A DNA stretch of 64,000 nucleotides from Leptospiraceae bacterium (GTDB taxonomy: Bacteria; Spirochaetota; Leptospiria; Leptospirales; Leptospiraceae): positions 186,001 to 250,000 of the forward strand of contig JAKRSH010000043.1 in assembly GCA_022402465.1 (NCBI GenBank), read 5' to 3'. The notes under the pieces were generated by a model. It did not search any database. It was given only the letters and a program-made list of their open reading frames with translations, and had not been told where the DNA came from. This document shows positions 1-64,000 of the stretch, in pieces; positions within the stretch are counted from its first letter, which is position 1, and each line of letters opens with the position of its first letter. The translations under genes were made by a program, and so were the position numbers.

Positions 1-691
1 AAATTTCAATTCTCTCCTCAGGAGAAAAAAAGAAAACAGTGTGATCACCAACAACCTCACCCGCCCTCATGGTGTGAATACCGATTTCTTTAGCAGGTCT
101 TTCATTATAAATTCCATGTCGTCCATAAACCACATCAGACTCTTTTCTTTCTAAGGTAGAAAGTAAGATATCCTTCAATTTAGAGGCCGTTCCAGATGGT
201 GAGTCCTTCTTATGTTTGTGGTGGATATCCAAAACTTCTATATCAAAATTGTTATCTAAAACCTTAGCTGCAATTTCTGTAAGCTTAAATAAGAGATTCA
301 CACCTATTGACATATTTGGTGAAAGAACTATAGGTATAGTCTTACTCGCTGATTCAATCTTTCTCTTATGTTCCTTGTCTAAACCTGTAAGTCCAATAAC
401 CATAGGCTTATTATATTTTATGCAATAATCCAAATTAGAATCTAATGCTTGTAAGGAGCTAAAATCAATGACACCATTCGAATTCTTGATTGCATCCTCT
501 AGCTCTGCAGTGAATAGGACTTTATTTTCTTTGCCACCTGAGTGAAGACCAGAATCAAAACCTAGGCAATAAGTATCTGGTCGAACTATAGCATATGCTA
601 AACTAACAGACTTGGATTGAGGAAAAGCTTGGGTGATAGCTCGCCCCATACGACCAGCGGCACCTATGAGTGCAATTTTTTTCTTATCCAA
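1..691 (-). CDS. dapB: 4-hydroxy-tetrahydrodipicolinate reductase (C-terminus cut by window edge)
   Basis: Reduces hydroxy-tetrahydrodipicolinate with NAD(P)H in the cytosolic lysine/diaminopimelate pathway, the step after DapA. About 230 codons are visible. The N-terminus has the nucleotide-binding run [16 protein letters not shown], and the DapB signature [14 protein letters not shown] is present with its catalytic His and Lys. No ATG is available. The start is taken as TTG at 691, just after an AGAGGAAGG ribosome site, which makes the gene overlap the end of dapA by 8 bp. This tight overlap suggests translational coupling. The frame is open to position 1, so the last residues lie outside the window. 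The family call is firm; the TTG start is inferred. Confidence 0.95.
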
Positions 692-1568
692 GACCTTCCT
701 CTCTTAACTTTAGAACTAATTTCTTAAACTGCTCAGAGGCAGGGCCTGAGGAAAGCTGAGTCATTGGTAAACGTAGATTATTTTCACAAAGACCTAACCA
801 ACTAAGTGCTGCTTTGACTGGAATAGGATTGGTTTCCATAAATGCAGAATGAAAAATTGGCATTAATTTATAATACAATTCTCTTGATTCAACAATCTTG
901 CCCTCATTCCAAAGCTGAACCATCTTAACAAGAGATGCAGGAAAAATATTGGATACCACCGAGACAACACCAACACCTCCAATGGCTAGTAATGGCAGTG
1001 TCAAATTGTCATCACCCGAAAGCATAGTAAAGTCTTTGGGAAGGATGGCTTTGAGTCTTGCCATAAAACCTAGATCACCTGTCGCTTCTTTGATGGATAC
1101 TATGTTCTTATGTTCTGCTAATTTCTGAATTGTCTCAATACTTAACATAACTCCTGTTCTACCAGGAATGTTGTAGAGCATAACTCCTACAGAAGAATGA
1201 TCCGCAATTTGCAAGAAATGCTGAGTCAATCCTTCTTGGGTAGGCTTGTTGTAATATGGATTAACGGAAAGAACTCCATCAACTCCATCCTTGCATGCCT
1301 GTTCGGTAAGTTCCATTGCTTCCTTAGTCGAGTTAGAACCGGTTCCTGCTATAACTTTGATTCGCTTATTCACGTGCTGAACTGTCTTCTGAATGAGTTC
1401 AGAATGTTCTTCATGAGCAAGGGTGGGAGATTCTCCAGTGGTACCGCAAGGAACAACTCCGTCTACTCCAGCCTTGATTTGCAAATCTAGCAAATGGAAG
1501 TAGCTGTCGTAGTCTATTTTACCTTGGGAAAATGGGGTGATGATGGCTGTGTATACGCCCTGAAACAT
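684..1568 (-). CDS. dapA: 4-hydroxy-tetrahydrodipicolinate synthase
   Basis: Condenses pyruvate with aspartate semialdehyde, the committed step to diaminopimelate and lysine. The 294 residues match the usual family length (about 292). Visible motifs are the [10 protein letters not shown] loop (residues 41-50), the catalytic Tyr132 in [10 protein letters not shown], and the Schiff-base Lys160 in SIKEATGDL. It is followed by dapB with an 8-bp overlap and lies 46 bp after the PEGA-protein gene on the same strand, so it may be the end of a longer transcript. No strong ribosome site is seen before the ATG. The product makes the diaminopimelate used in the cell wall, so sitting next to envelope genes is reasonable. 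Confidence 0.97.
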
Positions 1569-1614
1569 AGGTTTACAATCGAGAAGGTAGAGAATTTGTC
1601 AAGAAAAGGCGTAC

Positions 1615-3300
1615 TTAGAAACGAAAGTTGTAGTGAATATGTCCTTTTGCTTCGGTATATTGGTTCGGAGTGACCGTTCCTATTCCTGGATCGAAGCCTA
1701 TATCCAGTGTTTCTTGGTCTAGTCCCAAGAAATAAAAAGTCAAACCTGTCGCGACCATAAAAGCTGCCCCGTAGAGCATGAGTCCACCTCTTGCTTGGGA
1801 ACGAGTTCTTCCAAATCCGATGTTGCCTGCTATTCGGTTGTAATCTCGAATCTGACTTTTCACTTCTCGAATTCTGATTTCTTCGTAAAGAACTGTAGCT
1901 ACAGCGAGATTGTTATTCTGAGAAAAAAGTGCTTGAGCTTGTGCAAGACTATTGATCTGAATTTCTGGACGAAGGGAATCTCTAAGTTTATTAGCCTGCA
2001 ATTGGAAATAAATATTTCCTGCATAAAATAGCAAGGCTCCCCAGACAGAATAGACCATAAAATCTTTGTGAGTGTAATCTAAGAAAACATAATCCTTATT
2101 CAAATAATAAGCTTCTGATTTGCCAGGCTTTAATGTAACTTTAAACTTACCTGTTTCAGCAACCGCAAGATCTACTCCTTGATAATGGTCTATGAATTCT
2201 TCTTTGGCTATACGTAGCCTATTCTTGCCTGCTGGTACGGAAACTTTGGTAAGAGGGGTTTGACCAATTTTCTCAACACCCAAATAGACATCCGCTCCAC
2301 TAGGTTCCGAGCTTACTGAGATAAAAGCAGCTCTTTGGTTAGAACTTAATTCTACTGAAATGGATTTGGATTGTTCTGGCAAAAGTTCCAGTTCCGATTT
2401 GTATTCCTTGTAATCCTTGTGGGTAATTAGAATTTCGTGTCGCCCAAAAGGTAAAGAAGATTTCTCTAAAGGAGTCTTACCAATGTAGTTCCCATCTACA
2501 AATACCAAAGCACCTGAGATTGGATTGGTCTGAATAGAGATATAAGCCAATTGTTTCTGAATTAGGGTCTTCTTTATTTTATCCGTTAAGGGAAGCATTT
2601 CCTGTAAAGATCGTTCTATACTGGTAGAGTGGGTATACTTTGTTACTTTTCCATTCAAAAGATTGGTTAATTCCAGATTTACGAGGATAGATCCAGAAGA
2701 TGTTCTGCTAAACTCGCCTGTTAAACCATAAGAACAGTTTTTCTTATGTCCATAACGATAGACATCTTCAGCGTCTATTGCTAAAACCTTATCTCTTTCA
2801 TATTCTACTGTGAGTGGAATGTATCTTGGATCCTTAGATGGAAGTTCTTTCTTTTTGTTCGAAAGAATGGCATCTAATTCTTCTTGTTTGTATTCCAACT
2901 TTCTTTGTAAGCTGGCATTCAAGCCACCACCTTCCAAAACACGTTTATTTTCTAAAATAGTTTCAAGTCCTTGTTTTTCTTTAGTATTGGAAGGATCTTT
3001 GGGGTTACCCATAGTATGACGAACTACATCATAAACTAGATTCTCATCATAAACATAACCTAACTTTCTAACTTCTGTTAGAATGATTGATGGAATTCCT
3101 CTTGAGAGATATTGCAAATCTCCTATATCTTCTGACTTAGTTCTAAGAGCATAGAAGCAAAATTTCCTCTCTTTCTCAACTGTCACCAATTGCGGAGAGT
3201 AGTAGCTAGACAGATTGTAAAGTTCATCTACAGATAAAATTGGATTCACTTGAGCAAATAGGATGCATAGAATCAGAGTGCTTGAAAATAGCTTTTTCAT
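1615..3300 (-). CDS. PEGA-domain membrane protein
   Basis: A 561-residue exported protein of unknown exact role. Residues 1-24 form a signal peptide. An N-terminal region of about 230 residues resembles the periplasmic part of other Leptospira envelope proteins. It is followed by two PEGA domains, about 255-320 (with GNYIGKTPLEK) and 328-395 (with VEKIGQTPLTKVSVPAG). Two hydrophobic helices follow, about 415-435 and 505-525. PEGA domains occur in surface and cell-wall-associated proteins. Its ATG overlaps the stop of the upstream ABC permease gene (ATGA), so it is probably translated with the permeases. Whether it works with them is inference from coupling only. Confidence 0.8.
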   Translation of the reverse strand: MKKLFSSTLILCILFAQVNPILSVDELYNLSSYYSPQLVTVEKERKFCFYALRTKSEDIGDLQYLSRGIPSIILTEVRKLGYVYDENLVYDVVRHTMGNPKDPSNTKEKQGLETILENKRVLEGGGLNASLQRKLEYKQEELDAILSNKKKELPSKDPRYIPLTVEYERDKVLAIDAEDVYRYGHKKNCSYGLTGEFSRTSSGSILVNLELTNLLNGKVTKYTHSTSIERSLQEMLPLTDKIKKTLIQKQLAYISIQTNPISGALVFVDGNYIGKTPLEKSSLPFGRHEILITHKDYKEYKSELELLPEQSKSISVELSSNQRAAFISVSSEPSGADVYLGVEKIGQTPLTKVSVPAGKNRLRIAKEEFIDHYQGVDLAVAETGKFKVTLKPGKSEAYYLNKDYVFLDYTHKDFMVYSVWGALLFYAGNIYFQLQANKLRDSLRPEIQINSLAQAQALFSQNNNLAVATVLYEEIRIREVKSQIRDYNRIAGNIGFGRTRSQARGGLMLYGAAFMVATGLTFYFLGLDQETLDIGFDPGIGTVTPNQYTEAKGHIHYNFRF

Positions 3301-4058
3301 TTTCTACCAATTCCTACTATCATACTTACGATTCCAAACACGGGCATTATTACAGCTAGAGGACTCTTCTCAAAATAGTCAGCTGAAAAAGCAATCTGTT
3401 CACCAAGTCCTGGACCAAGAAAATCACCTGACCAATCAACTCCCAGAAAGCTAAACAAAGCAATTGCCATTATGACATTGGGAACTCCTGTAACAAATAG
3501 AAAAGAAAACAAAGAAACTAAACTAGGCAGAATATGGAAACGAAAAACATGTGCCTTATTAGCTCCGCCGGCATAAGAGGAAAGAACGTATCCGGATTGG
3601 TTGATTTCTTTTAATTTAGATTTAATTGTTTCATAAGAACTTGCCCAATCAGAAAGCACAATTGAGAGCGGTAAAGTGATGAAATTAGCACCTAAGCCTG
3701 TAACAACCAATAAAGCAATTAGAAGAGAAGGAATAGAGAGAAAGACATAGGACAGTTGGTCCACCAAAAAACCTAGGAAACGATTGGAAATATAAATAAG
3801 TAAGCTAAGGCTAAGGGAAAATGCTATGGTAAGTAATCTGGCTGGTATAGCGACCAAAACTGTAGATAAAATTCCAAAGGAAAATAGTGCATAAATATCT
3901 CTTCCTAATCTGTCACAGCCAAATGGATGGTCTAAGGATTTAAATGCAGGATAATTCACTGCATCAAGATCAATTCCTGTTGGGGCATCATATAAAAAAA
4001 CTCCAAACAAAGCAAAGATACTAAAACTAGATATATAAACTAGCATAGCCGTATTCAT
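3297..4058 (-). CDS. ABC transporter permease, DppC/OppC type
   Basis: An inner-membrane permease of the peptide/nickel importer family, 253 residues with about five or six helices. The family signature HPFGCDRLGRDIYA (about 44-57) is clear. A cytoplasmic coupling loop (AGGANKAHVFRFHILPSL) fits the EAA motif that contacts the ATPase. It is shorter than typical DppC (about 300). It overlaps its DppB-type partner upstream by 4 bp and the PEGA gene downstream by an ATGA. No ATPase or substrate-binding protein gene is next to it, so those partners must be encoded elsewhere. The substrate is unknown. Confidence 0.85.
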   Translation of the reverse strand: MNTAMLVYISSFSIFALFGVFLYDAPTGIDLDAVNYPAFKSLDHPFGCDRLGRDIYALFSFGILSTVLVAIPARLLTIAFSLSLSLLIYISNRFLGFLVDQLSYVFLSIPSLLIALLVVTGLGANFITLPLSIVLSDWASSYETIKSKLKEINQSGYVLSSYAGGANKAHVFRFHILPSLVSLFSFLFVTGVPNVIMAIALFSFLGVDWSGDFLGPGLGEQIAFSADYFEKSPLAVIMPVFGIVSMIVGIGRK

Positions 4059-4957
4059 TTTTCTTTCCCAACTAACAGTGCAGATCTAGCATCCTGATAA
4101 ATCAATGCTGCACGATTCATTATGTAAATTATACTTCCAGAATAAATCAAAAGTATAGAAAGAAGCACCTGATCCATTGATTTAATTGCATAGAAAAGGG
4201 AACGACCTATTCCAGGGAAAAAAAATATTTCCTCTACAACCATCGCACCTGAAAGCAAAGAACCAAGGTCAAGGATTACAAGCACAATAAATGTAGGCAT
4301 TAATTTAGGAAATAAATTCTTGAATAAAATTGCATTACGAGGAATTCCTCTAGTCTCAAGTAACTTGAAAAGTGGCGATTCTAATTCTATTCTTGCTTGG
4401 CTTGAAAGAAAGAGTTGCAATCTAGCATATACTCTAACTCCCAAACTAAGCGAAGGCAAAATCAAATAAGATACAGAACCGAATTTATAACCACCAGGAG
4501 GAAGAATCTCCCATTTATAAAAAAAGAAAATCAATAGAAATAAGGAAAAGATAAAGATAGGAGTGGAAAGAATTAACTTTGAAAGAAAATCGATAGAATA
4601 CAGAAATTTAGGAGAATTTAGAAAAAACATACTAAATAGAATTGAAGTTATAATACCAAAAAGAATTGCAAGAACTGAAATCTGAAAAGTTGGCAGTATT
4701 CTTTCCGCTAGGTGAGATAAGACGTTTTCTCCACTTTCTGTTTTGCCTTCTTTTATTAGAAAAAGATAAGCATAAAGGTCAAAGAAATCTTCTGTAAAAC
4801 TTGTCTTAGAGCTTAATTCTTGGATTGTTTCTTCAGACAAACCTGAATCTGTATATTGGTAAGCTTTATCTATGACTCGCAACCTGACTAAGGCAAGCGA
4901 TAAGAGACTAAGAAACAAAAAGAATATAAGAAAGCGAAAAAATTCCTTAGCCAACAA
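4055..4957 (-). CDS. ABC transporter permease, DppB/OppB type
   Basis: The partner permease of the DppC-like protein, 300 residues with about six helices. The C-terminal FFFPGIGRSLFYAIKSMDQVLL run is the usual DppB ending, and the coupling loop TRGIPRNAILFKNLFPKLMP is present. The N-terminus is unusual in having a periplasmic stretch (residues about 28-80) before helix 2, as in many DppB proteins. No ATG fits; TTG codons at 4957 or 4954 are the likely starts, which overlaps the end of ptsN by about 10 bp. The ATPase and binding protein are not nearby. Confidence 0.85.
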   Translation of the reverse strand: MLAKEFFRFLIFFLFLSLLSLALVRLRVIDKAYQYTDSGLSEETIQELSSKTSFTEDFFDLYAYLFLIKEGKTESGENVLSHLAERILPTFQISVLAILFGIITSILFSMFFLNSPKFLYSIDFLSKLILSTPIFIFSLFLLIFFFYKWEILPPGGYKFGSVSYLILPSLSLGVRVYARLQLFLSSQARIELESPLFKLLETRGIPRNAILFKNLFPKLMPTFIVLVILDLGSLLSGAMVVEEIFFFPGIGRSLFYAIKSMDQVLLSILLIYSGSIIYIMNRAALIYQDARSALLVGKEK

Positions 4958-5405
4958 CTAAAACTTTCTTAATTTCTTCCAAGGATTTAGATTGAATGAT
5001 CTTCTCTCTTTCATCTGGTTGATTCAAGGTCTTAGCAATCATTGCAAGTGTCTTAATGTGTTCTTGGAACTTAGATTTTGGAACAATTAATAAAATGAAA
5101 ATATGAACGGGATTCGAATCTATAGAATCAAAAGCTATTCCCTGGGGAGATATTGCCATCACCGATTTCAAAGTATCCACTACTGAAATCGAGCAATGTG
5201 GAATGGCAACTCCACTTCCTATACCAGTAGACATTGACTTTTCTCTTTGGAGAAGAGATTCAATAACTTCATTTCTTTTACTTGAATCCAAGGTATGATT
5301 ATTTACTAAATGATCTACCATTTGTTCTATCACGGATTCTTTGCTATCAGCATGAAAATCGAATATTACATTGGATTCATTTAAGATTTCCAGTAAATGG
5401 TTCAT
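4947..5405 (-). CDS. ptsN: PTS IIA-like nitrogen-regulatory protein (PtsN/fructose-type EIIA)
   Basis: A cytosolic phosphorelay protein of the EIIA-Ntr/fructose family, 152 residues, matching the usual size. The phospho-accepting His70 sits in SGVAIPHCS. The gene is read from ATG at 5405, since this overlaps the previous stop as ATGA; a longer upstream frame exists but lies inside rnfD-like sequence and is not homologous. In other bacteria PtsN regulates potassium and nitrogen balance and membrane transporters by protein contact. Its place between Rnf-like electron carriers and ABC permeases suggests it may control one of them, but this is inference. Confidence 0.88.
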   Translation of the reverse strand: MNHLLEILNESNVIFDFHADSKESVIEQMVDHLVNNHTLDSSKRNEVIESLLQREKSMSTGIGSGVAIPHCSISVVDTLKSVMAISPQGIAFDSIDSNPVHIFILLIVPKSKFQEHIKTLAMIAKTLNQPDEREKIIQSKSLEEIKKVLVVG

Positions 5406-6310
5406 TGGTACTTGCCTTTCATGGGTATGCTTGCATGAAAAAATTTCAGAAAGAATCCTTCCACCATAAAAAATAAAAATAGTAAGAATCCTAAAGATTG
5501 AACTGGGAGTTTTAAAAAAACAATTCCCATTTGCACGATAAATAAAATAAACCATGAAAGTTGTTGAATCCAGAATGAAGAGTAAAAACTTCTACCAGGC
5601 AAGAGACAAGCCAAGAAAAATATATTCGCATGAGATGCCACAGTAAGCCAAGGAATAGAATTGAAATCATGGAAATATGGAATAATTGAGATGAGCAGTA
5701 TCCATAACAATGCAAAAATAGATATAAATCTCCTGAAGATAAATAATGCACTTAAGGACAATGCATAAATAGAAAATGATTCTAATAAACTGAATTGATT
5801 CAAGCCGAATAATCCGATATAGTCTAATCCTGTCCAAGATTCTATTTCCTTCCAAGGGAATAAAGCTAGATCTAAATTCATGCCTTCTATTTTGATAAAT
5901 TTAGAAAATAAAAATAGAACGAAAAGAGGAAGGAAAAAATAAGAAAATCGTATAGCGAAGTAATGTTGAAAGATTGAAAAAAGACCTAAACCAATTGTGC
6001 ATGATACAAATATCCACAGAGAATTCATCCACTGAACAGGAATAACAAATTGAAGAAATAAGATATGAATCAATAAACCGAATAGATAGATATATTTTTT
6101 AGTAATTTTGTGGATAATAAAAAATCCCATAAATGGAATGAAAATTGAAGCTAGTGATAACAAAGAATCAAAAAAACCCCAATAGACCAGACCTATTTGC
6201 ATACCGAAGAATAAAAGAAAGCTCAGAGTATCAAAAATAAATTCAGAATTATAAACACTCCACCCTTTTCTTGTAAAAACAACTCTATCTTTAAGCATGG
6301 CTATGCTCAC
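5402..6310 (-). CDS. RnfD/NqrB-like membrane subunit
   Basis: A polytopic inner-membrane protein, 302 residues with about nine or ten helices, similar in layout to RnfD/NqrB electron-transport subunits. Identification rests on hydropathy and on the RnfC-like gene directly upstream, which it overlaps by up to 20 bp. I could not point to the flavin-attachment S(T)xT motif seen in true RnfD/NqrB, so covalent FMN binding is doubtful. Starts are GTG at 6310 or ATG at 6298. A non-Rnf membrane protein remains possible. The other Rnf subunits (A, B, E, G) are not here. Confidence 0.6.
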   Translation of the reverse strand: MSIAMLKDRVVFTRKGWSVYNSEFIFDTLSFLLFFGMQIGLVYWGFFDSLLSLASIFIPFMGFFIIHKITKKYIYLFGLLIHILFLQFVIPVQWMNSLWIFVSCTIGLGLFSIFQHYFAIRFSYFFLPLFVLFLFSKFIKIEGMNLDLALFPWKEIESWTGLDYIGLFGLNQFSLLESFSIYALSLSALFIFRRFISIFALLWILLISIIPYFHDFNSIPWLTVASHANIFFLACLLPGRSFYSSFWIQQLSWFILFIVQMGIVFLKLPVQSLGFLLFLFFMVEGFFLKFFHASIPMKGKYQ

Positions 6311-7502
6311 TCTGTTGGTTGAATTCTGATTGTGTTTCTTTAGCTAATTTAATTTTAGAGCGGAAATCTATTCCTGAGGGACAATAGAAATCACAAAGAC
6401 CACACTCAATGCAAGATTGAATATTGAATATTGATCTATTGTGTATCAAAGCCTGCGGATTTGCTTGGGTTGGACATACTGCATCACAATCATTGCATTC
6501 TGTACAAGGTAATTCTAAGTTTTTCTTAGGGTGATTTACTGAAAGAATCAAATCAGCATCTTCATAAATATTATAAAAATATTCATCGGAACGCATCATT
6601 ATTCGAGATGACTTATCAAATGAATTTAAAGAAATATATTTGTATTTCTTAAAAAAGATTTTATCAAGAAAACGAAAGCTCTGTCCATTCGAAATAAGAA
6701 AATAACGTTCACGACCATCAACTCTTCCACTTCTATCGACGCATTCCACTGCTAAGTGGCGTTTGGTGAAAGGAATATCATAGTACAAGGCTCGAATAAG
6801 ATGCCAAACTGTTTCACCACCCAGAAAAAACATTTTACTCTTATCCGATTGGATTTCGCCATAGATATTTTTCTTTAATGCCTTTTGAAGGAAGTATTCT
6901 GGCTTACCTAAGGGAAATTTGTATTTGGAAGTAAATTTATTTTTACTTGGCTCTAAGAAACTAATAATCTTTTTATTAGGGAATATGGAGGATAAAAATT
7001 GTTCTAGGGCTATGATTTCTTTAGCAAAATCTGTTTGTAGAATTTTTGTATAATTCGGTGAGATTCTATTGGTGTGAGTACTGAGAACCAATTCACTATC
7101 AGAAACTTTTGCAAAAGCTGAGAGGTAATTCCACAAAGCTGTCTGAGGAAAATCTAAGGAATAGACTCCATTCTTTTCTAGTAGATTTAAAAAGCTATTC
7201 GAGTCTAGCTTAGGTTCCAAGTACAAGGCCTTGGGTTCTAGATTACCATCCTGGGTGAGCTTAAAATACTTCTGATTGTTTTCTTCGTGTTGTTCGGCTA
7301 TACCGTTAGCTGATGCAAGGATTTTATGAGTGGGTGTAATGCCTAGAACATCACCGAGTTGAACTCTTCTTGGAAATTCTCCTATAGCTTCAGTTCTTTC
7401 ATCTTGGAGAATCTGGAAACTCCCTTGCCAGAGAGTTTCGTTTTTCTTCCCTTTCTCGTGGTGCCTTCGGGAAAAGGAACGTGAGGGTAAAGGGAAGCGC
7501 AA
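6291..7502 (-). CDS. RnfC-like iron-sulfur protein
   Basis: Probably an electron-accepting subunit of an Rnf-type NADH:ferredoxin oxidoreductase or a related complex, 403 residues. The N-terminus has a lipoyl-like sandwich fold (LGDVLGITPTHKILASANG, about 47-65) as in RnfC. The C-terminus carries two 4Fe-4S motifs, CTECNDCDAVCP (about 333-344) and CIECGLCDFYCP (about 364-375). The NADH/FMN region in the middle is poorly conserved by eye. The start is TTG at 7502, 4 bp after the upstream stop. It overlaps the RnfD-like gene. A complete six-gene rnf operon is missing, which makes this an orphan pair. Confidence 0.75.
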   Translation of the reverse strand: MRFPLPSRSFSRRHHEKGKKNETLWQGSFQILQDERTEAIGEFPRRVQLGDVLGITPTHKILASANGIAEQHEENNQKYFKLTQDGNLEPKALYLEPKLDSNSFLNLLEKNGVYSLDFPQTALWNYLSAFAKVSDSELVLSTHTNRISPNYTKILQTDFAKEIIALEQFLSSIFPNKKIISFLEPSKNKFTSKYKFPLGKPEYFLQKALKKNIYGEIQSDKSKMFFLGGETVWHLIRALYYDIPFTKRHLAVECVDRSGRVDGRERYFLISNGQSFRFLDKIFFKKYKYISLNSFDKSSRIMMRSDEYFYNIYEDADLILSVNHPKKNLELPCTECNDCDAVCPTQANPQALIHNRSIFNIQSCIECGLCDFYCPSGIDFRSKIKLAKETQSEFNQQSEHSHA

Positions 7503-7506
7503 TGTT

Positions 7507-7788
7507 TTAGCTAGCTGACTTCACCATGTAGATTTCGTCTTTGATGGGAAGTTCTTTCTTAAGATTCTTGATATAGGGGAGAATATCGCCCATTTCTTCA
7601 TAGAATTCACAGTCTGATTGCATTCTTCGTGCTACTGTGAAGTACTTGTAAAGTTTTTCTTCGCCTGATCTCTTGGACCATTTCTTCTTATTGCATTTTA
7701 CCCGAAGAATATATTTATCTTGTTCTGATTCATAATTTCTAACAACAACGCATTGGATGCAATTTGCACAGTAAACCTTCTCGCTCAT
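7507..7788 (-). CDS. small Cys-rich conserved hypothetical protein
   Basis: A 93-residue soluble protein I do not recognise by family name. It has a CANCIQC cluster at residues 7-13 and two more cysteines (about 32 and 60), a pattern that suits zinc or iron-sulfur binding. It is rich in Lys, Arg and Tyr. It is the first gene of the minus-strand run and is followed after 4 bp by the RnfC-like gene. Proximity to an iron-sulfur protein makes a metal-handling role possible, but that is a guess. Confidence 0.6.
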   Translation of the reverse strand: MSEKVYCANCIQCVVVRNYESEQDKYILRVKCNKKKWSKRSGEEKLYKYFTVARRMQSDCEFYEEMGDILPYIKNLKKELPIKDEIYMVKSAS

Positions 7789-7846
7789 TCGAATTCCTTA
7801 TTCCTTGGGTTATGAATGTACCAGAATTCTACCTGACAGCCTCTTG

Positions 7847-9397
7847 TCAAGCAGGATTAGTTGATACATCTTGTTGTATTGTTGAAGGAGATTTTTTTCT
7901 CCAGATAAAGGCTTCTCGCATAGATTGGAAGGCAACATAAAAGAATCCTATAGAATAAAGAACTAAAAATCCTATTACATAAGGCTTATCCAATGCAAAG
8001 CATAGGTAGATACAAAATACACAATAGCAGCCCATTAGAAATTCTAAGCCTACGTGGATGTCAAGTGGGATAGTATATTTCATTCTATCTGCCAAATTGT
8101 CCGCTTTTGATTCAATTTTCATTTTAGGAGTTCTCTTAAAACCAGATTGAATGCCAAGAACTGCTTCTAACCAAGCTCTCGTATTTACAACTGCTATTCC
8201 TGTTCCTATTACTACCATAACGGGTAGAAAGAAAAGTCTTCTCTTCCAATCTGGATAGATTTCTTTTTGGGAATAAGCATAAAATACCATGGGACCGATT
8301 GAACCAATAATTAGAATAGTAGCTGTAGGACCTATAATTCCAAGAGATAAGGTGTAAAAATTTATACCAGACCAGTACTCCATCAAGAGTAAGGGAGCGG
8401 TCAATAAGATATTTATGATCATAAAAGGATGAACAGAATAATTCACTAAATGAGTAATAGCCTCTGATTTGGTCTTCCAATCCAGTTTCGCCTTCCAAAT
8501 TCTAGGGAGTAGCTTAACAGCTGTCTGTATGGAACCCTTGCACCAACGAAATTGTTGGGATTTGTATGCATTCATAGTTGCTGGGATTTCCGCCTTACAA
8601 ACAACATCGCGAAGGTATTGAAATTTCCAACCTCGTATCTCAGCTCGATAGGATAGATCAAAGTCTTCAGTAAGTGTATCATGTTCCCAGCCACCTGCAT
8701 CAATGATACAATCTTTACGCCAAACACCTGCGGTTCCATTGAAATTCATCCACAAGCCAGAACCGTTTCGTGCAACCTGCTCTATCATAAAATGACCATC
8801 AATCCCATAACACTGAGCCTTAGTTAGAATATTATAATCAGGATTTAAATGTCCCCATCTAGCTTGCACCATACCAATATTAGGATCAATGAAATATCCT
8901 ATCGTTTTAATTAAGAAGTCTGGATCAGGAACAAAATCAGCATCAAAGATAGCAATGTATTCACCACTCGCCTTTGCCATACCCTCATCTAAGGCACCAG
9001 CTTTGTGACCTTGTCTATTTGTTCTATGTAAATGCTCAATCCAGAATCCTTTCTTTGCATAATAATCAACTAACTCTTTCGCTTTATCGACGGACTCATC
9101 AGTTGAATCATCTAGAACTTGGATTTGTAATTTATTTTTAGGATAACGAATCTTGACCGCAGAATCAATCAATCGATCAATTACATAAAACTCATTAAAC
9201 ACTGGCAGTTGAACTGTAACTATAGGTAAAAATTTAGGCTTGCTAAGATCGAGAAGTTTGGTTTCTTCGGAGTCGCATTCATTTTTATATTTCTTATACA
9301 AATAGACCATAATGTAAGTATGGATTCCAAAGTAAAAAAGGACCAAAATGTCCAAAAAGTAGATGGTTAAGAATGCAATCAAGATGGCAAAAGTCAT
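7847..9397 (-). CDS. processive family-2 glycosyltransferase (cellulose-synthase-like)
   Basis: A membrane glycosyltransferase of 516 residues that probably adds sugars to a growing polysaccharide or glycolipid. An N-terminal helix (about 5-30) leads to a GT2 catalytic domain. Its motifs are DDSTDES (96-102), DAD (152-154, metal and nucleotide-sugar binding), TEDFDLSYR with Asp245 as the likely base, and QQFRW (281-285), the mark of processive enzymes. Four or so C-terminal helices follow. There is no PilZ domain, so direct c-di-GMP control is not indicated. It is divergent from the next gene across 124 bp. The substrate cannot be told from sequence. Confidence 0.9.
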   Translation of the reverse strand: MTFAILIAFLTIYFLDILVLFYFGIHTYIMVYLYKKYKNECDSEETKLLDLSKPKFLPIVTVQLPVFNEFYVIDRLIDSAVKIRYPKNKLQIQVLDDSTDESVDKAKELVDYYAKKGFWIEHLHRTNRQGHKAGALDEGMAKASGEYIAIFDADFVPDPDFLIKTIGYFIDPNIGMVQARWGHLNPDYNILTKAQCYGIDGHFMIEQVARNGSGLWMNFNGTAGVWRKDCIIDAGGWEHDTLTEDFDLSYRAEIRGWKFQYLRDVVCKAEIPATMNAYKSQQFRWCKGSIQTAVKLLPRIWKAKLDWKTKSEAITHLVNYSVHPFMIINILLTAPLLLMEYWSGINFYTLSLGIIGPTATILIIGSIGPMVFYAYSQKEIYPDWKRRLFFLPVMVVIGTGIAVVNTRAWLEAVLGIQSGFKRTPKMKIESKADNLADRMKYTIPLDIHVGLEFLMGCYCVFCIYLCFALDKPYVIGFLVLYSIGFFYVAFQSMREAFIWRKKSPSTIQQDVSTNPA

Positions 9398-9521
9398 AGT
9401 ATTTCCATCAAATCTTACAGTATGGACAGGTCAATTCGATTTTGTGCAGCGCATAATCAAAAAATTGCAAATCCTTGGAATTTTTCTTTCCAGGCTTGTT
9501 ATTATTAAATAAGTTCTGTCT

Positions 9522-11696
9522 GTGCGTCTGCTCCAAGAAATTTATTTACCAATACTCGAAATGGGGATCTCCATACTCATTGGTGTATTGTTTTTTGGCA
9601 CTCAGCTATTGCTTGTCTCAACCTCTGTAGAAACAATAAATTTCCTAGGAAGGTATCCAGAGCTTTTAGCAATTTCCATCATCTCTTCCTTGTCTGGCTA
9701 TTTAATCTATGCTTTCATAAGTAAGGGACTCAAGAAAAATCTAATTCGAATTGCTATTTACTCACTAATTGCAATTTGTATTTGGATTGTTTTTATAATT
9801 GATAGACCTGTATTATTAGAAAGTATCTTTTATCAAAATTCCACCCGCTTACTCATTGTCTTATCCTTTTTGATAATTGGAATCTTGCTTTCAGACCAAA
9901 AAGAGGTCCAAAAAGGAGGCTTTCTTATTGGGATGCTATTCTTTTTATTCCTAGGCGAATTCTTACAATTTACAAATGAAAGTTTAAAATGGATTCTGCT
10001 TTTTCTTCTTATAGGATTATTCATAAATTATTTACTTAGAACATATTTATTTCTAAAAAATCAATTTCTTCCAACAAGGCTTTCCAGAAGAAATTATAAA
10101 TACTTTATTCCACTCTACCAAAGCTTTCTCATTTTATTTGTTATAACCATAGGCACTTATTTCTATAGAAATCTTTTATCCTTGGATTTAGTTTTAATTG
10201 TTTTTCTAACGACTTATACAATTACAAGAAGCATAGCTATTTATAAGATTCCGGAACAAGTTCATAGAATAGGCTTTATCTACGGACGGTACTTACTGAC
10301 TATTTCATTTATACTGTATGCTGCGAGCTATTCCTGGAATAATTTATTCTATGGCTTAATAATTGCTATCGCAGTTGGCTTAGGATTTTTTAGACCTTCT
10401 CAATCCAATGAAAGATTCAATCAACAACCCATACTCCTAGGCATCCTGGGTTTGATTGTCTGCGGGCTGATAATATATATAACAAAATACAATATCCTAT
10501 TTATTCATCTTTTATTCTTGATATATGCAATCATTTATTTACCAATTCAAGGTAAAACAATCATGAATCCTATAGATAAACAAGCTCCCCTCATCGTAGG
10601 CATGTTGCTATCTATGTTATTATTTCAAATTCCATCCAAAGCAATCCCACAAACTATTCGAATACAACAAAACTATGTTAATGAGCCTATCCCTTTTTAT
10701 CTTAGCAATCTTTTCGAAGAAAATAAAATCTATACTTTTATCCAATCCAATCTTCCCTATTCTAGTCCTGTTGAATTTCCAACTGAAGATGAGATTATCG
10801 GTACAATTCCAATTCTTGGATTCAACCAAGAAAATAAATATTTAAAATACTATTGGATCTATCTAACAGAAAGAAATATTCCTCATTATATTTTAGTTTC
10901 AGAATCAGAAGAAATTAGAGCAAGAGCAAGCTCTGTTTTGAGTGGTATGAGTTCTGTGAACTATCCAGGATTTACAATTTATTATTTTCCTGAGTCTATC
11001 AAACCTGCATGGTCAAGTAAGCTATCTAAGGATTGGAAATTTACTTCTATCAATGATAAATTAAAATCTGCAAAAGATTGGAAGGAATTTCCTGCGATTT
11101 TTAACCAAATGTCTACCTACGGCGGCTCAGAAATAAGATCAGAGGTAGCAATTTATAAATCACTATTGCATGATTCAATATTAGAATATTGTAAATATTT
11201 TGCAGAAGAGCAAAGACATAGTGAATCCATTGATTGTATTGACTTGTCATTACGATTTGGGGACTTAGATATTGGAACCAAAGAGATTGCATTTGATGCT
11301 ATGAATTTTATCACTCCCTCTTCAAAGCACATAGCTTTATTGGAATATCTTTCTAAAGACCCAAAGTATAGAGCTAGCAGTCTTGCAAAATTATTTCCAC
11401 TCTATGACTCTATAGATGATTTTAAGAATTCTGTCGATGTAATACAAAGACTTAGAATTAGCTTACAAGAGAATAACCAAGAACAAGAATTACGCGATTT
11501 AGAGATAGAAGAAGCAAGGTATTTTATCAAGATGAACAAATGGGATGAGGCAAGTTCCGCTATTAGTTCTAACTTTCGAAAGTATCCACAATCAATCGTA
11601 TGGCAGAGATTAAATGAGGAACTTGCTAAATGGAAAGAGTCCAGAAGAAACTACTGGACTCCTAAAGAGAAGATAGACACTAAAAATATAAAGTAG
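9522..11696 (+). CDS. large polytopic membrane protein with helical C-terminal domain, unknown function
   Basis: A 724-residue protein I do not recognise. Residues 1 to about 380 contain about eleven to thirteen hydrophobic helices. The remaining 340 residues are soluble; a segment around 430-490 has a beta-alpha look, and the last 180 residues look like TPR-type helical repeats. The start is GTG at 9522 with no clear ribosome site; ATG codon 14 is an alternative. It is divergent from the GT2 glycosyltransferase and may share a promoter region with it. A polysaccharide export or modification role is conceivable from context but not shown. Confidence 0.7.
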   Translation: MRLLQEIYLPILEMGISILIGVLFFGTQLLLVSTSVETINFLGRYPELLAISIISSLSGYLIYAFISKGLKKNLIRIAIYSLIAICIWIVFIIDRPVLLESIFYQNSTRLLIVLSFLIIGILLSDQKEVQKGGFLIGMLFFLFLGEFLQFTNESLKWILLFLLIGLFINYLLRTYLFLKNQFLPTRLSRRNYKYFIPLYQSFLILFVITIGTYFYRNLLSLDLVLIVFLTTYTITRSIAIYKIPEQVHRIGFIYGRYLLTISFILYAASYSWNNLFYGLIIAIAVGLGFFRPSQSNERFNQQPILLGILGLIVCGLIIYITKYNILFIHLLFLIYAIIYLPIQGKTIMNPIDKQAPLIVGMLLSMLLFQIPSKAIPQTIRIQQNYVNEPIPFYLSNLFEENKIYTFIQSNLPYSSPVEFPTEDEIIGTIPILGFNQENKYLKYYWIYLTERNIPHYILVSESEEIRARASSVLSGMSSVNYPGFTIYYFPESIKPAWSSKLSKDWKFTSINDKLKSAKDWKEFPAIFNQMSTYGGSEIRSEVAIYKSLLHDSILEYCKYFAEEQRHSESIDCIDLSLRFGDLDIGTKEIAFDAMNFITPSSKHIALLEYLSKDPKYRASSLAKLFPLYDSIDDFKNSVDVIQRLRISLQENNQEQELRDLEIEEARYFIKMNKWDEASSAISSNFRKYPQSIVWQRLNEELAKWKESRRNYWTPKEKIDTKNIK

Positions 11697-11707
11697 CTTT
11701 TCTTATA

Positions 11708-11729
11708 AAAGATAATCTATTTTATCTTT
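11708..11729. terminator. possible bidirectional terminator
   Basis: A 7-bp stem, AAAGATA with TATCTTT, and an 8-base loop lie between two convergent genes and include the stop codon of the minus-strand gene. A T-rich run follows on the plus strand. The stem is AT-only and weak, so the call is tentative. Confidence 0.35.
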
Positions 11730-12196
11730 CTTCTTTTCATATACATTGCTAGAGTCTTAGAAACCTCGGTTTGAACTTTCTTACGAAACATAGGAGTCCA
11801 GCCTAGGAATAATCCTGGTAGGCCAAATGCCATGCGAGACCATTTCCAAAACGGAAAGCTATCTTTATGTTCCAATATCTTTCCATCTTTAAATTTAAAT
11901 TCAGCGTGAATTTTATTGTGAACGGTTCGTCCAGTCTTTGAAAATTTATAAACAGCTTCCCAATCCGCAGATCCTTTGTTATCATCTGCTGAAGCAGAAG
12001 TACATTCAATGGTTCCATTCGGGTCCATGCCTTCAAGCAACATCGCCCACATACCGTAGCATTCTCTTCCTTTAAGATTTTGGAAGGCTGGATCCGAAAA
12101 GCTTGATTCTTCATGGTAAGCTTCTCCCATTTTGTCTGCCTTTCTTTCCGAGAAAGCCTTATAGAAATTACGAATTAGTTGTTCATTTGCGTGCAT
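11717..12196 (-). CDS. SnoaL/NTF2-like protein
   Basis: A 159-residue cytosolic protein with an NTF2/SnoaL-like cone fold by pattern. The N-terminal helix IRNFYKAFSERKADKM is followed by YHEESSFSDPAF, and the strand HNKIHAEFKFKDGKILEHKDSF is typical of this fold, where the pocket binds small hydrophobic ligands. Such proteins range from steroid isomerases to polyketide cyclases, and none of those functions can be assigned here. It follows lpd on the same strand after 70 bp, possibly as the end of the methyltransferase-lpd transcript. Confidence 0.7.
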   Translation of the reverse strand: MHANEQLIRNFYKAFSERKADKMGEAYHEESSFSDPAFQNLKGRECYGMWAMLLEGMDPNGTIECTSASADDNKGSADWEAVYKFSKTGRTVHNKIHAEFKFKDGKILEHKDSFPFWKWSRMAFGLPGLFLGWTPMFRKKVQTEVSKTLAMYMKRRKIK

Positions 12197-12266
12197 GGTT
12201 GCTTATTTTGTTTTCTGTTTTAAATTCTTCAAGTTATAAAACACTTTAATAAATTAATTTTTTCTT

Positions 12267-13694
12267 TTAAATATGAATAGCATGACCCAGGCTTGCTTCT
12301 GCTGCTTCCATAATGGTTTCTGAAATGGTAGGGTGAGCATGGATGGATCTAGCTAAATTATGTATCGTTAATTCTGCATTAGCTGCAAGAGTGATTTCAT
12401 TGATCATCTCTGTTGCAGAAGTGCCCACGATATGCGCTCCTAAGATAGCTCCTGTTTTTTTTTCATGCAAGATTTTTACAAATCCCTCTGAATCTCCCAC
12501 TGCCCGAGCTCTGCCATTTGCAGTGTAAGGAAATTTACCAACGGCATATTCCAAGCCAAGTTTCTTAGCCTTGTCTTCCGTCAAACCAACCGAGGCAACT
12601 TCTGGGTGGCAGTACGTGCAACCAGGAATTGCCTCATAATTGAGAAAATCAAAGTGTAAATTATGAGGATTCCCTTCTTGGATGGAGATATGCTCAGCAG
12701 CACGAATGCCTTCACTAGATGCAACATGTGCTAAAAGTGGCGTTGCAATACAATCTCCAATAGCATATATATTGGTAAGAGTGCTTCTGTAATAGGAATC
12801 TACATCTATGAAATTTTTAGATGTCTTAATCCCTAGATGATCTATACCTAATGATTCAGTATTTGGCATTACACCTATTCCAACTATCACCTTATCAACT
12901 TGAATGGAAATTTCTTTATTCTCACTATCTTGCAAAGTCAATTCAACTTGTTTAGAGACTTTTGCAGATAAGACTTTGGTAGATGTATGAAATTGGATTT
13001 TTCTCTTTTGGAAAGATCTTTCTAAAGTCTTAGAACTATCTTTATCTTCATTAGGAAGAAGATGCGGCAGGGCTTCAATAACAGTGACCTCAGAACCCAT
13101 AGAAGAATAGATATCAGCAAATTCTATACCTATGGCACCTGCCCCTATGATGGCAAGTTTTTGAGGTACTGCTTCTAATACCATAGCCTCCCGACTTGAT
13201 AGAACTTTATCTTGGTCAAAGGGCAGAAAGGGTAAGGGCCTGGGTCTTGCTCCTGTTGCAATGATGAAATACTTAGAGGAAATAGTTTCTATCACCTTAG
13301 CATCTTTATCTTGCACTTGGATGGTATTTTTATCTTGGAAAATTGCATTGCCTGCTATAACAGGGATTTTATTCTTTTTCATTAAGAAATCTACCCCCGA
13401 AGCCATTTGGTCAGCAACAGTTCGGGAATGTTTGATCACATCTGGGAAATGAAAGCTGAGTTTCTCGGCTCTTAGACCAAAGTGAGCTGCCTTTGCCATC
13501 TCTGTATAAAGATGTGCACTTTGTAACAATGCCTTGGTTGGAATACACCCCCAATTGAGACAGACTCCACCCATTTTCTCACGTTCAATAACTGCAACCG
13601 CTAGTCCTAATTGAGCAGCTCGAATTGCTGCTACATAACCACCTGGGCCTCCGCCTATTACTACAACTTGGAATTCTTTGGATTGGTTCGTCAT
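12267..13694 (-). CDS. lpdA: dihydrolipoamide dehydrogenase (E3)
   Basis: A flavoprotein that reoxidises dihydrolipoamide in 2-oxoacid dehydrogenase and glycine-cleavage complexes, passing electrons to NAD+. The 475 residues match the family. The FAD motif GGGPGGYVAA (14-23), the redox-active disulfide Cys45/Cys50 in GGVCLNWGCIPTK, the NAD motif GAGAIGIEFA, the second FAD motif AIGDC, and the C-terminal HAHPTISETIMEAA with its catalytic His-Glu pair are all present. It is 24 bp after a methyltransferase gene. The E1/E2 genes are not in the window, so the partner complex is unknown. Confidence 0.96.
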   Translation of the reverse strand: MTNQSKEFQVVVIGGGPGGYVAAIRAAQLGLAVAVIEREKMGGVCLNWGCIPTKALLQSAHLYTEMAKAAHFGLRAEKLSFHFPDVIKHSRTVADQMASGVDFLMKKNKIPVIAGNAIFQDKNTIQVQDKDAKVIETISSKYFIIATGARPRPLPFLPFDQDKVLSSREAMVLEAVPQKLAIIGAGAIGIEFADIYSSMGSEVTVIEALPHLLPNEDKDSSKTLERSFQKRKIQFHTSTKVLSAKVSKQVELTLQDSENKEISIQVDKVIVGIGVMPNTESLGIDHLGIKTSKNFIDVDSYYRSTLTNIYAIGDCIATPLLAHVASSEGIRAAEHISIQEGNPHNLHFDFLNYEAIPGCTYCHPEVASVGLTEDKAKKLGLEYAVGKFPYTANGRARAVGDSEGFVKILHEKKTGAILGAHIVGTSATEMINEITLAANAELTIHNLARSIHAHPTISETIMEAAEASLGHAIHI

Positions 13695-13718
13695 GCTTGC
13701 ACTCCTAGTGCAATGCTA

Positions 13719-14456
13719 CTATTTTTTCTTCAAAACGTAAAGGATTCTTCCACCGAATCTGCGGAATTTTTCACCAGAAAATCCACCGAATTGGTTTAGT
13801 ATTTCAAATTTACCATCTTTGATGGACGCTTCTAACTCCCTTGGGTAGAAGACTCGCATTACATGTTTGTCTTTAATATCGGATTTGTCTAAATGATACA
13901 CATAATTTACTTCGACCATAGTCTGGTCATCTGCTCTCGTTAATCGAAAACCACGATTTCTTCTAATATTTGTTGTGCCTATCTTTATATTAGCAACAAG
14001 CCCCAATGGCTTACGTTTGATCCTTTTGATGGGTTCTGCATTCCAGACATCAAGAATAAGAATTCCTGCTGTCTTGAGATTCTTATACGCATTTTGAAAA
14101 TATGTTTTAATCTCATCGTTGCTTGTGAGATAGTTAAAAGTACCAAACAGACATACTATGCCATCGACCGGCGATTTAAGTTTATAGTCTTCCATCTTTC
14201 CGACTTCAAATTTGCAATGGGGAAATCTCTTTTTAGCAATATCAACCATTTGCGGAGACGCATCTATCCCAAGAATTTTAAATCCCATTCCTTGTAAGTC
14301 TTTAACATGCTCACCCGAACCACATCCTATATCTAATGCAGTTTGAATCTTATGTCTTTTAAAAACTTCCGATATGAAATGTATTTCTTCATCCAGACGA
14401 CGCCCTGGTTTTTCTATTTCAAAATAGTATTCTGCAAGATCCGAGTAAAGTTTCAA
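13719..14456 (-). CDS. SAM-dependent class I methyltransferase
   Basis: A 245-residue cytosolic enzyme with a Rossmann methyltransferase fold. Motif I is ALDIGCGSGEHVKDL (about 40-54); the acidic end of strand 2 is GIDASPQMVDIAKKRF, and VDGIVCLFGTFNYL is the motif II region. The N-terminus YSDLAEYYFEIEKPGRR is typical of small-molecule methyltransferases of the Methyltransf_11/25 group. The substrate is unknown. It is upstream of lpd with 24 bp between them. It is divergent from the next gene across 73 bp. Confidence 0.85.
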   Translation of the reverse strand: MKLYSDLAEYYFEIEKPGRRLDEEIHFISEVFKRHKIQTALDIGCGSGEHVKDLQGMGFKILGIDASPQMVDIAKKRFPHCKFEVGKMEDYKLKSPVDGIVCLFGTFNYLTSNDEIKTYFQNAYKNLKTAGILILDVWNAEPIKRIKRKPLGLVANIKIGTTNIRRNRGFRLTRADDQTMVEVNYVYHLDKSDIKDKHVMRVFYPRELEASIKDGKFEILNQFGGFSGEKFRRFGGRILYVLKKK

Positions 14457-14529
14457 TTCTTCCCCCCGAGAAAAAGGATTCAGTCCTGCCCTTCTATCCC
14501 GATACTAATAATATAACGGCAGAATCATC

Positions 14530-15708
14530 ATGAAAAACAATCGAATATTTTTAATTCCTATAGTTCTATCTATACCTTTTATCTATTTAATATTAACTGG
14601 CAGCAAAGAAACCATATTCCTAGGGTTTATTTCCTTAGCCTTATTAACTCTTTTTCTCTATACTCTCAGACTCATGAGTGGAACGGAAAAAATAAGTATT
14701 AGATCCCAAGAACAAAATATAAATTCAAATTCTTTCCAAGAGCAAGAAAATGAGTTCCAAGAAGAAGAAAGTTTTAACCTTCCAATTGAGGCTAAAGAAA
14801 AAATCAATTACCAAGCTCTTTCCTTTTTTGAAAAGCCAACAAAGCTAGATAATATTATTCCTATCAATTTAGGAATCAGAGAAATTCGTAAGTCCCGATT
14901 TAAAAAAGAAACCTTAGGCCCTATGGTTAAAAGTTTTGTCCAAGAACTTCCCCTAAGAATTAAAACTGTCTCCTTACTTTTCTGTATTTATGAAAATTCC
15001 CTCTTCAAAGAATTTTTAATGCAGAGAGGATCCTTATTTATAGACTGTGATACGGATGCAGTATTGGAAGCAGAGGATAATGTTTGGGAATCTTTGTTAC
15101 AAAATGAATCTGTTTTATCTGAAGATGGAAGAAATCTCTATGTATGTATTGCAACACCAACTAAAATCCTAGGAATGGTTTCACTTGAATCCATCTCAGG
15201 TTTTCTTCCCAATGAAAAGAGATTAATCGAATTAGAATGCGAGAAGTTCGCCTTAGATTGGGAGGCAAGAACAGATTATGAACTTGCAATTCTAGATCCC
15301 AAAACCTTAGTCTATAACAAGAATCACTTTAATACGATACTTAGAGAAAAATTCTTCACCAGAGAAGAAGAATTTTCTCTTTTCGCCATAGAAGTCAGTG
15401 ACTCAAAAAATCGTGAAGAATTTATTTCCTATCTAGCAGAGAATCTTCCCTTTTCCATTTATAGAATGGATGAAAGTAAATTGGGCTTTTTCCTTTCATC
15501 TACTGAAATTGACAAACTCTCTGAGCAGCTAGATGCCATAGTTCAATCTTTGGATGAACAAGGATTCTTTGTGGAGTTTTATGTTGCATACTCTCCCAAA
15601 TCTAGAAAATTAGAATCTGCTTTAGAATGGGAAGAAGACATCAACCAACAATTGCTAATAGCAAAAAGAAAGAACATTGAGAAACAAAGACAAGTGGCGA
15701 ATGGATAA
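14530..15708 (+). CDS. membrane protein with GAF-like and degenerate GGDEF-like regions
   Basis: A 392-residue protein. Two close helices (6-25 and 30-50) anchor it, then comes an acidic linker of about 60 residues. Residues about 125-250 look like a GAF-type sensor fold. Residues about 255-385 begin with DPKTLVYNKNHFNTILREKF, which lines up with the DPLTGLYNRRYF opening of GGDEF domains. The GGDEF catalytic loop itself is not present, so cyclase activity is not expected. It starts a plus-strand group with a CheX-like gene (13 bp later) and a FapA-type gene. The domain calls are by eye. Confidence 0.55.
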   Translation: MKNNRIFLIPIVLSIPFIYLILTGSKETIFLGFISLALLTLFLYTLRLMSGTEKISIRSQEQNINSNSFQEQENEFQEEESFNLPIEAKEKINYQALSFFEKPTKLDNIIPINLGIREIRKSRFKKETLGPMVKSFVQELPLRIKTVSLLFCIYENSLFKEFLMQRGSLFIDCDTDAVLEAEDNVWESLLQNESVLSEDGRNLYVCIATPTKILGMVSLESISGFLPNEKRLIELECEKFALDWEARTDYELAILDPKTLVYNKNHFNTILREKFFTREEEFSLFAIEVSDSKNREEFISYLAENLPFSIYRMDESKLGFFLSSTEIDKLSEQLDAIVQSLDEQGFFVEFYVAYSPKSRKLESALEWEEDINQQLLIAKRKNIEKQRQVANG

Positions 15709-15721
15709 GAAGTAAAAAACT

Positions 15722-16270
15722 ATGGATCCTTTGTTAGATGAAAAGTTTATTCTTACGATCTCTCATGTTTTTCCAGATTTTATAAGAAAATCTCTTCACA
15801 TCCAAGCCATAAGGGAAGCGTACGGACCGTCCAAGAATGAAGGAATATGCTATGAAAGTTGCACGAGAGTTCCTTTTCATGGAGAAGTGAACGGTTCTAT
15901 GTTTTTGAGCATGGATGGATATACTAAACTCAAATTACTTCCTAAAATAGCCTCTGGTTTTGGTATAGATCCAACCACTCAGTCCCACTCAACATCAATA
16001 GTCTTAGAATTTGCTAACCAAATTTCTGCGGGCTTAATCAACGAGATGAGGCAAGGCAGATTTGAAATTGATATAAATCCACCTGAAGTATGGAATCACA
16101 AGGTATTTCCTATTGATTTAAGAACTTATAGACAGTATATTCTAATTTACTTCTTAGCAGATAAAAGAGAGAAACTCAATCTTGGACGAATAAATTTAAT
16201 ACTATTACTTGAAAAATATAAAAATGCAATCCTAGATCATCATCCTGACAAGATAAGTAATTTAGAATAA
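15722..16270 (+). CDS. CheX/CheC-like protein (tentative)
   Basis: A 182-residue soluble protein. The order of features resembles CheX-type phosphatases: an N-terminal helix (DEKFILTISHVFPDFIRK), a strand pair with HGEVNGSMFLSMDG, and a long helix SIVLEFANQISAGLINEM where CheX has its E-x2-N active motif. EFANQ fits E-x2-N. CheX removes phosphate from CheY in chemotaxis. It directly follows the degenerate-GGDEF gene, within 13 bp, with a shared transcript likely. An unrelated alpha/beta protein cannot be ruled out. Confidence 0.45.
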   Translation: MDPLLDEKFILTISHVFPDFIRKSLHIQAIREAYGPSKNEGICYESCTRVPFHGEVNGSMFLSMDGYTKLKLLPKIASGFGIDPTTQSHSTSIVLEFANQISAGLINEMRQGRFEIDINPPEVWNHKVFPIDLRTYRQYILIYFLADKREKLNLGRINLILLLEKYKNAILDHHPDKISNLE

Positions 16271-16275
16271 AATTA

Positions 16276-16304
16276 TTGACTAAAAAAGAATACCAGTCTA
16301 TTAT
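16276..16304 (+). promoter_or_regulatory. sigma-70-type promoter for the FapA-family gene
   Basis: TTGACT at 16276-16281 and TATTAT at 16299-16304 are separated by exactly 17 bases. It lies in the 128-bp gap before the FapA-type gene and would give a leader of about 88 bases. This splits the gene from the two upstream genes as a separate transcription unit. Confidence 0.6.
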
Positions 16305-16398
16305 TCTATTAGTATTTAATTTAAAATTTCAATTTTTATAGAATTAGATTAAAATGACTTTTCTTGAATTTTGAGCTATCAGAAATTGTACCTACTGT

Positions 16399-17931
16399 AT
16401 GGAAGAAAACAAAAAGGATCCAAATCAAAATTCCTCACCTGAGCCGAATTTTTCAAATCACAAAGTTTTTGATGTTGATAGGGGCCTCGAACTAAAAATT
16501 GATCCAAATGGACTTACCGTTACTTTACAAGTTAGACCAAATTTACTCACTTCAAGAGAAGTAAGCATTTCTGATTTTTATTATACTTTTGAAAGATATA
16601 ATATTTCTACCAAGCAGGTCTTAGAAGATAAACTGAATGGAATGCTTGCTCAAATTAATGAACTCATAAAGAAAAATGATAATCTAAAGCAAATACTTTC
16701 CTTTGAAATAGCCAAGGGAACTCCTGCCATCGAAGGAGAAGATGGTTGGATTAAATTTTTGTTCCCAAGAGCCAAAAGAGTTACCATCAAGGAGGATGGA
16801 ACTGCTGATTTTAGGAATATAGAACGATATATTCATGTTAATAAATCAGATAAAGTTGCTATAGTATTCGAAGGTACAAATGGTACGGATGGTATCAACG
16901 TATATGGAGATATTATCCATCCCAAGCCCACCAAGAAACCAAAATTAATTGTTGGTAAGAATGTATCTTCTTCTGAAGAGAGATACACAGAAGATCCTCA
17001 GAAGTTAGTAAATGTATACTATGCTACCTGCAATGGTGTTATTTTCACTACAGATAACTCTGTAACTGTTTCGCCAGAGTTAAATATTGATTCAGATGTT
17101 GGACTCGAAACTGGGAATATCAATTTTGAAGGTACAATACGCGTTAAAGGGAATGTAGTGGAAGGTGCGGTTGTTAATTGTAAATCTAGTTTATTTGTTG
17201 CAGGGAATGTAGAAAGCAATGATGTTCAAGTTGCTGAAAATCTTGAGATCAAAGGTGGAATCAAAGGCAAGGATAAAGCAAAAGGAAAGATCATGGTTAA
17301 AGGTGATCTTCATGCAAAATATATTGAGAATGCCAATGTAGAAGTACATGGGGATTTAATTATTGAAAATTATATTTTGAACTCTAAAATCAATTGTTTA
17401 GGAACTATATTCGTATCTTCAGATTCAGGTTCCATTATTACTTCTGATATAATTTGCTTCCAAGCTGTATCTGTTTCTAACTTGGGTTCTTCTGCTCAAT
17501 TGGACACAACTTTAGAAGTTGGTTTTCATTTTCTGAATGATTCCTTATATACCATTGGCTCTGAGAAATTGAAAACATTCAATATAGAACTTGCTGAAAT
17601 TGAACCAAAATTATTAAAAATTAAAGAAGTAATCCAAAGATCTCGCGGTAAGCTGGATGAAGCGAAGAAAGTAGAATTCAAAAACTACTTCGAGAGTTAT
17701 GCGAAGAAAAAGAAAGCTGTGGATATCTTTGCTTTAAAATTAGACCAACTTAAATCCGAGAGATTCAACTCTGAACCAGTAAAGGTTGTAGTAAGACATG
17801 GAGCTTATCCAGGTGTAATTATAAAATATAGAAGACAAATTGAAAAGATCAACAAATACCAATCTTCCTTTATGTTGAACTTTTTCCCAAGCCAAGACAA
17901 GGCTGTTATGGTAGCCTGGAAGGCAAATTAA
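16399..17931 (+). CDS. FapA-family (DUF342) polymer-forming protein
   Basis: A 510-residue cytosolic protein of the FapA/DUF342 family. Residues about 20-240 include the N-terminal FapA region with GTPAIEGEDGWIKFLF and GTNGTDGINVYGD, which match the family's conserved G-D-G segments. Residues about 240-370 form a right-handed beta-helix with repeating runs such as INFEGTIRVKGNVVEGA and IKGGIKGKDKAKGKI. A coiled coil (about 395-450) and a short C-terminal domain follow. Members are linked to polar placement of flagella and chemotaxis arrays in some bacteria, which suits the CheX-like neighbour, but the local role is inferred. Confidence 0.88.
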   Translation: MEENKKDPNQNSSPEPNFSNHKVFDVDRGLELKIDPNGLTVTLQVRPNLLTSREVSISDFYYTFERYNISTKQVLEDKLNGMLAQINELIKKNDNLKQILSFEIAKGTPAIEGEDGWIKFLFPRAKRVTIKEDGTADFRNIERYIHVNKSDKVAIVFEGTNGTDGINVYGDIIHPKPTKKPKLIVGKNVSSSEERYTEDPQKLVNVYYATCNGVIFTTDNSVTVSPELNIDSDVGLETGNINFEGTIRVKGNVVEGAVVNCKSSLFVAGNVESNDVQVAENLEIKGGIKGKDKAKGKIMVKGDLHAKYIENANVEVHGDLIIENYILNSKINCLGTIFVSSDSGSIITSDIICFQAVSVSNLGSSAQLDTTLEVGFHFLNDSLYTIGSEKLKTFNIELAEIEPKLLKIKEVIQRSRGKLDEAKKVEFKNYFESYAKKKKAVDIFALKLDQLKSERFNSEPVKVVVRHGAYPGVIIKYRRQIEKINKYQSSFMLNFFPSQDKAVMVAWKAN

Positions 17932-17969
17932 AACAGAAGTAACCTTGTTCAAATAGGAACAATCATATT

Positions 17970-18947
17970 ATGATCTCTGAAAATCTTTCGGAAATTCAAA
18001 ACTCTTTGCACTCTATTGCATTAGAATGCGGATTTGAAATGCTTGGATTCACTGAGGCAAGTATTCCTGATAAAGACCAAGGCAATATTCAAGCTTTTAT
18101 AGATAAAAATTATTATGGTTCAATGGCATGGTTCCCTGAAAGGCAAAATATTCGTGTTAGCTTTGAGAACCTAGGCTTCTCAGTTGCAAGTTGTATAGTT
18201 CTTGGAATGGTATATAAACCAAGCGAGGAATCAGAAAAATCTTGCGAAGCAATTCTAGATTCTGTTTCTAAGTATGCCTGGGGCCAAGACTACCACCAAG
18301 TCTTAAAGGATAAAGCGAAACCTCTTCTTAAATACTTAAGATCTCACTTTCCAAATTATAAATTCAGACAAGCTGTTGATTCACTTCCTATTCCAGAAAA
18401 AATATTGGCAAGAGATGCAGGCTTAGGTTGGATAGGAAAGCATACAATACTTATAAATTCAAATTTCGGTTCTTATTTCTTTCTAACAGTTATCCTTTCA
18501 GAGAAGGTTCTTCACCTAATAGATACAGAGATGATTGCCTTTAAAATGCCTACCAAAGATAGGTGTGGCACTTGTACGGCTTGTATAGATGCTTGCCCAA
18601 CAAATGCTATCGTAGATGCCTACCAATTAGATTCTAATTTATGCATCTCGCATAATACAATAGAATTAAAAGATCCAAGCTTTGATGAAGATACCAAAAA
18701 TCATGGTTGGGTCTATGGCTGTGATATCTGCCAAGATATATGCCCATGGAATAAAACTGTCGCTAGAAAAAAAAATATCCATTCAAAGGTAGAAGAATTT
18801 AAGCCTATACAATTTTTCTCTGAATCATCCGAAATCTTTCATGAACTGGATGAACAGGATTTTGAACAAGCCTTTGAAAATTCTGCAATTCTAAGAATAG
18901 GGTATAAAAATTGGAATAGAAATATTAAACAAAAAGATACTTTCTAA
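17970..18947 (+). CDS. queG: epoxyqueuosine reductase
   Basis: Cobalamin and iron-sulfur enzyme that makes the last step of tRNA queuosine synthesis, reducing epoxyqueuosine. It has 325 residues, slightly shorter than typical (350-380). The catalytic Asp137 lies in VDSLPIPEKILARDAGLGWI, the first 4Fe-4S motif is RCGTCTACIDACPTNA (Cys199, 202, 205, 209), the linker CISHNTIE is present, and the second cluster is GCDICQDICPWN. It starts 38 bp after the FapA gene and is probably co-transcribed. The C-terminal HEAT repeat found in longer members is missing here, as in many bacteria. Confidence 0.95.
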   Translation: MISENLSEIQNSLHSIALECGFEMLGFTEASIPDKDQGNIQAFIDKNYYGSMAWFPERQNIRVSFENLGFSVASCIVLGMVYKPSEESEKSCEAILDSVSKYAWGQDYHQVLKDKAKPLLKYLRSHFPNYKFRQAVDSLPIPEKILARDAGLGWIGKHTILINSNFGSYFFLTVILSEKVLHLIDTEMIAFKMPTKDRCGTCTACIDACPTNAIVDAYQLDSNLCISHNTIELKDPSFDEDTKNHGWVYGCDICQDICPWNKTVARKKNIHSKVEEFKPIQFFSESSEIFHELDEQDFEQAFENSAILRIGYKNWNRNIKQKDTF

Positions 18948-19030
18948 TCAAGGATTCTCTAGTTATTATGAATATAAGGAATTTATCTTTTTAGATTATA
19001 CTTTTGAAAAAGAAAAGAAAATGAAATAAT

Positions 19031-19606
19031 TTATTTTGGGAAATTGGGATCGTTTAAAAATTTTAAAATCCCATCCTTCAATAAGAAGTGATTTTCCATA
19101 GCAACCATATTGATAGCAGCAGGAATGATATAGATTCCTTTCCAAGAAAAATATCTATACTTATAAGAATCCTCTTCCGAGATTTTTTCTACATGACTTT
19201 CTTGGTGGCCTATGGCTTGCTTCCATGGTTTAAAAATATTCTCCAAGGAAGGATTGCAGTCTCCAAATTCTATTTCATCAGCAGATCGAACAATAATATC
19301 TGATAGCTTAGGAGGCAAGGCAGGTGCCTGGAAAAGATCTCGAATCATCGTTAACTCTTGTTCAATTTCGATTTGAGATACTTTAGGCAAAGGAAAGAGA
19401 TTTCCAAAACGAATAGCGAAAGGCAGGTAGGTTGCAAATTTCTGGTCATTGATCTGCATCCTTTGCAAAGCTTTTCTAATACTCAATCTAGCCACGTCAT
19501 TAGGGAAGTCTAGTTGCTCATCAATTAGATTTCGAGTCAGATTGATTGTATTCTGAGTCAGCTTGATTTTCTCTACCCAGAAAAGTTCTAATGTACTAGA
19601 TTTCAT
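19031..19606 (-). CDS. hypothetical protein
   Basis: A 191-residue protein with no family I recognise. There is no signal peptide or membrane segment. It is mostly helical in the first 130 residues (KLTQNTINLTRNLIDEQ, DVARLSIRKALQRMQINDQK) with an aromatic C-terminal part (YKYRYFSWKGIYIIPAAINM). It is convergent to queG across 83 bp and divergent from the next gene. I cannot suggest a function. Confidence 0.6.
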   Translation of the reverse strand: MKSSTLELFWVEKIKLTQNTINLTRNLIDEQLDFPNDVARLSIRKALQRMQINDQKFATYLPFAIRFGNLFPLPKVSQIEIEQELTMIRDLFQAPALPPKLSDIIVRSADEIEFGDCNPSLENIFKPWKQAIGHQESHVEKISEEDSYKYRYFSWKGIYIIPAAINMVAMENHFLLKDGILKFLNDPNFPK

Positions 19607-19716
19607 ACCTTATTTTCAATTTCTGATTGCACGTTCTTTTTTCAAGAAGGAAAAGATTTAAAATTTTCTGCTTGGTTGCTGATTTATAAGAAAGCTATAC
19701 ACATTGAGGAGAATGT

Positions 19717-20115
19717 ATGGCCAAAGAAGAAAAGTGGAAAGAATTAGTAGAAAGAAAATCAGATTTTCAGCACATCCTAAGAGTATTGAATCGTTACTAC
19801 GAGAATAGAGAATTTAGTGCCCAACTAGGTGAGTCACACTTTTTTCGGAAAAAATTAACGGAAGAATCAGAAAACAACTTCAAAATTTTTATCAAGAAAT
19901 TTGGAAACTATGAATACCTCATTCACGCTGAAATCAATCCTAGCCTGCAATCCGTAGAAAAGGAAACATGGATCCATATTGATGGAATTTCGGAAGAAAG
20001 AGAACAATTAGAAAAACAAGGAATCACTGAACATCCTTTATTCTCCATTATTGGAGTAGGAGATTTATTCCAAGAAAGTACCAAAGATTCGAATAGAAAG
20101 GATCTACCAAAATAA
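19717..20115 (+). CDS. small hypothetical protein
   Basis: A 132-residue soluble, charged protein of unknown family. It starts at an ATG with a good ribosome site (GAGGAG). Upstream, TTGGTT and TATACA 18 bases apart could be a promoter giving a very short leader. The sequence alternates helix and strand (RVLNRYYENREFSAQLGESHF, then YEYLIHAEINPSL), with no catalytic motif. It is followed after 45 bp by a secreted protein gene on the same strand. Confidence 0.6.
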   Translation: MAKEEKWKELVERKSDFQHILRVLNRYYENREFSAQLGESHFFRKKLTEESENNFKIFIKKFGNYEYLIHAEINPSLQSVEKETWIHIDGISEEREQLEKQGITEHPLFSIIGVGDLFQESTKDSNRKDLPK

Positions 20116-20160
20116 AAATCTTCTTGCTCTTAGTTGATAAAAGTCCACTAATTGACTTGC

Positions 20161-21210
20161 ATGCGCTTCTGGATTTTGTTAGCTTTCCTTTTTTTGAGTC
20201 TCAGCATAAATGGCGATTCCATTCGAGGCAAAATCCATTATGATCCCAAGACAGAAGAAGGATATTTCCAAGGCTGGAATTACTCTTACCGAGATAAAGA
20301 TACCATAATATTTGTTACATTTTTAGTTAGTAACCTTGGACCAGGATCTCTCAATAATGGTGTAAGTTTGTACATACAATCTAAGAAGACAGGAACTTTT
20401 TATTCAACTCAGGAATTTGCTAGCCATGATTTAGAAGCTACTGCTGGAAGTTTTGGACAAAGATCTGGATTAAATCGTTTCTTTAAGAAAGACAATACTG
20501 TCACTATAGAAATTCGCTTGGAAAATGTTAGCCTAGATTTGAATTTCCAAGTAGCAAGGTTTCCTATTTTAGCTTTATCAAATGGTGATTTTTCCTTAGA
20601 TCCACACCTTGGTTTTCTTAGAGCAGATATTGGATTTGCAAGAGCTAAGGCAGTGGGTGAATTGAAATTCAAGGAACACATCATTCCCTTGAATGGACAA
20701 GGAAGCCTTGAACATTTGAATACAAATGTTGAAGTTTATAAATACAGCAAGAGTTGGGAAATTTTAAGAGCATATTCTAAAAATGGATGGAAGTTTTTTT
20801 ATGGAGGATTTACAGCCACGGATAATTTTCCTAAAAAATTCTTCAAACGTTATGCGATTCTCAATGAGAAGAACGAAATTATTTATTCTGGAAATGTAAA
20901 GCAGATCCAAGTTACTAAGTGGTTACCCAATGCTTTTTCAGGCTATGAAATTCCAGTGGAACAAGAATTGCAATTGGAAGAAAACGAACAGTGCAAGGTT
21001 CTTATCCAAGATTCAAAAAATTTGGGTGAGATCAATGTTCTTTCCAATATAAGTGTTGTTCTGCGACTCTTTGTTCGAATGTTTTTTGCGAAGCCTTATC
21101 AAATTCACAAAGAAACAAAAGTCGATTGGAATTGTAATCTTAATCCAGACTCAGAGGAGAACCTAAAGTTTAATAATGGGACTCATTCATACTACCTAAT
21201 TAACAGATAG
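20161..21210 (+). CDS. secreted beta-rich hypothetical protein (possibly lipocalin/CrtC-like)
   Basis: About 349 residues from ATG 20161 (an upstream TTG at 20152 adds three). Residues 1-17 form a signal peptide. The mature part is rich in beta strands, with motifs such as YFQGWNYSYRDKDTIIF and GWKFFYGGFTAT. The pairing of an early FQGWNY motif with repeated aromatic strands recalls the AttH/CrtC-like calycin folds, but the match is weak. It is convergent with, and overlaps by 15 bp, the MBL-fold gene. Its location is probably periplasm or outer surface. Confidence 0.55.
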   Translation: MRFWILLAFLFLSLSINGDSIRGKIHYDPKTEEGYFQGWNYSYRDKDTIIFVTFLVSNLGPGSLNNGVSLYIQSKKTGTFYSTQEFASHDLEATAGSFGQRSGLNRFFKKDNTVTIEIRLENVSLDLNFQVARFPILALSNGDFSLDPHLGFLRADIGFARAKAVGELKFKEHIIPLNGQGSLEHLNTNVEVYKYSKSWEILRAYSKNGWKFFYGGFTATDNFPKKFFKRYAILNEKNEIIYSGNVKQIQVTKWLPNAFSGYEIPVEQELQLEENEQCKVLIQDSKNLGEINVLSNISVVLRLFVRMFFAKPYQIHKETKVDWNCNLNPDSEENLKFNNGTHSYYLINR

Positions 21211-22140
21211 TTTAAGACCTTCATAAGCTATGATTATTTCAACCTTGTGTGCATTGCCTTTGATCTCATCTTCGATAATTTGCATTGCGACTTCATCCGT
21301 GTGGTCAGGTTCAAAATGCGTAAGCACAACCTTCTTTACTCCAAGGATCTCAGCGGCCCTAACTGCCATACTAACAGAAGTATGACCCCAACCTATCTTC
21401 TTTTCGGATTCTTCTGAGCTATACTGAGCATCGATAATAAGAATTTCACAATTCGTTAAATTCTTATTCCACTTCTGTATGGTTTCTAATTGATTTTCAC
21501 GTAATTCTACATCCGTACAGAATAAGACAGATTTATCTCCATTTGAAATTTGGTATCCTGTACAAGAACCAGGGTGCATAAGAGGAAATGGAGTTAAGGT
21601 ATATTCTTTTATTTGAATGGGTTCGTATTCTTCTAGACAATGAAAGTTTTTCTGAGATGCCATTGCAGATAAAGTGATAGGAAAATTTTCATCCCATTGT
21701 TGGCGCTCTAATCTTTCTTGGAGATTTTTGATGCAGGAATAAAAGTTAATATTCACCTTTGGTGAATAGGCTGGCTTAAAGAATGGCCAACCTTGGATAT
21801 GATCCCAATGAGTATGAGTCATAAAAATATTTAAATCTAGACCATCTGAAAAAGCTTTGGCAGCTAGAGAATTGCCCAGCTCGCGGATGCCAGTTCCCAT
21901 ATCAAAAATAAAATGATTCCCCTTAGTACTTGTAAAATCAAGGCAGGTTGTATTGCCTCCTATATTTCTTTGTAAAGTCGGAGCAAGAGAATCATACAAT
22001 TCTTCAAGGGAGATTTTATTTTTCTTTCCCTTCCACGTTTGGGAGGCATGCTCAAGGATGTGCATGACTTTTGCCTTGTATTCCCTAGCTGTAATTGGTG
22101 TGGGACAAGAACCACGAACTCCGTAAAAATTTATTTCCAT
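21196..22140 (-). CDS. MBL-fold metallohydrolase
   Basis: A 314-residue cytosolic metallo-beta-lactamase-fold enzyme. The N-terminus MEINFYGVRGSCPTP is the usual opening of this subfamily. The metal site is THTHWDHIQGWPFF (the HxHxDH motif); later ligands are in LMHPGSCTGYQI, LFCTDVEL and THFEPDHTDE. This group has phosphodiesterase-like members, but the substrate cannot be assigned. It is divergent from trmB across 53 bp and overlaps the convergent upstream gene by 15 bp. Confidence 0.9.
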   Translation of the reverse strand: MEINFYGVRGSCPTPITAREYKAKVMHILEHASQTWKGKKNKISLEELYDSLAPTLQRNIGGNTTCLDFTSTKGNHFIFDMGTGIRELGNSLAAKAFSDGLDLNIFMTHTHWDHIQGWPFFKPAYSPKVNINFYSCIKNLQERLERQQWDENFPITLSAMASQKNFHCLEEYEPIQIKEYTLTPFPLMHPGSCTGYQISNGDKSVLFCTDVELRENQLETIQKWNKNLTNCEILIIDAQYSSEESEKKIGWGHTSVSMAVRAAEILGVKKVVLTHFEPDHTDEVAMQIIEDEIKGNAHKVEIIIAYEGLKLSVN

Positions 22141-22193
22141 TGATAAATGAACTGCTTAAATCCTTTGATTTAATCCTATGGTAGATTATCGGG

Positions 22194-22853
22194 ATGTTGA
22201 ATGCAGAACTTAGGCAAAAACTTTGGAGCTTAGTAAGTAAAACGCATTCTAACTCATCACTGATTATTAGACCAGATAACAAACCCAGTCCGATTCCTCT
22301 CCATAATTATTTTGCAGGTAACATAGAACAGCATTTTCTAGAATTAGGTTCAGGATGGAGTGAGGTAGTCCTTAAATTAGCAGAAGAAAATGTAAACATG
22401 GGATTCATAGCCATGGAAAGAAAATGGAATCGCTTAAGAAGAGGATTTGAATTGGCTGAACAAAAGAATTTGCAGAATATTTTCTTCTCAGCAATTAATT
22501 TTCAATGGTTTCTAAGTGATATTTTTCCTGAAAATTCTTTTGACACTGTCCTTCTCAATTTTCCCGATCCCTGGCCCAAGAAGAAACATCATAAAAATCG
22601 ATCTATAGACCAGAATTTTCTTAAATCAGTATACAATATACTCAAACCTGGTGGCAAATTCCTATTTGCAACAGACCACTTCGGTTACGCAAGGTGGACA
22701 ATTCGGCATCTGAGGAAATTCAATCAATTTGAATCCACCTCCCAAGAGTACTGCTTTGAAAGACCTGCCCTACCCATTTCATCCTTTGAACAGGAAAAGA
22801 TGGATGAGGGCAAAAGAATTTTCTATTTAGAAAGATCTAAGCCTTGGCTATAA
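22194..22853 (+). CDS. trmB: tRNA (guanine-N7-)-methyltransferase
   Basis: Methylates G46 in the variable loop of tRNAs using SAM. The 219 residues fit the family. Visible motifs are the SAM site FLELGSGWSEVVLKLA, GFIAMERKWNRL, the family signature LLNFPDPWPKKKHHKNRS (with catalytic Asp and tRNA-contacting basics), and the final SSFEQEKMDEGKRIFYLE. The ribosome site is weak. Its 3' end overlaps the convergent TPR gene by 31 bp. Confidence 0.94.
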   Translation: MLNAELRQKLWSLVSKTHSNSSLIIRPDNKPSPIPLHNYFAGNIEQHFLELGSGWSEVVLKLAEENVNMGFIAMERKWNRLRRGFELAEQKNLQNIFFSAINFQWFLSDIFPENSFDTVLLNFPDPWPKKKHHKNRSIDQNFLKSVYNILKPGGKFLFATDHFGYARWTIRHLRKFNQFESTSQEYCFERPALPISSFEQEKMDEGKRIFYLERSKPWL

Positions 22854-25800
22854 AGTGTAGCTAAATCAGAATTCGAAGTATTCCAGTCAGTAGGAGCCTT
22901 GGTTTCGGCAAGTATGGCTCCTGAAGTATTATGAAATTTAACCTTGTTCAATCGATCCCAGGATATGTATCCTTTTTCTACAGGAAGAATGGAAAGCATA
23001 CCTTGGGCAAATGATAATTCTTTTGGTTTACCACCCTTCCATTCATAGAAGCTATCCTTAGATTTTAATAACACAATTCCAGATTCTACTTGAAATGAAT
23101 CTACAGCAAGACCCCATTTTCTAAAGACACCATCTTCAACATAGCCTTCTTTGGAAAGTAAATAGGGTTCGGAATTGATCCAAGCTACCTCACTGAGTTT
23201 AGCAGAGCCAAGATCTTTTGTATTTGCGAATTCAAGCTTAGAGTTTAGAATCTCATTTATGTTTCCTTCTTGGAAATGAAATTGTCCAGTATGATTCCAA
23301 ATTAAAAAACTCTCTGCATCAGGGGAAATATGAATAAAGAAATTCCCAGGAATAGATACTTCTTTCATAAGCTTCAAATCAGAGTCATACATTTTAATAA
23401 AAGTTTGCTTATCAAGCTGAGTTGCATAAACAATATTTCCTTCAGTTGGAAAGAAAGATACAAGCTGTCCGAGATTTGTTGATTGATTCTTAACGATCGC
23501 TAATTCTTGCCCAGACTCTATATCATACTTAGCAATGGAAGAAGAGTTTGCTGCATACAATCGTAGATCAGTTATTAAGGTATCAAATTTCTGCGTGCTT
23601 TCTGTTCGCCATTTTCTTGACTTAGTTCTAATATCTGTGGCAACCAAGGATGTTCCATAATTTGAAATCATTGCATCACCAACTAGCAGGGGTTTGGATA
23701 CTAGTTTGCCCAAGGTCTCATGAGATTGAAAGTAAAGTGGCTCACTTTGGAATGTATTGTTTTGGATCTTGCTTGTGAAGCTAGAAGATGGAAATTTTTC
23801 ATTCATTTCCCTTGCAACCAACTGCCAATTTTTCTTATCTTTCTTTGCCTCCAAAATTTTTAAATAAGCATACAAATAAGCTGGAGTACGCTCTATCTTT
23901 AAAGCTTTTAAGATATTTTTCTCAGCAGAATCAATTCTGCCCTCTTTGAAATCTAAATAGGAAAGTTGGTGGAAGCTTTCCGAAAACTCCGGGCTTTTCT
24001 GAGTCAATTCCTGGAAAACTTTTCTAGCTTCCTTATCCATATCTTGGTTAAAAAATAAAACTCCAATATTGAAGGACGCTATATCCAAACTAGGATCTTT
24101 GTCCATAGCTCGGTTGAATTCTTCCTTAGCTATTTTGTTGTCACCTTTACGGTAATAGGCGACACCCTTGGCAACATTGCCTGCGGGAAAATTATAATTG
24201 AGAACTAAAGACTTATCGAGATTCTCTACCGCCTTGTCATAACTCTTCCTAGACATCTCTATCAATCCAAGTTTGTAATAGCTATAGAAAGAAGTCGGAT
24301 TTTCTATGAGTAGATTGCGAAAACCTTTTTCAGCCTTGGCTGTATCTCCTTTGGAAAAGTAATAAGAATAAATTGCCTCACGAAAATCAGTGAAGCCTGT
24401 CTTCTCTTTTTTCGCTGAGGCTTCTAGCAGATTCAATGCCTTTTCTTCTTCTCCCATTCCCACATAACATTCAGCTACCTTCACCAAAAGAGTTGGTTTA
24501 TTTGTCTTTAGGTAGGCAGAATTATAAAGCTCAGATGCTTCTTTATAATTCTTTTGCTCATAATTCAAATTGGCTTTCTTAATGAGTGGTAGGATTTCAT
24601 CGAATTTTTTGTTTTCTAAGATTACCTTTTCTGTAGAAGCAATGCCTGGAAAATTCGGATCTTCTTTACTAGCTTTCTTGAGATAGGAAATAGCCTCCTC
24701 GTATTTTTCTTCAGAGTTTTTATCAACTGCAATTTTATAATAAAGAGAAGCTAGTCTGTAAGAGATTGCAGAATTATCTGGATATTGTTTCTTGAGAGAG
24801 AGATACGAAGACTCAGCAGCCTTGTTATCTCCTTCATCCTCTTTCAATCGTGCAACTAAAATCCCAGCAGTTGGATCGCCTTCTGTTAAAGAGTTCAGTT
24901 GACTGAGTGCCGCCTTTTCTTTTTTAGAATCTCTTCGGCTTGAATAAATTCGTATCAAACCTATCAATGCGGGAATGTTCTCAGAATCAAGGGAAAGTGC
25001 TTTCTGAAAGCTAGCTTCCGACTTAGAGATAAGACTTGAAACAAAATAAGATCTACCAAAAGCATTGTGAACCGCTGGTTCATTGGCATTCATTTTCAAG
25101 GATTGAGAGTACAACTTGTTCGCATCATTTATCTTGCCAGATGCAAGGAACTTATCCCCTTTTTCTATCAATTCAGATTGCTCACAAAATAATATAATCT
25201 TATTGTATTCCGGAGTAGATGCAGGATCTCTCTTGCTTAAGGATTGAAGTACTAATTTAGAATCATAAAATCTTTTGTCTTCCATCAATAGATAAGAAAG
25301 GTTCTTGTCACTTTCTACAAACTTAGGATTGATTTCACTAGCCCTTCGAAAACTTAAGGCTGCTGATTTCAGGTCACCTAATTTCCATTGTGCGAGACCT
25401 AATCGATTGAAAAGTCTCTCGGATTTTGGGAAAAATCCCAAACCTTTCTTGGCCCAATCTATGGAGTCTTTGTACCTTTTTTCTTTAAAATACAAGGCGG
25501 AATATGCCTCGTAGGCTGGTTGGTAATCCTCATTCAACCTTAAAGCCTTGTTCAAGCTTGCTTCTGCCTTGCGATAGTCTGGCTTGAGAATATAGGCATT
25601 TGCAAGAAAAACTAAGGGAGAAGGATTCTTACTATCTACTTCAGCAGCCTTAGTATACTCATTGACCGCTGTATCATAATCCTTGGCTGCCATTGCCTTA
25701 TTGCCGTTTTCAAGATAAGATGCAGTCTTTACAGTGGATTTGTTAGACTTCATAGAACTAGAATTAGGTGATTCTTTTTCCGCTAGGGCAAAATACTTCT

Positions 25801-26404
25801 CCGCATCAGGATAATTCTTTAATTTCATAGAAACATCACCCAATTGTGAATAGAGTTCTGCCTTCTGAGGAAAAGTATCTGGATTCAAACTTTGAAATGA
25901 GGCTAAGCTCTCACTGTATTTAGCGAGTGATTTTTCTTGGACTCCTTTTTTAAAAACATAAACGGGCTCATCAGGATAATTGGAAGCTAGCTCTTTATAA
26001 ATATCCAAGGCATCTTCTTCTTCCCCTAGAGTAGTTTTTACTAGGGCTAGAGTGATTAAGATTTGTTCATTCTTGGGTGCTATGGCTCGACCAGCTTCTA
26101 GATCATTTGCAGCTGCTTCATTCTTTCCAAGCTTTTGGTTACTAAGACCTGCTAAATAATATCCTTCCGAGGTAGGAAAGGTTTCAAAAGATTTCTGCGC
26201 TAATGCTAAAGCATCCTTATACTTCCCAACCTGGAATTCTTTATTTCCTTGGTTTACAATTTGTACGGCTTGCTTGTATTTCAATTTCTCAGCAGGGCTT
26301 AAATTGCTATGCGAATCAGTGGCTTGGGTGGCTTTGAATTCTCTACTCGCACAATTGGCATTTAGAAGTATAAGAGTGATTGCAAGTACAATAGTATGTT
26401 TCAT
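22823..26404 (-). CDS. giant TPR-repeat envelope lipoprotein with propeller-like C-terminus
   Basis: A 1193-residue exported protein. The N-terminus ILLNANCAS is a likely lipobox (Cys at about 19) in the permissive spirochaetal form. From about 45 to 850 it is almost wholly tetratricopeptide repeats, about twenty-two by eye, with typical W-L-G-Y/A-F-A-P positions. The last 330 residues alternate strands like a PQQ/WD propeller (about 880-1190). It may act as a scaffold or sensor in the periplasm or at the inner leaf of the outer membrane. Its ATG overlaps the stop of the PEGA lipoprotein gene (ATGA), so the two are coupled. Confidence 0.85.
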   Translation of the reverse strand: MKHTIVLAITLILLNANCASREFKATQATDSHSNLSPAEKLKYKQAVQIVNQGNKEFQVGKYKDALALAQKSFETFPTSEGYYLAGLSNQKLGKNEAAANDLEAGRAIAPKNEQILITLALVKTTLGEEEDALDIYKELASNYPDEPVYVFKKGVQEKSLAKYSESLASFQSLNPDTFPQKAELYSQLGDVSMKLKNYPDAEKYFALAEKESPNSSSMKSNKSTVKTASYLENGNKAMAAKDYDTAVNEYTKAAEVDSKNPSPLVFLANAYILKPDYRKAEASLNKALRLNEDYQPAYEAYSALYFKEKRYKDSIDWAKKGLGFFPKSERLFNRLGLAQWKLGDLKSAALSFRRASEINPKFVESDKNLSYLLMEDKRFYDSKLVLQSLSKRDPASTPEYNKIILFCEQSELIEKGDKFLASGKINDANKLYSQSLKMNANEPAVHNAFGRSYFVSSLISKSEASFQKALSLDSENIPALIGLIRIYSSRRDSKKEKAALSQLNSLTEGDPTAGILVARLKEDEGDNKAAESSYLSLKKQYPDNSAISYRLASLYYKIAVDKNSEEKYEEAISYLKKASKEDPNFPGIASTEKVILENKKFDEILPLIKKANLNYEQKNYKEASELYNSAYLKTNKPTLLVKVAECYVGMGEEEKALNLLEASAKKEKTGFTDFREAIYSYYFSKGDTAKAEKGFRNLLIENPTSFYSYYKLGLIEMSRKSYDKAVENLDKSLVLNYNFPAGNVAKGVAYYRKGDNKIAKEEFNRAMDKDPSLDIASFNIGVLFFNQDMDKEARKVFQELTQKSPEFSESFHQLSYLDFKEGRIDSAEKNILKALKIERTPAYLYAYLKILEAKKDKKNWQLVAREMNEKFPSSSFTSKIQNNTFQSEPLYFQSHETLGKLVSKPLLVGDAMISNYGTSLVATDIRTKSRKWRTESTQKFDTLITDLRLYAANSSSIAKYDIESGQELAIVKNQSTNLGQLVSFFPTEGNIVYATQLDKQTFIKMYDSDLKLMKEVSIPGNFFIHISPDAESFLIWNHTGQFHFQEGNINEILNSKLEFANTKDLGSAKLSEVAWINSEPYLLSKEGYVEDGVFRKWGLAVDSFQVESGIVLLKSKDSFYEWKGGKPKELSFAQGMLSILPVEKGYISWDRLNKVKFHNTSGAILAETKAPTDWNTSNSDLATLYSQGLDLSK

Positions 26405-28056
26405 TTTTTATCCCATTTGCTTTGAAATTTCACCAAATCTGGATAGGTGATTTTTAATTTGGAAAGAGGGCTACCATTGTAAAAGGCTTCTCCCCTAGTT
26501 AAGATAGCAAGACGCCACAATGGTCTTCCAGTGAATTTGGATTCATAGATCTTTCTATTTCCAAGATACCAATAAACCATGCCCTTAGCTAAATCCGTTT
26601 CTATAGCAAAGGGTCTTTCCTTTTCTGGATCATCTTTCTTAAATGTCCAGACTGCTATGCTTTTGGAGCGAGAACTTTTACCATTGAAGTGATAAAAAGA
26701 AACTTCTCTATCGTTCACTTCGTACGTATAAGCATCCTCTCCTATCTCAACCAGAAAACTAACTTTGCCCTTTGCATTTTCATTTGGATTTACAAAGCTT
26801 CCTTCAATTTCAAGATTATCCGTGAAGAAATATCCAGAATAGTAACCATAATCTCCTGGAACCAAGCGACTTGTAGTAGAAGAAAATAATAGAAATGGTT
26901 TGAAGCCAGGATTGAAACCTGTTCTACCAACAGTAGTCCAAAATTCTGATCTAGTATGTGTTAGTAGGTCATCAGCAAAATAAGGGAGAGTAACAACCTT
27001 CTTATCACGAGGATTCAAGCTAATTGAACCCTCCGAAAAAACCATTTCCTCCCCTTCCCACTCTCTGGTGTATTGGATAGAAAAATCACCAGGAGCAATC
27101 TCAGAAAGATATTGATTCGTCTGACCTTTCATTTCCCCATCAAAGATAACATTCAAGCCCTGAGGCACAGAGCCTATTCTTAAAGATGCAGTTGAAATAT
27201 CGTCTTCCCATTCTTGGTAAAAATTTCTTTCTTCCCCTGCTCTAACATGGATATAAAGTTTCTTAGGTTCAACTCCTGGCTTAGAGAATTGTACAGAATG
27301 GGGTCCATTCAAGATAGCTAATTTAGTTATCGGAGTATTGCCTATGGCCTTGCCATCCAAGGTAAGGACAGTATCCGAAGAGGAGGAATAAAATTGAACT
27401 GTCCCTTTCACAGATAGATCAAAAATTCCAGTCCACTCTCCATTGGATGCCTGTGTTGTGACCTTGGGATAAGTTGCAGAAGATGGACTTAGTGTGGAAA
27501 GTCTATCTCCAGTTTTTTGTATCTCCCATTTAAGAGATGGCTCAGAATTACCCCCTCCTATATTCCATGCAAAATCTACAGACCCATATTGCTTTTGGTT
27601 CACTGAATCCAAAACTGGAACATTCATTTTTATTTCAGATTCCTCTTGGGTAGCCTTAGGTTTCAAAATGACATCCACATCTTTAGATCGCAACCATGCG
27701 AAAAGATTTTGCTTGTCGGAATTTGTTTCTAATTCTTCAGGAAGAAGGAAAGAAGTAAAACCATCTTTGGCAAGGGAACGTTTGAGTTCTTCCAGTAAGA
27801 AATTTCTTATTCTTGGATCAAAATTTTCTTTGGTCAAACCAAGAGTTGAAATTGCAAGTGTTGCCTTGGATTTATTTTTCTTTCGAATGCGGTGGTCTGT
27901 GAGGTCAGTAAGCTCTTCTTGGATCTTAGGTTCATACCTAAGAAAAGCAGGTCTTTGCCTCTCTGTAGCCAAACCTTCTTGGAGTTGGATAGTGCTACAT
28001 GAGTAAGAAAAAGATACAATTAGTAAATATAGGATTCTATTTCTAAGAAAGGACAT
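26401..28056 (-). CDS. PEGA-domain lipoprotein
   Basis: A 551-residue lipoprotein: the signal peptide ends VSFSYSCS, giving a lipid-bearing Cys at about 20. Residues about 45-180 form an N-terminal mixed domain. A PEGA-like pair follows, one around 215-285 (VLTLDGKAIGNTPITKLAILNG) and a partial one around 290-345 (LRIGSVPQGLNVIFDGEMKGQT). The C-terminal 170 residues are a strand-rich jelly-roll, like concanavalin folds (SEFWTTVGRTGFNPGFKP, YTYEVNDREVSFYHFNG). It is 41 bp after the FecR gene and coupled to the TPR gene, so the three probably form one transcript. Confidence 0.8.
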   Translation of the reverse strand: MSFLRNRILYLLIVSFSYSCSTIQLQEGLATERQRPAFLRYEPKIQEELTDLTDHRIRKKNKSKATLAISTLGLTKENFDPRIRNFLLEELKRSLAKDGFTSFLLPEELETNSDKQNLFAWLRSKDVDVILKPKATQEESEIKMNVPVLDSVNQKQYGSVDFAWNIGGGNSEPSLKWEIQKTGDRLSTLSPSSATYPKVTTQASNGEWTGIFDLSVKGTVQFYSSSSDTVLTLDGKAIGNTPITKLAILNGPHSVQFSKPGVEPKKLYIHVRAGEERNFYQEWEDDISTASLRIGSVPQGLNVIFDGEMKGQTNQYLSEIAPGDFSIQYTREWEGEEMVFSEGSISLNPRDKKVVTLPYFADDLLTHTRSEFWTTVGRTGFNPGFKPFLLFSSTTSRLVPGDYGYYSGYFFTDNLEIEGSFVNPNENAKGKVSFLVEIGEDAYTYEVNDREVSFYHFNGKSSRSKSIAVWTFKKDDPEKERPFAIETDLAKGMVYWYLGNRKIYESKFTGRPLWRLAILTRGEAFYNGSPLSKLKITYPDLVKFQSKWDKK

Positions 28057-28097
28057 AGGGAGATAGTAATCCTCCTAGCATAGAATCAACGAAAAAA

Positions 28098-29021
28098 TTA
28101 AAAAGTTTCTTTTGGATCTAGTTTTAATTTTTCCTTAGAAATATCTTTCTTAAGATACTTGGTTTCATCTGCTTGCTTTGCAGTCTTCAAAATCTCATCA
28201 GAACTCTTGCTCGCTGCAGATTTTTGCAATTCAGATTTAGCATCTTCTAGACTTCCCGAGGAATCAAGTTCAGCAAGTTCACGAGAATTTTTCTTCAATT
28301 CGTCCACTAGGTTCTCGAAACCGCCAATTCTACTCTTATGAAAAACAATGGAACCCTTAAGTTCTTCTAAAGATTTTTCACCAAGAGGCTTGACTAGCTC
28401 TTGTTTTAATTTAGTGGAACCTGGAATTGTTACTTCAGAACCCTTGCCTAGAAAAACTTCTTCTGGGCTATCTACTCTATGAACAGCAACAGCTCCTTCT
28501 AATACAGAAACTTTTACAACACATTCTTCTTTGGCACAAGCCACTGTCTTTGCATTGCTATTAGGATTCTCAACACTAGTCATGAAAGATGTTCCACGCA
28601 CACCCGCAACTAAGGTTGGAGTTACAATATTGTAATTTTCATTTTTCTTTTCTTTCTTAACTACAGTAACTATCTTTCCATAATTGATATGGACATTGGT
28701 ATCAGAAACTTCAGAATCCCGTAAAAAAGAAGAAACCATAACTGAAGATTTCTTAGCAACTTTTACAAGACCAGATTCTCTTATGAGTATCTCAACATTT
28801 CCCGTTTCACCAGTAAGTATGACATCATCACTTGCAAGGGACATGCCAAGCTCTGGCTTAGTCTGAACATTCTTTCGAACTATCTTGGCATCACCTGAGA
28901 AAAATGTTATCTGGACAGATTGTTCAGATGGCCCTGTCTCTGTAGTAAGTTTATCTGATTTGCCACCACATGATATTGCTATGGATAAGCATAAAATTAG
29001 TATTAAATTGTATATTTTCAT
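28098..29021 (-). CDS. FecR-domain lipoprotein, LipL45-like
   Basis: A 307-residue lipoprotein. The signal peptide MKIYNLILILCLSIAISC ends in a lipobox with Cys at 18. A FecR domain spans about 35-200, with GDVILTGETG-type segments (LASDDVILTGETGNVEI), the hallmark VAGVRGTSFM, and GAVAVHRV. The C-terminal 100 residues are coiled and Lys/Ser/Glu-rich. LipL45 of Leptospira is a FecR-domain lipoprotein with this layout, but which paralogue this is cannot be told. A GGGAGAA ribosome site precedes the ATG, and the 216-bp AT-rich gap upstream probably holds its promoter. Confidence 0.82.
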   Translation of the reverse strand: MKIYNLILILCLSIAISCGGKSDKLTTETGPSEQSVQITFFSGDAKIVRKNVQTKPELGMSLASDDVILTGETGNVEILIRESGLVKVAKKSSVMVSSFLRDSEVSDTNVHINYGKIVTVVKKEKKNENYNIVTPTLVAGVRGTSFMTSVENPNSNAKTVACAKEECVVKVSVLEGAVAVHRVDSPEEVFLGKGSEVTIPGSTKLKQELVKPLGEKSLEELKGSIVFHKSRIGGFENLVDELKKNSRELAELDSSGSLEDAKSELQKSAASKSSDEILKTAKQADETKYLKKDISKEKLKLDPKETF

Positions 29022-29237
29022 AAAAATTCTCCCGATTTATAACACTTTACACTTATAATAACACAATTCCAAGTGATTTTTTGCATTAAAATCTTTTTTA
29101 TTGGTGTTCTTTTTTAAAATGAATACAAAGAGAAACTCTATTCTTCAATTGCTTACTTTATAAATAAGAAATTTATTATCAATGATCCATCTCAGTGATT
29201 GCTTTAATTCTATCACTTTGAACAATCAAAGTATAAA

Positions 29238-30137
29238 TTATTGTTCAACACAAATTAGTTTTCTAAGAGTATTGCAATCTTCTCCTGTTCCAAATCTTAA
29301 GGAACGAAAATCAACTTGATCAGTAGATCCAACTCTACCCTCGTCACCTGAGGTAGAATCTGTCCATAAATTGCAGTGCCTAGTTGAAGTAGCCCATCTT
29401 ATACCGCTTGAAAGACCAGTCCAGGTAAGTTCCGATCCAGCATTTCCAAAACTTGAACTAAGATTACCAAATACAAATATGCCATTTTCATTTGTCGTGA
29501 AAATGATAGAGGAATCAGCAGATCGAATGTATGTAGTATTAGGATTTAATATCCAATCTTTATGTTCAGCAAGTCCTAATGTTTCACAATTGTTCGAAGT
29601 ACAGGCAATGCGGTTTGATTCATCTACAAGCAATGCTTTGTAGGTTGCGCCATCAACTGGTTTATTAGCATCCACATTGCACCTTGAGTCAGCACCTTCC
29701 ACCCCTGTTCCTGCCCCACCAGCTGTCATTAAATCACCATTATACGATGAATTTGTAATAAAGATTTTTTTATTTTGTGAACAAGTTACATCGATTTCTT
29801 TTATATCATTACTAGAGACAATTCCTGATCCATTCGAGACTCTGCATAATTGATTGGAAGGTTGGGTGCTAATGGATACAAGATAGCTTTGCCCAGAAAG
29901 GATTCTTGTAGAAAATTCGAAAGTCCCATTTTGGTTAAGCGATATTGATTCTGAATTGTTTAATTCTAGCACTAGGCTACCTGAGAGTCCACTTAGATTT
30001 CCAGTGATTTTATACTGATTGCTAGGACCTGCAAGATCCATGAGGATAAAAGTTCCCTTGTCTTCATTTAAATTACAGTTGGTAACAATAAATCCAAGTA
30101 GGCAGACAAAAATTAGAAATAAAGGGGAAGCTTTCAT
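29238..30137 (-). CDS. DUF1554-family lipoprotein (copy 1)
   Basis: A 299-residue outer-surface lipoprotein of a Leptospira-expanded family. The lipobox FIVTNC gives Cys at 21. A beta-rich linker (about 30-120, with YKITGNLSGLSGSLVLELNN) precedes the DUF1554 domain (about 130-299), which has GADSRCNVDANKP, conserved Cys and WTGL, and ends in CNTLRKLICVEQ. The domain is C-type-lectin-like in layout, and binding of host or environmental glycans is possible but unproven. It is a tandem duplicate of the next gene, with 168 bp between them. Confidence 0.85.
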   Translation of the reverse strand: MKASPLFLIFVCLLGFIVTNCNLNEDKGTFILMDLAGPSNQYKITGNLSGLSGSLVLELNNSESISLNQNGTFEFSTRILSGQSYLVSISTQPSNQLCRVSNGSGIVSSNDIKEIDVTCSQNKKIFITNSSYNGDLMTAGGAGTGVEGADSRCNVDANKPVDGATYKALLVDESNRIACTSNNCETLGLAEHKDWILNPNTTYIRSADSSIIFTTNENGIFVFGNLSSSFGNAGSELTWTGLSSGIRWATSTRHCNLWTDSTSGDEGRVGSTDQVDFRSLRFGTGEDCNTLRKLICVEQ

Positions 30138-30305
30138 GATAAAAAATAAATTACTATATAAGCATCAACAATTGAGACTACTGTTTTTCTCAGAAATATC
30201 GCTAATTTCTTATATTAAATGATTCAAAATCAATTTTGAAACACAGATAAGGCAGTGCAAGCTAAAGCAAGTACAGAATGCAATCCATGATTTCTTTCAA
30301 AGAAA

Positions 30306-31238
30306 TTATTGCTCCACACAGATTAAATGGTGGTTTTGACTGCAGGCTAAGGTATTGGCATTGCGAACGGATGTATAATCTGTTTGATCGGTTGATCCAC
30401 CTCTTCCATTATCGCCTGCACCAGAGGCTGTCCAATTGATACAGTCATCGCTTGAATTAACCCATTTCACATTTTGAGCGAGGCCCGTCCAGGTCTGAAC
30501 TGGTCCTCCCGAAGAGAGCGGTGCATTGAAATTTCCAAACAAAAAAATGGCACTATTATTGGAAGTGAAGAGATTTGTAGAATCAGAGGCACGGATGTAT
30601 TTTGTATTTCTTTTAAGCACCCAATCAATCCCTTCAGATCTTCCTGAGATCCCACAGTTTTCAAATTGGCATGCCCTACGATTGCTTCCATCGACTATAA
30701 ATGCTTTGTATGTGGACGAATCGGTTGGTTTATTGGTATCAGCCATACATCTCGCATCTGCACCTAATATTCCGTTACCAAATGTCCCTGAGCCTATACT
30801 CGATGTTAGATTTCCATTAAAATTAGCAACTGTTATAAAAATCTTTTTTCCATTGCTGCAGATGACTTCTAGATTTGATATGGATGTGTTAGAAATTTTT
30901 CCTGAATCGTTATTGATTGAACAACTTAAACCTGTTGGCTGCTGTACAACCACAACATCATAGTCAGTACCAGAACTAAGATTTGAGCTAAATTGGAAGT
31001 TGCCATTTTGATTTAGGTTAAGGTTTTCAGTGCCATTCAATTGCAGGGTCACATTGCCGCTAGTCAAACCTGCTAATGATCCACCCACTTTAAATTCTAA
31101 AGCTTGGGAAGCTGATTGTGCACTTAGGAGATCTAAGATAAAGAAAGATCCTTCTTCTTGTTTTAAATTGCATTGGATAAAGATAAGACCAAGTGGAATA
31201 GAAAGAGATATAAAAAACTGATTTAGTTTGATAGCCAT
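30306..31238 (-). CDS. DUF1554-family lipoprotein (copy 2)
   Basis: A 310-residue lipoprotein with lipobox GLIFIQC (Cys about 23). It has the same layout as its downstream neighbour: a linker with LEFKVGGSLAGLTSGNVTLQL, then the DUF1554 domain with GADARCMADTNKPTDSSTYKAF and a final CSQNHHLICVEQ. The two are clearly tandem paralogues at moderate identity, so the duplication is not recent. The role is probably surface-exposed binding. It could be expressed separately, as the 168-bp gap could hold a second promoter. Confidence 0.85.
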   Translation of the reverse strand: MAIKLNQFFISLSIPLGLIFIQCNLKQEEGSFFILDLLSAQSASQALEFKVGGSLAGLTSGNVTLQLNGTENLNLNQNGNFQFSSNLSSGTDYDVVVVQQPTGLSCSINNDSGKISNTSISNLEVICSNGKKIFITVANFNGNLTSSIGSGTFGNGILGADARCMADTNKPTDSSTYKAFIVDGSNRRACQFENCGISGRSEGIDWVLKRNTKYIRASDSTNLFTSNNSAIFLFGNFNAPLSSGGPVQTWTGLAQNVKWVNSSDDCINWTASGAGDNGRGGSTDQTDYTSVRNANTLACSQNHHLICVEQ

Positions 31239-31308
31239 TCAGGAACCTTAACTTTTACAACAAGTGAAACCGTTTTCTTTCTTATAAAAGCGAAAATTTG
31301 ATCTAATT

Positions 31309-31764
31309 TTATTTTTTGAGTTTTTCTAGAATTTCTAAGGCTTTCGCACGAAGAAGGGGATGGACTTGAAAGTCCTCTGGTGTCACCGGTCGAGCTGGTT
31401 CCAGATTATTCGCTGATTTGGGGTGAATCTTAGCCTTATTGGAATCTGCACTTGGAATGTTTGAAGCATTGTGTTTGGAACTGGAAACATTTGCGGGCTT
31501 GAACTTATCCTGCCCTATCCAGGTTGATAGGGCAAATATCATACGCTGAAAGATTTCATCTACCTTGGCTTGCATTCCCGCTTTTTTGTAGTACCCAAAA
31601 GCAAGCATAGGCAACTTTCTATCGTACATAAAATAATCGCCCATACGAGCTAAGCCATCTTTGTAGTTGGTTTTGAGATAGAGCTCTCTTGCTTTACGAA
31701 TGTCTCCAGCATTGAAGGCGGTGTTTGCATCTCGGATCAATTGTGCTCTTGTGCTCGAATCCAT
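31309..31764 (-). CDS. small hypothetical protein with helical repeat N-terminus
   Basis: A 151-residue cytosolic protein. Residues 1-85 look like two or three TPR-like helical hairpins (ANTAFNAGDIRKARELYLKT, MLAFGYYKKAGMQAKV). Residues 90-130 are a Ser/Asn/Lys/Pro-rich linker, and a final helix (LLRAKALEILEKLKK) ends it. It may be an adapter. It is divergent from bcp. No specific function can be given. Confidence 0.6.
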   Translation of the reverse strand: MDSSTRAQLIRDANTAFNAGDIRKARELYLKTNYKDGLARMGDYFMYDRKLPMLAFGYYKKAGMQAKVDEIFQRMIFALSTWIGQDKFKPANVSSSKHNASNIPSADSNKAKIHPKSANNLEPARPVTPEDFQVHPLLRAKALEILEKLKK

Positions 31765-31874
31765 ATACTTTTAGACTCGGAAAGTTTTGTTAATTCCCTT
31801 ACGAAATTTCTATGTCCCATTTTCAGTCAAATTTAGAAACTGTCTAAAAGAAGTTCCCAAGGAGAATACAATTC

Positions 31875-32348
31875 ATGAATTATCCAGAAGCTGGCAAAAA
31901 AGCACCTACTTTTACTGCAAAAAATACCCAGGGAGAAAATACAAAACTCAGTGATCTTGTTGGGAAAAAAGGCTTAGTCCTCTATTTCTACCCGAGAGAT
32001 TCCACTCCAGGGTGCACAACCGAAGCTTGTGATTTTCGAGATAATTTTGCCAAATTACAAAAGTTAGGTTTTAATGTTGTGGGTATATCTAAGGATGATA
32101 CAAAATCTCACCAAAAATTTACAGAGAAACAATCTTTGAATTTTCCATTGATCTCGGATGAGACAGGAGAAATTTGTGAGAAATACGGAGTTTGGCAAGA
32201 AAAAGTTTTTATGGGTAGAAGAGGAATGGGCATAGTGAGAACTAGCTTCCTTCTAGATGAGAAATTGAAAGTGCTAAAGGTTTATGAGAAGGTAAAGGTA
32301 GCAGGTCATGTGGATGCTATCATGGAAGATATAAAGGCTTTGAAATAG
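31875..32348 (+). CDS. bcp: thioredoxin-dependent peroxiredoxin, Bcp/PrxQ type
   Basis: Reduces hydrogen peroxide and organic peroxides in the cytosol. The 157 residues match the family. The peroxidatic Cys47 sits in [14 protein letters not shown], and Cys52 five residues on is the resolving Cys of the PrxQ type. Thioredoxin-fold strand [10 protein letters not shown] is clear. A strong ribosome site (AAGGAG) precedes the ATG. It is followed after 29 bp by pepA on the same strand. Confidence 0.95.
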
Positions 32349-32377
32349 AATATATAAATTTAAGGAAATAGGGACAA

Positions 32378-33853
32378 ATGAAAATCGAAGGCAATCAACT
32401 TTCATACAGTACTAGCGATAATAAATCAAACTTTCATTACAAAATACATTTTGTATTCAGTGGAGAGGATAAAAATATCCAACTAAAGAAATTCCAAGAA
32501 CAATGGAAGGCTGGAATTTTCAAGGCAGATATCGGACAAATATTTACAGACGAGGCCAATAAGACTATCTTAGTAGGTCTTGGTAAGGCAGATAAACTAT
32601 TAATTCGAAAAATCTCAGCTTGCTTTATTAAATTAGGAAATAAATTATCTAAGTTAGATGGTGTTGGATATCATATATATCTTCGCAAAGAACTCACAAC
32701 TCAACTCTCCGCTGAAAAGCTAGCCTACCAAATCGTTAGTGGACTTGAAATAGGCTACTATTCCTTAAATGTTCTTGCAACCAAAGATAAGTCAAAGAAA
32801 AAAGCAGGTTCCATTACTTTCACAACAGAAGACTCTATAGCTGAAAATGCTGTCAAGGCTGGAATAAATAAAGGAAAATCTGTCGCAAGACATATCAATG
32901 GAGCAAGATATATTGCTCATCTTCCTGCAAATCATTTTACTCCAGAAGGTTTTGTTAAGAGATCCAAAGAAATAGCAAAAGAAAACAAATTAAAAATCAC
33001 AGTATTCGATGAACCACAGCTACAGAAGTTAGGAATGAATGGAATTCTTTCTGTATGTGAAGGCTCAGATAAAAAAGCGAAGATGATAATGCTTGATTAC
33101 GCACCACCCGGAGCTACTAAGACTCTTGCTATCATAGGAAAGGGACTAACCTTTGATAGTGGAGGAATTTCCATTAAGCCTGCGGGTGATATGCATGAAA
33201 TGAAATATGATATGTGCGGTGCTGCGGCAACCATCCATGCTATAGGTGCTATTGCTTCTTTAAAGACTAAGATCCGAGTAGTAGCGGCAATAGGTGCTGC
33301 TGAAAATATGCCTGATGCCAAAGCAATCAAACCAGGTGATGTTTATACTGCTTACAATGGGCTGACCGTAGAAGTTCAGAATACGGATGCAGAAGGCAGA
33401 CTTGTTCTTGGTGATGTGCTTTCCTATGTTTCTGAGAAAATCAAACCTGATTATATGGTTGATTTGGCGACTTTAACAGGAGCTGTAATTATAGCTCTGG
33501 GTCATGAGGCAGCAGCAGTAATGTCCAATAACTCTGATTTGGTGGACACTATTAAGAAAGCATCTTTGGAATCAGATGACCGTGTGTGGGAATTTCCACT
33601 CTGGGATGAGTACGGCGAAGATTTAAAGAGTGATATTGCTGATCTCAAAAATATAGCTGGAGGTCGGGGAGCAGGAAGCATAACGGCTGCTATGTATTTG
33701 AAAAATTTTGTGGGTGAAAATATTCCCTGGGCTCATATAGATATTGCAGGAACAGCTTGGAGAAAGAAGGCATCGGGAACCCAGTCCAATGGTCCGACAG
33801 GGTATGGAGTTCGACTTCTCGTAGAGCTTGCAGAAGAATTAAGTAAATCTTAA
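32378..33853 (+). CDS. pepA: leucyl aminopeptidase (M17)
   Basis: A cytosolic hexameric two-metal enzyme that removes N-terminal residues from peptides. It has 491 residues, as expected. The metal and catalytic region includes [15 protein letters not shown] (Lys and Asp ligands), [14 protein letters not shown], and the family signature [12 protein letters not shown] with its Asp and Glu ligands and catalytic Arg. It is probably co-transcribed with bcp. In some bacteria PepA also binds DNA, but that is not evident here. Confidence 0.96.
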
Positions 33854-33871
33854 ACTAGAAAGTTAGTATGC

Positions 33872-36370
33872 TTAGGCTTTTTGAATTGTCTCATTGATTT
33901 TGGATTTGATTTTCAGAGCTAGCTCATTTTCTGGATCGATAAGATCTATTTTATTCAGAAGAAAGTTGGCTCTGTTGGTATTGCCTAAAAATCTATGAAC
34001 ATCTGCGAGATTCAGAAGATTATTTAAATGGCTGGGCTCTCTAAGGTACAATCTTTCTCCATAATTCAAAGCTTCTTGGTAGTTTCGATTGAATTTGTAT
34101 GCATAGGATGCATAGTAATAATTTTCGGTATTCATAGGGGACTCTTCCACAGCTAAGGAGAAATTCAAAGAAGCCTCTTGGTAATTTTTATCCTTTAAAG
34201 CTGTCTTGGCTGTCTGCGTTAAATATGTAATTTTATCATTCAGTTGAGATCTATAATCATCTATGAATGTAGAATCCGGATTGTATGCGATTCGAATCAA
34301 TGAAAGATCATCTGTCAACTCACCTTTTGTAAGTATGGAATGAACTGTTGGTTCTAATTCAGCTCTTCCTTCCTCCACGCAATGTAAGAATTGGGTTTCA
34401 TCTTCATTGATAATCCTTTCTCCTTGTGCATTCCTTCCGATCAATAAATCATCTCTTCCATCTGAACCTAGGAAAATTACATCTCCTGGTTCAAGAAGAA
34501 AACAACGAATTCTAAAATCAGTAGGAATCCCCATGGTTCCTATCTTTCGAATTTCAAGTGAGGTTTCAATAAAGCTTGCTCTCTCATCTCTATATAAAAC
34601 AGACCATGGATGCTCAGCATTAAAGTAAAACATGCATCCTGATTTAACATCAATTAGACCCATGATGACTGAGATCAACATTGAGCCATCAAATGTTTCA
34701 AAAACATTTTGCAATTCAATATAACATTCTTTTAACCAAGTTTCAGGACCCTTGTTCATGGAATCTCGCTTGGAATTGGTTCGAGTTACAACCGAGTGAA
34801 AAATCACACCAAGCACCAAGGCTCCACCCGCTCCTTGCATAGATTTGCCCATGGCATCACCATTTACAAAAGCAATAAATTCTTTCCCTTTCAATTGGAT
34901 GCGATCTACAATATTTATATCACCACCAATTTCTAATTTTCTTTCCCTAAATTCAAATGCCTTCTTCTGTTTGGAATAAAACTGGACATCAAAATCCTCC
35001 AGGGTATTCTCTATTTTATTACTGGTTAAGGGATTGATCAGTAAGGATGTTAAGAAATAATCTCCGTCTTGTTGGACTTTTAAGGATTGGATTTCAGTTA
35101 ATGAGTGTTGCAATTCCTCGGTTCGTTTCAAAACTTTTTCTTCTAAATCATTATTTAAACTTTCAACTTCTCTATGGATCTGCAAGAAACGATTGGCAAG
35201 TATGAATGCAATTCCTACTACAAAAACAAAAAATCCGTAACGCATGAGTCCATAATTCTGAAATTTAAAAAGACCCGTAGCACCTCCCACATCCCAAATC
35301 CCACATATGATAAGAACAATGATTCCAACCAGAAGCCTGCGAACATCTTGCACCTTACGACGTATTGCTATCACAGAGGTAACTACTGTAGCAATAATAA
35401 CATAGATTACTGAGGCTTGCCAAATCAATAGGTAGGTATTTAGTAAGTTCGATGGGGAAAAAGCAGTAAGCAAGGCTACAACAGCGATTAACGAAAGATA
35501 GATTCTTGAAATCATACTAACCTTTCCAAGGAAGTATCTCTCTAAGAAAAAACTCATGAGACCTGGAATAAAAAAAACAGATATAAATTCAATTCTCTTG
35601 AGAATCAGAGTATCCATCTCAAGTTCGAATACAGCCTGGCTTCTTGTATAAATGTAAATAGAAAGAAGAATAGAAAAAATTCCATAGTACAAATTGTACT
35701 GTTCTTGGGGGCGCTTGAAATAAAATAACAAATGGTACAAACCCATAAAACCATAAAGAAACATGAGCATCAAGGAAACCCTTTCTTGGACGATCTCAAG
35801 ATTGCTAATGTGATAATCTATGCGAAGAGGATACCCATCTGCTGCCTTGGATATATCTATAGATTGCCCAACTATTCCACCTAAGACTATATGAATTGTG
35901 TTTGCTCCAACCTTTAAATTTTTGTAAGGAATAGGTTTGATGAGATGACGCATGATTTTAAATTTTTCAATTTTTCCATCCTTTCTCTCACCTCCTATAT
36001 CCAAAATTTCTTGGTTCCAAAGAATCTCATAGTAGCTACCAATAAAAGGAATATGAAGGCTAAGAGGTTCAAAGTTTAGGGCATCAATATCTTCTTGGCT
36101 TAGAGCAATGGTTTTGCGAAAAGTAAGAAGAATCTCACCTTCTAGCTTATGATCTGCAATAAAATTATTCAAAGGGAATGAAGGGAAATTTTCCCAAGCC
36201 TCTGTAGAATCTGTCGTATCTCGTCCTACTTTGGCTTCCCAGTCGGAGCTTAAATCAATAGGAACCGAAAGAATTGGCTGAATAACGATAAGATTACAAG
36301 CAAGGAAGCAGAGGCTCAGGTTTAGGTTTAGGTTTAGGTTTAGGTTTAGTTGTTTGAATTTTAATTTCAT
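33872..36370 (-). CDS. 7TM sensor with SpoIIE-type serine phosphatase and TPR tail
   Basis: An 832-residue inner-membrane signalling protein. Residues 1-36 form a signal peptide with an unusual Asn-Leu repeat. A periplasmic 7TMR-DISMED2-like domain (about 40-190) precedes seven helices (about 195-400), a short coiled coil, and a PP2C/SpoIIE phosphatase (about 440-690; ICVNGDAMGKSMQGAG-like region FVNGDAMGKSMQGAG, then FLGSDGRDDLLIG). A TPR tail (about 720-830) ends it. Such phosphatases usually act on anti-sigma-factor antagonists. Its ATG overlaps the upstream stop of the Ppx/GppA gene (ATGA), so they are coupled. Confidence 0.85.
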   Translation of the reverse strand: MKLKFKQLNLNLNLNLNLSLCFLACNLIVIQPILSVPIDLSSDWEAKVGRDTTDSTEAWENFPSFPLNNFIADHKLEGEILLTFRKTIALSQEDIDALNFEPLSLHIPFIGSYYEILWNQEILDIGGERKDGKIEKFKIMRHLIKPIPYKNLKVGANTIHIVLGGIVGQSIDISKAADGYPLRIDYHISNLEIVQERVSLMLMFLYGFMGLYHLLFYFKRPQEQYNLYYGIFSILLSIYIYTRSQAVFELEMDTLILKRIEFISVFFIPGLMSFFLERYFLGKVSMISRIYLSLIAVVALLTAFSPSNLLNTYLLIWQASVIYVIIATVVTSVIAIRRKVQDVRRLLVGIIVLIICGIWDVGGATGLFKFQNYGLMRYGFFVFVVGIAFILANRFLQIHREVESLNNDLEEKVLKRTEELQHSLTEIQSLKVQQDGDYFLTSLLINPLTSNKIENTLEDFDVQFYSKQKKAFEFRERKLEIGGDINIVDRIQLKGKEFIAFVNGDAMGKSMQGAGGALVLGVIFHSVVTRTNSKRDSMNKGPETWLKECYIELQNVFETFDGSMLISVIMGLIDVKSGCMFYFNAEHPWSVLYRDERASFIETSLEIRKIGTMGIPTDFRIRCFLLEPGDVIFLGSDGRDDLLIGRNAQGERIINEDETQFLHCVEEGRAELEPTVHSILTKGELTDDLSLIRIAYNPDSTFIDDYRSQLNDKITYLTQTAKTALKDKNYQEASLNFSLAVEESPMNTENYYYASYAYKFNRNYQEALNYGERLYLREPSHLNNLLNLADVHRFLGNTNRANFLLNKIDLIDPENELALKIKSKINETIQKA
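36318..36349. repeat. hexanucleotide tandem repeat in a signal-peptide coding region
   Basis: Five and a third perfect copies of AGGTTT on the plus strand. In the gene read on the minus strand they encode (Asn-Leu)x5 inside the signal peptide. A change in copy number would add or remove two residues without breaking the frame. The unit equals the plant-type telomere repeat by chance. Confidence 0.9.
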
Positions 36371-37941
36371 AGAATTCTTTTCTTTGAATCAGGCGAGAGA
36401 CTTATAAATAATTTTCTGTTGTAGGTATGCTCAAAAAGATCTTTATTCTCTTCTAAACTGAAAATTTCCAAATGTGGATCGGCTTTCTTTCTAGATACCA
36501 AAATCAATTCTACCTTAGTTTCGGACATAGACACAGATACATCCATTATATTTTTCTTTAACGAACGGTCTAGGGCATCAGCGATTTTTAATATAGATGC
36601 AAGTTTCTTAACTAGAGATTGTTCTTCGGGGGATAAAATTTTAAATTCCTCATGTTTGGGTTTGGGGATACTCTTACGATGGTATCTTGCGATTAAGGCA
36701 ATAATTTCTATCTCGGAGTTAGAAAATCCAACCATATGCTCTGAATTTCGAATGATGTAATAGCTGTGTTTATGATAGGCAGAATGAGAAATTGCAAGAC
36801 CGACTTGGTGGAGAAGAGCAGCAGCTTCTAAGTATTCTTTTTCATGAGTTCCTAAATTGTGAAGCCCCAACATTTCATCAAAAAGGCGGAGAGACAAATG
36901 TGTGACATGTTCGGAATGTTCTTTTCCTTGAGGATAGAGATTGCTGATAGAACGAATTGCCTTTGTTCGAATGTTATCTAAAGAATGAAAATCTTTACTT
37001 TCGTATCGTTTCCAATTCTTGATCTTATCATACACAATTCCTTCTCTTAAGGCAAAATCACTGATCATCATTTTCTTGAGATTGAAATGCTTAAAAATTT
37101 CATCTAAAATTAAAGATCCTGCAATGATGATATCAGCACGCTTTTCTTCCAGACCTGGGATCTTTGCCCTTTTCTTTAGTGTATTTGCTGCATCTAGGGA
37201 CTCTCGGATTTTTTTTAATTCAGATGCTTCGAATTCAAAACCGTTCAATCTGTCTCGCTTTTCAGAACGCAAGGCAAGAACCATAGATCCTATGGAGGTA
37301 ATGGATCCCGATGATCCTATGATTACTTCTGGCTTCCATTTCTGGATCTCTGCTACAAGGGGAAGAATATAAGCTTCTATATGGAATCTACATCTTTGGA
37401 TATCCGTAATCTCAAAACTTTCTTTGGTGAAAAATCTTTCGCTCAGTCTCACTGCACCAATTTTCAAGGATTGGGAGAAAAGAACATCTCCCCCTTGCCC
37501 TATAAGAATTTCTGTACTACCGCCACCTATATCTACCATTAATATCCGCTTTTTATAAACTGGCAATCCTTGCAGAATCCCAAAGTAGATCAATCTTGCT
37601 TCTTCCTGGCCTTTAACAACGTCTATATGAACGCCAGCCTCTTTCTTTGCCTTCTTAAGAAACACATCCCTATTCAGTGCTTCCCTTAGTGCTGAGGTAG
37701 CTATTGCAAAAACTTCTGCCTTATGAGAATCTGCTATGACTTTGAATCTTTTGAGACAGGCTATGCCGCGGTTCATAGCAGCCTCATCTATCTCTTCATA
37801 ATCTCCAGAGCCAGAACCAAGCCTTACTGCTTCTTTTTCCTTCGCTATAGATTCATAACTTCCATCTTGGCGAACCTTCACAATAAGCATGTGAAAGGAA
37901 TTGGTTCCCAAGTCTATGGCGGCAAGATTTTTCTCTTTCAT
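36367..37941 (-). CDS. Ppx/GppA-family phosphatase with C-terminal HD domain
   Basis: A cytosolic exopolyphosphatase or guanosine pentaphosphate phosphatase, 524 residues. The actin-like fold gives AAIDLGTNSFHMLIV (phosphate 1), VDIGGGSTEILIG (phosphate 2) and GSSGSITSIGSM. The C-terminal third is an HD-type domain with LHQVGLAISHSAYH and ALIARYHRKS. It could hydrolyse polyphosphate, pppGpp, or both, so it may link the stringent response to the coupled SpoIIE-type phosphatase. It is divergent from mreB across 168 bp. The exact substrate is unknown. Confidence 0.88.
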   Translation of the reverse strand: MKEKNLAAIDLGTNSFHMLIVKVRQDGSYESIAKEKEAVRLGSGSGDYEEIDEAAMNRGIACLKRFKVIADSHKAEVFAIATSALREALNRDVFLKKAKKEAGVHIDVVKGQEEARLIYFGILQGLPVYKKRILMVDIGGGSTEILIGQGGDVLFSQSLKIGAVRLSERFFTKESFEITDIQRCRFHIEAYILPLVAEIQKWKPEVIIGSSGSITSIGSMVLALRSEKRDRLNGFEFEASELKKIRESLDAANTLKKRAKIPGLEEKRADIIIAGSLILDEIFKHFNLKKMMISDFALREGIVYDKIKNWKRYESKDFHSLDNIRTKAIRSISNLYPQGKEHSEHVTHLSLRLFDEMLGLHNLGTHEKEYLEAAALLHQVGLAISHSAYHKHSYYIIRNSEHMVGFSNSEIEIIALIARYHRKSIPKPKHEEFKILSPEEQSLVKKLASILKIADALDRSLKKNIMDVSVSMSETKVELILVSRKKADPHLEIFSLEENKDLFEHTYNRKLFISLSPDSKKRIL

Positions 37942-38109
37942 TTTAGGTTTTTTAAGTTTTTACCTTCGAAATGAAAGGTAAATTCTTTTTTTTCAGAATC
38001 CTTCTTGCTATGGAAAAAGAAAAAATTAGGATGGATTTTGATATTTACTTCAGAATTCTTCGAGTTCGTAAGATAATTCTTAATAGTATGAGTCGTCCAG
38101 GAAGCTATA

Positions 38110-39132
38110 ATGATATTCGATAAACTTTACGCGTTATTTTCAAATGATATGGGAATTGATTTAGGAACTGCTAATACCTTAGTTCACGTCAAGGGACAGG
38201 GCATAGTTCTTTCTGAACCTTCTGTTGTTGCAGTTCAAGCTTCCACAGGAAGAGTCCTTGCAGTAGGACAAGAAGCAAAGCGAATGCTCGGAAGAACTCC
38301 TGGAGATATCGTTGCAATTCGACCTATGAAGGACGGGGTGATTGCTGATTTCGAAACTGTGGAAAAGATGATACGTTATTTCATAGCGAAAGTCCACAAT
38401 AGAACTACTTTTGTGAAACCGAGAATCGTCATAGGTGTTCCTTCTGGGATTACGGAAGTAGAACGTAGAGCGGTTCGTGAATCTGCGGAGCAAGCGGGTG
38501 CTAGAGAAATTTTTCTCATCGATGAGGCTCTTGCTGCAGCAATTGGTGCCAATATCCCCATCCAAGAGCCTGCTGGTAACATGATTGTTGATATCGGTGG
38601 TGGAACGACGGAGATTGCAGTGATTTCTCTTGGTGGTATGGTGATAGCAGAGTCCATCCGAACAGGTGGAGATGAATTTGATGAAGCGATTATCAAGTAC
38701 CTAAGAAACCAATACAACCTTGTAGTTGGAGAGAGAACCGCAGAAGACATTAAGCTTACAATAGGAAATGCCTTCCCTGATAAGAAAGTGGATACCATGG
38801 AAGTAAAAGGTCGGGATGCGATTTCTGGACTTCCAAGAACTTTAGAATTAGATAGCAATGAAATCCGCAAGGCACTCAAAGAACCTACAGATGAAATTTT
38901 GGATGGGATCAAATCGGTACTCGAAAGAACTCCTCCTGAACTTGCAGCTGATATTGTAGAACGTGGTGTGATTTTGACAGGTGGTGGATGTTTACTTCGT
39001 GGATTGGAACTCTATTTGTCCAAAGAGACAGGTGTTCCTGTTTTCCGAGCTGAGAACCCTCTTACCTGTGTGGTCCTAGGAACAGGTCGTTACTTGGATG
39101 AACTAAAATACATTAAGCCTGGTATTCGATAA
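38110..39132 (+). CDS. mreB: rod-shape actin-like protein MreB
   Basis: Forms filaments on the inner face of the cytoplasmic membrane and directs cell-wall elongation. The 340 residues are normal. Motifs are [16 protein letters not shown] (phosphate 1), [19 protein letters not shown] (phosphate 2) and [12 protein letters not shown] (adenosine). It leads the rod operon with mreC, mreD, mrdA and rodA. AGGAAG precedes the start. Codon use and conservation suggest high expression. Confidence 0.98.
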
Positions 39133-39186
39133 AAATTTTCTGTTTTCTTTTTTTCCTAGGGATTAGAAAATGAGACATAAATTTCT

Positions 39187-40350
39187 ATGCTCTGGGAAAA
39201 AATCTCAAAAAATCGGGAGTCTGCCTCCCTCATCTTTGTAGTCGTATTTTCAATCACATCTCTTGTGTGGAATGGCAATTTCGTTGTTAGTGGAATAGCC
39301 AGTTTCCAAAGAGTTGGTGATTTTATTTCTGGCTCCCTAGATTCCTTCGGTTCCTTAATTAAAAGCGTATATACTAAGTTAGAGTCTTTTGAAAAAGTTC
39401 GTGATGAAAGAGACTCCTGTCTCAATGTAATGGAAGATTATTACAAGCTAGACCAAGAATTGGTAAGACTCCGCATGGAAAATAACTCCCTAAGAAAAGA
39501 GTTAGGCTTCCCTATTCGTTCTGAGTATGCTACGGTTCCATCTGAAGTACTTTCTGTACGCTTAAATACCATCTATAGAACAATTATCATTAACAAAGGT
39601 TCGTCTTCAGGTATCAAGCCTTATATGCCTGTGGTTACCAGAACTCTAGATGAGAAAGGAAATTTCATTGAAGCTCTTGTGGGAAAAGTAATTGCTGTGG
39701 GATCTTCAACTTCTGTGGTTCAACCTATCATCAATTCCAATTTTGCCATGGGAGTCTCTATGCCAGGAACTAGTCTTTGGGCAAGTTTATCTGGGAATTC
39801 GGGACGAGCAACCGAAGCAATCTTAGAATTTATAGATTCTGGAATTGTGATTGATCCTAAGTCATTTGGCAATTTTCCTATGGGACCAGCCCCTGCCCCA
39901 GGTCCACATAGCACAATCTTTACGGAAGGCTTTAGCAAAATTGGTAAGGCTGTATACACTTCGGGCGGCTCTGGGGTATTCCCCAAAGGTCTCCCTGTAG
40001 GAACCATTACGGAAGAAGGACCAAGAGAGGGCTCTTTTAAGACAGCCTACCTCAAGCCCTTTGTACAATTTGATAAGCTCGAATATGTAACTGTGATACT
40101 TAAATCACCGGATAAATGGATAGAGGAATGGCCAACAGAAAAATCAATCAAAATTGAGAATCCCTACCTAGGTGAATTGAATTATCCAGAAGAAGAACGC
40201 AAGAAAGAAAAGGAAAAAGAGAAAGAAAAAAAATCTAATCCAGAAAAGCCAGTGATTGAAAAACCAGTTTCCAACTCAAACAAACCACCTAAGGTAGAAT
40301 CTACGCCCAATCCAGCACCCTCAAATTCAGAGAATGAGGTTGAGCCATGA
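39187..40350 (+). CDS. mreC: rod-shape protein MreC
   Basis: A bitopic periplasmic scaffold that joins MreB to penicillin-binding proteins. There are 387 residues: one helix (about 16-36), a coiled coil (about 70-100, [19 protein letters not shown]) and the MreC beta-domain (about 110-310). The last 60 residues are low-complexity, first Lys/Glu ([13 protein letters not shown]), then Pro/Ser/Asn. This tail is longer than usual and likely flexible. The stop overlaps mreD's ATG (ATGA). Confidence 0.95.
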
Positions 40351-40862
40351 TTATTGAAAAAGTTGTTATACTCATAGGAATGCTTTTTGCTCACTTCTTA
40401 AACGGTTCTAATTTATTCGAACTCGGTGGATCTTTCAAGCCTGACTTTATGATGATCTATATTATTTTCTTTAGCTTACGAAAGGGCTCATTGTATGGTA
40501 TCTGGATAGGATTTCTGGGTGGTCTTCTCACTGATTCAGGATTAGGTGGAGAAACTGGTGCTGACCAAGTTACTTATTATAAGATCGGATTGCATTCTTT
40601 CACATTCTCTATTATTGGATATATAGTTGGAAAGTTTACAAGAAATGCATATAATGAAAATTATCTATCGATCTCTATCTATAATTTTGTTTTTACCTTG
40701 TTGAGTAGAATAATTTTGTATTTTATGTTCATACTATTCTTTCATGATAATTTGAATTATTCCTTTTTATCTACATCAATTTATACAAGCATTCTTGCAC
40801 CTTTGTTCTTTTTCTTCCTTACTTGGGTGTTTAAGTTAGAAGCCGATGAAAGTAAAATATGA
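40347..40862 (+). CDS. mreD: rod-shape protein MreD
   Basis: A small inner-membrane protein, 171 residues with five or six helices, which stabilises MreC and the elongation complex. Identification rests on hydropathy, on length, and on MreD-like [20 protein letters not shown] and [17 protein letters not shown]. It overlaps both mreC and mrdA by ATGA junctions, so translation of the four genes is coupled. Confidence 0.93.
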
Positions 40863-42808
40863 GTACCACAAGATCAGCAAGTGAACACAAACTAGAAGCT
40901 TCCTATAGAGGAAGATTGTATTTCTTCACTGGGCTTATACTATTTACGATGTTTTCTTATACTATGCAGTTGATCAATCTGCAACTATTACAAGGCTCAG
41001 AAAATTCTATCAAGGCGGAACGTTTTGTACGTAAGTCTGAATCCATTCTTGCAGCAAGAGGTCAGATTTACGATCGCAATTTCCTAACACCCGAAACAAG
41101 TGAGCCTTTAGTATCTAATTCTGCTTCCTTAGATTTGGTATTGAATACAAATTTATTAAAGAATGATCCAAAGAAGGTTCGAGCCTTTATAGAAGAATTC
41201 TGCAAATACCTATCCATACCCATTTCCTATTTTGAAAAAGACCTAAAGCAAGATAGACTCGTTAAGAAAATTCGCTCCAGAGAGCCGTTTATTCTATTGG
41301 AAGGAATCTCAAAATCCCAACAAGAGAGGATTTCGGTCTTTGATAATATAAATAAATACGTACAAATGGTTCCTGCCCCAACTCGCGTCTACAACATGGG
41401 TGCAGCACTAGCGCATGTTACAGGCTACTTGGGTAAGCCCAACCAAAGTGATATCCAAGATAAGGATATAAAATCTTACCAATATGTTGGTAAAGGTGGA
41501 TTAGAGAGCCAATATGATTCTATCCTGAGAGGAATAGACGGATTTAGAATACAAAAGCGATCCACAGAAGGCAATATTGAAGAGGAAAGAATCATAGAGC
41601 ATGCTCAGTCAGGAAATAATCTAGTTCTCTCTATAGATAAAGAAATGCAAATAGCAGCTTATAGAGCTCTAAAGGGAACAAGAGGAACTGTTATAGCACT
41701 TAAACCTACCACAGGCGAAGTACTTGCTATGACTTCCAATCCAAGCTTTGATCCAAATATTCTTTCAGGGAAGAATCGCCAAGAAAGAAGTAAACATTAC
41801 AGGCAGGTTCTTGATAACACTGGACTTCTAAATCTTTCGATTCAATCTATTTTTCCTCCAGCTTCCACCTATAAACTATTAGTTGGTCTTGCAGCATTAG
41901 AAAGTGAGCATAAGATAGAATACGATCCTTCTACGGAGTTTCATTGCAATGGGAAGTTCTATCTTAAATCTTCTATGGCAGGTGTTCCAGACCAAGAATT
42001 CAAATGCTGGGAGCCCAAAGGGCATGGAACGAATAACCTCGCACATGCGATTGAAAAGTCTTGCTCAGTCTATTTTTATAACCTAGGATACAAGCTTGGT
42101 TCAGAATCTATACTTTCGTATTCGAGACTTTTTGGATTAGATAAAAAATCTAATATAGACCTACCTGGTGAAGTTACTGGTTTTATCCCTAGCTATGAGT
42201 GGAAGAAGAGAACTTATGGAACCAAATGGTTTGATGGTGATACAATTAATCTTTCAATAGGACAAGGATTCATATCTACTACACCTATGGCTATGGCACT
42301 TTTCTACATGGCTATTATCAATGGTGGCAAAATCTACCAACCCTTTCTTCTATCTGAGATTCGAAATCCTATTGACAATTCGATTATCCAAAGAACAGAA
42401 CCTGTAGTGATCCGAGACATTCCCTTAAAAAAATCTACAGTGGAAGCCCTTCGTTACGGCTTAGAATTGGTTGGTTCAACGGGGACAGCTTCTTATATTT
42501 TAAACCAACCCTACTTGCCAGAAATAGCAGGTAAAACAGGAACAGCACAAACTCGAAGACGAGGATCATCCAGAACCAACCATGCATGGTTCATAGGCTA
42601 TGCACCTGTGAATGCACCTCCCGAAAAACAAGTGCTAGTTGCAGTCTTTGTTGAATATGGTGTCGGAGGATCAGCTGGAGCTGCTCCGGTAGCAAGGGAA
42701 GTTTTCAAGGCAGCATTTCCACCTGGTTCTTATCCTAGATCTGAAAAAGTTAAAGGAAATCTAATGAAAGAAGAAACTCCTATAGAAGATCAGGAGGTCG
42801 AATTATAA
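40859..42808 (+). CDS. mrdA: penicillin-binding protein 2 (elongation transpeptidase)
   Basis: A membrane-anchored transpeptidase of 649 residues that crosslinks lateral peptidoglycan. A helix at about 20-42 is followed by a pedestal ([14 protein letters not shown]), a dimerisation domain, and the transpeptidase domain. The catalytic tetrad is SxxK Ser336-Lys339 in PPASTYKL; the second motif is [10 protein letters not shown], and KTGT is in [11 protein letters not shown]. It ends next to rodA with a TAATG overlap; RodA supplies the glycan polymerase activity. Confidence 0.97.
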
Positions 42809-44325
42809 TGTCTGATAGAAATAGTGAAAGATTAGATTTATTTCTTATATTTGCAGTTATATTTGTAACTTGTTGTGGGATACTAACCCTTTATACCCAA
42901 GAAGCTAATATCACTGATGGGCAAGGAAGATGGTACAAGCAATTGATTTATGCTTGCATAGGTCTTATAATGATGTATTTCATGGCTAGGGTCAATTACC
43001 AATTAATCGGGAGTTATGCGGTCTTCATTTATCTTGCATCTTTGGTTCTCTTAATTGCTACATTAATACCTGGCATTGGTTATCTACCCGATGGAAGAGG
43101 AGCTAGATCTTGGATCAAGATAGGACCTGTAGGTTTTCAAGCTTCTGAATTTGCAAAACTTGCAACCGTAATTCTACTTGGTCAATATCTTGTTATCCGG
43201 GAAAAGGAAATGCGTCGTTTAACTACGCTTATCATTCCTTTCATCATCGTTTTAATACCTATGTTCTTTATTCTTTTACAACCAGATTTTGGGACAGCAG
43301 TATCCTTCTTACCTATTCTTTTTGCCATGTTATTTCTAGGTGGTGCGGACATTTTGCACATAGGTTCTCTTCTTGCCTTAGGAGGTTTATCCTTGGGTAT
43401 TCCTATGTATATAGAATATAGCAAGCTTACTCTGCTTCCTGATATCTTAGAATACTTACGCAAGGAACAAAAGGGAGAATTACTCTCTTTGGTCAATAAG
43501 GCACAAGGAAAAATCTGGCCTATCCTTGAAGGAAGATCACTTGGAGTTGGAACAGAACGTACAGGTCTAGAGGATCCTAAGATTTTACAATCACTTAGAG
43601 AAATAGTCGAAACAGTTATTGATGACCAAGGCTCTATCATGTTTCAGATTTTCTACAATCAAAATTTACTCATAGGATTTGGAGTATTATTAATTAGCAT
43701 ATCAGCCTTAATGGTTGGTTTCAATATTGCACGAGGATTGAAAAATATTCGTCAATACTATATTCCCATCGGAATATTAGGAATTTCGATACTAAGCTCT
43801 GTCGCAGTTTATAAAACGATTCCATTTAGAGAAAACCAAGTTGTTCGACTAACAGCATTTTTGAATCCTGAAAAATTCAAACAAGGTGCAGGCTACCAAT
43901 TGAGAGCGTCCAAACCTGCCGTTGGTTCTGGGAAATTTTTTGGTAAAGGATTTTTCAAAGGAGAAATGACAGAAGGCAGATATCCACATGTTCCTGAATC
44001 GGGAACAGATTTTATCTTTGCCTCCTGGGCAGAGCAAACAGGATTCTTAGGCTCTGTGCTCTTAATCTTTTTCATAATGTCAATCCCTCTTAGAGGTCTG
44101 CAAATTAGCTTTGAATCCAAGGATAGATTTGGATCCCTACTTGCATCTGGCATAGTTGCGTTAATCTTCTTCCATGTCGCAATCAATATGGGTATTGTAA
44201 TTGGCTTGCTTCCTGTAACAGGCGTTCCTCTATCATTTATGAGTTATGGTGGATCTCATTTACTTATGTCTATGTTAGCTGTTGGGATTATACTCTCGAT
44301 TAAATTAAGGAAATTCGCCAATTAA
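42808..44325 (+). CDS. rodA: rod-shape SEDS glycosyltransferase RodA, long form
   Basis: The peptidoglycan polymerase partner of PBP2, an integral membrane protein. SEDS motifs are clear: [33 protein letters not shown], and [20 protein letters not shown], then [20 protein letters not shown]. At 505 residues it is over 100 longer than most RodA proteins (about 370-400). The extra length lies in the middle (about 215-330), with a soluble stretch ([19 protein letters not shown]) and one or two additional hydrophobic segments. The start overlaps mrdA's stop by one base. Confidence 0.95.
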
Positions 44326-44327
44326 GT

Positions 44328-45119
44328 ATGAGTTCTGGTTCTTCTCTACCTGAGGATTCTAGGACATTCTTTGAGAAGAAATATAAACTAAAATATTTAC
44401 TAGAAGAATATGAGAAGAGAATTCTAGATGCTACTGAAATTTTAAATGAAACAATTTCTATAGCTAGTGAGATGGAAACCATAGCGAATAAACGTAAGGC
44501 TTATTATTATTTACATAGAACAAGACGTCTTAGCTTACAATTGGATGACTTAAAAGAAGCCAAGGGCTATGAGAGAAAAGAATTTGATTTTGTTTATAAA
44601 CTCTTAGATAAGATAGATGAATCTGAGAGTTCTGATTTCCTGGACTCTGTCCTTAGAGGCAGCATGGAGAAGGTTGCACGTGGACTCAGGGCACAAAGTC
44701 TTAATGAAGAAGCTACTCCAAAATCTGATAACAAAAAGAAATCCTACTTCACCTTCCATTATAAAAATGTATATTTTATAGCTCCCAAGTATCCTAAAAA
44801 ACTAGTTCAAAATATTGATCCTCACAAAACTTCTGTTCGTATAGGAAATAGAAAATGGGAAATCCATCCTGGCAAATTCTTTGGACTAAATGAAGAACAG
44901 GATTTTCCCGAAGCAACTCATCTTTGTATTCTTAAAAAGAGTGCAGAAGATACGGAAAATACCTACCGTTGTTTCTATTATCATTCCATGGATAGAGAAG
45001 TAAAGTTCGATGAGGCAAATCTCAAATCTAGATTAAAAACCATAGAACCAAATTCATCCAGTTTTATCAAATACTACTTCCGTTATGCCGGTAAGAATTA
45101 TTATTACATAGATTTCTAA
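44328..45119 (+). CDS. hypothetical protein at the end of the rod operon
   Basis: A 263-residue cytosolic protein of unknown family, starting 2 bp after the rodA stop and therefore almost certainly co-transcribed. The first 130 residues are a charged coiled coil (YLLEEYEKRILDATEIL, LHRTRRLSLQLDDLKEAKG). The second half is a strand-rich domain (YFTFHYKNVYFIAPKYPKK, RIGNRKWEIHPGKFFGL). There is no membrane segment. It is a candidate for an unrecognised helper of the elongation complex, from position only. Confidence 0.65.
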   Translation: MSSGSSLPEDSRTFFEKKYKLKYLLEEYEKRILDATEILNETISIASEMETIANKRKAYYYLHRTRRLSLQLDDLKEAKGYERKEFDFVYKLLDKIDESESSDFLDSVLRGSMEKVARGLRAQSLNEEATPKSDNKKKSYFTFHYKNVYFIAPKYPKKLVQNIDPHKTSVRIGNRKWEIHPGKFFGLNEEQDFPEATHLCILKKSAEDTENTYRCFYYHSMDREVKFDEANLKSRLKTIEPNSSSFIKYYFRYAGKNYYYIDF

Positions 45120-45142
45120 ATCTTTAGATTTAGATTTAGAAA
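45113..45142 (+). terminator. possible rod-operon terminator hairpin
   Basis: TTTCTAAATC and GATTTAGAAA form a perfect 10-bp stem around a 10-base loop. The stem includes the stop codon of the last operon gene. No T-run follows directly, so it may instead be an RNA-stabilising hairpin. Confidence 0.4.
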
Positions 45143-45207
45143 TGAAAATGGCAAGGGCGATAGCTATAAGATTTATCAGGGTAGCTTTGTATTTTTAATA
45201 AGGGACA

Positions 45208-45642
45208 TTAATCCAAAAATCTAGATTTGAGTTCTTCTGTAGGCATCTTACAGAATTCTGATCTACCGAACATTTTGTACCTATTTTTCGCTATCCATTT
45301 ATAGATACCATCTGTTAGGAACTTAGGAAGATTATGAAAGTAGGAAATAAATCTTAGGCTTGAATCTAAGTTGCCAAAAATTCGAAATGCTGCCTCAGAT
45401 CTAGAGTAGAGTTGACCAGATTCCCAGAGATAAACACTTCCTTGCAGAGGATTCGATTTATACTGCAACAACAAATTGGATGGAATTAATTCTTGAGATA
45501 ATTTAGAATCCAAGGCAGAAAATAAGAAAATTTTCTTTGGGTCATGATCAATGCAATAATTGATAAAGCTATTGCAAAGATTGCAGTTTCCATCAAAGAA
45601 TATGATAGCTTGATTTTTATACTTTTCTTCTGATGAATTCAT
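45208..45642 (-). CDS. DCC-family thiol-disulfide oxidoreductase (DUF393)
   Basis: A 144-residue thioredoxin-like protein. The defining DxxCxxC motif is FFDGNCNLCNSFINYCIDHD (near residue 17), followed by FLFSALDSKLSQELI and a C-terminal helix region of the family. Members are of unclear physiological role; disulfide exchange is assumed. It is convergent to the rod operon and divergent from the M3 peptidase. Confidence 0.9.
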   Translation of the reverse strand: MNSSEEKYKNQAIIFFDGNCNLCNSFINYCIDHDPKKIFLFSALDSKLSQELIPSNLLLQYKSNPLQGSVYLWESGQLYSRSEAAFRIFGNLDSSLRFISYFHNLPKFLTDGIYKWIAKNRYKMFGRSEFCKMPTEELKSRFLD

Positions 45643-45731
45643 ACAAATTAGACCTTTAATTTATCTAGAAAGAAGTTTCCATTTTACCTAGAAGATAGTA
45701 TAAGAAAGTCTAACAGTAAGAGGTAATTTCA

Positions 45732-47684
45732 TTGGCATTTACAGAATTTAAAGTAGACAATTTAAAAGCAAAAAGTGAGGACTTTAGTTCTAAACTTCTC
45801 TCCAATACCAAACAATTGGAAGAATTGCTAGCAATTTCAGATAAAACCTACGCCAACTTCTTAACACCCTACCAGATCATGAATCATGACTTAGATTCCA
45901 TTTTTACAGAGATATCTCATCTGCATTCAGTTAAAAATAGTGAAGAAACCAAATCCATTTATTCAGAACTTCTTCCCAAAATTACAGAATACTATACAAA
46001 TCTAAGCCAAGATAAAAGAATTCTATCAGCCTATGAAGAAATTTGGGAAAAGGAAAAGGCTCAGTTGCAAGCTGTCCAATCCAAAGTTATCCAAGATGGC
46101 ATTAGAGATTTTAAACTCAGTGGTGTAGATCTTCCTAGCGATACAAAAGAACGCCTTAAAGAAATCCAAATCAAACTTTCCGATCTATCCAATCAATTTT
46201 CTCAAAATGTTCTGGATGCAACCAATGCATATGAATTGATTATAAGCAATCCCAAAGATGTGGAAGGTCTTCCAGAATCTGATATTGAAACAGCCAAACA
46301 AGAAGATGGAACTTATAAGTTCAGTCTTCAAATTCCAAGTTATATGGCTTATATGACCTATGGACAAAATGCACAACTTAGAGAAGAATTATACAAAGCC
46401 TATGTAAGTCGGGCACCTAATAATGGAAAGGTTCTCGAAGAGATTCTCAATCTAAGAAAGGAAATGTCTTCTTTATTAGGCTTTCCGAATTATTCAGAAT
46501 ATTCTTTAGCATTTAAAATGGCAGAAAGTACAGAACAAGTTTTGGATTTTCTATATAAGATAGCAGATTCTGCAAAACCAGTAGCTCAAAAGGAATTTGA
46601 AACACTTAAGGGCTTTGCACAACAAAAAGGGAAAATAGATTTCAAGGCTAGTGATGTAGCTTTTTATTCAGAACTCTTAAAGAAGGAATCACTGAACTTT
46701 GATGAGGAAGCGTACAGACCGTACTTAGAAAAAGAACGAACGGTTCACGGATCCTTTGAATTTATTGGTAAACTTTTTGGTATACAATTTAAAGAAATTA
46801 AAACTGAAGTATGGGATCCTAAGGTACAAGTTTTTGATATTCAGAAAAATCATCTTACAATTGCTAGATTGTATTCTGACTTAGAGGCACGCAAAGATAA
46901 AAAAGGCGGAGCTTGGATGCACAATTGGATCTCTAGACATAAACTAGATTCTAAGACCATCCTTCCTTCGGCTTTCATTGTTGGGAACTTTCCACCTTCC
47001 AATGGTTTAAGTCCTTCACTCTTGAAGCCAGATGATGTTGTTACGCTTTTTCACGAAATGGGTCATGCTCTCCACCATTTATTAACTGAAATCGAGGAAC
47101 CATTTTTAAGTGGAATCAATGGTGTTGAATGGGATGCGGTAGAATTTCCATCTCAATTTTTAGAAAATTTTGCATATGAAAAAGAAGCATTAGAATTCTT
47201 TGCAGTCCATTACAAAACAGGCGAAGCTCTACCTGAAGATATGATTCAGAAATTAGTTGATACAAAAAATTTCCAATCAGCTATGGGTGTTCTACGCCAA
47301 TTGGAGTTTGCCATTTTCGATTTAAAAATTCATACAGAATGTCCTGATGAAGTCGGAGTTCAAACCATACTTGATGGTGTTAGAAAAGAAATCGCAGTTA
47401 ATATACCTCCAGACTATAATAAGTTTCAAAATAGTTTCTCCCATATATTCGCAGGTGGTTATGCTGCAGGATATTATTCTTATAAATGGGCAGAGCTGCT
47501 AAGTGCGAATGCTTTCTATAAATTTATAGATAATGGAATATTTGATCCCAAACTAAGTGAAGATTATATAGAGAAAATAATTTCAAAAGGTGGATCAAAA
47601 TCTGCTATGGAATTATTTAAAAATTTCTATGGAAGGGAACCTGAAATTGAACCGCTGATGCGCTTACTAGGCATAGCTGCATAA
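45732..47684 (+). CDS. prlC: oligopeptidase A, M3 family
   Basis: A cytosolic zinc metallopeptidase that degrades short peptides and cleaved signal peptides. The 650 residues are near normal (about 680). The zinc site is His441-Glu-Met-Gly-His445 in FHEMGHALHHLL, and the third ligand is in GVEWDAVEFPSQFLENF. The start is TTG, chosen because of the AGAGGT ribosome site ahead of it and the lack of an ATG. A perfect promoter for the next gene lies just after the stop. Confidence 0.93.
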   Translation: MAFTEFKVDNLKAKSEDFSSKLLSNTKQLEELLAISDKTYANFLTPYQIMNHDLDSIFTEISHLHSVKNSEETKSIYSELLPKITEYYTNLSQDKRILSAYEEIWEKEKAQLQAVQSKVIQDGIRDFKLSGVDLPSDTKERLKEIQIKLSDLSNQFSQNVLDATNAYELIISNPKDVEGLPESDIETAKQEDGTYKFSLQIPSYMAYMTYGQNAQLREELYKAYVSRAPNNGKVLEEILNLRKEMSSLLGFPNYSEYSLAFKMAESTEQVLDFLYKIADSAKPVAQKEFETLKGFAQQKGKIDFKASDVAFYSELLKKESLNFDEEAYRPYLEKERTVHGSFEFIGKLFGIQFKEIKTEVWDPKVQVFDIQKNHLTIARLYSDLEARKDKKGGAWMHNWISRHKLDSKTILPSAFIVGNFPPSNGLSPSLLKPDDVVTLFHEMGHALHHLLTEIEEPFLSGINGVEWDAVEFPSQFLENFAYEKEALEFFAVHYKTGEALPEDMIQKLVDTKNFQSAMGVLRQLEFAIFDLKIHTECPDEVGVQTILDGVRKEIAVNIPPDYNKFQNSFSHIFAGGYAAGYYSYKWAELLSANAFYKFIDNGIFDPKLSEDYIEKIISKGGSKSAMELFKNFYGREPEIEPLMRLLGIAA

Positions 47685-47689
47685 ATTTA

Positions 47690-47718
47690 TTGACAAGTAT
47701 ATTGAAAACCAATATAAT
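47690..47718 (+). promoter_or_regulatory. perfect-consensus sigma-70 promoter
   Basis: TTGACA (47690-47695) and TATAAT (47713-47718) are separated by exactly 17 bases: a full consensus match. Transcription would start near 47725, giving a leader of about 27 bases, which contains a strong AAGGAGAGG ribosome site before the ATG at 47752. Confidence 0.8.
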
Positions 47719-47751
47719 AGATTTTTCTTATAGTGTCCTAAGGAGAGGAAT

Positions 47752-48384
47752 ATGAAATTTAATTCTAAAATTGCTGTCATTTTGGTAGCATTAAGTACAT
47801 TAGTTTTTGCAAATGGAATTGCTGCCCAAGAAGGAAGTTATCCTGTGATCACAAATTCCTGGCCAAGTACTTTCGATGAGTTGGATGCATTTCGTACACA
47901 AAATGGTTCAACACCTGAAGGCGCTGTAGTTTCTTTGATTGCTGCATTGGATTTATTTACTAAGGATCCTGTTGAGGGTGCCAAAGGTTTGGTTTTGGTC
48001 TTGGATCCTTCCAGTCTTCAGGCTGATTCAACCGGTAAGGGCTACAAAGGTTTTATTGTTAATAAATCAACCTTGGGTTTGGTAGAAAGACAATTGCAAC
48101 AAAATCTTCTTCTCATTAATTCTTATCTACCAGGTTCATCTCCATCTAACGGCTATTCAATTACTGAACCACCATATACATTTACTTTAACTGCGAATAG
48201 ATACAGTGGTGAAGCAGCAAAAGGAAAAATTAAACTATTTATACCTTCTTCTGGTGCAAGTTCAGCAAGACCAGTGACTGTAAGTCGAAATTCTAAGGGC
48301 GTATGGAAGGTCAGCGAATTCTCAAGTATTCTAGTTGGAGTTGCTAAGGCAAGCAATGTTGCCAATCCCGCAGATGATATCTAA
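47752..48384 (+). CDS. secreted hypothetical protein, probably highly expressed
   Basis: A 210-residue exported protein. The signal peptide MKFNSKIAVILVALSTLVFANGIAAQ is clear, cleaved after AAQ-like residues. The mature part has no family I can name with certainty; it has an early helix (EGAVVSLIAALDLFTKDPVEG) and strands (FTLTANRYSGEAAKGKIKLFI). It has no lipobox, so it is periplasmic or released. A perfect promoter and a strong ribosome site upstream, and twin terminators downstream, suggest an abundant protein made from its own transcript. Confidence 0.75.
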   Translation: MKFNSKIAVILVALSTLVFANGIAAQEGSYPVITNSWPSTFDELDAFRTQNGSTPEGAVVSLIAALDLFTKDPVEGAKGLVLVLDPSSLQADSTGKGYKGFIVNKSTLGLVERQLQQNLLLINSYLPGSSPSNGYSITEPPYTFTLTANRYSGEAAKGKIKLFIPSSGASSARPVTVSRNSKGVWKVSEFSSILVGVAKASNVANPADDI

Positions 48385-48413
48385 GCACCAATTTTAGTAA
48401 TCTTTAGCATGGT

Positions 48414-48461
48414 TAAAAAGTGGAAGGCTTCCTTTTTTTTTGGAATCTTTCCATTTTTTTT
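48414..48461 (+). terminator. two tandem intrinsic terminators
   Basis: The first has GGAA-GGC-TTCC (48422-48432) and eight Ts. The second has TGGAA-TCT-TTCCA (48441-48453) and eight Ts. Both are textbook hairpin plus T-run shapes after the secreted-protein gene. Confidence 0.75.
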
Positions 48462-48537
48462 GGGAAATAGCAGAATCATTCAAGACAATCAAGAATAATC
48501 TTGTTAAACTGAATGAAACTTTCCTAGGAGAAACCTT

Positions 48538-49077
48538 ATGAGATTTGCACGAGAAATGGCGTTCTATTCTGCCTACCACCAAGAAAAAAGAAATATCTGG
48601 ATCCATGTGATTGGTGTTCCAACCATTTCATTCAGTCTACTACTTGTACTTAGTTGGGTAAATTTATTTACAATCGAAGGATTTCAAGTTACCCTTGCAA
48701 TGGTTGCTTCCGCCTTGGTACTTGCTTATTACTTTACCTTAGATATTATTTTTAGCTCAGTTGCTACTTTACTTTTTGGAACAATATTGTATTTTGCTAA
48801 TTCGCTTTCCGCAAGTTTGGACCCAAACTATGTTTGGGCAATTTTTGCATGCGGCCAGATCTTGGGATGGGGAACTCAAATTTATGGACATTATGTATTC
48901 GAGAAAAGTCGACCTGCATTTTTGGATAATCTTTTCCAAGCACTTGTTTCTGCTCCTTTATTTGTGGTAGCTGATGTTTTCTTTGAACTTGGTTTTCGCA
49001 AAGACTTAGAAGAAGAAGTAAAATCCATTCTTAAAGAACGTGGCGTTTACAAAACATTCACAAAGTCAGTTGCATAA
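48538..49077 (+). CDS. Mpo1-like (DUF962/YGL010w) membrane protein
   Basis: A 179-residue polytopic membrane protein of the Mpo1-like family, whose yeast member is a dioxygenase acting on 2-hydroxy fatty acids (alpha-oxidation). The conserved histidines are in AYHQEKRNIWIHVIGVP, and the later GHYVFEKSRPAFLDN contains another His and the family signature. Four helices are visible. An iron-dependent lipid role is known for the family, but not shown here. It is convergent with the AraC gene, overlapping by 12 bp. Confidence 0.88.
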   Translation: MRFAREMAFYSAYHQEKRNIWIHVIGVPTISFSLLLVLSWVNLFTIEGFQVTLAMVASALVLAYYFTLDIIFSSVATLLFGTILYFANSLSASLDPNYVWAIFACGQILGWGTQIYGHYVFEKSRPAFLDNLFQALVSAPLFVVADVFFELGFRKDLEEEVKSILKERGVYKTFTKSVA

Positions 49078-49842
49078 TTGAATCGAAACACCAGAACTAG
49101 CTCCTAAGAATAAGGATGGCTGTACACCAAGCATATCTTTAAAAGTCCTACTTAGATGTGCTTGGTCTGAAAAACCTACTTCATATGCTGCTTCCGCAAG
49201 ACTCTTTCCTTTCTGCATACCCTTAGCTGCACCGAAGAGTCTTTGCCATAATACATATCGCCTAAGCGGTATACCAATTTCTTCTTTAAAGAGATGCATG
49301 AAATGAGTTTCTGATAATTCCACAAGATTCGCTAGAATTCTAACATGCAAAGGTTCGAGCAAATTCGCTTGTATGTAATTACAAACCAAGCGTATTCTAG
49401 TATCAAGATTAGAAGACTTTCTTTTGCTTGTACCCAAAATTGCGTGGATTCTTTGGTAAAGGTTATAAATTTGAATACAAGATAGTTCATTTTGTATGAC
49501 TGAATCTAATTCATCTCGCAGATGCTCAAGTCTATCCCAAGAAAGAATATGAATATGATTTCGTTTAATCCATGATAATTGATTTATAAATTCCAACTCA
49601 TGTGGATCCCACTGTGCTACTATTAAATTCGAATTTTCTGATTCTATCCTATGCTTGGTGTTGGATCCGATTATAGCAAATTGACTTCTTTGTATGAGAC
49701 CAGCTTCATCTATAATTGTAAATGAATTCGGCCAGGAAATCAAAAGAGAACTTGCATAATGTGAATGCAAATCATTCTTTAAAGTTGCATTGGTTGCATA
49801 AATGAAAGAATTATTGAAAATAAATAATTTCTTAATACTCAT
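49066..49842 (-). CDS. AraC-family transcriptional regulator
   Basis: A 258-residue DNA-binding regulator. The C-terminal 100 residues hold the double helix-turn-helix, with LHVRILANLVELSETHFMHL (first) and SLAEAAYEVGFSDQAHLSRT (second), the latter being the AraC signature. The N-terminal sensing domain is divergent, beta-rich, and could be cupin-like. It directly precedes no target in divergent orientation; it follows the alpha/beta-hydrolase gene by 8 bp on the same strand, so it may regulate that gene and itself. Confidence 0.92.
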   Translation of the reverse strand: MSIKKLFIFNNSFIYATNATLKNDLHSHYASSLLISWPNSFTIIDEAGLIQRSQFAIIGSNTKHRIESENSNLIVAQWDPHELEFINQLSWIKRNHIHILSWDRLEHLRDELDSVIQNELSCIQIYNLYQRIHAILGTSKRKSSNLDTRIRLVCNYIQANLLEPLHVRILANLVELSETHFMHLFKEEIGIPLRRYVLWQRLFGAAKGMQKGKSLAEAAYEVGFSDQAHLSRTFKDMLGVQPSLFLGASSGVSIQLCN

Positions 49843-49850
49843 AAATACTT

Positions 49851-50840
49851 TCAGCTCGAAAGTATCTTCTGAATGTATTTGAGATAAACTGGCTTGGATA
49901 AAGATTCAGTAAAAAAACCATTATGCCCTCCCCTTGGCAAAATAATAATATTTAATAAAGGATTCTTCTTATCAAGAGATAAATTCTCAAAATCTTCTAC
50001 AGGTATAATAGGATCATCCTTAGCCGTAATCAATGTTATGGGAGAAGATATTTTATTGAAGTCATTTGGATAAACCGTATAAGCATCGAAATAGGATTTC
50101 GCAGTATCAAACCTACCCGTTCTTCTAACGACATAGTCTGTAAGATCCATAACTGTTTTGAATTTTCTTCTTTCTTCGAAATTAAATAATCCAGGATAAG
50201 CTTTTACTTTCTTATCAATTGAATTCATCCATTTGTTCAGAAAATATCTACCAAGTATTTTAGATTGATCCATCTTGATAGTAGCCTTCTCAGGATTAAG
50301 AGCAGGTGAGATAGCAATCGTGTGATGAAGATTAGGGATCTTTCTGCCTAGGTTGCTTAGTGCAATTCGAACAGAATAATTTCCGCCTAAAGAAAATCCT
50401 ATGATATGAACCTTTTGGAATTTGGCAAAAGTTTGGCTGATCCATTCAATTGCTTTAAAGTGTTCTTGTAATAAATTTCCATGAAAAATTTGTTCATTCC
50501 AAGAGTGGGTATCGCCATGATCAAGAAAATCCAATCGGAAAACGTCAAATCCATTATCATGTAAATTGTACGCAGTCTTTAGTATGTAACTAGATTGAGA
50601 AGAACCTTCCCATCCATGCAATAATATTACTAAGGCCTTAGAACTTTCTAGTTTAGATTTATTAAAATATCCGCGAAATTTATTCTTATCAGTTGTATCA
50701 AATTCAAATAGCATTGATCTATTATGTAAATCAATCAATCTAGGTGCAATATAACCCACTCCAGAAAGGATAGTCTGTGCAAAACCTCCCCTTCCTAATC
50801 TAAAAAAAAGTCTCTTAAGGTGGTGGAATAAAGAATGCAT
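49851..50840 (-). CDS. alpha/beta hydrolase, YheT-like
   Basis: A 329-residue serine hydrolase. The oxyanion strand is ALVILLHGWEGSSQSSY, the nucleophile elbow is GFSLGGN, the Asp is in LITAKDDPIIP, and the His is in LPRGGHNGFF. This layout fits the YheT/ABHD1-3 group of lipid hydrolases. It is 8 bp upstream of an AraC regulator gene, probably as a two-gene operon. The substrate is unknown. Confidence 0.88.
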   Translation of the reverse strand: MHSLFHHLKRLFFRLGRGGFAQTILSGVGYIAPRLIDLHNRSMLFEFDTTDKNKFRGYFNKSKLESSKALVILLHGWEGSSQSSYILKTAYNLHDNGFDVFRLDFLDHGDTHSWNEQIFHGNLLQEHFKAIEWISQTFAKFQKVHIIGFSLGGNYSVRIALSNLGRKIPNLHHTIAISPALNPEKATIKMDQSKILGRYFLNKWMNSIDKKVKAYPGLFNFEERRKFKTVMDLTDYVVRRTGRFDTAKSYFDAYTVYPNDFNKISSPITLITAKDDPIIPVEDFENLSLDKKNPLLNIIILPRGGHNGFFTESLSKPVYLKYIQKILSS

Positions 50841-50879
50841 CTATGGATAAAAATGAAATACCGTAATTTATTTGTCTAG

Positions 50880-52307
50880 TTAAATTGTAAATGTTAAGAT
50901 CGATCTATTGCCATGATCATTTTCTGAAATATAAGAACCTTTGAGTTGCTCAGTAAGCATTCTAACAATTGTTAATCCAAATCCAGGAGATTTATTCTTT
51001 TCTTTTTCTTCATTGATCCCTATGCCATTATCCTCAATTGTAAGTCTTATAGTATTATCTGATTTGATAAGTTGAATAAATATATGCGGTTCTTTGATAC
51101 TATGAAAGGCATATTTAAAAATATTTGTCATTAATTCGTTGAAGATAATGCCAATATTAGTAACTACCTTAGAAGGAAGATTAAAATCGCTAATTGATTT
51201 TTCTAGTTTAATATTCTTACTTTCAGGAAAAACTAAAAGTAAGGATTCTATTAAACTATCCATATAAAGCTTAATGGAAACTTCTTGATATCCATTGTTC
51301 ATTAATAATTTATCATATAGAACTCGAATACTTTGCACCTGTGTAATGGATTCATTTAATGCATTCCTTACTTCTGGAATATTTGTTGAACTCGAATGTA
51401 GAGTTAAGAGGGCTTCTATAGAAAGTATATTGTTTTTGATTCGATGGTGGACTTCTTTTAGAAGAATTTCCTTCTCATTTAATTGTCTTTTGATCTCATC
51501 TTCATCCTTCTTTCTCTTTGTAATATCTTGGCATGTTCCAATAGCAAAGATCGGTATATTCTCTATATCACGGATAATACGCCAGCGTTCTTCCACATAT
51601 TTGAGGTTGCCTTTTGAAGTGAGGATTCTATGCTCTATAGTGCAATACGAAGCGGTGTTATATGATTTTTTGAAAGCCTCATCAACCTTAGAACGATCTT
51701 CGGGATAGACATAATTTAGAAAAGCTTGGTGTGATGCTTGGAATGTTTTGGAATCTAATTCAAAGATCTGGAATGTTTCTTCTGACCAAATAACTTCCAA
51801 ATTCAATAGGTTGGTTTGCCAGCTTCCCACTTTTGCCGCTAATTGGGCTTCTAGTAAGCGAGCTTCATTTTCTTCTACTTTGATTTTTGTTTCAGTCAAT
51901 TCGACTTTAGCTCTATAAAGCTTCATCGCCATCTTTATGGAGGCTTCAATAATCACCATTCCAGAATTTTTAACTACGTAACCATAATAGGTTATTTTTT
52001 CCGTCTTATTGATAATCTCAGGCTCTGTATGAGAAGATAAAAAAACTATAGGTATATCTGAAATTTCTAAAATCTTTTCCGCTGATTCAGTACCATCGAG
52101 TCCCTGTCCTAAATCAATATCCATGAGGATTAGATCGAAATAAGATGGCTCATTCTGAATTAATTCAATTGCTTCTTCCCCACTTAATGCATGCTCTACT
52201 AAGTAGCCTCGATTCTGTAATTCATTTTTCTCATAAATAGCTATAAGGGGTTCATCTTCTACTAGCAAAATTTTTAATTTTATATCAGATTGAAAATCTA
52301 AATCCAT
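50880..52307 (-). CDS. hybrid response regulator - PAS - HisKA_2 histidine kinase
   Basis: A 475-residue cytosolic signalling protein. A receiver domain (about 11-130) has the phosphoacceptor Asp63 in LILMDIDLG. A PAS domain (about 150-265, with ILTSKGNLKYVEERWRII, a PAC tail) follows. The dimerisation domain has KEVHHRIKNN (HisKA_2 type). The HATPase domain ends it with NELMTNIFKYAF, DNGIGI and GFGLTIVRML. A receiver ahead of the kinase suggests phosphorelay from another kinase. No output gene is nearby. Confidence 0.92.
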   Translation of the reverse strand: MDLDFQSDIKLKILLVEDEPLIAIYEKNELQNRGYLVEHALSGEEAIELIQNEPSYFDLILMDIDLGQGLDGTESAEKILEISDIPIVFLSSHTEPEIINKTEKITYYGYVVKNSGMVIIEASIKMAMKLYRAKVELTETKIKVEENEARLLEAQLAAKVGSWQTNLLNLEVIWSEETFQIFELDSKTFQASHQAFLNYVYPEDRSKVDEAFKKSYNTASYCTIEHRILTSKGNLKYVEERWRIIRDIENIPIFAIGTCQDITKRKKDEDEIKRQLNEKEILLKEVHHRIKNNILSIEALLTLHSSSTNIPEVRNALNESITQVQSIRVLYDKLLMNNGYQEVSIKLYMDSLIESLLLVFPESKNIKLEKSISDFNLPSKVVTNIGIIFNELMTNIFKYAFHSIKEPHIFIQLIKSDNTIRLTIEDNGIGINEEKEKNKSPGFGLTIVRMLTEQLKGSYISENDHGNRSILTFTI

Positions 52308-52514
52308 ATCGATGATCCTTGAAGGGAAAAATTAGTACGAAATGTAACAAATATTTGAAATCAAATTAAAATCTATGTCTAGATTTCATTTGATAAAACT
52401 GTCTATTATTCTACAATTAAAATAATTTATTGATAATATGATTATTGGCAGTAAATAGATACTTTAGCCTTGACAAAATGAACTAAATCTTGAAAGTTAC
52501 TCTAAAGAATAAAT

Positions 52515-53115
52515 ATGAAACAATTTATAAAATCTAAATTAAATTTTGAAAAATTCTTAAAAAATACAATTTTTTTATTTTTATTTTTGCAATCCCAAAA
52601 ATAAAAATACTAATGAAGAAAATTTAAAATTATATTCATTAATAATAGCTGCTAATCCATCTTTGTTTGGAAATTCTACTTCAAATTCACAAAATCGAGT
52701 TCCAGTTACATCTTGCAGTATAGAAAAATCATCTCCAATTCAATTGACTCAAAATATATCTGTATTAAACACAATTAAAAATAAGGATCTTTGCTATTTT
52801 TCATTCATTCCAGCAACTACTAGTAATTATACGATTACTTTGACACCAAGCTCAAATAGTGATAATTTGCCGTTTAATTCAGATCTGGCTGCAAGTCGTT
52901 CTACTTCTGTAGGTGGAAATAAACCTACTAATTTTTGGACTGGGACTGGTGCTGAATGTACTAATTTTAGCTGGGAGAATTGTGTACACAATGACGGCAC
53001 CAATGCAGAAACTATAACTTACTCTATTGCTGCAGGACAACAAATAGCCATTGGGATCTTTGGATTTGATTGTAGTGCTTTGGACGGATGTAAATTTTCC
53101 CTTAGAGTAAATTGA
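52515..53115 (+). pseudogene. frameshifted surface lipoprotein (possibly phase-variable)
   Basis: The ATG at 52515 opens a signal peptide (KNTIFLFLFLQSQK) that stops after 29 codons. The next frame, from 52588 on, reads CNPKNKNTNEENLKLYSL and continues without stops to 53115. Removing one T from any of the tracts T7 (52570-52576), T5 (52578-52582) or T5 (52584-52588) would join them into a signal peptide ending in a lipobox Cys (IFLFLFC or IFYFYFC). The rest is a beta-rich domain of about 150 residues, with FSFIPATTSNYTITLTP and ITYSIAAGQQIAIGIFGFD, that looks like a pre-peptidase C-terminal fold. A true mutation, a sequencing error or slippage are all possible. Confidence 0.6.
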
Positions 53116-53305
53116 CCCAATGGAAAAATTTATGGAATTCCTTTTTCTACAACCTTAAATTCGGTTTTAATCATTGATCCAAAATCGAGAGGGTCTCTTT
53201 GTCCAACAATTTTAGAATCTGCGTATTTAAATAAGTTTTAATTTATATTTACTTTTTTATAATCTGTTAAATTATAGCTTAACTAAGCCTAAAAAGTTAT
53301 CTATT

Positions 53306-54430
53306 ATGAAATTATTTATTTTGTTAACTTTTTTCTTAGCTTATGCTTGCTCCTTCCCTGATATTAAGAATCCCTGCGATCCAAGTTCCAGCACTTATTT
53401 AAATGCTTTTGCTATAAAAATAGCCCTGGGACTAAATAGCCCTCCTTGTGGAACAGACCTAAATTTATCAAGAAAAGAAATCAACTCCTATTCTATCCCT
53501 GCCTTAGGCTTAACAGGTATTATTTCGGGAAATCAAATCAGTTTGGCTTCTGATACTCTGTCAAGTTTCTCTCCTCTAATTGCCAATTTCACCACAACTG
53601 GAAGCTCAATTACTGTTTCGGGAGTAGAGCAACAAAGCGGAGTGAGTGTGAATTCCTATAATACGAATTTAATTTATAAAGTCACAGCTAGAGACGGATC
53701 CTCTCAAGATTATACAGTAACTCTAACTGCGCCGAGAACTTATGGATCAGGTTCTCTAAGGATTTGGTTAAGAGCTGATAGTTTGAATCTGACGGATGGC
53801 GCTCCAGTGGCAACATGGAATGATTTAAGTGGTTTTTCCAATGATTTTGCGCAAGCGATTCCTGCGCAGCAACCGATTTACATAAGAAATCAAATCAACG
53901 GGCTTCCAAGTCTTCGATTCACACAAGTTGCATCCTCAGCACTTGAGACTTCCACAGGGACCGGATTTTATGGAATCAATGATAGTGGATCTTTCTTTAT
54001 TGTGTTAAAATTCAATCAGCACATTGGGGCTGTAACTATTCTGAACCTTTCTGGCGTTAACGGAAGGCAATTTGATATAAGCAATTCCCCTAATGTTGTC
54101 TTTACACCTGGTAGAAACGGTATCGGATCTATAGTGACTTCTGGACTTCTTATTCCACTTTCATCCTACATTGCGATCGGAAGCATACAAAACCTGCTTA
54201 CGAGTCAAAATGAAATTTGGAATGGTGATTTGAAAGGAACGCAAACGGTAGGAGTCCTTGGTTACGTTTCAAGTGGAAGCGCTTACATATCCAATGGAAA
54301 TCTAGATGCAGATATAGCTGAGTTACTGTTTTTCAATACAGCCCTATCGCAAAATGAAATTGATAAAGTTTTCTGCTATTTACGTCTTAAATACAATCTA
54401 ACATCTACCAATAAGAGCTGTGGATTGTAG
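53306..54430 (+). CDS. surface lipoprotein with LamG-like domain
   Basis: A 374-residue lipoprotein. The lipobox FFLAYAC gives Cys at 15. Residues about 50-145 form a cadherin-like/DUF5018-type sandwich with the ending LIYKVTARDGSSQDYTVTLT. Residues about 150-370 form a concanavalin/LamG-like lectin fold (LRIWLRADSLNLTDGAPVAT, AELLFFNTALSQNEIDKV). These domains bind sugars or surfaces in other bacteria. It follows the frameshifted lipoprotein on the same strand after 190 bp of AT-rich DNA. Confidence 0.75.
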   Translation: MKLFILLTFFLAYACSFPDIKNPCDPSSSTYLNAFAIKIALGLNSPPCGTDLNLSRKEINSYSIPALGLTGIISGNQISLASDTLSSFSPLIANFTTTGSSITVSGVEQQSGVSVNSYNTNLIYKVTARDGSSQDYTVTLTAPRTYGSGSLRIWLRADSLNLTDGAPVATWNDLSGFSNDFAQAIPAQQPIYIRNQINGLPSLRFTQVASSALETSTGTGFYGINDSGSFFIVLKFNQHIGAVTILNLSGVNGRQFDISNSPNVVFTPGRNGIGSIVTSGLLIPLSSYIAIGSIQNLLTSQNEIWNGDLKGTQTVGVLGYVSSGSAYISNGNLDADIAELLFFNTALSQNEIDKVFCYLRLKYNLTSTNKSCGL

Positions 54431-54527
54431 TTCTGTATGGTGCTTATCGAGCTTGGGTAAGTCCAAGCAATAAATTGAGAAAACTCATCTCTCATATTTA
54501 GGTAAAATTAGATGCAAGGATGTAAAA

Positions 54528-55850
54528 ATGATAGATAATTTAAAGAAAATTTTAAAGAAAGATGCAACGAAAAGTTACTTACTCGGTCCTGCTGTTTTTG
54601 CACCTATTTATCTCACATCTTATTTAATCTTAGAAAGTATATCATATATAAATATAATTTTCATATCTACTTATACAGTATTGTATGTGATTTCCATACT
54701 ATCGATTAACACTTTGTACTTCAAAGGGAAAATCGGAACTAAGAAATGGCAAATTTACATTTTGTTTTTTCTTGGAATCCCCGCTTCCTTTTTCTATTCC
54801 TATTTTATTGCTAATCACCCAGATTTATTTTCAATCGCTTTCTTTGTTATATTAGGTGGGTTTATACCCTTAATGTCGGTTGGTGTATCCAAACACTTTG
54901 TGAATTACTTTACGCTCTCGTTTATAATATCTTATTGTTTCTTTTTATTTATCTTTCATGAAAATGTATCCTTATCGTTTATTTACATTAATGCAATTAA
55001 TATTATTATTTTAGTTATATTAGCACAAGCCTTATTGAAAATATCTAGCTACATTAGTTTTGTAAATAATGGCATTCAGAGATCTAAGGCAATCGAGAAA
55101 AAATCTCGAAATACAATTGCGAAAGAAAAAGCCATTTCTGAAAAACTTCTACAAAATATACTTCCCAAGGAAATTGCTGATGAATTAACAAAGACTGGTT
55201 CATCAATACCGAAATCGTATAAATCTGTTACTGTTATGTTTACAGATTTTTCAGGATTTACTAAAATTGTAAACGAATTAGAAGCAGATAAACTAGTCGA
55301 AGAGTTGGATAAATGTTTTTCTTATTTTGATTCTGTTACAAAAAAATATAAATTAGAAAAAATAAAAACAATTGGGGACTCTTATATGATTTGTGCAGGT
55401 ATCCCACTAGAAAATAAAACCCATCCTGTTGATTCCATACTTGCTGCTATGGAAATACAGTCCTTTATGAATCAAATGAAAGAAATCAAACAAGCCCAGA
55501 ATATTCCCTATTGGGAGCTTAGATTGGGTGTTAATACAGGACCTTTAATTGCTGGCGTTATAGGAGAAATGAAATTTTCTTATGATGTATTTGGTGATAC
55601 AGTAAACACGGCAAGTAGAATGGAATCTACTGGAATAGTTGGAAAGATTAATATATCGAAAAATACTTATGAATTTGTTCATGAATTTTTTGATTGTGAA
55701 TATAGAGGAAAACTCCCTGCCAAAAATAAAGGATTGATAGATATGTATTTTGTAAATGGAATTAAAAAAGAACTTTCCTTAAATGAAGAAAAAAGAGTTC
55801 CGAATAAACTATTTCATGAAAAGTATTCAGAGCTAGAGAAACTGGGTTAA
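54528..55850 (+). CDS. membrane class III adenylate/guanylate cyclase
   Basis: A 440-residue membrane protein. About six helices occupy residues 15-180, a coiled segment follows, and a class III cyclase domain covers about 225-410. Visible elements are VTVMFTDFSGFTKIV (first metal Asp), IKTIGDSYMI (second Asp), RLGVNTGPLIAGVIG, and DVFGDTVNTASRMES (transition-state residues). Such enzymes make cAMP or cGMP. Leptospira has many paralogues. It is the last ordinary gene before the CRISPR region. Confidence 0.9.
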   Translation: MIDNLKKILKKDATKSYLLGPAVFAPIYLTSYLILESISYINIIFISTYTVLYVISILSINTLYFKGKIGTKKWQIYILFFLGIPASFFYSYFIANHPDLFSIAFFVILGGFIPLMSVGVSKHFVNYFTLSFIISYCFFLFIFHENVSLSFIYINAINIIILVILAQALLKISSYISFVNNGIQRSKAIEKKSRNTIAKEKAISEKLLQNILPKEIADELTKTGSSIPKSYKSVTVMFTDFSGFTKIVNELEADKLVEELDKCFSYFDSVTKKYKLEKIKTIGDSYMICAGIPLENKTHPVDSILAAMEIQSFMNQMKEIKQAQNIPYWELRLGVNTGPLIAGVIGEMKFSYDVFGDTVNTASRMESTGIVGKINISKNTYEFVHEFFDCEYRGKLPAKNKGLIDMYFVNGIKKELSLNEEKRVPNKLFHEKYSELEKLG

Positions 55851-55952
55851 GATTATCAGATCCAGTAAAAATTCTTGGTTGGAATGTTCGTGCTGCGGAA
55901 TGTATTGAAAGTGTCGACCGATCGACAGAAGATAAGAGACTTATCGAAAAGG

Positions 55953-56081
55953 CTAAATTAATAAATATATCCTTAAATCGAATTCGCCACCATTCTTTTC
56001 GATGTCTTCAATCACCTTTCTCAGCTTCTTGCTTTCTGATTTGCTAGGTATTACTTTAACGTGAGTGGATTTATCTTTCAT
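55953..56081 (-). CDS. possible 42-residue small or truncated protein
   Basis: ATG at 56081 to TAG at 55953. The product starts MKDKSTHVKVIPSKSESK and is lysine/glutamate rich, helical and soluble. It has no recognised motif and may be the broken start of a longer gene. Real coding status is unclear. Confidence 0.25.
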   Translation of the reverse strand: MKDKSTHVKVIPSKSESKKLRKVIEDIEKNGGEFDLRIYLLI

Positions 56082-56205
56082 AGCTTAGTCTTTTATATAA
56101 TATATGGATCTTATTATCAATTAATTTAAAATATCAGCTCTAACTTGGTTCGATTAGAGCAAGTCTGGAGAAAAGCAAAACGGCTAAGTTAAGTTTCAAT
56201 CCATT

Positions 56206-56241
56206 CTCTACAACAGTAGAAATTTATATCCTCTCTTAGAG
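56206..56241 (-). repeat. Cas12a (type V-A)-like direct repeat, near-intact
   Basis: On the minus strand the 3' 19 bases read AATTTCTACTGTTGTAGAG. From memory the FnCas12a repeat ends AATTTCTACTGTTGTAGAT, so 18 of 19 match, including the whole TCTAC-TGTT-GTAGA hairpin. The 36-base unit also has TCTAAGA near its 5' end at the same offset as in the Fn repeat. No cas12a gene is in the window. Confidence 0.6.
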
Positions 56242-56266
56242 AACTGGCAATCGCAAAATATAGAAT

Positions 56267-56302
56267 ATCTACAACAGTAAAAACCAACAGAAGCGCATAA
56301 GT
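56267..56302 (-). repeat. Cas12a-like direct repeat, degenerate copy
   Basis: The 3' half on the minus strand reads TTTTTACTGTTGTAGAT; 16 of the last 19 bases match the consensus. A C-to-T change at stem position 2 leaves a G-U wobble pair. The 5' half has no match to the first copy. The hairpin of this unit starts 61 bp from that of the other, leaving a 25-base candidate spacer between two 36-base units. Confidence 0.5.
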
Positions 56303-56398
56303 TCGTTTCAGTTGATCGAATCTCAAGACTGAACATGATGGAAGATGCAGAAGATTTTAATCAAAGGGAAAAAATCCATGGAGTAATAGGCGCATCGG

Positions 56399-58196
<1,798 letters not shown>

Positions 58197-58237
58197 TCTA
58201 AAAGTTTGTATAGTATTCTAATAAAATTTTTAAAATT
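58197..58237 (-). promoter_or_regulatory. short AT-rich CRISPR leader
   Basis: Only 41 bases separate the first repeat from the cas2 stop. On the minus strand they include TATACA, with a weak TTTTAA 17 bases upstream, which could drive pre-crRNA. A leader of usual length (60-100 bases) would have to extend into the end of cas2. Confidence 0.5.
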
Positions 58238-58558
58238 TTACAAGGATTTTTGATCCTCATCGGAACTATTTTTATTCATCTTTTTAGGTTTCGATAAAAG
58301 CTGAATTCCATCAAAATCAATAACTTCACGATCTGGATCACCAAATGACTTCAATATATATCCTTGTTCTGTATTGGAGCTATGTAACATAATCGCAGAT
58401 AGTCTCCATTCATCACAAATTTTCTGCCAAAGTTTATCCCTGACTCTCGCGCCTATTGTAGCGACGAAAACACCTGGTTTAATTTCAATAGCTAACCGCG
58501 ACATCTCGCCCTTCTGAGATGTCTTCGGCTTCTCCAACATGATCACGACCATAAACAA
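58238..58558 (-). CDS. cas2: CRISPR-associated endoribonuclease-like Cas2, type I-E
   Basis: A 106-residue Cas2e that joins Cas1 in spacer integration. The start MFMVVIMLEKP aligns with E. coli MSMLVVVTENV, and LAIEIKPGVFVATIGARVRD matches LLEVRAGVYVGDVSAKIRE. Also present is SSNTEQGYILKSFGD. The last 15 residues (KPKKMNKNSSDEDQKSL region) are an added hydrophilic tail. It overlaps the end of cas1 by 74 bp in a different frame. Both full-length products seem needed, so the overlap is real. Confidence 0.93.
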   Translation of the reverse strand: MFMVVIMLEKPKTSQKGEMSRLAIEIKPGVFVATIGARVRDKLWQKICDEWRLSAIMLHSSNTEQGYILKSFGDPDREVIDFDGIQLLSKPKKMNKNSSDEDQKSL

Positions 58559-59369
58559 TCTCCTTAATATCTGGAATAATTCTTTTCATTAGTTTACTTG
58601 ACCGAAATGCATCACGACAGGCAAATCGAACTCTCCTTTCCACATCAAAAGGACTTTCTTTAACTACTTGAAAAGCAATTGGAATGGTAATTTCAGTCTT
58701 GTATAAATCTGCTATGTCATAAACAAAAGACATTTGCTTTCCTGTGTGAACAAAGCCAATAGCTGGAGAGAAACCTGAGCTTAAAATCGCGGCATGAACA
58801 ACTCCATACAAACAAGAATTTGCAGATGATAAGGCTCTATTTAAAGGATCACTGTAATCCCAATTAGATTGATCGTAGCTTCGTCCTTTCCACTCTACGC
58901 TTGTTTCTTCAGAATATTGTTTATAAAATTTTCTTACTCTGGCACCTTCCATACCTCGAATCTGTTCGATAGATGCTCCTTCCTTTATCGATTCATCAAA
59001 TCGCATCTGATACATGAACCTAACAATTCGATCCCTTTCAATTACATTTGCATAGGCCTCTACTTGTCTTAGTAAATTTCTACTAGAGTAAGTACCTGTA
59101 TATCCAGCAGAATAATACCTAACACCCATTTCGCCTGTCCAAGCAAGCAGACACCTTGATTCTGATATTCTCTTGACAGCTTCATGAGTTATCGTAGTTC
59201 CAGGGCCTAACATAACAAGACAAACAGTCTCTATCGGAATTGCTATGCATTTATCTAAATAATGAAAGGCAACAGATTTCTGATATTGGTCGATCTCACC
59301 TTTCTCAAAATATAAGTAAGACCAGTTGTCTTCAAATTTTGGAATTTCTTGCAAATTTCTGTTAGTCAT
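58485..59369 (-). CDS. cas1: CRISPR integrase Cas1, type I-E
   Basis: A 294-residue integrase that inserts new spacers at the leader. Catalytic residues are intact: Glu141 in RGMEGARVR, His208 in GFVHTGKQM and Asp221 in VYDIADLYK, the same numbers as in E. coli. The N-terminal beta-sandwich and the long alpha-helical part (EAYANVIERDRIVRFMYQM) are normal. It is 103 bp after vapC, and a promoter sits in that gap. Adaptation therefore should be functional. Confidence 0.97.
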   Translation of the reverse strand: MTNRNLQEIPKFEDNWSYLYFEKGEIDQYQKSVAFHYLDKCIAIPIETVCLVMLGPGTTITHEAVKRISESRCLLAWTGEMGVRYYSAGYTGTYSSRNLLRQVEAYANVIERDRIVRFMYQMRFDESIKEGASIEQIRGMEGARVRKFYKQYSEETSVEWKGRSYDQSNWDYSDPLNRALSSANSCLYGVVHAAILSSGFSPAIGFVHTGKQMSFVYDIADLYKTEITIPIAFQVVKESPFDVERRVRFACRDAFRSSKLMKRIIPDIKEIVYGRDHVGEAEDISEGRDVAVSY

Positions 59370-59444
59370 AATATATTTAATTTCGGTTAAATAATATTAG
59401 ATATTTAATTTTAAAAAATATTAAATGTTAATTTTTCGAATTCT

Positions 59445-59472
59445 TTTATATTTTAATTTATCGAAAAGTCAA
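59445..59472 (-). promoter_or_regulatory. promoter for cas1-cas2
   Basis: On the minus strand TTGACT (59472-59467) and TATAAA (59450-59445) are 16 bases apart. The -35 box begins immediately after the vapC stop codon. Transcription would start about 70 bases before cas1. Confidence 0.55.
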
Positions 59473-59850
59473 TTAAAACGAAATTACACTTAACTCAGGG
59501 ATTCTTTCAAATTGCTTATCTCGTGTAAGAAGAGTTAAGTTATTATCAATTGCTTGAGCGGCGATTATCGTATCTGGAATTTTTAAAAGCTTCATTGAGC
59601 GCAGCTCGACGATTTTATTGATTAATTTTTTATTTTCAAATTCAATATTAAACACATTCACTTCTTGTGCAAAATTTTCAAATAAGGCTAATTCATCTAT
59701 ATTAAGATTAGGATATGATAAAAACTCAATACAGGATATTATGCTTATGCTTATTGTTTCGCTTTCATTGTAAAATCGATACAAATCAAGGTCACCCTTG
59801 AGAAAATAAATGATTGCATTCGTATCAAAGAGGTAACTAATCCCATTCAT
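59473..59850 (-). CDS. VapC-type PIN-domain toxin (in cas operon)
   Basis: A 125-residue PIN-domain ribonuclease, a likely type II toxin. The four acidic catalytic positions are present: Asp9 in FDTNAIIYFLKG, Glu42 in SCIEFLS, Asp93 in KIPDTIIAAQ and Asp111 in LLTRDKQF. VapC proteins cleave specific RNAs such as tRNAs. It overlaps the antitoxin gene by 14 bp, the standard arrangement. It lies between cas6e and cas1 in the same direction, an unusual spot. A FitB-like role is an alternative. Confidence 0.88.
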   Translation of the reverse strand: MNGISYLFDTNAIIYFLKGDLDLYRFYNESETISISIISCIEFLSYPNLNIDELALFENFAQEVNVFNIEFENKKLINKIVELRSMKLLKIPDTIIAAQAIDNNLTLLTRDKQFERIPELSVISF

Positions 59851-60067
59851 TTCTTAACTTCCTTTGTTCCTCCAATGGGTCTCCCTCCCATTTCAATTTC
59901 CCAAAGTATTTATCTATTTCAGGTTTCGCTTTCTTCTCCGGCATATCCTCTGCCTTATCGAAAACTACTAATTCCATTGATTTATTCTTGTATTGCATAC
60001 CAACATCCAATGAAAGTAATAACCTTCCTTCCGAGTCGACTTCTTTCGATAACCTTAGAATCTCCAT
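59837..60067 (-). CDS. VapB-like antitoxin (in cas operon)
   Basis: A 76-residue small acidic protein in the antitoxin position before a PIN toxin. The first 35 residues look like a beta-rich dimer or DNA-binding region, and the tail KYFGKLKWEGDPLEEQRK, ending RNEWD, is a typical toxin-binding end of such antitoxins. An AAAAAGGTG ribosome site precedes the ATG. It starts 25 bp after cas6e. The DNA-binding family (AbrB-type or other) is not certain. Confidence 0.75.
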   Translation of the reverse strand: MEILRLSKEVDSEGRLLLSLDVGMQYKNKSMELVVFDKAEDMPEKKAKPEIDKYFGKLKWEGDPLEEQRKLRNEWD

Positions 60068-60092
60068 AGCATTTCACCTTTTTCCTATTCAT

Positions 60093-60893
60093 TTAGACTC
60101 TCGCAAGCAGCAACATCCCACAACCAAAGGCTTTGCCTGAACCGATTCCACTAACGTATGCGTTTTTGAAAGCTTCGGTATTGGTTACTCGGAGAATACC
60201 GGTGAAATGGACTTGTAACAGATCTAGTTCATGGATAACACTTCCATCTTTTTTCTTAGGAATTCTTTCTTTTTCCCCTTTATCGAATTGTAAGTTCAAG
60301 ATTTCAAATCCAGATTGTTCACCCTTTCGAGTTAGCCATTCTACTTGTTCATGCTCTTTGTAAATTCCCACTCTTTTCGAAGGCAAGGACTCTCTTTGTT
60401 CTTTGGAAACAGTTTGAATCAACTTTTCTAATTTATTTTTTCCTTCTAAATATTTTTCCCGATTGTCTCTGGATTCTTTTTCTGGATAGTTCTTTAAATC
60501 TTCCTTAAAAAGTCTTCTGTAATCTTTTATTTTTTTAGTTGGATTCGCTTTTAAGGAGAAGCGAAAAGAACGATCTTCTTCTATAATATTATCCAGATTC
60601 AAATTTAAAATTTGCGGTTTCCCTTTTAAAAATTCTTCTGAATGAAAGGCATTTTCCCAAAGGGGAGATATATTAGATAATACTAATATTCTTGGTTTAG
60701 CCTCTCCAGCTTGTTTGAAGTCTTCTTCAATTCGATATAAGAAATCTGGTTTGGTAGTTTCTGATTTCTGTTTTTCAAAACCCATCCATAATCTCTGATG
60801 GATTTTATAAGGATTTGTTATCCAGTTAGCCGCTTTACTACTCTTAGGATCTATTTCAAGATTTGATAGGTATATTTTGTTTAACCTCAACAT
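60093..60893 (-). CDS. cas6e: crRNA endonuclease Cas6e (CasE)
   Basis: Cuts pre-crRNA inside each repeat and stays on the 3' hairpin in Cascade. It is read from ATG 60893 (266 residues), where MLRLNKIYLSNLEID matches the MYLSKVII opening; a longer frame to 60920 is less likely. The catalytic His32 is in PYKIHQRLWMGF. The C-terminal Gly-rich loop is GIGSGKAFGCGMLLL. It is longer than E. coli Cas6e (199), with an insertion around residues 130-150. It overlaps cas5e by 38 bp. Confidence 0.92.
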   Translation of the reverse strand: MLRLNKIYLSNLEIDPKSSKAANWITNPYKIHQRLWMGFEKQKSETTKPDFLYRIEEDFKQAGEAKPRILVLSNISPLWENAFHSEEFLKGKPQILNLNLDNIIEEDRSFRFSLKANPTKKIKDYRRLFKEDLKNYPEKESRDNREKYLEGKNKLEKLIQTVSKEQRESLPSKRVGIYKEHEQVEWLTRKGEQSGFEILNLQFDKGEKERIPKKKDGSVIHELDLLQVHFTGILRVTNTEAFKNAYVSGIGSGKAFGCGMLLLARV

Positions 60894-61566
60894 AAAATTT
60901 ATAAACTTCTCTTTGCGCAAATACTCGCAAGTTAGGATTTACAACTGTGTCACGTACTAAACTTTTTTTCATATTAATGTCTAATTTTTCCTCTGTAACA
61001 CAAGCAAATCTATTATTCTCTTTGCCTTCACTATTAGATTCAGATTGTAATTGTCTGAGAATTTCAGGAATAGTTTTTAATTTTTCGAACGCATCCTTTG
61101 CATTACTTGAATTAACCTCTTCATTCAAGTACAAGGGCAAGGTTGGTGAGCAGGCTTTTCTTCCGAGAAATGGAATCCAAACAGGACTTCCAAGTGCATT
61201 TTTTACTTTGTCAAGAACTGAATTTGACTTAGAACTTATAAGAACACTAAAAGCTCCATCCATTAAATAATTGCGATACGATTGCACTGCATTATCATTT
61301 ACTTTCCCATCTGCTTTTAATGTATTCATAATGGTATGATAATCTCTTTGAATCGAACATTTAATGTCCTCTCTTGCCGAAACAGAAATTGATTCTCCTA
61401 ATTCTACGATTTTATCTGATTCATTTTGGTTCCAACCTAAACAGCAAGACAGAATCCCAAGTATGGCGCTCTTGGTTGGAAATGCGCCAGTCCCGCGCAC
61501 GTCCCAGTAATCGCCTTCCCCGAATGACATTAGCGGTGCTTGCAATCTTAATACAAGATAACGCAT
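60856..61566 (-). CDS. cas5e: Cascade subunit Cas5e (CasD)
   Basis: A 236-residue RAMP subunit that caps the crRNA 5' handle. The N-terminal YLVLRLQAPLMSFGEGDYWD and GAFPTKSAILGILSCCLG match Cas5 family openings, and GSPVWIPFLGRKACSPTLPL is the typical Cas5 thumb/G-loop stretch. It begins 1 bp after the cas7e stop. It overlaps cas6e. Confidence 0.95.
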   Translation of the reverse strand: MRYLVLRLQAPLMSFGEGDYWDVRGTGAFPTKSAILGILSCCLGWNQNESDKIVELGESISVSAREDIKCSIQRDYHTIMNTLKADGKVNDNAVQSYRNYLMDGAFSVLISSKSNSVLDKVKNALGSPVWIPFLGRKACSPTLPLYLNEEVNSSNAKDAFEKLKTIPEILRQLQSESNSEGKENNRFACVTEEKLDINMKKSLVRDTVVNPNLRVFAQREVYKFYVEVKQNIPIKS

Positions 61567-61567
61567 A

Positions 61568-62737
61568 TTATGCTCCGGTATGTGTTTCGAGCCAAGTAAT
61601 TAATTCAGACAGTTTTACAAAACTATTATCTGAAAATTCATTACCAAGTTTATCTTCATTAGTAAAAATAAAATGAGCTTGGTCTTTCATTGGTAGGGAA
61701 AATGCATCTCTATTCTTCCTTGCATATTTTGCAAAAACTTCTATCGACTTATCATTCAAAGATAATTTATTATCTGGAGTAACAGGTTTGATAAATGCAT
61801 TCGCAAGATTGACTGGAATCTTTTTGTTCTTAATTTCTATTCCTATAAAATGCGGAGGATTGTGTGCCGCAAAAGAATTTTGTTTACCAGTTGGATTTGA
61901 TAAAGCTGCCGAATTGACTAAAGCAGATATTGCAATTTGAGCAAGCTTTTTATCTTCTCCAATAGACTTCACAAATGCATCATAGTCAATGGCTATGTAT
62001 TTATAAAAACAAGCACTTGTAAATTCTGTTTCCCCCAAATGCGCAGAGCCAGAGTCTTCCCTATAAGTATTACTCAAATCATCTACAGCAGTAAAATAAT
62101 CAAAATCAACTGAGTGTTTATTAACAGAAATTGCATGAGCAACTTGACAAGCGGCGCTCACATCTTCAAATGCTTCCATAGTTGTCATTCTACCAAATAA
62201 GGCTACATCGACAGGTTTTGCTTTTAAATCCTTTAAGGCTTTCTGGATAATTGTGATTAAACCCTTATTGTCTATTTTTTTTATATCTATATCTTTTTCT
62301 GAAATAACATAATCAATAATTTTATTCAATTCATTTTCACCGTAAAACATTAGTTGTGCTGTTTCAAGAAATGCTTCTTGCTTAGCATCCAATTCTTTCT
62401 TTTTGTCTTTTGTTTTCTCTTCGCCTTCCGATTTTTTCTTGTCACTTTTTCCAATCGTAGTAAGTTTCTCTGCCCAAATTTGTGCTACTTCTGCAGTAAC
62501 TCCCTTTTCAATTAATCTTTTCTTAACTTCTTCTGGTAGAAACTTAGTTCTACCACCTAAACTTGTAGTCAAAGAATCTTCGAAAAAACTGGACTTGCGG
62601 ATACTTCTCTTTAGGCACTGACTAGATATTCTAGTCCTAGTTACTCCTCCGAATACGCAGTCTTTTACTGAGCCTGTATCATCTCTATTCAAATTGGAAG
62701 GGGCGTGGTTTTGTAGTATGTGAATTTCTATTAGCAT
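61568..62737 (-). CDS. cas7e: Cascade backbone subunit Cas7e (CasC)
   Basis: A 389-residue RAMP subunit, about six copies of which coat the spacer. The N-terminal IHILQNHAPSNLNRDDTGSV and RTRISSQCLKRSIRKS are diagnostic for Cse4/CasC, and TTMEAFEDVSAACQVAHAIS is also typical. It has a Lys-rich insert (about 100-115). AAGGAGAA before the ATG is a strong ribosome site, as suits a subunit needed in many copies. Confidence 0.97.
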   Translation of the reverse strand: MLIEIHILQNHAPSNLNRDDTGSVKDCVFGGVTRTRISSQCLKRSIRKSSFFEDSLTTSLGGRTKFLPEEVKKRLIEKGVTAEVAQIWAEKLTTIGKSDKKKSEGEEKTKDKKKELDAKQEAFLETAQLMFYGENELNKIIDYVISEKDIDIKKIDNKGLITIIQKALKDLKAKPVDVALFGRMTTMEAFEDVSAACQVAHAISVNKHSVDFDYFTAVDDLSNTYREDSGSAHLGETEFTSACFYKYIAIDYDAFVKSIGEDKKLAQIAISALVNSAALSNPTGKQNSFAAHNPPHFIGIEIKNKKIPVNLANAFIKPVTPDNKLSLNDKSIEVFAKYARKNRDAFSLPMKDQAHFIFTNEDKLGNEFSDNSFVKLSELITWLETHTGA

Positions 62738-62768
62738 TTTAATTCTCCTTTTATTTTAAAAAAATCCT

Positions 62769-63329
62769 TTATTCATTATCTAAATCAGAATCCTCTGATT
62801 CTTCTGTACTGAGGTCACCATCTTGTGCATTGGTATTTTTATCAGAAATAGATTTATAATAACCCTCTGCCCATTTTCTCTGTACCCATTGCTTGTCCCC
62901 ATTCCAGTTATATAGATTTTTCAATAAAATAGAAAAATCTATTTTTATATTCTGAGATTTAAGCAATTTAATAGCTTGTCGTAATCTGTAGCTTAATTGC
63001 TCTTTGTCGCTTGCCGTTAGCAATGCTCTAAATCGAATATCTTTATCCTCTTTTTGTTCTGGGTTATATGCTTCTTGAAAAGCTTTTCCAAAATTAAAAG
63101 AATCTGAATAATAGGGATTATCCTCTTTCCTATGATACGTTGCATACAAACAAGCAACCAAAGATTTTTCATACGAGTTAATAAATCCCAATCTGCCGAG
63201 AACCGGAAATAATTTTGTATCTTCCAATGGATTCTTATTGCATCTTCTTAATATTGCCAAGTCACCGGATCCTAGTTTCGAAATTTTATCAATGTCCTCT
63301 TGAAATGTATTTTTTGTAAAAGTTGTCAT
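62769..63329 (-). CDS. cse2: Cascade small subunit Cse2 (CasB, Cas11e)
   Basis: A 186-residue helical protein, two copies of which form the belly of Cascade. GDLAILRRCNKNPLEDTKLFP and RFRALLTASDKEQLSYRLRQ match the family's conserved stretches. The last 20 residues are acidic (STEESEDSDLDNE), an addition to the usual 160. An AAGGAG site precedes the ATG, which overlaps the cas8e stop (ATGA). Confidence 0.95.
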   Translation of the reverse strand: MTTFTKNTFQEDIDKISKLGSGDLAILRRCNKNPLEDTKLFPVLGRLGFINSYEKSLVACLYATYHRKEDNPYYSDSFNFGKAFQEAYNPEQKEDKDIRFRALLTASDKEQLSYRLRQAIKLLKSQNIKIDFSILLKNLYNWNGDKQWVQRKWAEGYYKSISDKNTNAQDGDLSTEESEDSDLDNE

Positions 63330-64000
63330 TTGTTCTCCTTATTCTTTTTGTGAAAAAGTAATTTTGCATAAATCATTCTTTCTAAATATTTTCTACCGTT
63401 CTCATATTGTTTTAAATTTTTCGGATTAGCGATTAGTTTTTCTGTGTGGTTACGAAATGTTTTGCGAACATGCTCGGCAAGCATCTCTCGCCATTCGATT
63501 AAAATTAGATTAGAATCTTCTTCATCAGACAAACGATTTAAAGACTCTTCAAAGTTAGAGCCGATTTCATGCCAGTAGGCTGATTGAAATAAATTAGTTA
63601 TATTTGAGATAGCTTTTCTTTTTCGATCTCCATTTAAGTTATCACTTTTTTTGATTAAGGATTTTATTAGTGCTGTCTTTAAAGCTGACTCAAATTGGCT
63701 TGTTTCAAAAACAAAATATTTGATAACAGTTTTAATATCCTCAGACTCAATAAAATCGGGGTTAAATGGAAATGTATATTCGGATGTTTGAAATACTTTG
63801 TCTTGTTTAGTCGAAACACCAAAGACAAATAGTTTTATAGAAAATTTTTGGATTTGCTTGCTATTCAAAGCCCGCTCAAGTATTTTTGGTCTTAATATAC
63901 TTGATTTTTTTTCCTCGTTCCGTTCCGAAAAAATAAATGCAGGATAATCTTTCCACGCCGGTAAATTTTTGCCGTTTGGCGATATTTTTTTTACTTCATT
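63326..64000 (-). CDS. cas8e: Cascade large subunit Cas8e (Cse1, CasA), N-terminus beyond window
   Basis: The C-terminal 224 codons are visible; the frame is open from 63326 through the right edge with no stop. The large subunit recognises the PAM and starts R-loop formation. The visible part includes ISPNGKNLPAWKDYPAFIF (where family members have a conserved loop) and the C-terminal four-helix bundle (ending YLERMIYAKLLFHKKNKENK). Cas3 is expected further right. Assignment leans on operon position and this C-terminal match. Confidence 0.85.
   Translation of the reverse strand, partial: NEVKKISPNGKNLPAWKDYPAFIFSERNEEKKSSILRPKILERALNSKQIQKFSIKLFVFGVSTKQDKVFQTSEYTFPFNPDFIESEDIKTVIKYFVFETSQFESALKTALIKSLIKKSDNLNGDRKRKAISNITNLFQSAYWHEIGSNFEESLNRLSDEEDSNLILIEWREMLAEHVRKTFRNHTEKLIANPKNLKQYENGRKYLERMIYAKLLFHKKNKENK

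What the first reader, a model, noticed from the sequence alone, without database searches (positions are those of the whole stretch)
52515..53115. Lipoprotein signal peptide broken at T tracts: possible phase variation
The signal peptide and the rest of the protein are one base out of frame, and three T tracts (T7, T5, T5) lie exactly at the junction. Removing one T gives a normal lipobox. This would allow on/off switching of a surface lipoprotein by slippage, or may be a plain pseudogene or an assembly error.
Basis: seen in the sequence. Interest (0 to 1): 0.5.

Follow-up and report, generated by a model that had tools for sequence, protein, structure and literature searches.

The report
Frame-broken lipoprotein gene at a palindrome
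A small lipoprotein gene of a probable spirochaete has its export signal one base out of step with the rest of the protein, most likely an ordinary recent knock-out mutation (or a sequencing slip) inside an AT-rich palindrome rather than a genetic on/off switch.

Summary
The downstream frame is probably a real protein: one weak direct relative, and through it two more (one in the same genome), share lipobox Cys, polar linker and C-terminal motif, all in one frame.

The T tracts alone do not make a switch. The contig has 230 A/T tracts of 7 or more, 188 inside called open frames. Three of 26 lipoprotein-like starts carry T7 or T8 and stay open. None of three relatives has a T run over 4 in its signal peptide. 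The lipobox is not quite normal: Phe precedes Cys (0 of 26 here), though Phe is in print for Loa22.

The break may thus have arisen by palindrome-templated strand switching as well as by slippage.

Best reading: a recently inactivated lipoprotein gene. Sequencing error and phase variation stay open: no reads or second strain were available.

The parts
52515..52604 (+). 29-codon open frame, signal-peptide-like (Lys-rich start, Phe/Leu core), stops before any Cys
   Evidence: coding score 0.18 bits/codon
52561..53115 (+). 184-codon open frame: mature lipoprotein part, no ATG/GTG/TTG before 52663
   Evidence: relatives; synonymous-codon score 0.043 against a mean of 0.053 for 47 short genes, negative in the other two forward frames
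52588..52590 (+). TGC, probable lipobox cysteine, preceded by Phe in its own frame
   Evidence: aligned with the Cys of three intact relatives
52570..52576 (+). T7 tract
52578..52582 (+). T5 tract
52584..52588 (+). T5 tract
52576..52589 (+). left arm of a perfect 14-nt inverted repeat (loop 52590-52595)
52596..52609 (+). right arm of the same inverted repeat, inside the Lys/Asn-rich codons after the Cys

Best explanation
This is a member of a small family of Leptospirales lipoproteins, silenced in the sequenced clone by a recent one-base (modulo 3) frame change between the hydrophobic core of its signal peptide and its lipobox Cys. A ribosome starting at 52515 makes 29 residues and stops; the mature part has no ordinary start before its Cys, so no lipoprotein is exported (inferred). 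The change lies in an AT-rich stretch that is both rich in T tracts and one arm of a perfect hairpin. It could have arisen by simple slippage, or by the quasipalindrome route in which a stalled polymerase copies one arm from the other, makes the repeat perfect and leaves a frameshift. Shown: the two frames, the relatives, the hairpin. Inferred: recency, loss of function, route of mutation.
For: The downstream frame has no stop for 184 codons and gene-like synonymous codon use. It matches a 208-aa lipoprotein of G029. Searching with that protein found a 154-aa lipoprotein in G024 and a 171-aa ORF on C21 of the window's own genome. All three have a signal peptide and Cys in one frame. A still-open frame argues for a recent change. 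T tracts are not conserved in the three, against an evolved T-tract switch. The 14-nt perfect inverted repeat is 1 of 3 with arms of 14 or more (loop 3-12) in 378 kb, against 0,0,0,0,1 in five Markov copies. The longest stem at 26 other lipoprotein-like junctions is 9, and 1 of 3000 random 75-mers has a stem of 14 or more. Folding z-scores are -3.9 as RNA and -3.1 as DNA. That template switching makes quasipalindromes perfect is in PMC7202029 (abstract and passages).
Against: No close relative or second strain was found, so the ancestral state is inferred. Kinship is weak: 26-30% identity, E 3.0e-4 to G029 in the genome search. The window frame itself found neither the own-genome paralogue at E 1 nor the G024 protein at E 0.01; both came only by way of the G029 protein. 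The score that includes amino-acid content is low (0.055 bits/codon against 0.155, sd 0.064, for 256 long frames). Two of three reverse frames also score slightly above zero on synonymous codons (0.006, 0.016). The hairpin may be only a by-product of TTT/TTA codons before Cys and AAA/AAT codons after it. PMC3711429 (passage) expects singleton frameshifts validated by homologues to be sequencing errors rather than real indels.
Confidence: 0.5

Rival explanations
1. Sequencing or assembly error: the living strain has one intact lipoprotein gene and the draft assembly has one base wrong in a T-rich hairpin.
For: Draft of 45 contigs; the spot combines homopolymers with a hairpin, which I take to be hard to sequence (general knowledge); the downstream frame shows no decay. 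[quoted passage not shown]
Against: 188 of 230 A/T tracts of 7 or more in the contig lie inside called open frames, so tract errors are not general. The search for other frame transitions (86 candidate pairs) was too noisy to settle it. The sequencing platform is unknown.
Confidence: 0.22
2. Phase-variable surface lipoprotein: reversible slippage in the T tracts, or reversible strand switching in the hairpin, turns export on and off.
For: Lipoprotein-type gene, tract inside the first 30 codons, both parts otherwise open. GeneTack counts A/T stretches from 7 nt, and cites Mycoplasma fermentans p78 as switching by poly-A (PMC3711429, passages). Two of three relatives have an A run of 7 or 9 in their first codons.
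Against: T7 is ordinary here: 80 T7 and 39 longer T runs in 378 kb. 3 of 26 lipoprotein-like genes carry T7-T8 in an open signal peptide. No T run over 4 in the relatives' signal peptides. Below the T/A cut-off of 11 used for Neisseria in PMC5953494. No variant was seen, and none could be looked for.
Confidence: 0.12
3. Recoding: +1 ribosomal frameshift or transcriptional slippage on the T run makes some full-length lipoprotein.
For: T-rich run next to a stable hairpin.
Against: The T TTT TTA heptamer is in phase for a -1 shift (codons), which leads into a frame that stops at 52627; the needed shift is +1. The hairpin begins inside the run rather than after a spacer. The relatives have one frame and need no recoding.
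Confidence: 0.05
4. The short upstream frame is chance and the long frame has another start or none.
For: The leader rests on 29 codons and has no homology evidence of its own; Phe at -1 is unusual.
Against: The three relatives have a signal peptide just before the aligned Cys; the leader has a Lys-rich start and a hydrophobic core.
Confidence: 0.08

Closest known systems
Lipoproteins at G029:C333 (L002), G024:C1 (L123) and, in the same genome, C21 (L125)
   Same: Signal peptide, lipobox Cys, polar linker, C-terminal motif S-[IL]-x-[VI]-[NS]
   Different: Their signal peptide and mature part are in one frame; no T run over 4 in the signal peptide and no junction stem over 7
Poly-A switching of the Mycoplasma fermentans p78 lipoprotein (cited in PMC3711429, passages seen; original not held)
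   Same: A/T homopolymer in a surface-lipoprotein gene
   Different: Switching was reported there; here one allele is known and no variation was observed
Quasipalindrome-associated template-switch mutation in E. coli (PMC7202029, abstract and passages)
   Same: Frame change coinciding with an inverted repeat that is now perfect
   Different: Here the state before the mutation is unknown, so the route is an inference

Membership tests
Phase-variable gene by simple-sequence repeat | Repeat tract long enough to be hypermutable (T/A at least 11 in PMC5953494, for Neisseria; at least 7 in PMC3711429) | tested here: inconclusive
   T7: fails the first cut-off, just meets the second
Phase-variable gene by simple-sequence repeat | Tract length varies among cells or strains | not testable with these tools
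   No reads; no second strain in the collections searched
Phase-variable gene by simple-sequence repeat | Tract kept in homologues | tested here: not met
   Longest T run is 4 in 3 of 3 relatives' signal peptides; two have A7 or A9 in their first codons instead. The relatives are distant, so this is a weak test
Spirochaetal lipoprotein | Signal peptide followed by Cys in one frame | tested here: not met
   Both present but in different frames
Spirochaetal lipoprotein | Permitted residue at -1 | tested here: inconclusive
   Phe: 0 of 26 here, but Leu or Phe is reported at -1 of Loa22 in pathogenic and intermediate Leptospira (PMC4758666 section 21)
Frameshift pseudogene | Intact homologues and a broken frame here | tested here: met
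   Three intact relatives, broken frame
Frameshift pseudogene | Decay of the downstream frame | tested here: not met
   184 codons without a stop, gene-like synonymous codons; so recent, or not a pseudogene
Quasipalindrome template-switch mutation | Inverted repeat more perfect after the event than before | not testable with these tools
   Perfect now; ancestor unknown
Programmed -1 frameshift | The shift leads into the downstream frame | tested here: not met
   -1 leads to a stop at 52627

The most novel reading that the evidence does not exclude
The palindrome, not the homopolymers, is the switch: the hairpin across the lipobox lets the polymerase rewrite one arm from the other, so that export of this lipoprotein is turned off (and rarely on) by template switching, a palindrome-driven form of phase variation.
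Probability: 0.05. Interest if true: 0.6.

Novelty: new member of a known kind. Interest (0 to 1): 0.25.

Why it matters
As it stands it is one broken lipoprotein allele. If the frames were shown to flip, it would be a case of switching in a little-studied Leptospirales lineage, and the perfect hairpin at the break would make a templated rather than a slippage route directly testable. It also warns that T tracts in the signal peptides of AT-rich genomes like this one are too common to be read as switches on sight.

Tried and rejected
Naming the protein: no Pfam or NCBIfam match to the downstream frame at E 1. Two of the three relatives gave sub-threshold hits to PF17065 UPF0669 (L002 E 0.00078; L123 E 3.4e-05); the third, L125, did not. 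The best PDB sequence match had E 1.2. A single-sequence fold was poor (mean pLDDT 44.8) and its structure search gave 0 of 980 matches at E 0.001 or better, so no fold is claimed; a PPC-like beta sandwich is only my impression.

Named relatives: genome contigs gave none for the lipoprotein. A scan with the neighbouring hydrolase listed 80 of 513 relatives; no record titled Leptospira is among those 80, and the other 433 were not seen. Of six unnamed loci compared with those 80, one (L008, G027) matched a 'Leptospirales bacterium' record (L025; 3776 shared 31-mers). No match in plasmids at E 0.01. One Leptospira accession tried was not held.

Synteny: the relatives of the next gene downstream (G029:C112 and G027:C15) have no such lipoprotein beside them among ORFs of 100 aa or more.

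Promoter and terminator scan: 7 promoter-like sites against 6.6 expected, 1 terminator-like site inside the frame against 0.3, uninformative. The contig scan for further frame transitions gave 86 pairs with mixed scores, unusable as an error rate. The scan for out-of-frame leader configurations gave 39 rows over 345 frames, several per frame, not sorted further.

Literature: two searches joining Leptospira with phase-variation and homopolymer terms listed two papers each, none about switching in Leptospira by title and start of abstract; one with slipped-strand mispairing listed seven, none about Leptospira by title. Further listings: 15 of 25 shown; 12 of 27; 8 of 44. These concern the held open-access library only.

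Full report
WHAT IS THERE. The window is G000:C38:186001-250000 of a 3.99-Mb draft genome in 45 contigs. A genome of the same family in the held set, G027, shares a stretch with a record titled 'Leptospirales bacterium', so the host is probably a Leptospirales spirochaete (inference). ATG 52515 opens 29 codons, MKQFIKSKLNFEKFLKNTIFLFLFLQSQK, and stops at 52602-52604. A second frame, one base out of step, is open from 52561 to 53115, 184 codons. It has no ATG, GTG or TTG until 52663, after its Cys. T7, T5 and T5 lie at 52570-52576, 52578-52582 and 52584-52588. The frames could be reconciled anywhere from 52561 to 52601; the lipobox argument narrows this to upstream of 52588.

IS THE DOWNSTREAM FRAME A GENE? 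Probably, on three grounds. It is open for 184 codons in a 36% GC contig. Its synonymous codon use scores 0.043 bits/codon against a mean of 0.053 (sd 0.038) for 47 short genes, while the other two forward frames score below zero; the reverse frames score 0.006, 0.016 and -0.041. It also has relatives. A search of 30 genomes of the order found matches in 3, its own included, at E 0.01. One, in G029 (E 3.0e-4), is a 208-aa lipoprotein starting MKKILLLLILTFLINC. The third, in G027 (E 0.004), falls in a 460-aa ORF that looks like an unrelated membrane protein and was dropped. Searching 392 genomes of the phylum with the G029 protein gave matches in 3 genomes: G029 itself, G024 (154 aa), and two places in the window's own genome, this locus (E 1.1e-4) and a 171-aa ORF on C21 (E 4.5e-4). 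The alignment puts the Cys of all four in one column and shows a shared end; identity is 26-30%. Against it: the window frame used as query missed the C21 paralogue at E 1 and the G024 protein, so those two links run through the G029 protein. The score that includes amino-acid content is low, 0.055 against 0.155 (sd 0.064) for 256 long frames. The relatives of the next gene downstream do not have it as a neighbour.

ARE THE T TRACTS SPECIAL? By length, no. The contig holds 230 A/T runs of 7 or more, 188 of them inside called open frames. Of 26 lipoprotein-like starts picked by a simple filter, 3 carry T7 or T8 in an open signal peptide; the filter probably also lets in some membrane proteins. 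None of the three relatives has a T run over 4 in its signal peptide, though two have A7 or A9 in their first codons. By clustering, yes: T7-N-T5-N-T5 is unique in the contig, and T5-N-T5-N-T5 or longer occurs at 2 sites on both strands against 0.05 expected from a first-order Markov model (the count of 5 includes overlapping starts). A Phe/Leu/Ile core in a genome that uses TTT for 70% of Phe may explain much of that.

IS THE LIPOBOX NORMAL? Not fully. The residue before Cys in its own frame is Phe. The 26 starts have N 8, S 6, A 4, L 3, T 2, V 1, I 1, P 1, and no F. PMC2063517 (passage) lists Ser, Asn, Gly and Ala as commonest at -1 in leptospires. PMC4758666 (section 21 read) reports Leu or Phe at -1 of Loa22 in pathogenic and intermediate species, so Phe is unusual but not excluded.

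A perfect inverted repeat of 14 nt with a 6-nt loop, 52576-52589 and 52596-52609, straddles the break. With loops of 3-12, the contig has 17 perfect repeats with arms of 11 or more and 3 with arms of 14 or more; five Markov copies had 3, 2, 0, 0, 1 and 0, 0, 0, 0, 1. Around 26 other lipoprotein-like junctions the longest stem was 9 (loops up to 20); of 3000 random 75-mers, 1 had a stem of 14 or more; the three relatives have 5, 7 and 6. The stretch folds to -9.7 kcal/mol as RNA (z -3.9) and -9.2 as DNA (z -3.1), and none of 200 shuffles did as well in either. Quasipalindromes are known mutation hot spots in E. coli, where template switching makes the repeat perfect or more perfect (PMC7202029, abstract and passages). 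A perfect repeat at a frame break is what that route would leave. The alternative is that T-rich core codons followed by Lys/Asn codons gave the palindrome by coincidence.

HOW IT MOST LIKELY WORKS. In this clone it does not: translation from 52515 ends after 29 residues and the mature domain is not exported (inferred). The downstream frame has not visibly decayed, so the change is recent or is not real. I put a recent inactivating mutation at 0.50, a sequencing error at 0.22, phase variation at 0.12, two unrelated frames at 0.08 and recoding at 0.05. The sequencing-error share is backed by PMC3711429, which expects singleton frameshifts validated by BLASTp to be sequencing errors rather than genuine indels (passage). 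A -1 shift at the in-phase T TTT TTA leads to a stop at 52627, so the -1 kind of programmed frameshift is out.

COMPARISON. The nearest known switch, the poly-A tract of Mycoplasma fermentans p78, is cited in PMC3711429 (passages; original not held). Published cut-offs disagree on T7: PMC5953494 asks for at least 11 for T/A in Neisseria (passage), PMC3711429 used 7. Membership as a phase-variable gene therefore cannot be claimed; the test that defines it, variation in length, could not be run.

Noticed in passing
window 56399-58197: CRISPR-like array, mostly 61-nt period, repeat like GGTTCAACCCCACGCATGTGGGGAAATG; the 91-nt unit at 56399-56489 recurs unchanged at 56582-56672, so one spacer is present twice. 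The ORF at 58485-59369 (-) looks like Cas1 of type I-E (from recall, not tested).
   Followed up: partly
window 59473-59850 (-): 125-aa ORF that looks like a PIN-domain (VapC-like) protein, next to the putative cas1 (family from recall, not tested).
   Followed up: no
L121 5625-5639 (contig C38 375625): A15 run, the longest A or T run in the contig, about 42 nt upstream of a 117-aa ORF (TTG start 5682); a better length for slippage than T7.
   Followed up: partly
window 53306-54430: Next gene downstream, a 374-aa lipoprotein-like protein with an intact start and matches of 54% and 57% identity in G029 and G027; the G027 match contains one TAG and its ORF ends early, at 324 aa, so that copy may itself be broken.
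   Followed up: partly
L123 and L002 signal-peptide starts: The relatives in G024 and G029 have A9 and A7 runs within the first codons of their signal peptides; tract length in other strains is unknown.
   Followed up: no

Follow-up and report, generated by a model that had tools for sequence, protein, structure and literature searches.

The window, i.e. the whole stretch of 64,000 nucleotides that has been analysed, carries a type I-E cas operon on its minus strand, and inside this operon, on the strand of the cas genes, a protein toxin-antitoxin pair of the VapBC type is located. The order on the minus strand is cas3, cse1, cse2, cas7e, cas5e, cas6e, antitoxin, PIN toxin, cas1e, cas2e and CRISPR array, and the operon is complete: every gene by which type I-E is defined is present together with an array. 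The 3' part of cse1 (63326..64000, PF09481/TIGR02547) reaches the end of the window, while the rest of this gene and cas3 lie beyond it, according to the annotation of locus L029; cse2 (62769..63329, TIGR02548), cas7e (61568..62737, TIGR01869), cas5e (60856..61566, TIGR01868) and cas6e (60093..60920, PF08798 at 4.5e-47 and TIGR01907) follow. On the other side of the pair are located cas1e (58485..59369, TIGR03638 at 6.8e-106), cas2e (58238..58558, TIGR01873) and the array (56400..58196), all three on the minus strand as well; the 30 identical 28-nt repeats of the array enclose 29 spacers, 28 of which are distinct, so that one spacer is present twice. By this order, the pair separates the effector (interference) genes from cas1-cas2, as the initial annotation had proposed.

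The toxin gene, vapC (59473..59850, minus strand), encodes a PIN-domain protein of 125 aa, whose match to PF01850 (E=5.5e-14) exceeds the curated cut-off; the acidic residues of the PIN set, D9, E42, D93 and D111, show no variation in an alignment of 14 relatives, which bears out the earlier description of a PIN toxin with all four acidic residues. Searched with the PIN profile, chain B of the solved VapBC complex 7by2, its toxin, is found at E=3e-20, while the NCBIfam model NF047863, VapC (tRNA-fMet), scores 32.9 bits on the window toxin against a cut-off of 140. PADLOC assigns no defence family to the PIN protein and gives the antitoxin a match at chance level only.

The antitoxin gene, vapB (59837..60067, minus strand), encodes 76 aa, lies directly upstream of the toxin gene and overlaps it by 14 bp, a pairing that is retained in the relatives and that, like the catalytic set of the toxin, agrees with a module of the VapBC type. 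Its tail reads FGKLKWEGDPLEEQRKLRNEWD, and the C-terminal pattern G..(W).D.L..Q..LR.EW is shared among 15 PIN-linked partners, the small proteins that accompany the PIN relatives; a profile of these partners has a weak match (E=0.022) to the terminal part of the 7by2 antitoxin. The likeness to the 7by2/7by3 complex therefore lies in the PIN match and in an antitoxin tail with D..E.Q..LR.EW, whereas the 7by2 antitoxin is a CopG-family protein according to its deposited record, the N-terminus of the window antitoxin differs and has no library match, and the window pair is located inside a cas operon. The window antitoxin by itself matches no Pfam or NCBIfam family; NF050009 (TA_VapB) is matched weakly by 4 of the 15 antitoxin relatives and is not matched by the window protein. 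A foreign composition of the pair was considered and set aside: vapC is AT-richer (29.6% GC) and the GC3 of vapB is elevated (42.9%), yet the codon scores are not clearly alien.

A spacer of 25 bp (60068..60092, minus strand) separates the stop of cas6e from the start of vapB and leaves little room for a separate promoter; no promoter-like match is present directly upstream of vapB on the minus strand, and the matches across the whole locus stand at the level of shuffled sequence (44 vs 41.9). The common strand, the tight spacing and the lack of a visible promoter faintly suggest that vapBC depends on cas transcription. Between the stop of vapC and the start of cas1 lies an AT-rich gap of 103 bp with 11.7% GC (59370..59472, minus strand); an imperfect 15-nt inverted repeat (87%) is found at the ends of this gap (window 59378-59486). 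The position, the strand, the distance to cas6e and the overlap of the two reading frames are all confirmed as first annotated, and the insertion scars that were named as a sign against the module have been looked for: the flanks of the window vapBC contain no such scars, no target-site duplication and no transposase. An origin from a phage or a plasmid was also rejected: neither plasmids nor phage DNA gave a match, IMG/VR yielded a single weak relative, and one PHROG of unknown function was weakly similar.

Two further explanations are addressed by the locus itself. The first is an error of assembly or annotation, which is barely credible: the genome is assembled in 45 contigs, but the module lies inside a contig of 378 kb, consists of two intact reading frames with conserved tails and active sites, and has analogous arrangements in other genomes. 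The second is a guard of the CreTA kind, where Cascade with a crRNA-like guide would repress the toxin and the loss of Cascade would de-repress it. CreTA is indeed a toxin-antitoxin unit that guards type I effectors, can sit between cas genes and is potentially addictive (PMC8501985, PMC9458426), but its toxin is an RNA and its guide is flanked by repeats, while the window holds two proteins, one of them a protein antitoxin, and no repeat-like element. A search of the slot for a CreTA-type element gave a best repeat match of 14/28, below the shuffled maxima, and spacer matches of 20/33, as against 20-21 in shuffles; we consider such a guard highly improbable here. The initial annotation had already noted that a protein pair inside I-E would differ in arrangement from CreTA.

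Toxin-antitoxin modules in related cas operons

Our survey covers 393 Spirochaetota genomes, 48 of which belong to the class of the window, with eight species in its family and one in its genus. The neighbourhoods of the 21 Cas1e-like loci found among the 393 genomes have been inspected, as has every Cas1 locus within the class. Since the genus is represented by one species in the sample, the window genome is probably not Leptospira sensu stricto, and the earlier attribution of the host to Leptospira is unsupported; none of the genera sampled in the class reaches a size that would suit Leptospira.

The order cas6e-vapBC-cas1 occurs in one of the 21 Cas1e loci, that of the window. The expectation that this order would be kept in related I-E loci has thus failed; the pair is not a conserved accessory gene of type I-E, which would occupy the same slot in related loci, and a dedicated, conserved guard at the cas6e|cas1 junction is not supported. 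The more general idea, that toxin-antitoxin modules are housed in cas operons, fares better, as related genomes carry VapBC, HicBA, UPF0175-DUF3368 and MNT-HepT modules in internal slots. In genomes G139 (L022), G206 (L023), G018 and G325, cas1 directly follows cas6e or cas5e; no toxin-antitoxin module is present inside the I-E operons of G005, G018 and G038, which belong to the class of the window, or inside the I-E loci outside the class (0/15).

The cas6e|cas1 slot is occupied by different genes in the operons that are closest to that of the window. In G033, whose effector genes are the sister of those of the window (support 100/99), the slot holds a HicBA module (L035 6861-7335; HicA, PF07927 at 7e-18), and in G005 it holds a Y1/IS200-like transposase (L021 9401-10000), which begins 3 bp after cas6e and ends 0 bp before cas1. 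The transposase of G005 has the look of the REP-associated type; a similar Y1 protein is located between cas5 and cas4-cas1 in the MYXAN operon of G006 (L161 14702-15244).

Other slots are occupied as well. The I-E operon of G008 contains, between cas7e and cas5e, a VapBC module homologous to that of the window (39% identity), which overlaps the cas gene on either side by 4 bp, and the type I-MYXAN operon of G031 contains two VapBC modules of different families, at cmx8|cas7 and at cas5|cas4-cas1 (L037 7555-10408). In G045, a decayed I-E operon (fragments of cas3, cse1 and cas7) adjoins a VapBC module (L036 1009-4168) whose toxin has an in-frame stop. Homologues of the window VapBC are thus represented in G031 and G045 as well as in G008. 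A UPF0175-DUF3368 pair is located between cas8 and cas7 in the I-C operon of G044 and between cas5 and cas4-cas1 in the MYXAN operon of G029; the I-C operon of G018 has an MNT-HepT module between cas7 and cas4, with an apparently frame-broken HepT; and nucleotidyltransferases with weak AbiEii/DUF6036 similarity precede cas4-cas1 or cas4 in G006 and G007. The subtypes of G044, G029, G006, G007, G039 and the I-C operon of G018 are named by sequence resemblance, not by profile search. The I-B operons (G020, G021) and the class 2 loci of the class have no toxin-antitoxin module between core genes.

The class has 15 operons of the types I-E, I-C and MYXAN; by our reading, at least one Pfam-supported internal toxin-antitoxin module is present in 7 of them, or in 9 of the 15 when the two nucleotidyltransferases are counted, and the effector|adaptation junction is the site of 7 of the 10 modules in these operons. 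These arrangements are best read as the repeated capture of type II modules by the type I cas operons of the class, with rapid turnover.

Ancestry of the toxin and of the operon

In the tree of VapC relatives, a subclade of seven members (support 85/89) includes four that are linked to cas genes, as against none of the 16 other relatives (p=0.004), and internal toxin-antitoxin modules occur in 3 of 6 I-E operons of the class as against 0 of 15 outside it (Fisher p=0.015); both values were computed after the pattern had been seen and on related loci, and are thus descriptive. Outside the class, cas genes are found near none of the 26 VapC relatives (E<=1e-9). The window VapC is the sister of a solitary VapC (support 89/85) in G003, a genome without cas1; the VapC family, therefore, does not need CRISPR. 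For the cas-linked VapCs the tree needs three changes, although a single clade of them is not rejected (p-AU 0.072); several captures are more likely than one, because the slots and the CRISPR subtypes differ.

The internal gaps of the 15 operons counted above (I-E, I-C and MYXAN) contain four PF01850 genes, where 0.48 are expected (Poisson P=0.0015), or three when the seed genome is removed (P=0.013), a modest enrichment under an assumption of random placement that is too strict, given the clustering of toxin-antitoxin genes in islands, and also too lax, as insertions into operons are normally selected against.

The operon of the window (58238-63868) is itself a mosaic. Its effector genes are nearest to those of G033 (63% identity for cas7) and group with them, rejecting G005 (p-AU 1e-58), while cas6-cas1-cas2 are closest to those of G005 and its group (64%, 73% and 65% identity to G005 for cas6, cas1 and cas2, respectively; 48% between cas6 of the window and that of G033), with cas1-cas2 rejecting G033 (p-AU 1e-5). 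Since cas6 follows cas1, the breakpoint of the mosaic is at cas5|cas6 and not at the VapBC module itself.

A mosaic of this kind would also suit a mobile toxin-antitoxin module that has merely landed in a tolerant, recombination-prone cas operon and from which CRISPR gains nothing. We regard this as a serious alternative, quite possible though not our first choice. It would accommodate the turnover of the slot among related operons, which hold VapBC, HicBA, a Y1 transposase or nothing, and the presence in I-E operons of other cargo, such as KilA-N and DUF1016; it is also consistent with the large PIN complement of certain related genomes, which reaches 51 genes, although the whole genome of the window has only four PF01850 genes. 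A module that lands by chance is, furthermore, harder to reconcile with the concentration of cas linkage in one VapC subclade, with the maintenance of the cas strand and of the tight packing of starts and stops, and with the clean flanks of the window module.

Proposed capture and possible cis-addiction

Loss of CRISPR-Cas loci is frequent, and the known route by which a type I system makes itself addictive is, to our knowledge, CreTA. The reading that we prefer, at a probability of roughly 0.45, is that vapBC is a chromosomal type II module that has been captured at the cas6e|cas1 junction of the I-E operon, where it probably acts by cis-addiction. The pair would probably be read from the cas transcript, and the tail of the antitoxin would cap the PIN ribonuclease; should the operon be deleted or replaced, the short-lived antitoxin would no longer be made, and the stable toxin, if toxic as expected of its family, would then cleave RNA, with a tRNA as the most probable target, and growth would stop. 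Cells that keep the operon would thereby be favoured, judging from what toxin-antitoxin modules do, and unrelated modules may have taken the same role in the same or in neighbouring slots of the class, with fast turnover.

The comparison of the operons bears on cis-addiction in both directions. The decayed I-E operon of G045 next to a VapC with a stop codon is what would be expected if the loss of the toxin permits the loss of the operon, while the apparently broken HepT beside the intact I-C operon of G018 is a poor fit to a strong guard. Against addiction stands the fact that the module is not retained in place, as it is absent from the three module-free I-E operons of the class and from the 15 loci outside it.

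The same operon structure, with vapBC and the Cascade genes in one unit, could alternatively serve a back-up abortive defence, where a phage that shuts off host transcription or Cascade expression would deplete VapB, and VapC would halt growth once CRISPR has failed; a coupling of immunity and suicide is a published hypothesis (PMC3506569). We consider this unlikely, as no sensing part is present, PADLOC recognises neither protein above chance and most I-E loci lack the module.

Extended from the window to the class, cis-addiction becomes a more tentative proposal, possible but somewhat doubtful: the type I cas operons of the class would have a slot with exchangeable contents, located mostly at the effector|adaptation junction, that repeatedly recruits unrelated protein toxin-antitoxin modules as guards against the loss of the operon, as a type II counterpart of CreTA. 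If this is true, the unrelated protein modules in one slot of sister operons would be a case of convergent capture, and the presence in cas operons of nuclease genes without a role in immunity would be accounted for.

Earlier reports and other genes in cas loci

Toxin-antitoxin modules near cas genes have already been reported. In Table 3 of Makarova 2006 (PMC1462988), genes of PIN, COG2442, HicB and AbrB families are listed as "loosely associated with CASS"; the passages on this point describe single associations, whereas here several families occur repeatedly within type I operons of the same class and have a slot in common. In the FLSHclust survey (Altae-Tran 2023, PMC10910872), the main-text passages on this subject state that numerous toxin-antitoxin modules are found in association with CRISPR and could protect the cas genes, and describe neither VapBC in type I-E nor an exchange of modules at the effector|adaptation junction. 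A 2025 review of the coupling between toxin-antitoxin modules and CRISPR (PMC12737573) does not mention VapBC, and we have found, in open-access full texts, no description of VapBC within an I-E operon or of unrelated toxin-antitoxin modules that exchange in one slot.

Genes of other kinds are lodged in further cas loci of the survey. Outside the class, a DUF1016/YhcG nuclease is located between cse1 and cse2 in the I-E operon of G303 (L115 9992-11032), and in that of G374 a KilA-N protein separates cas3 from cse1 (L111 6926-7771). In G037, cas1 is separated from a cas2-like gene by a long protein that resembles a reverse transcriptase (L159 1-3748), and a Cas12a-like gene of G032 is closely preceded by two short reading frames, one of which encodes a small nucleotidyltransferase (L175 747-1587).
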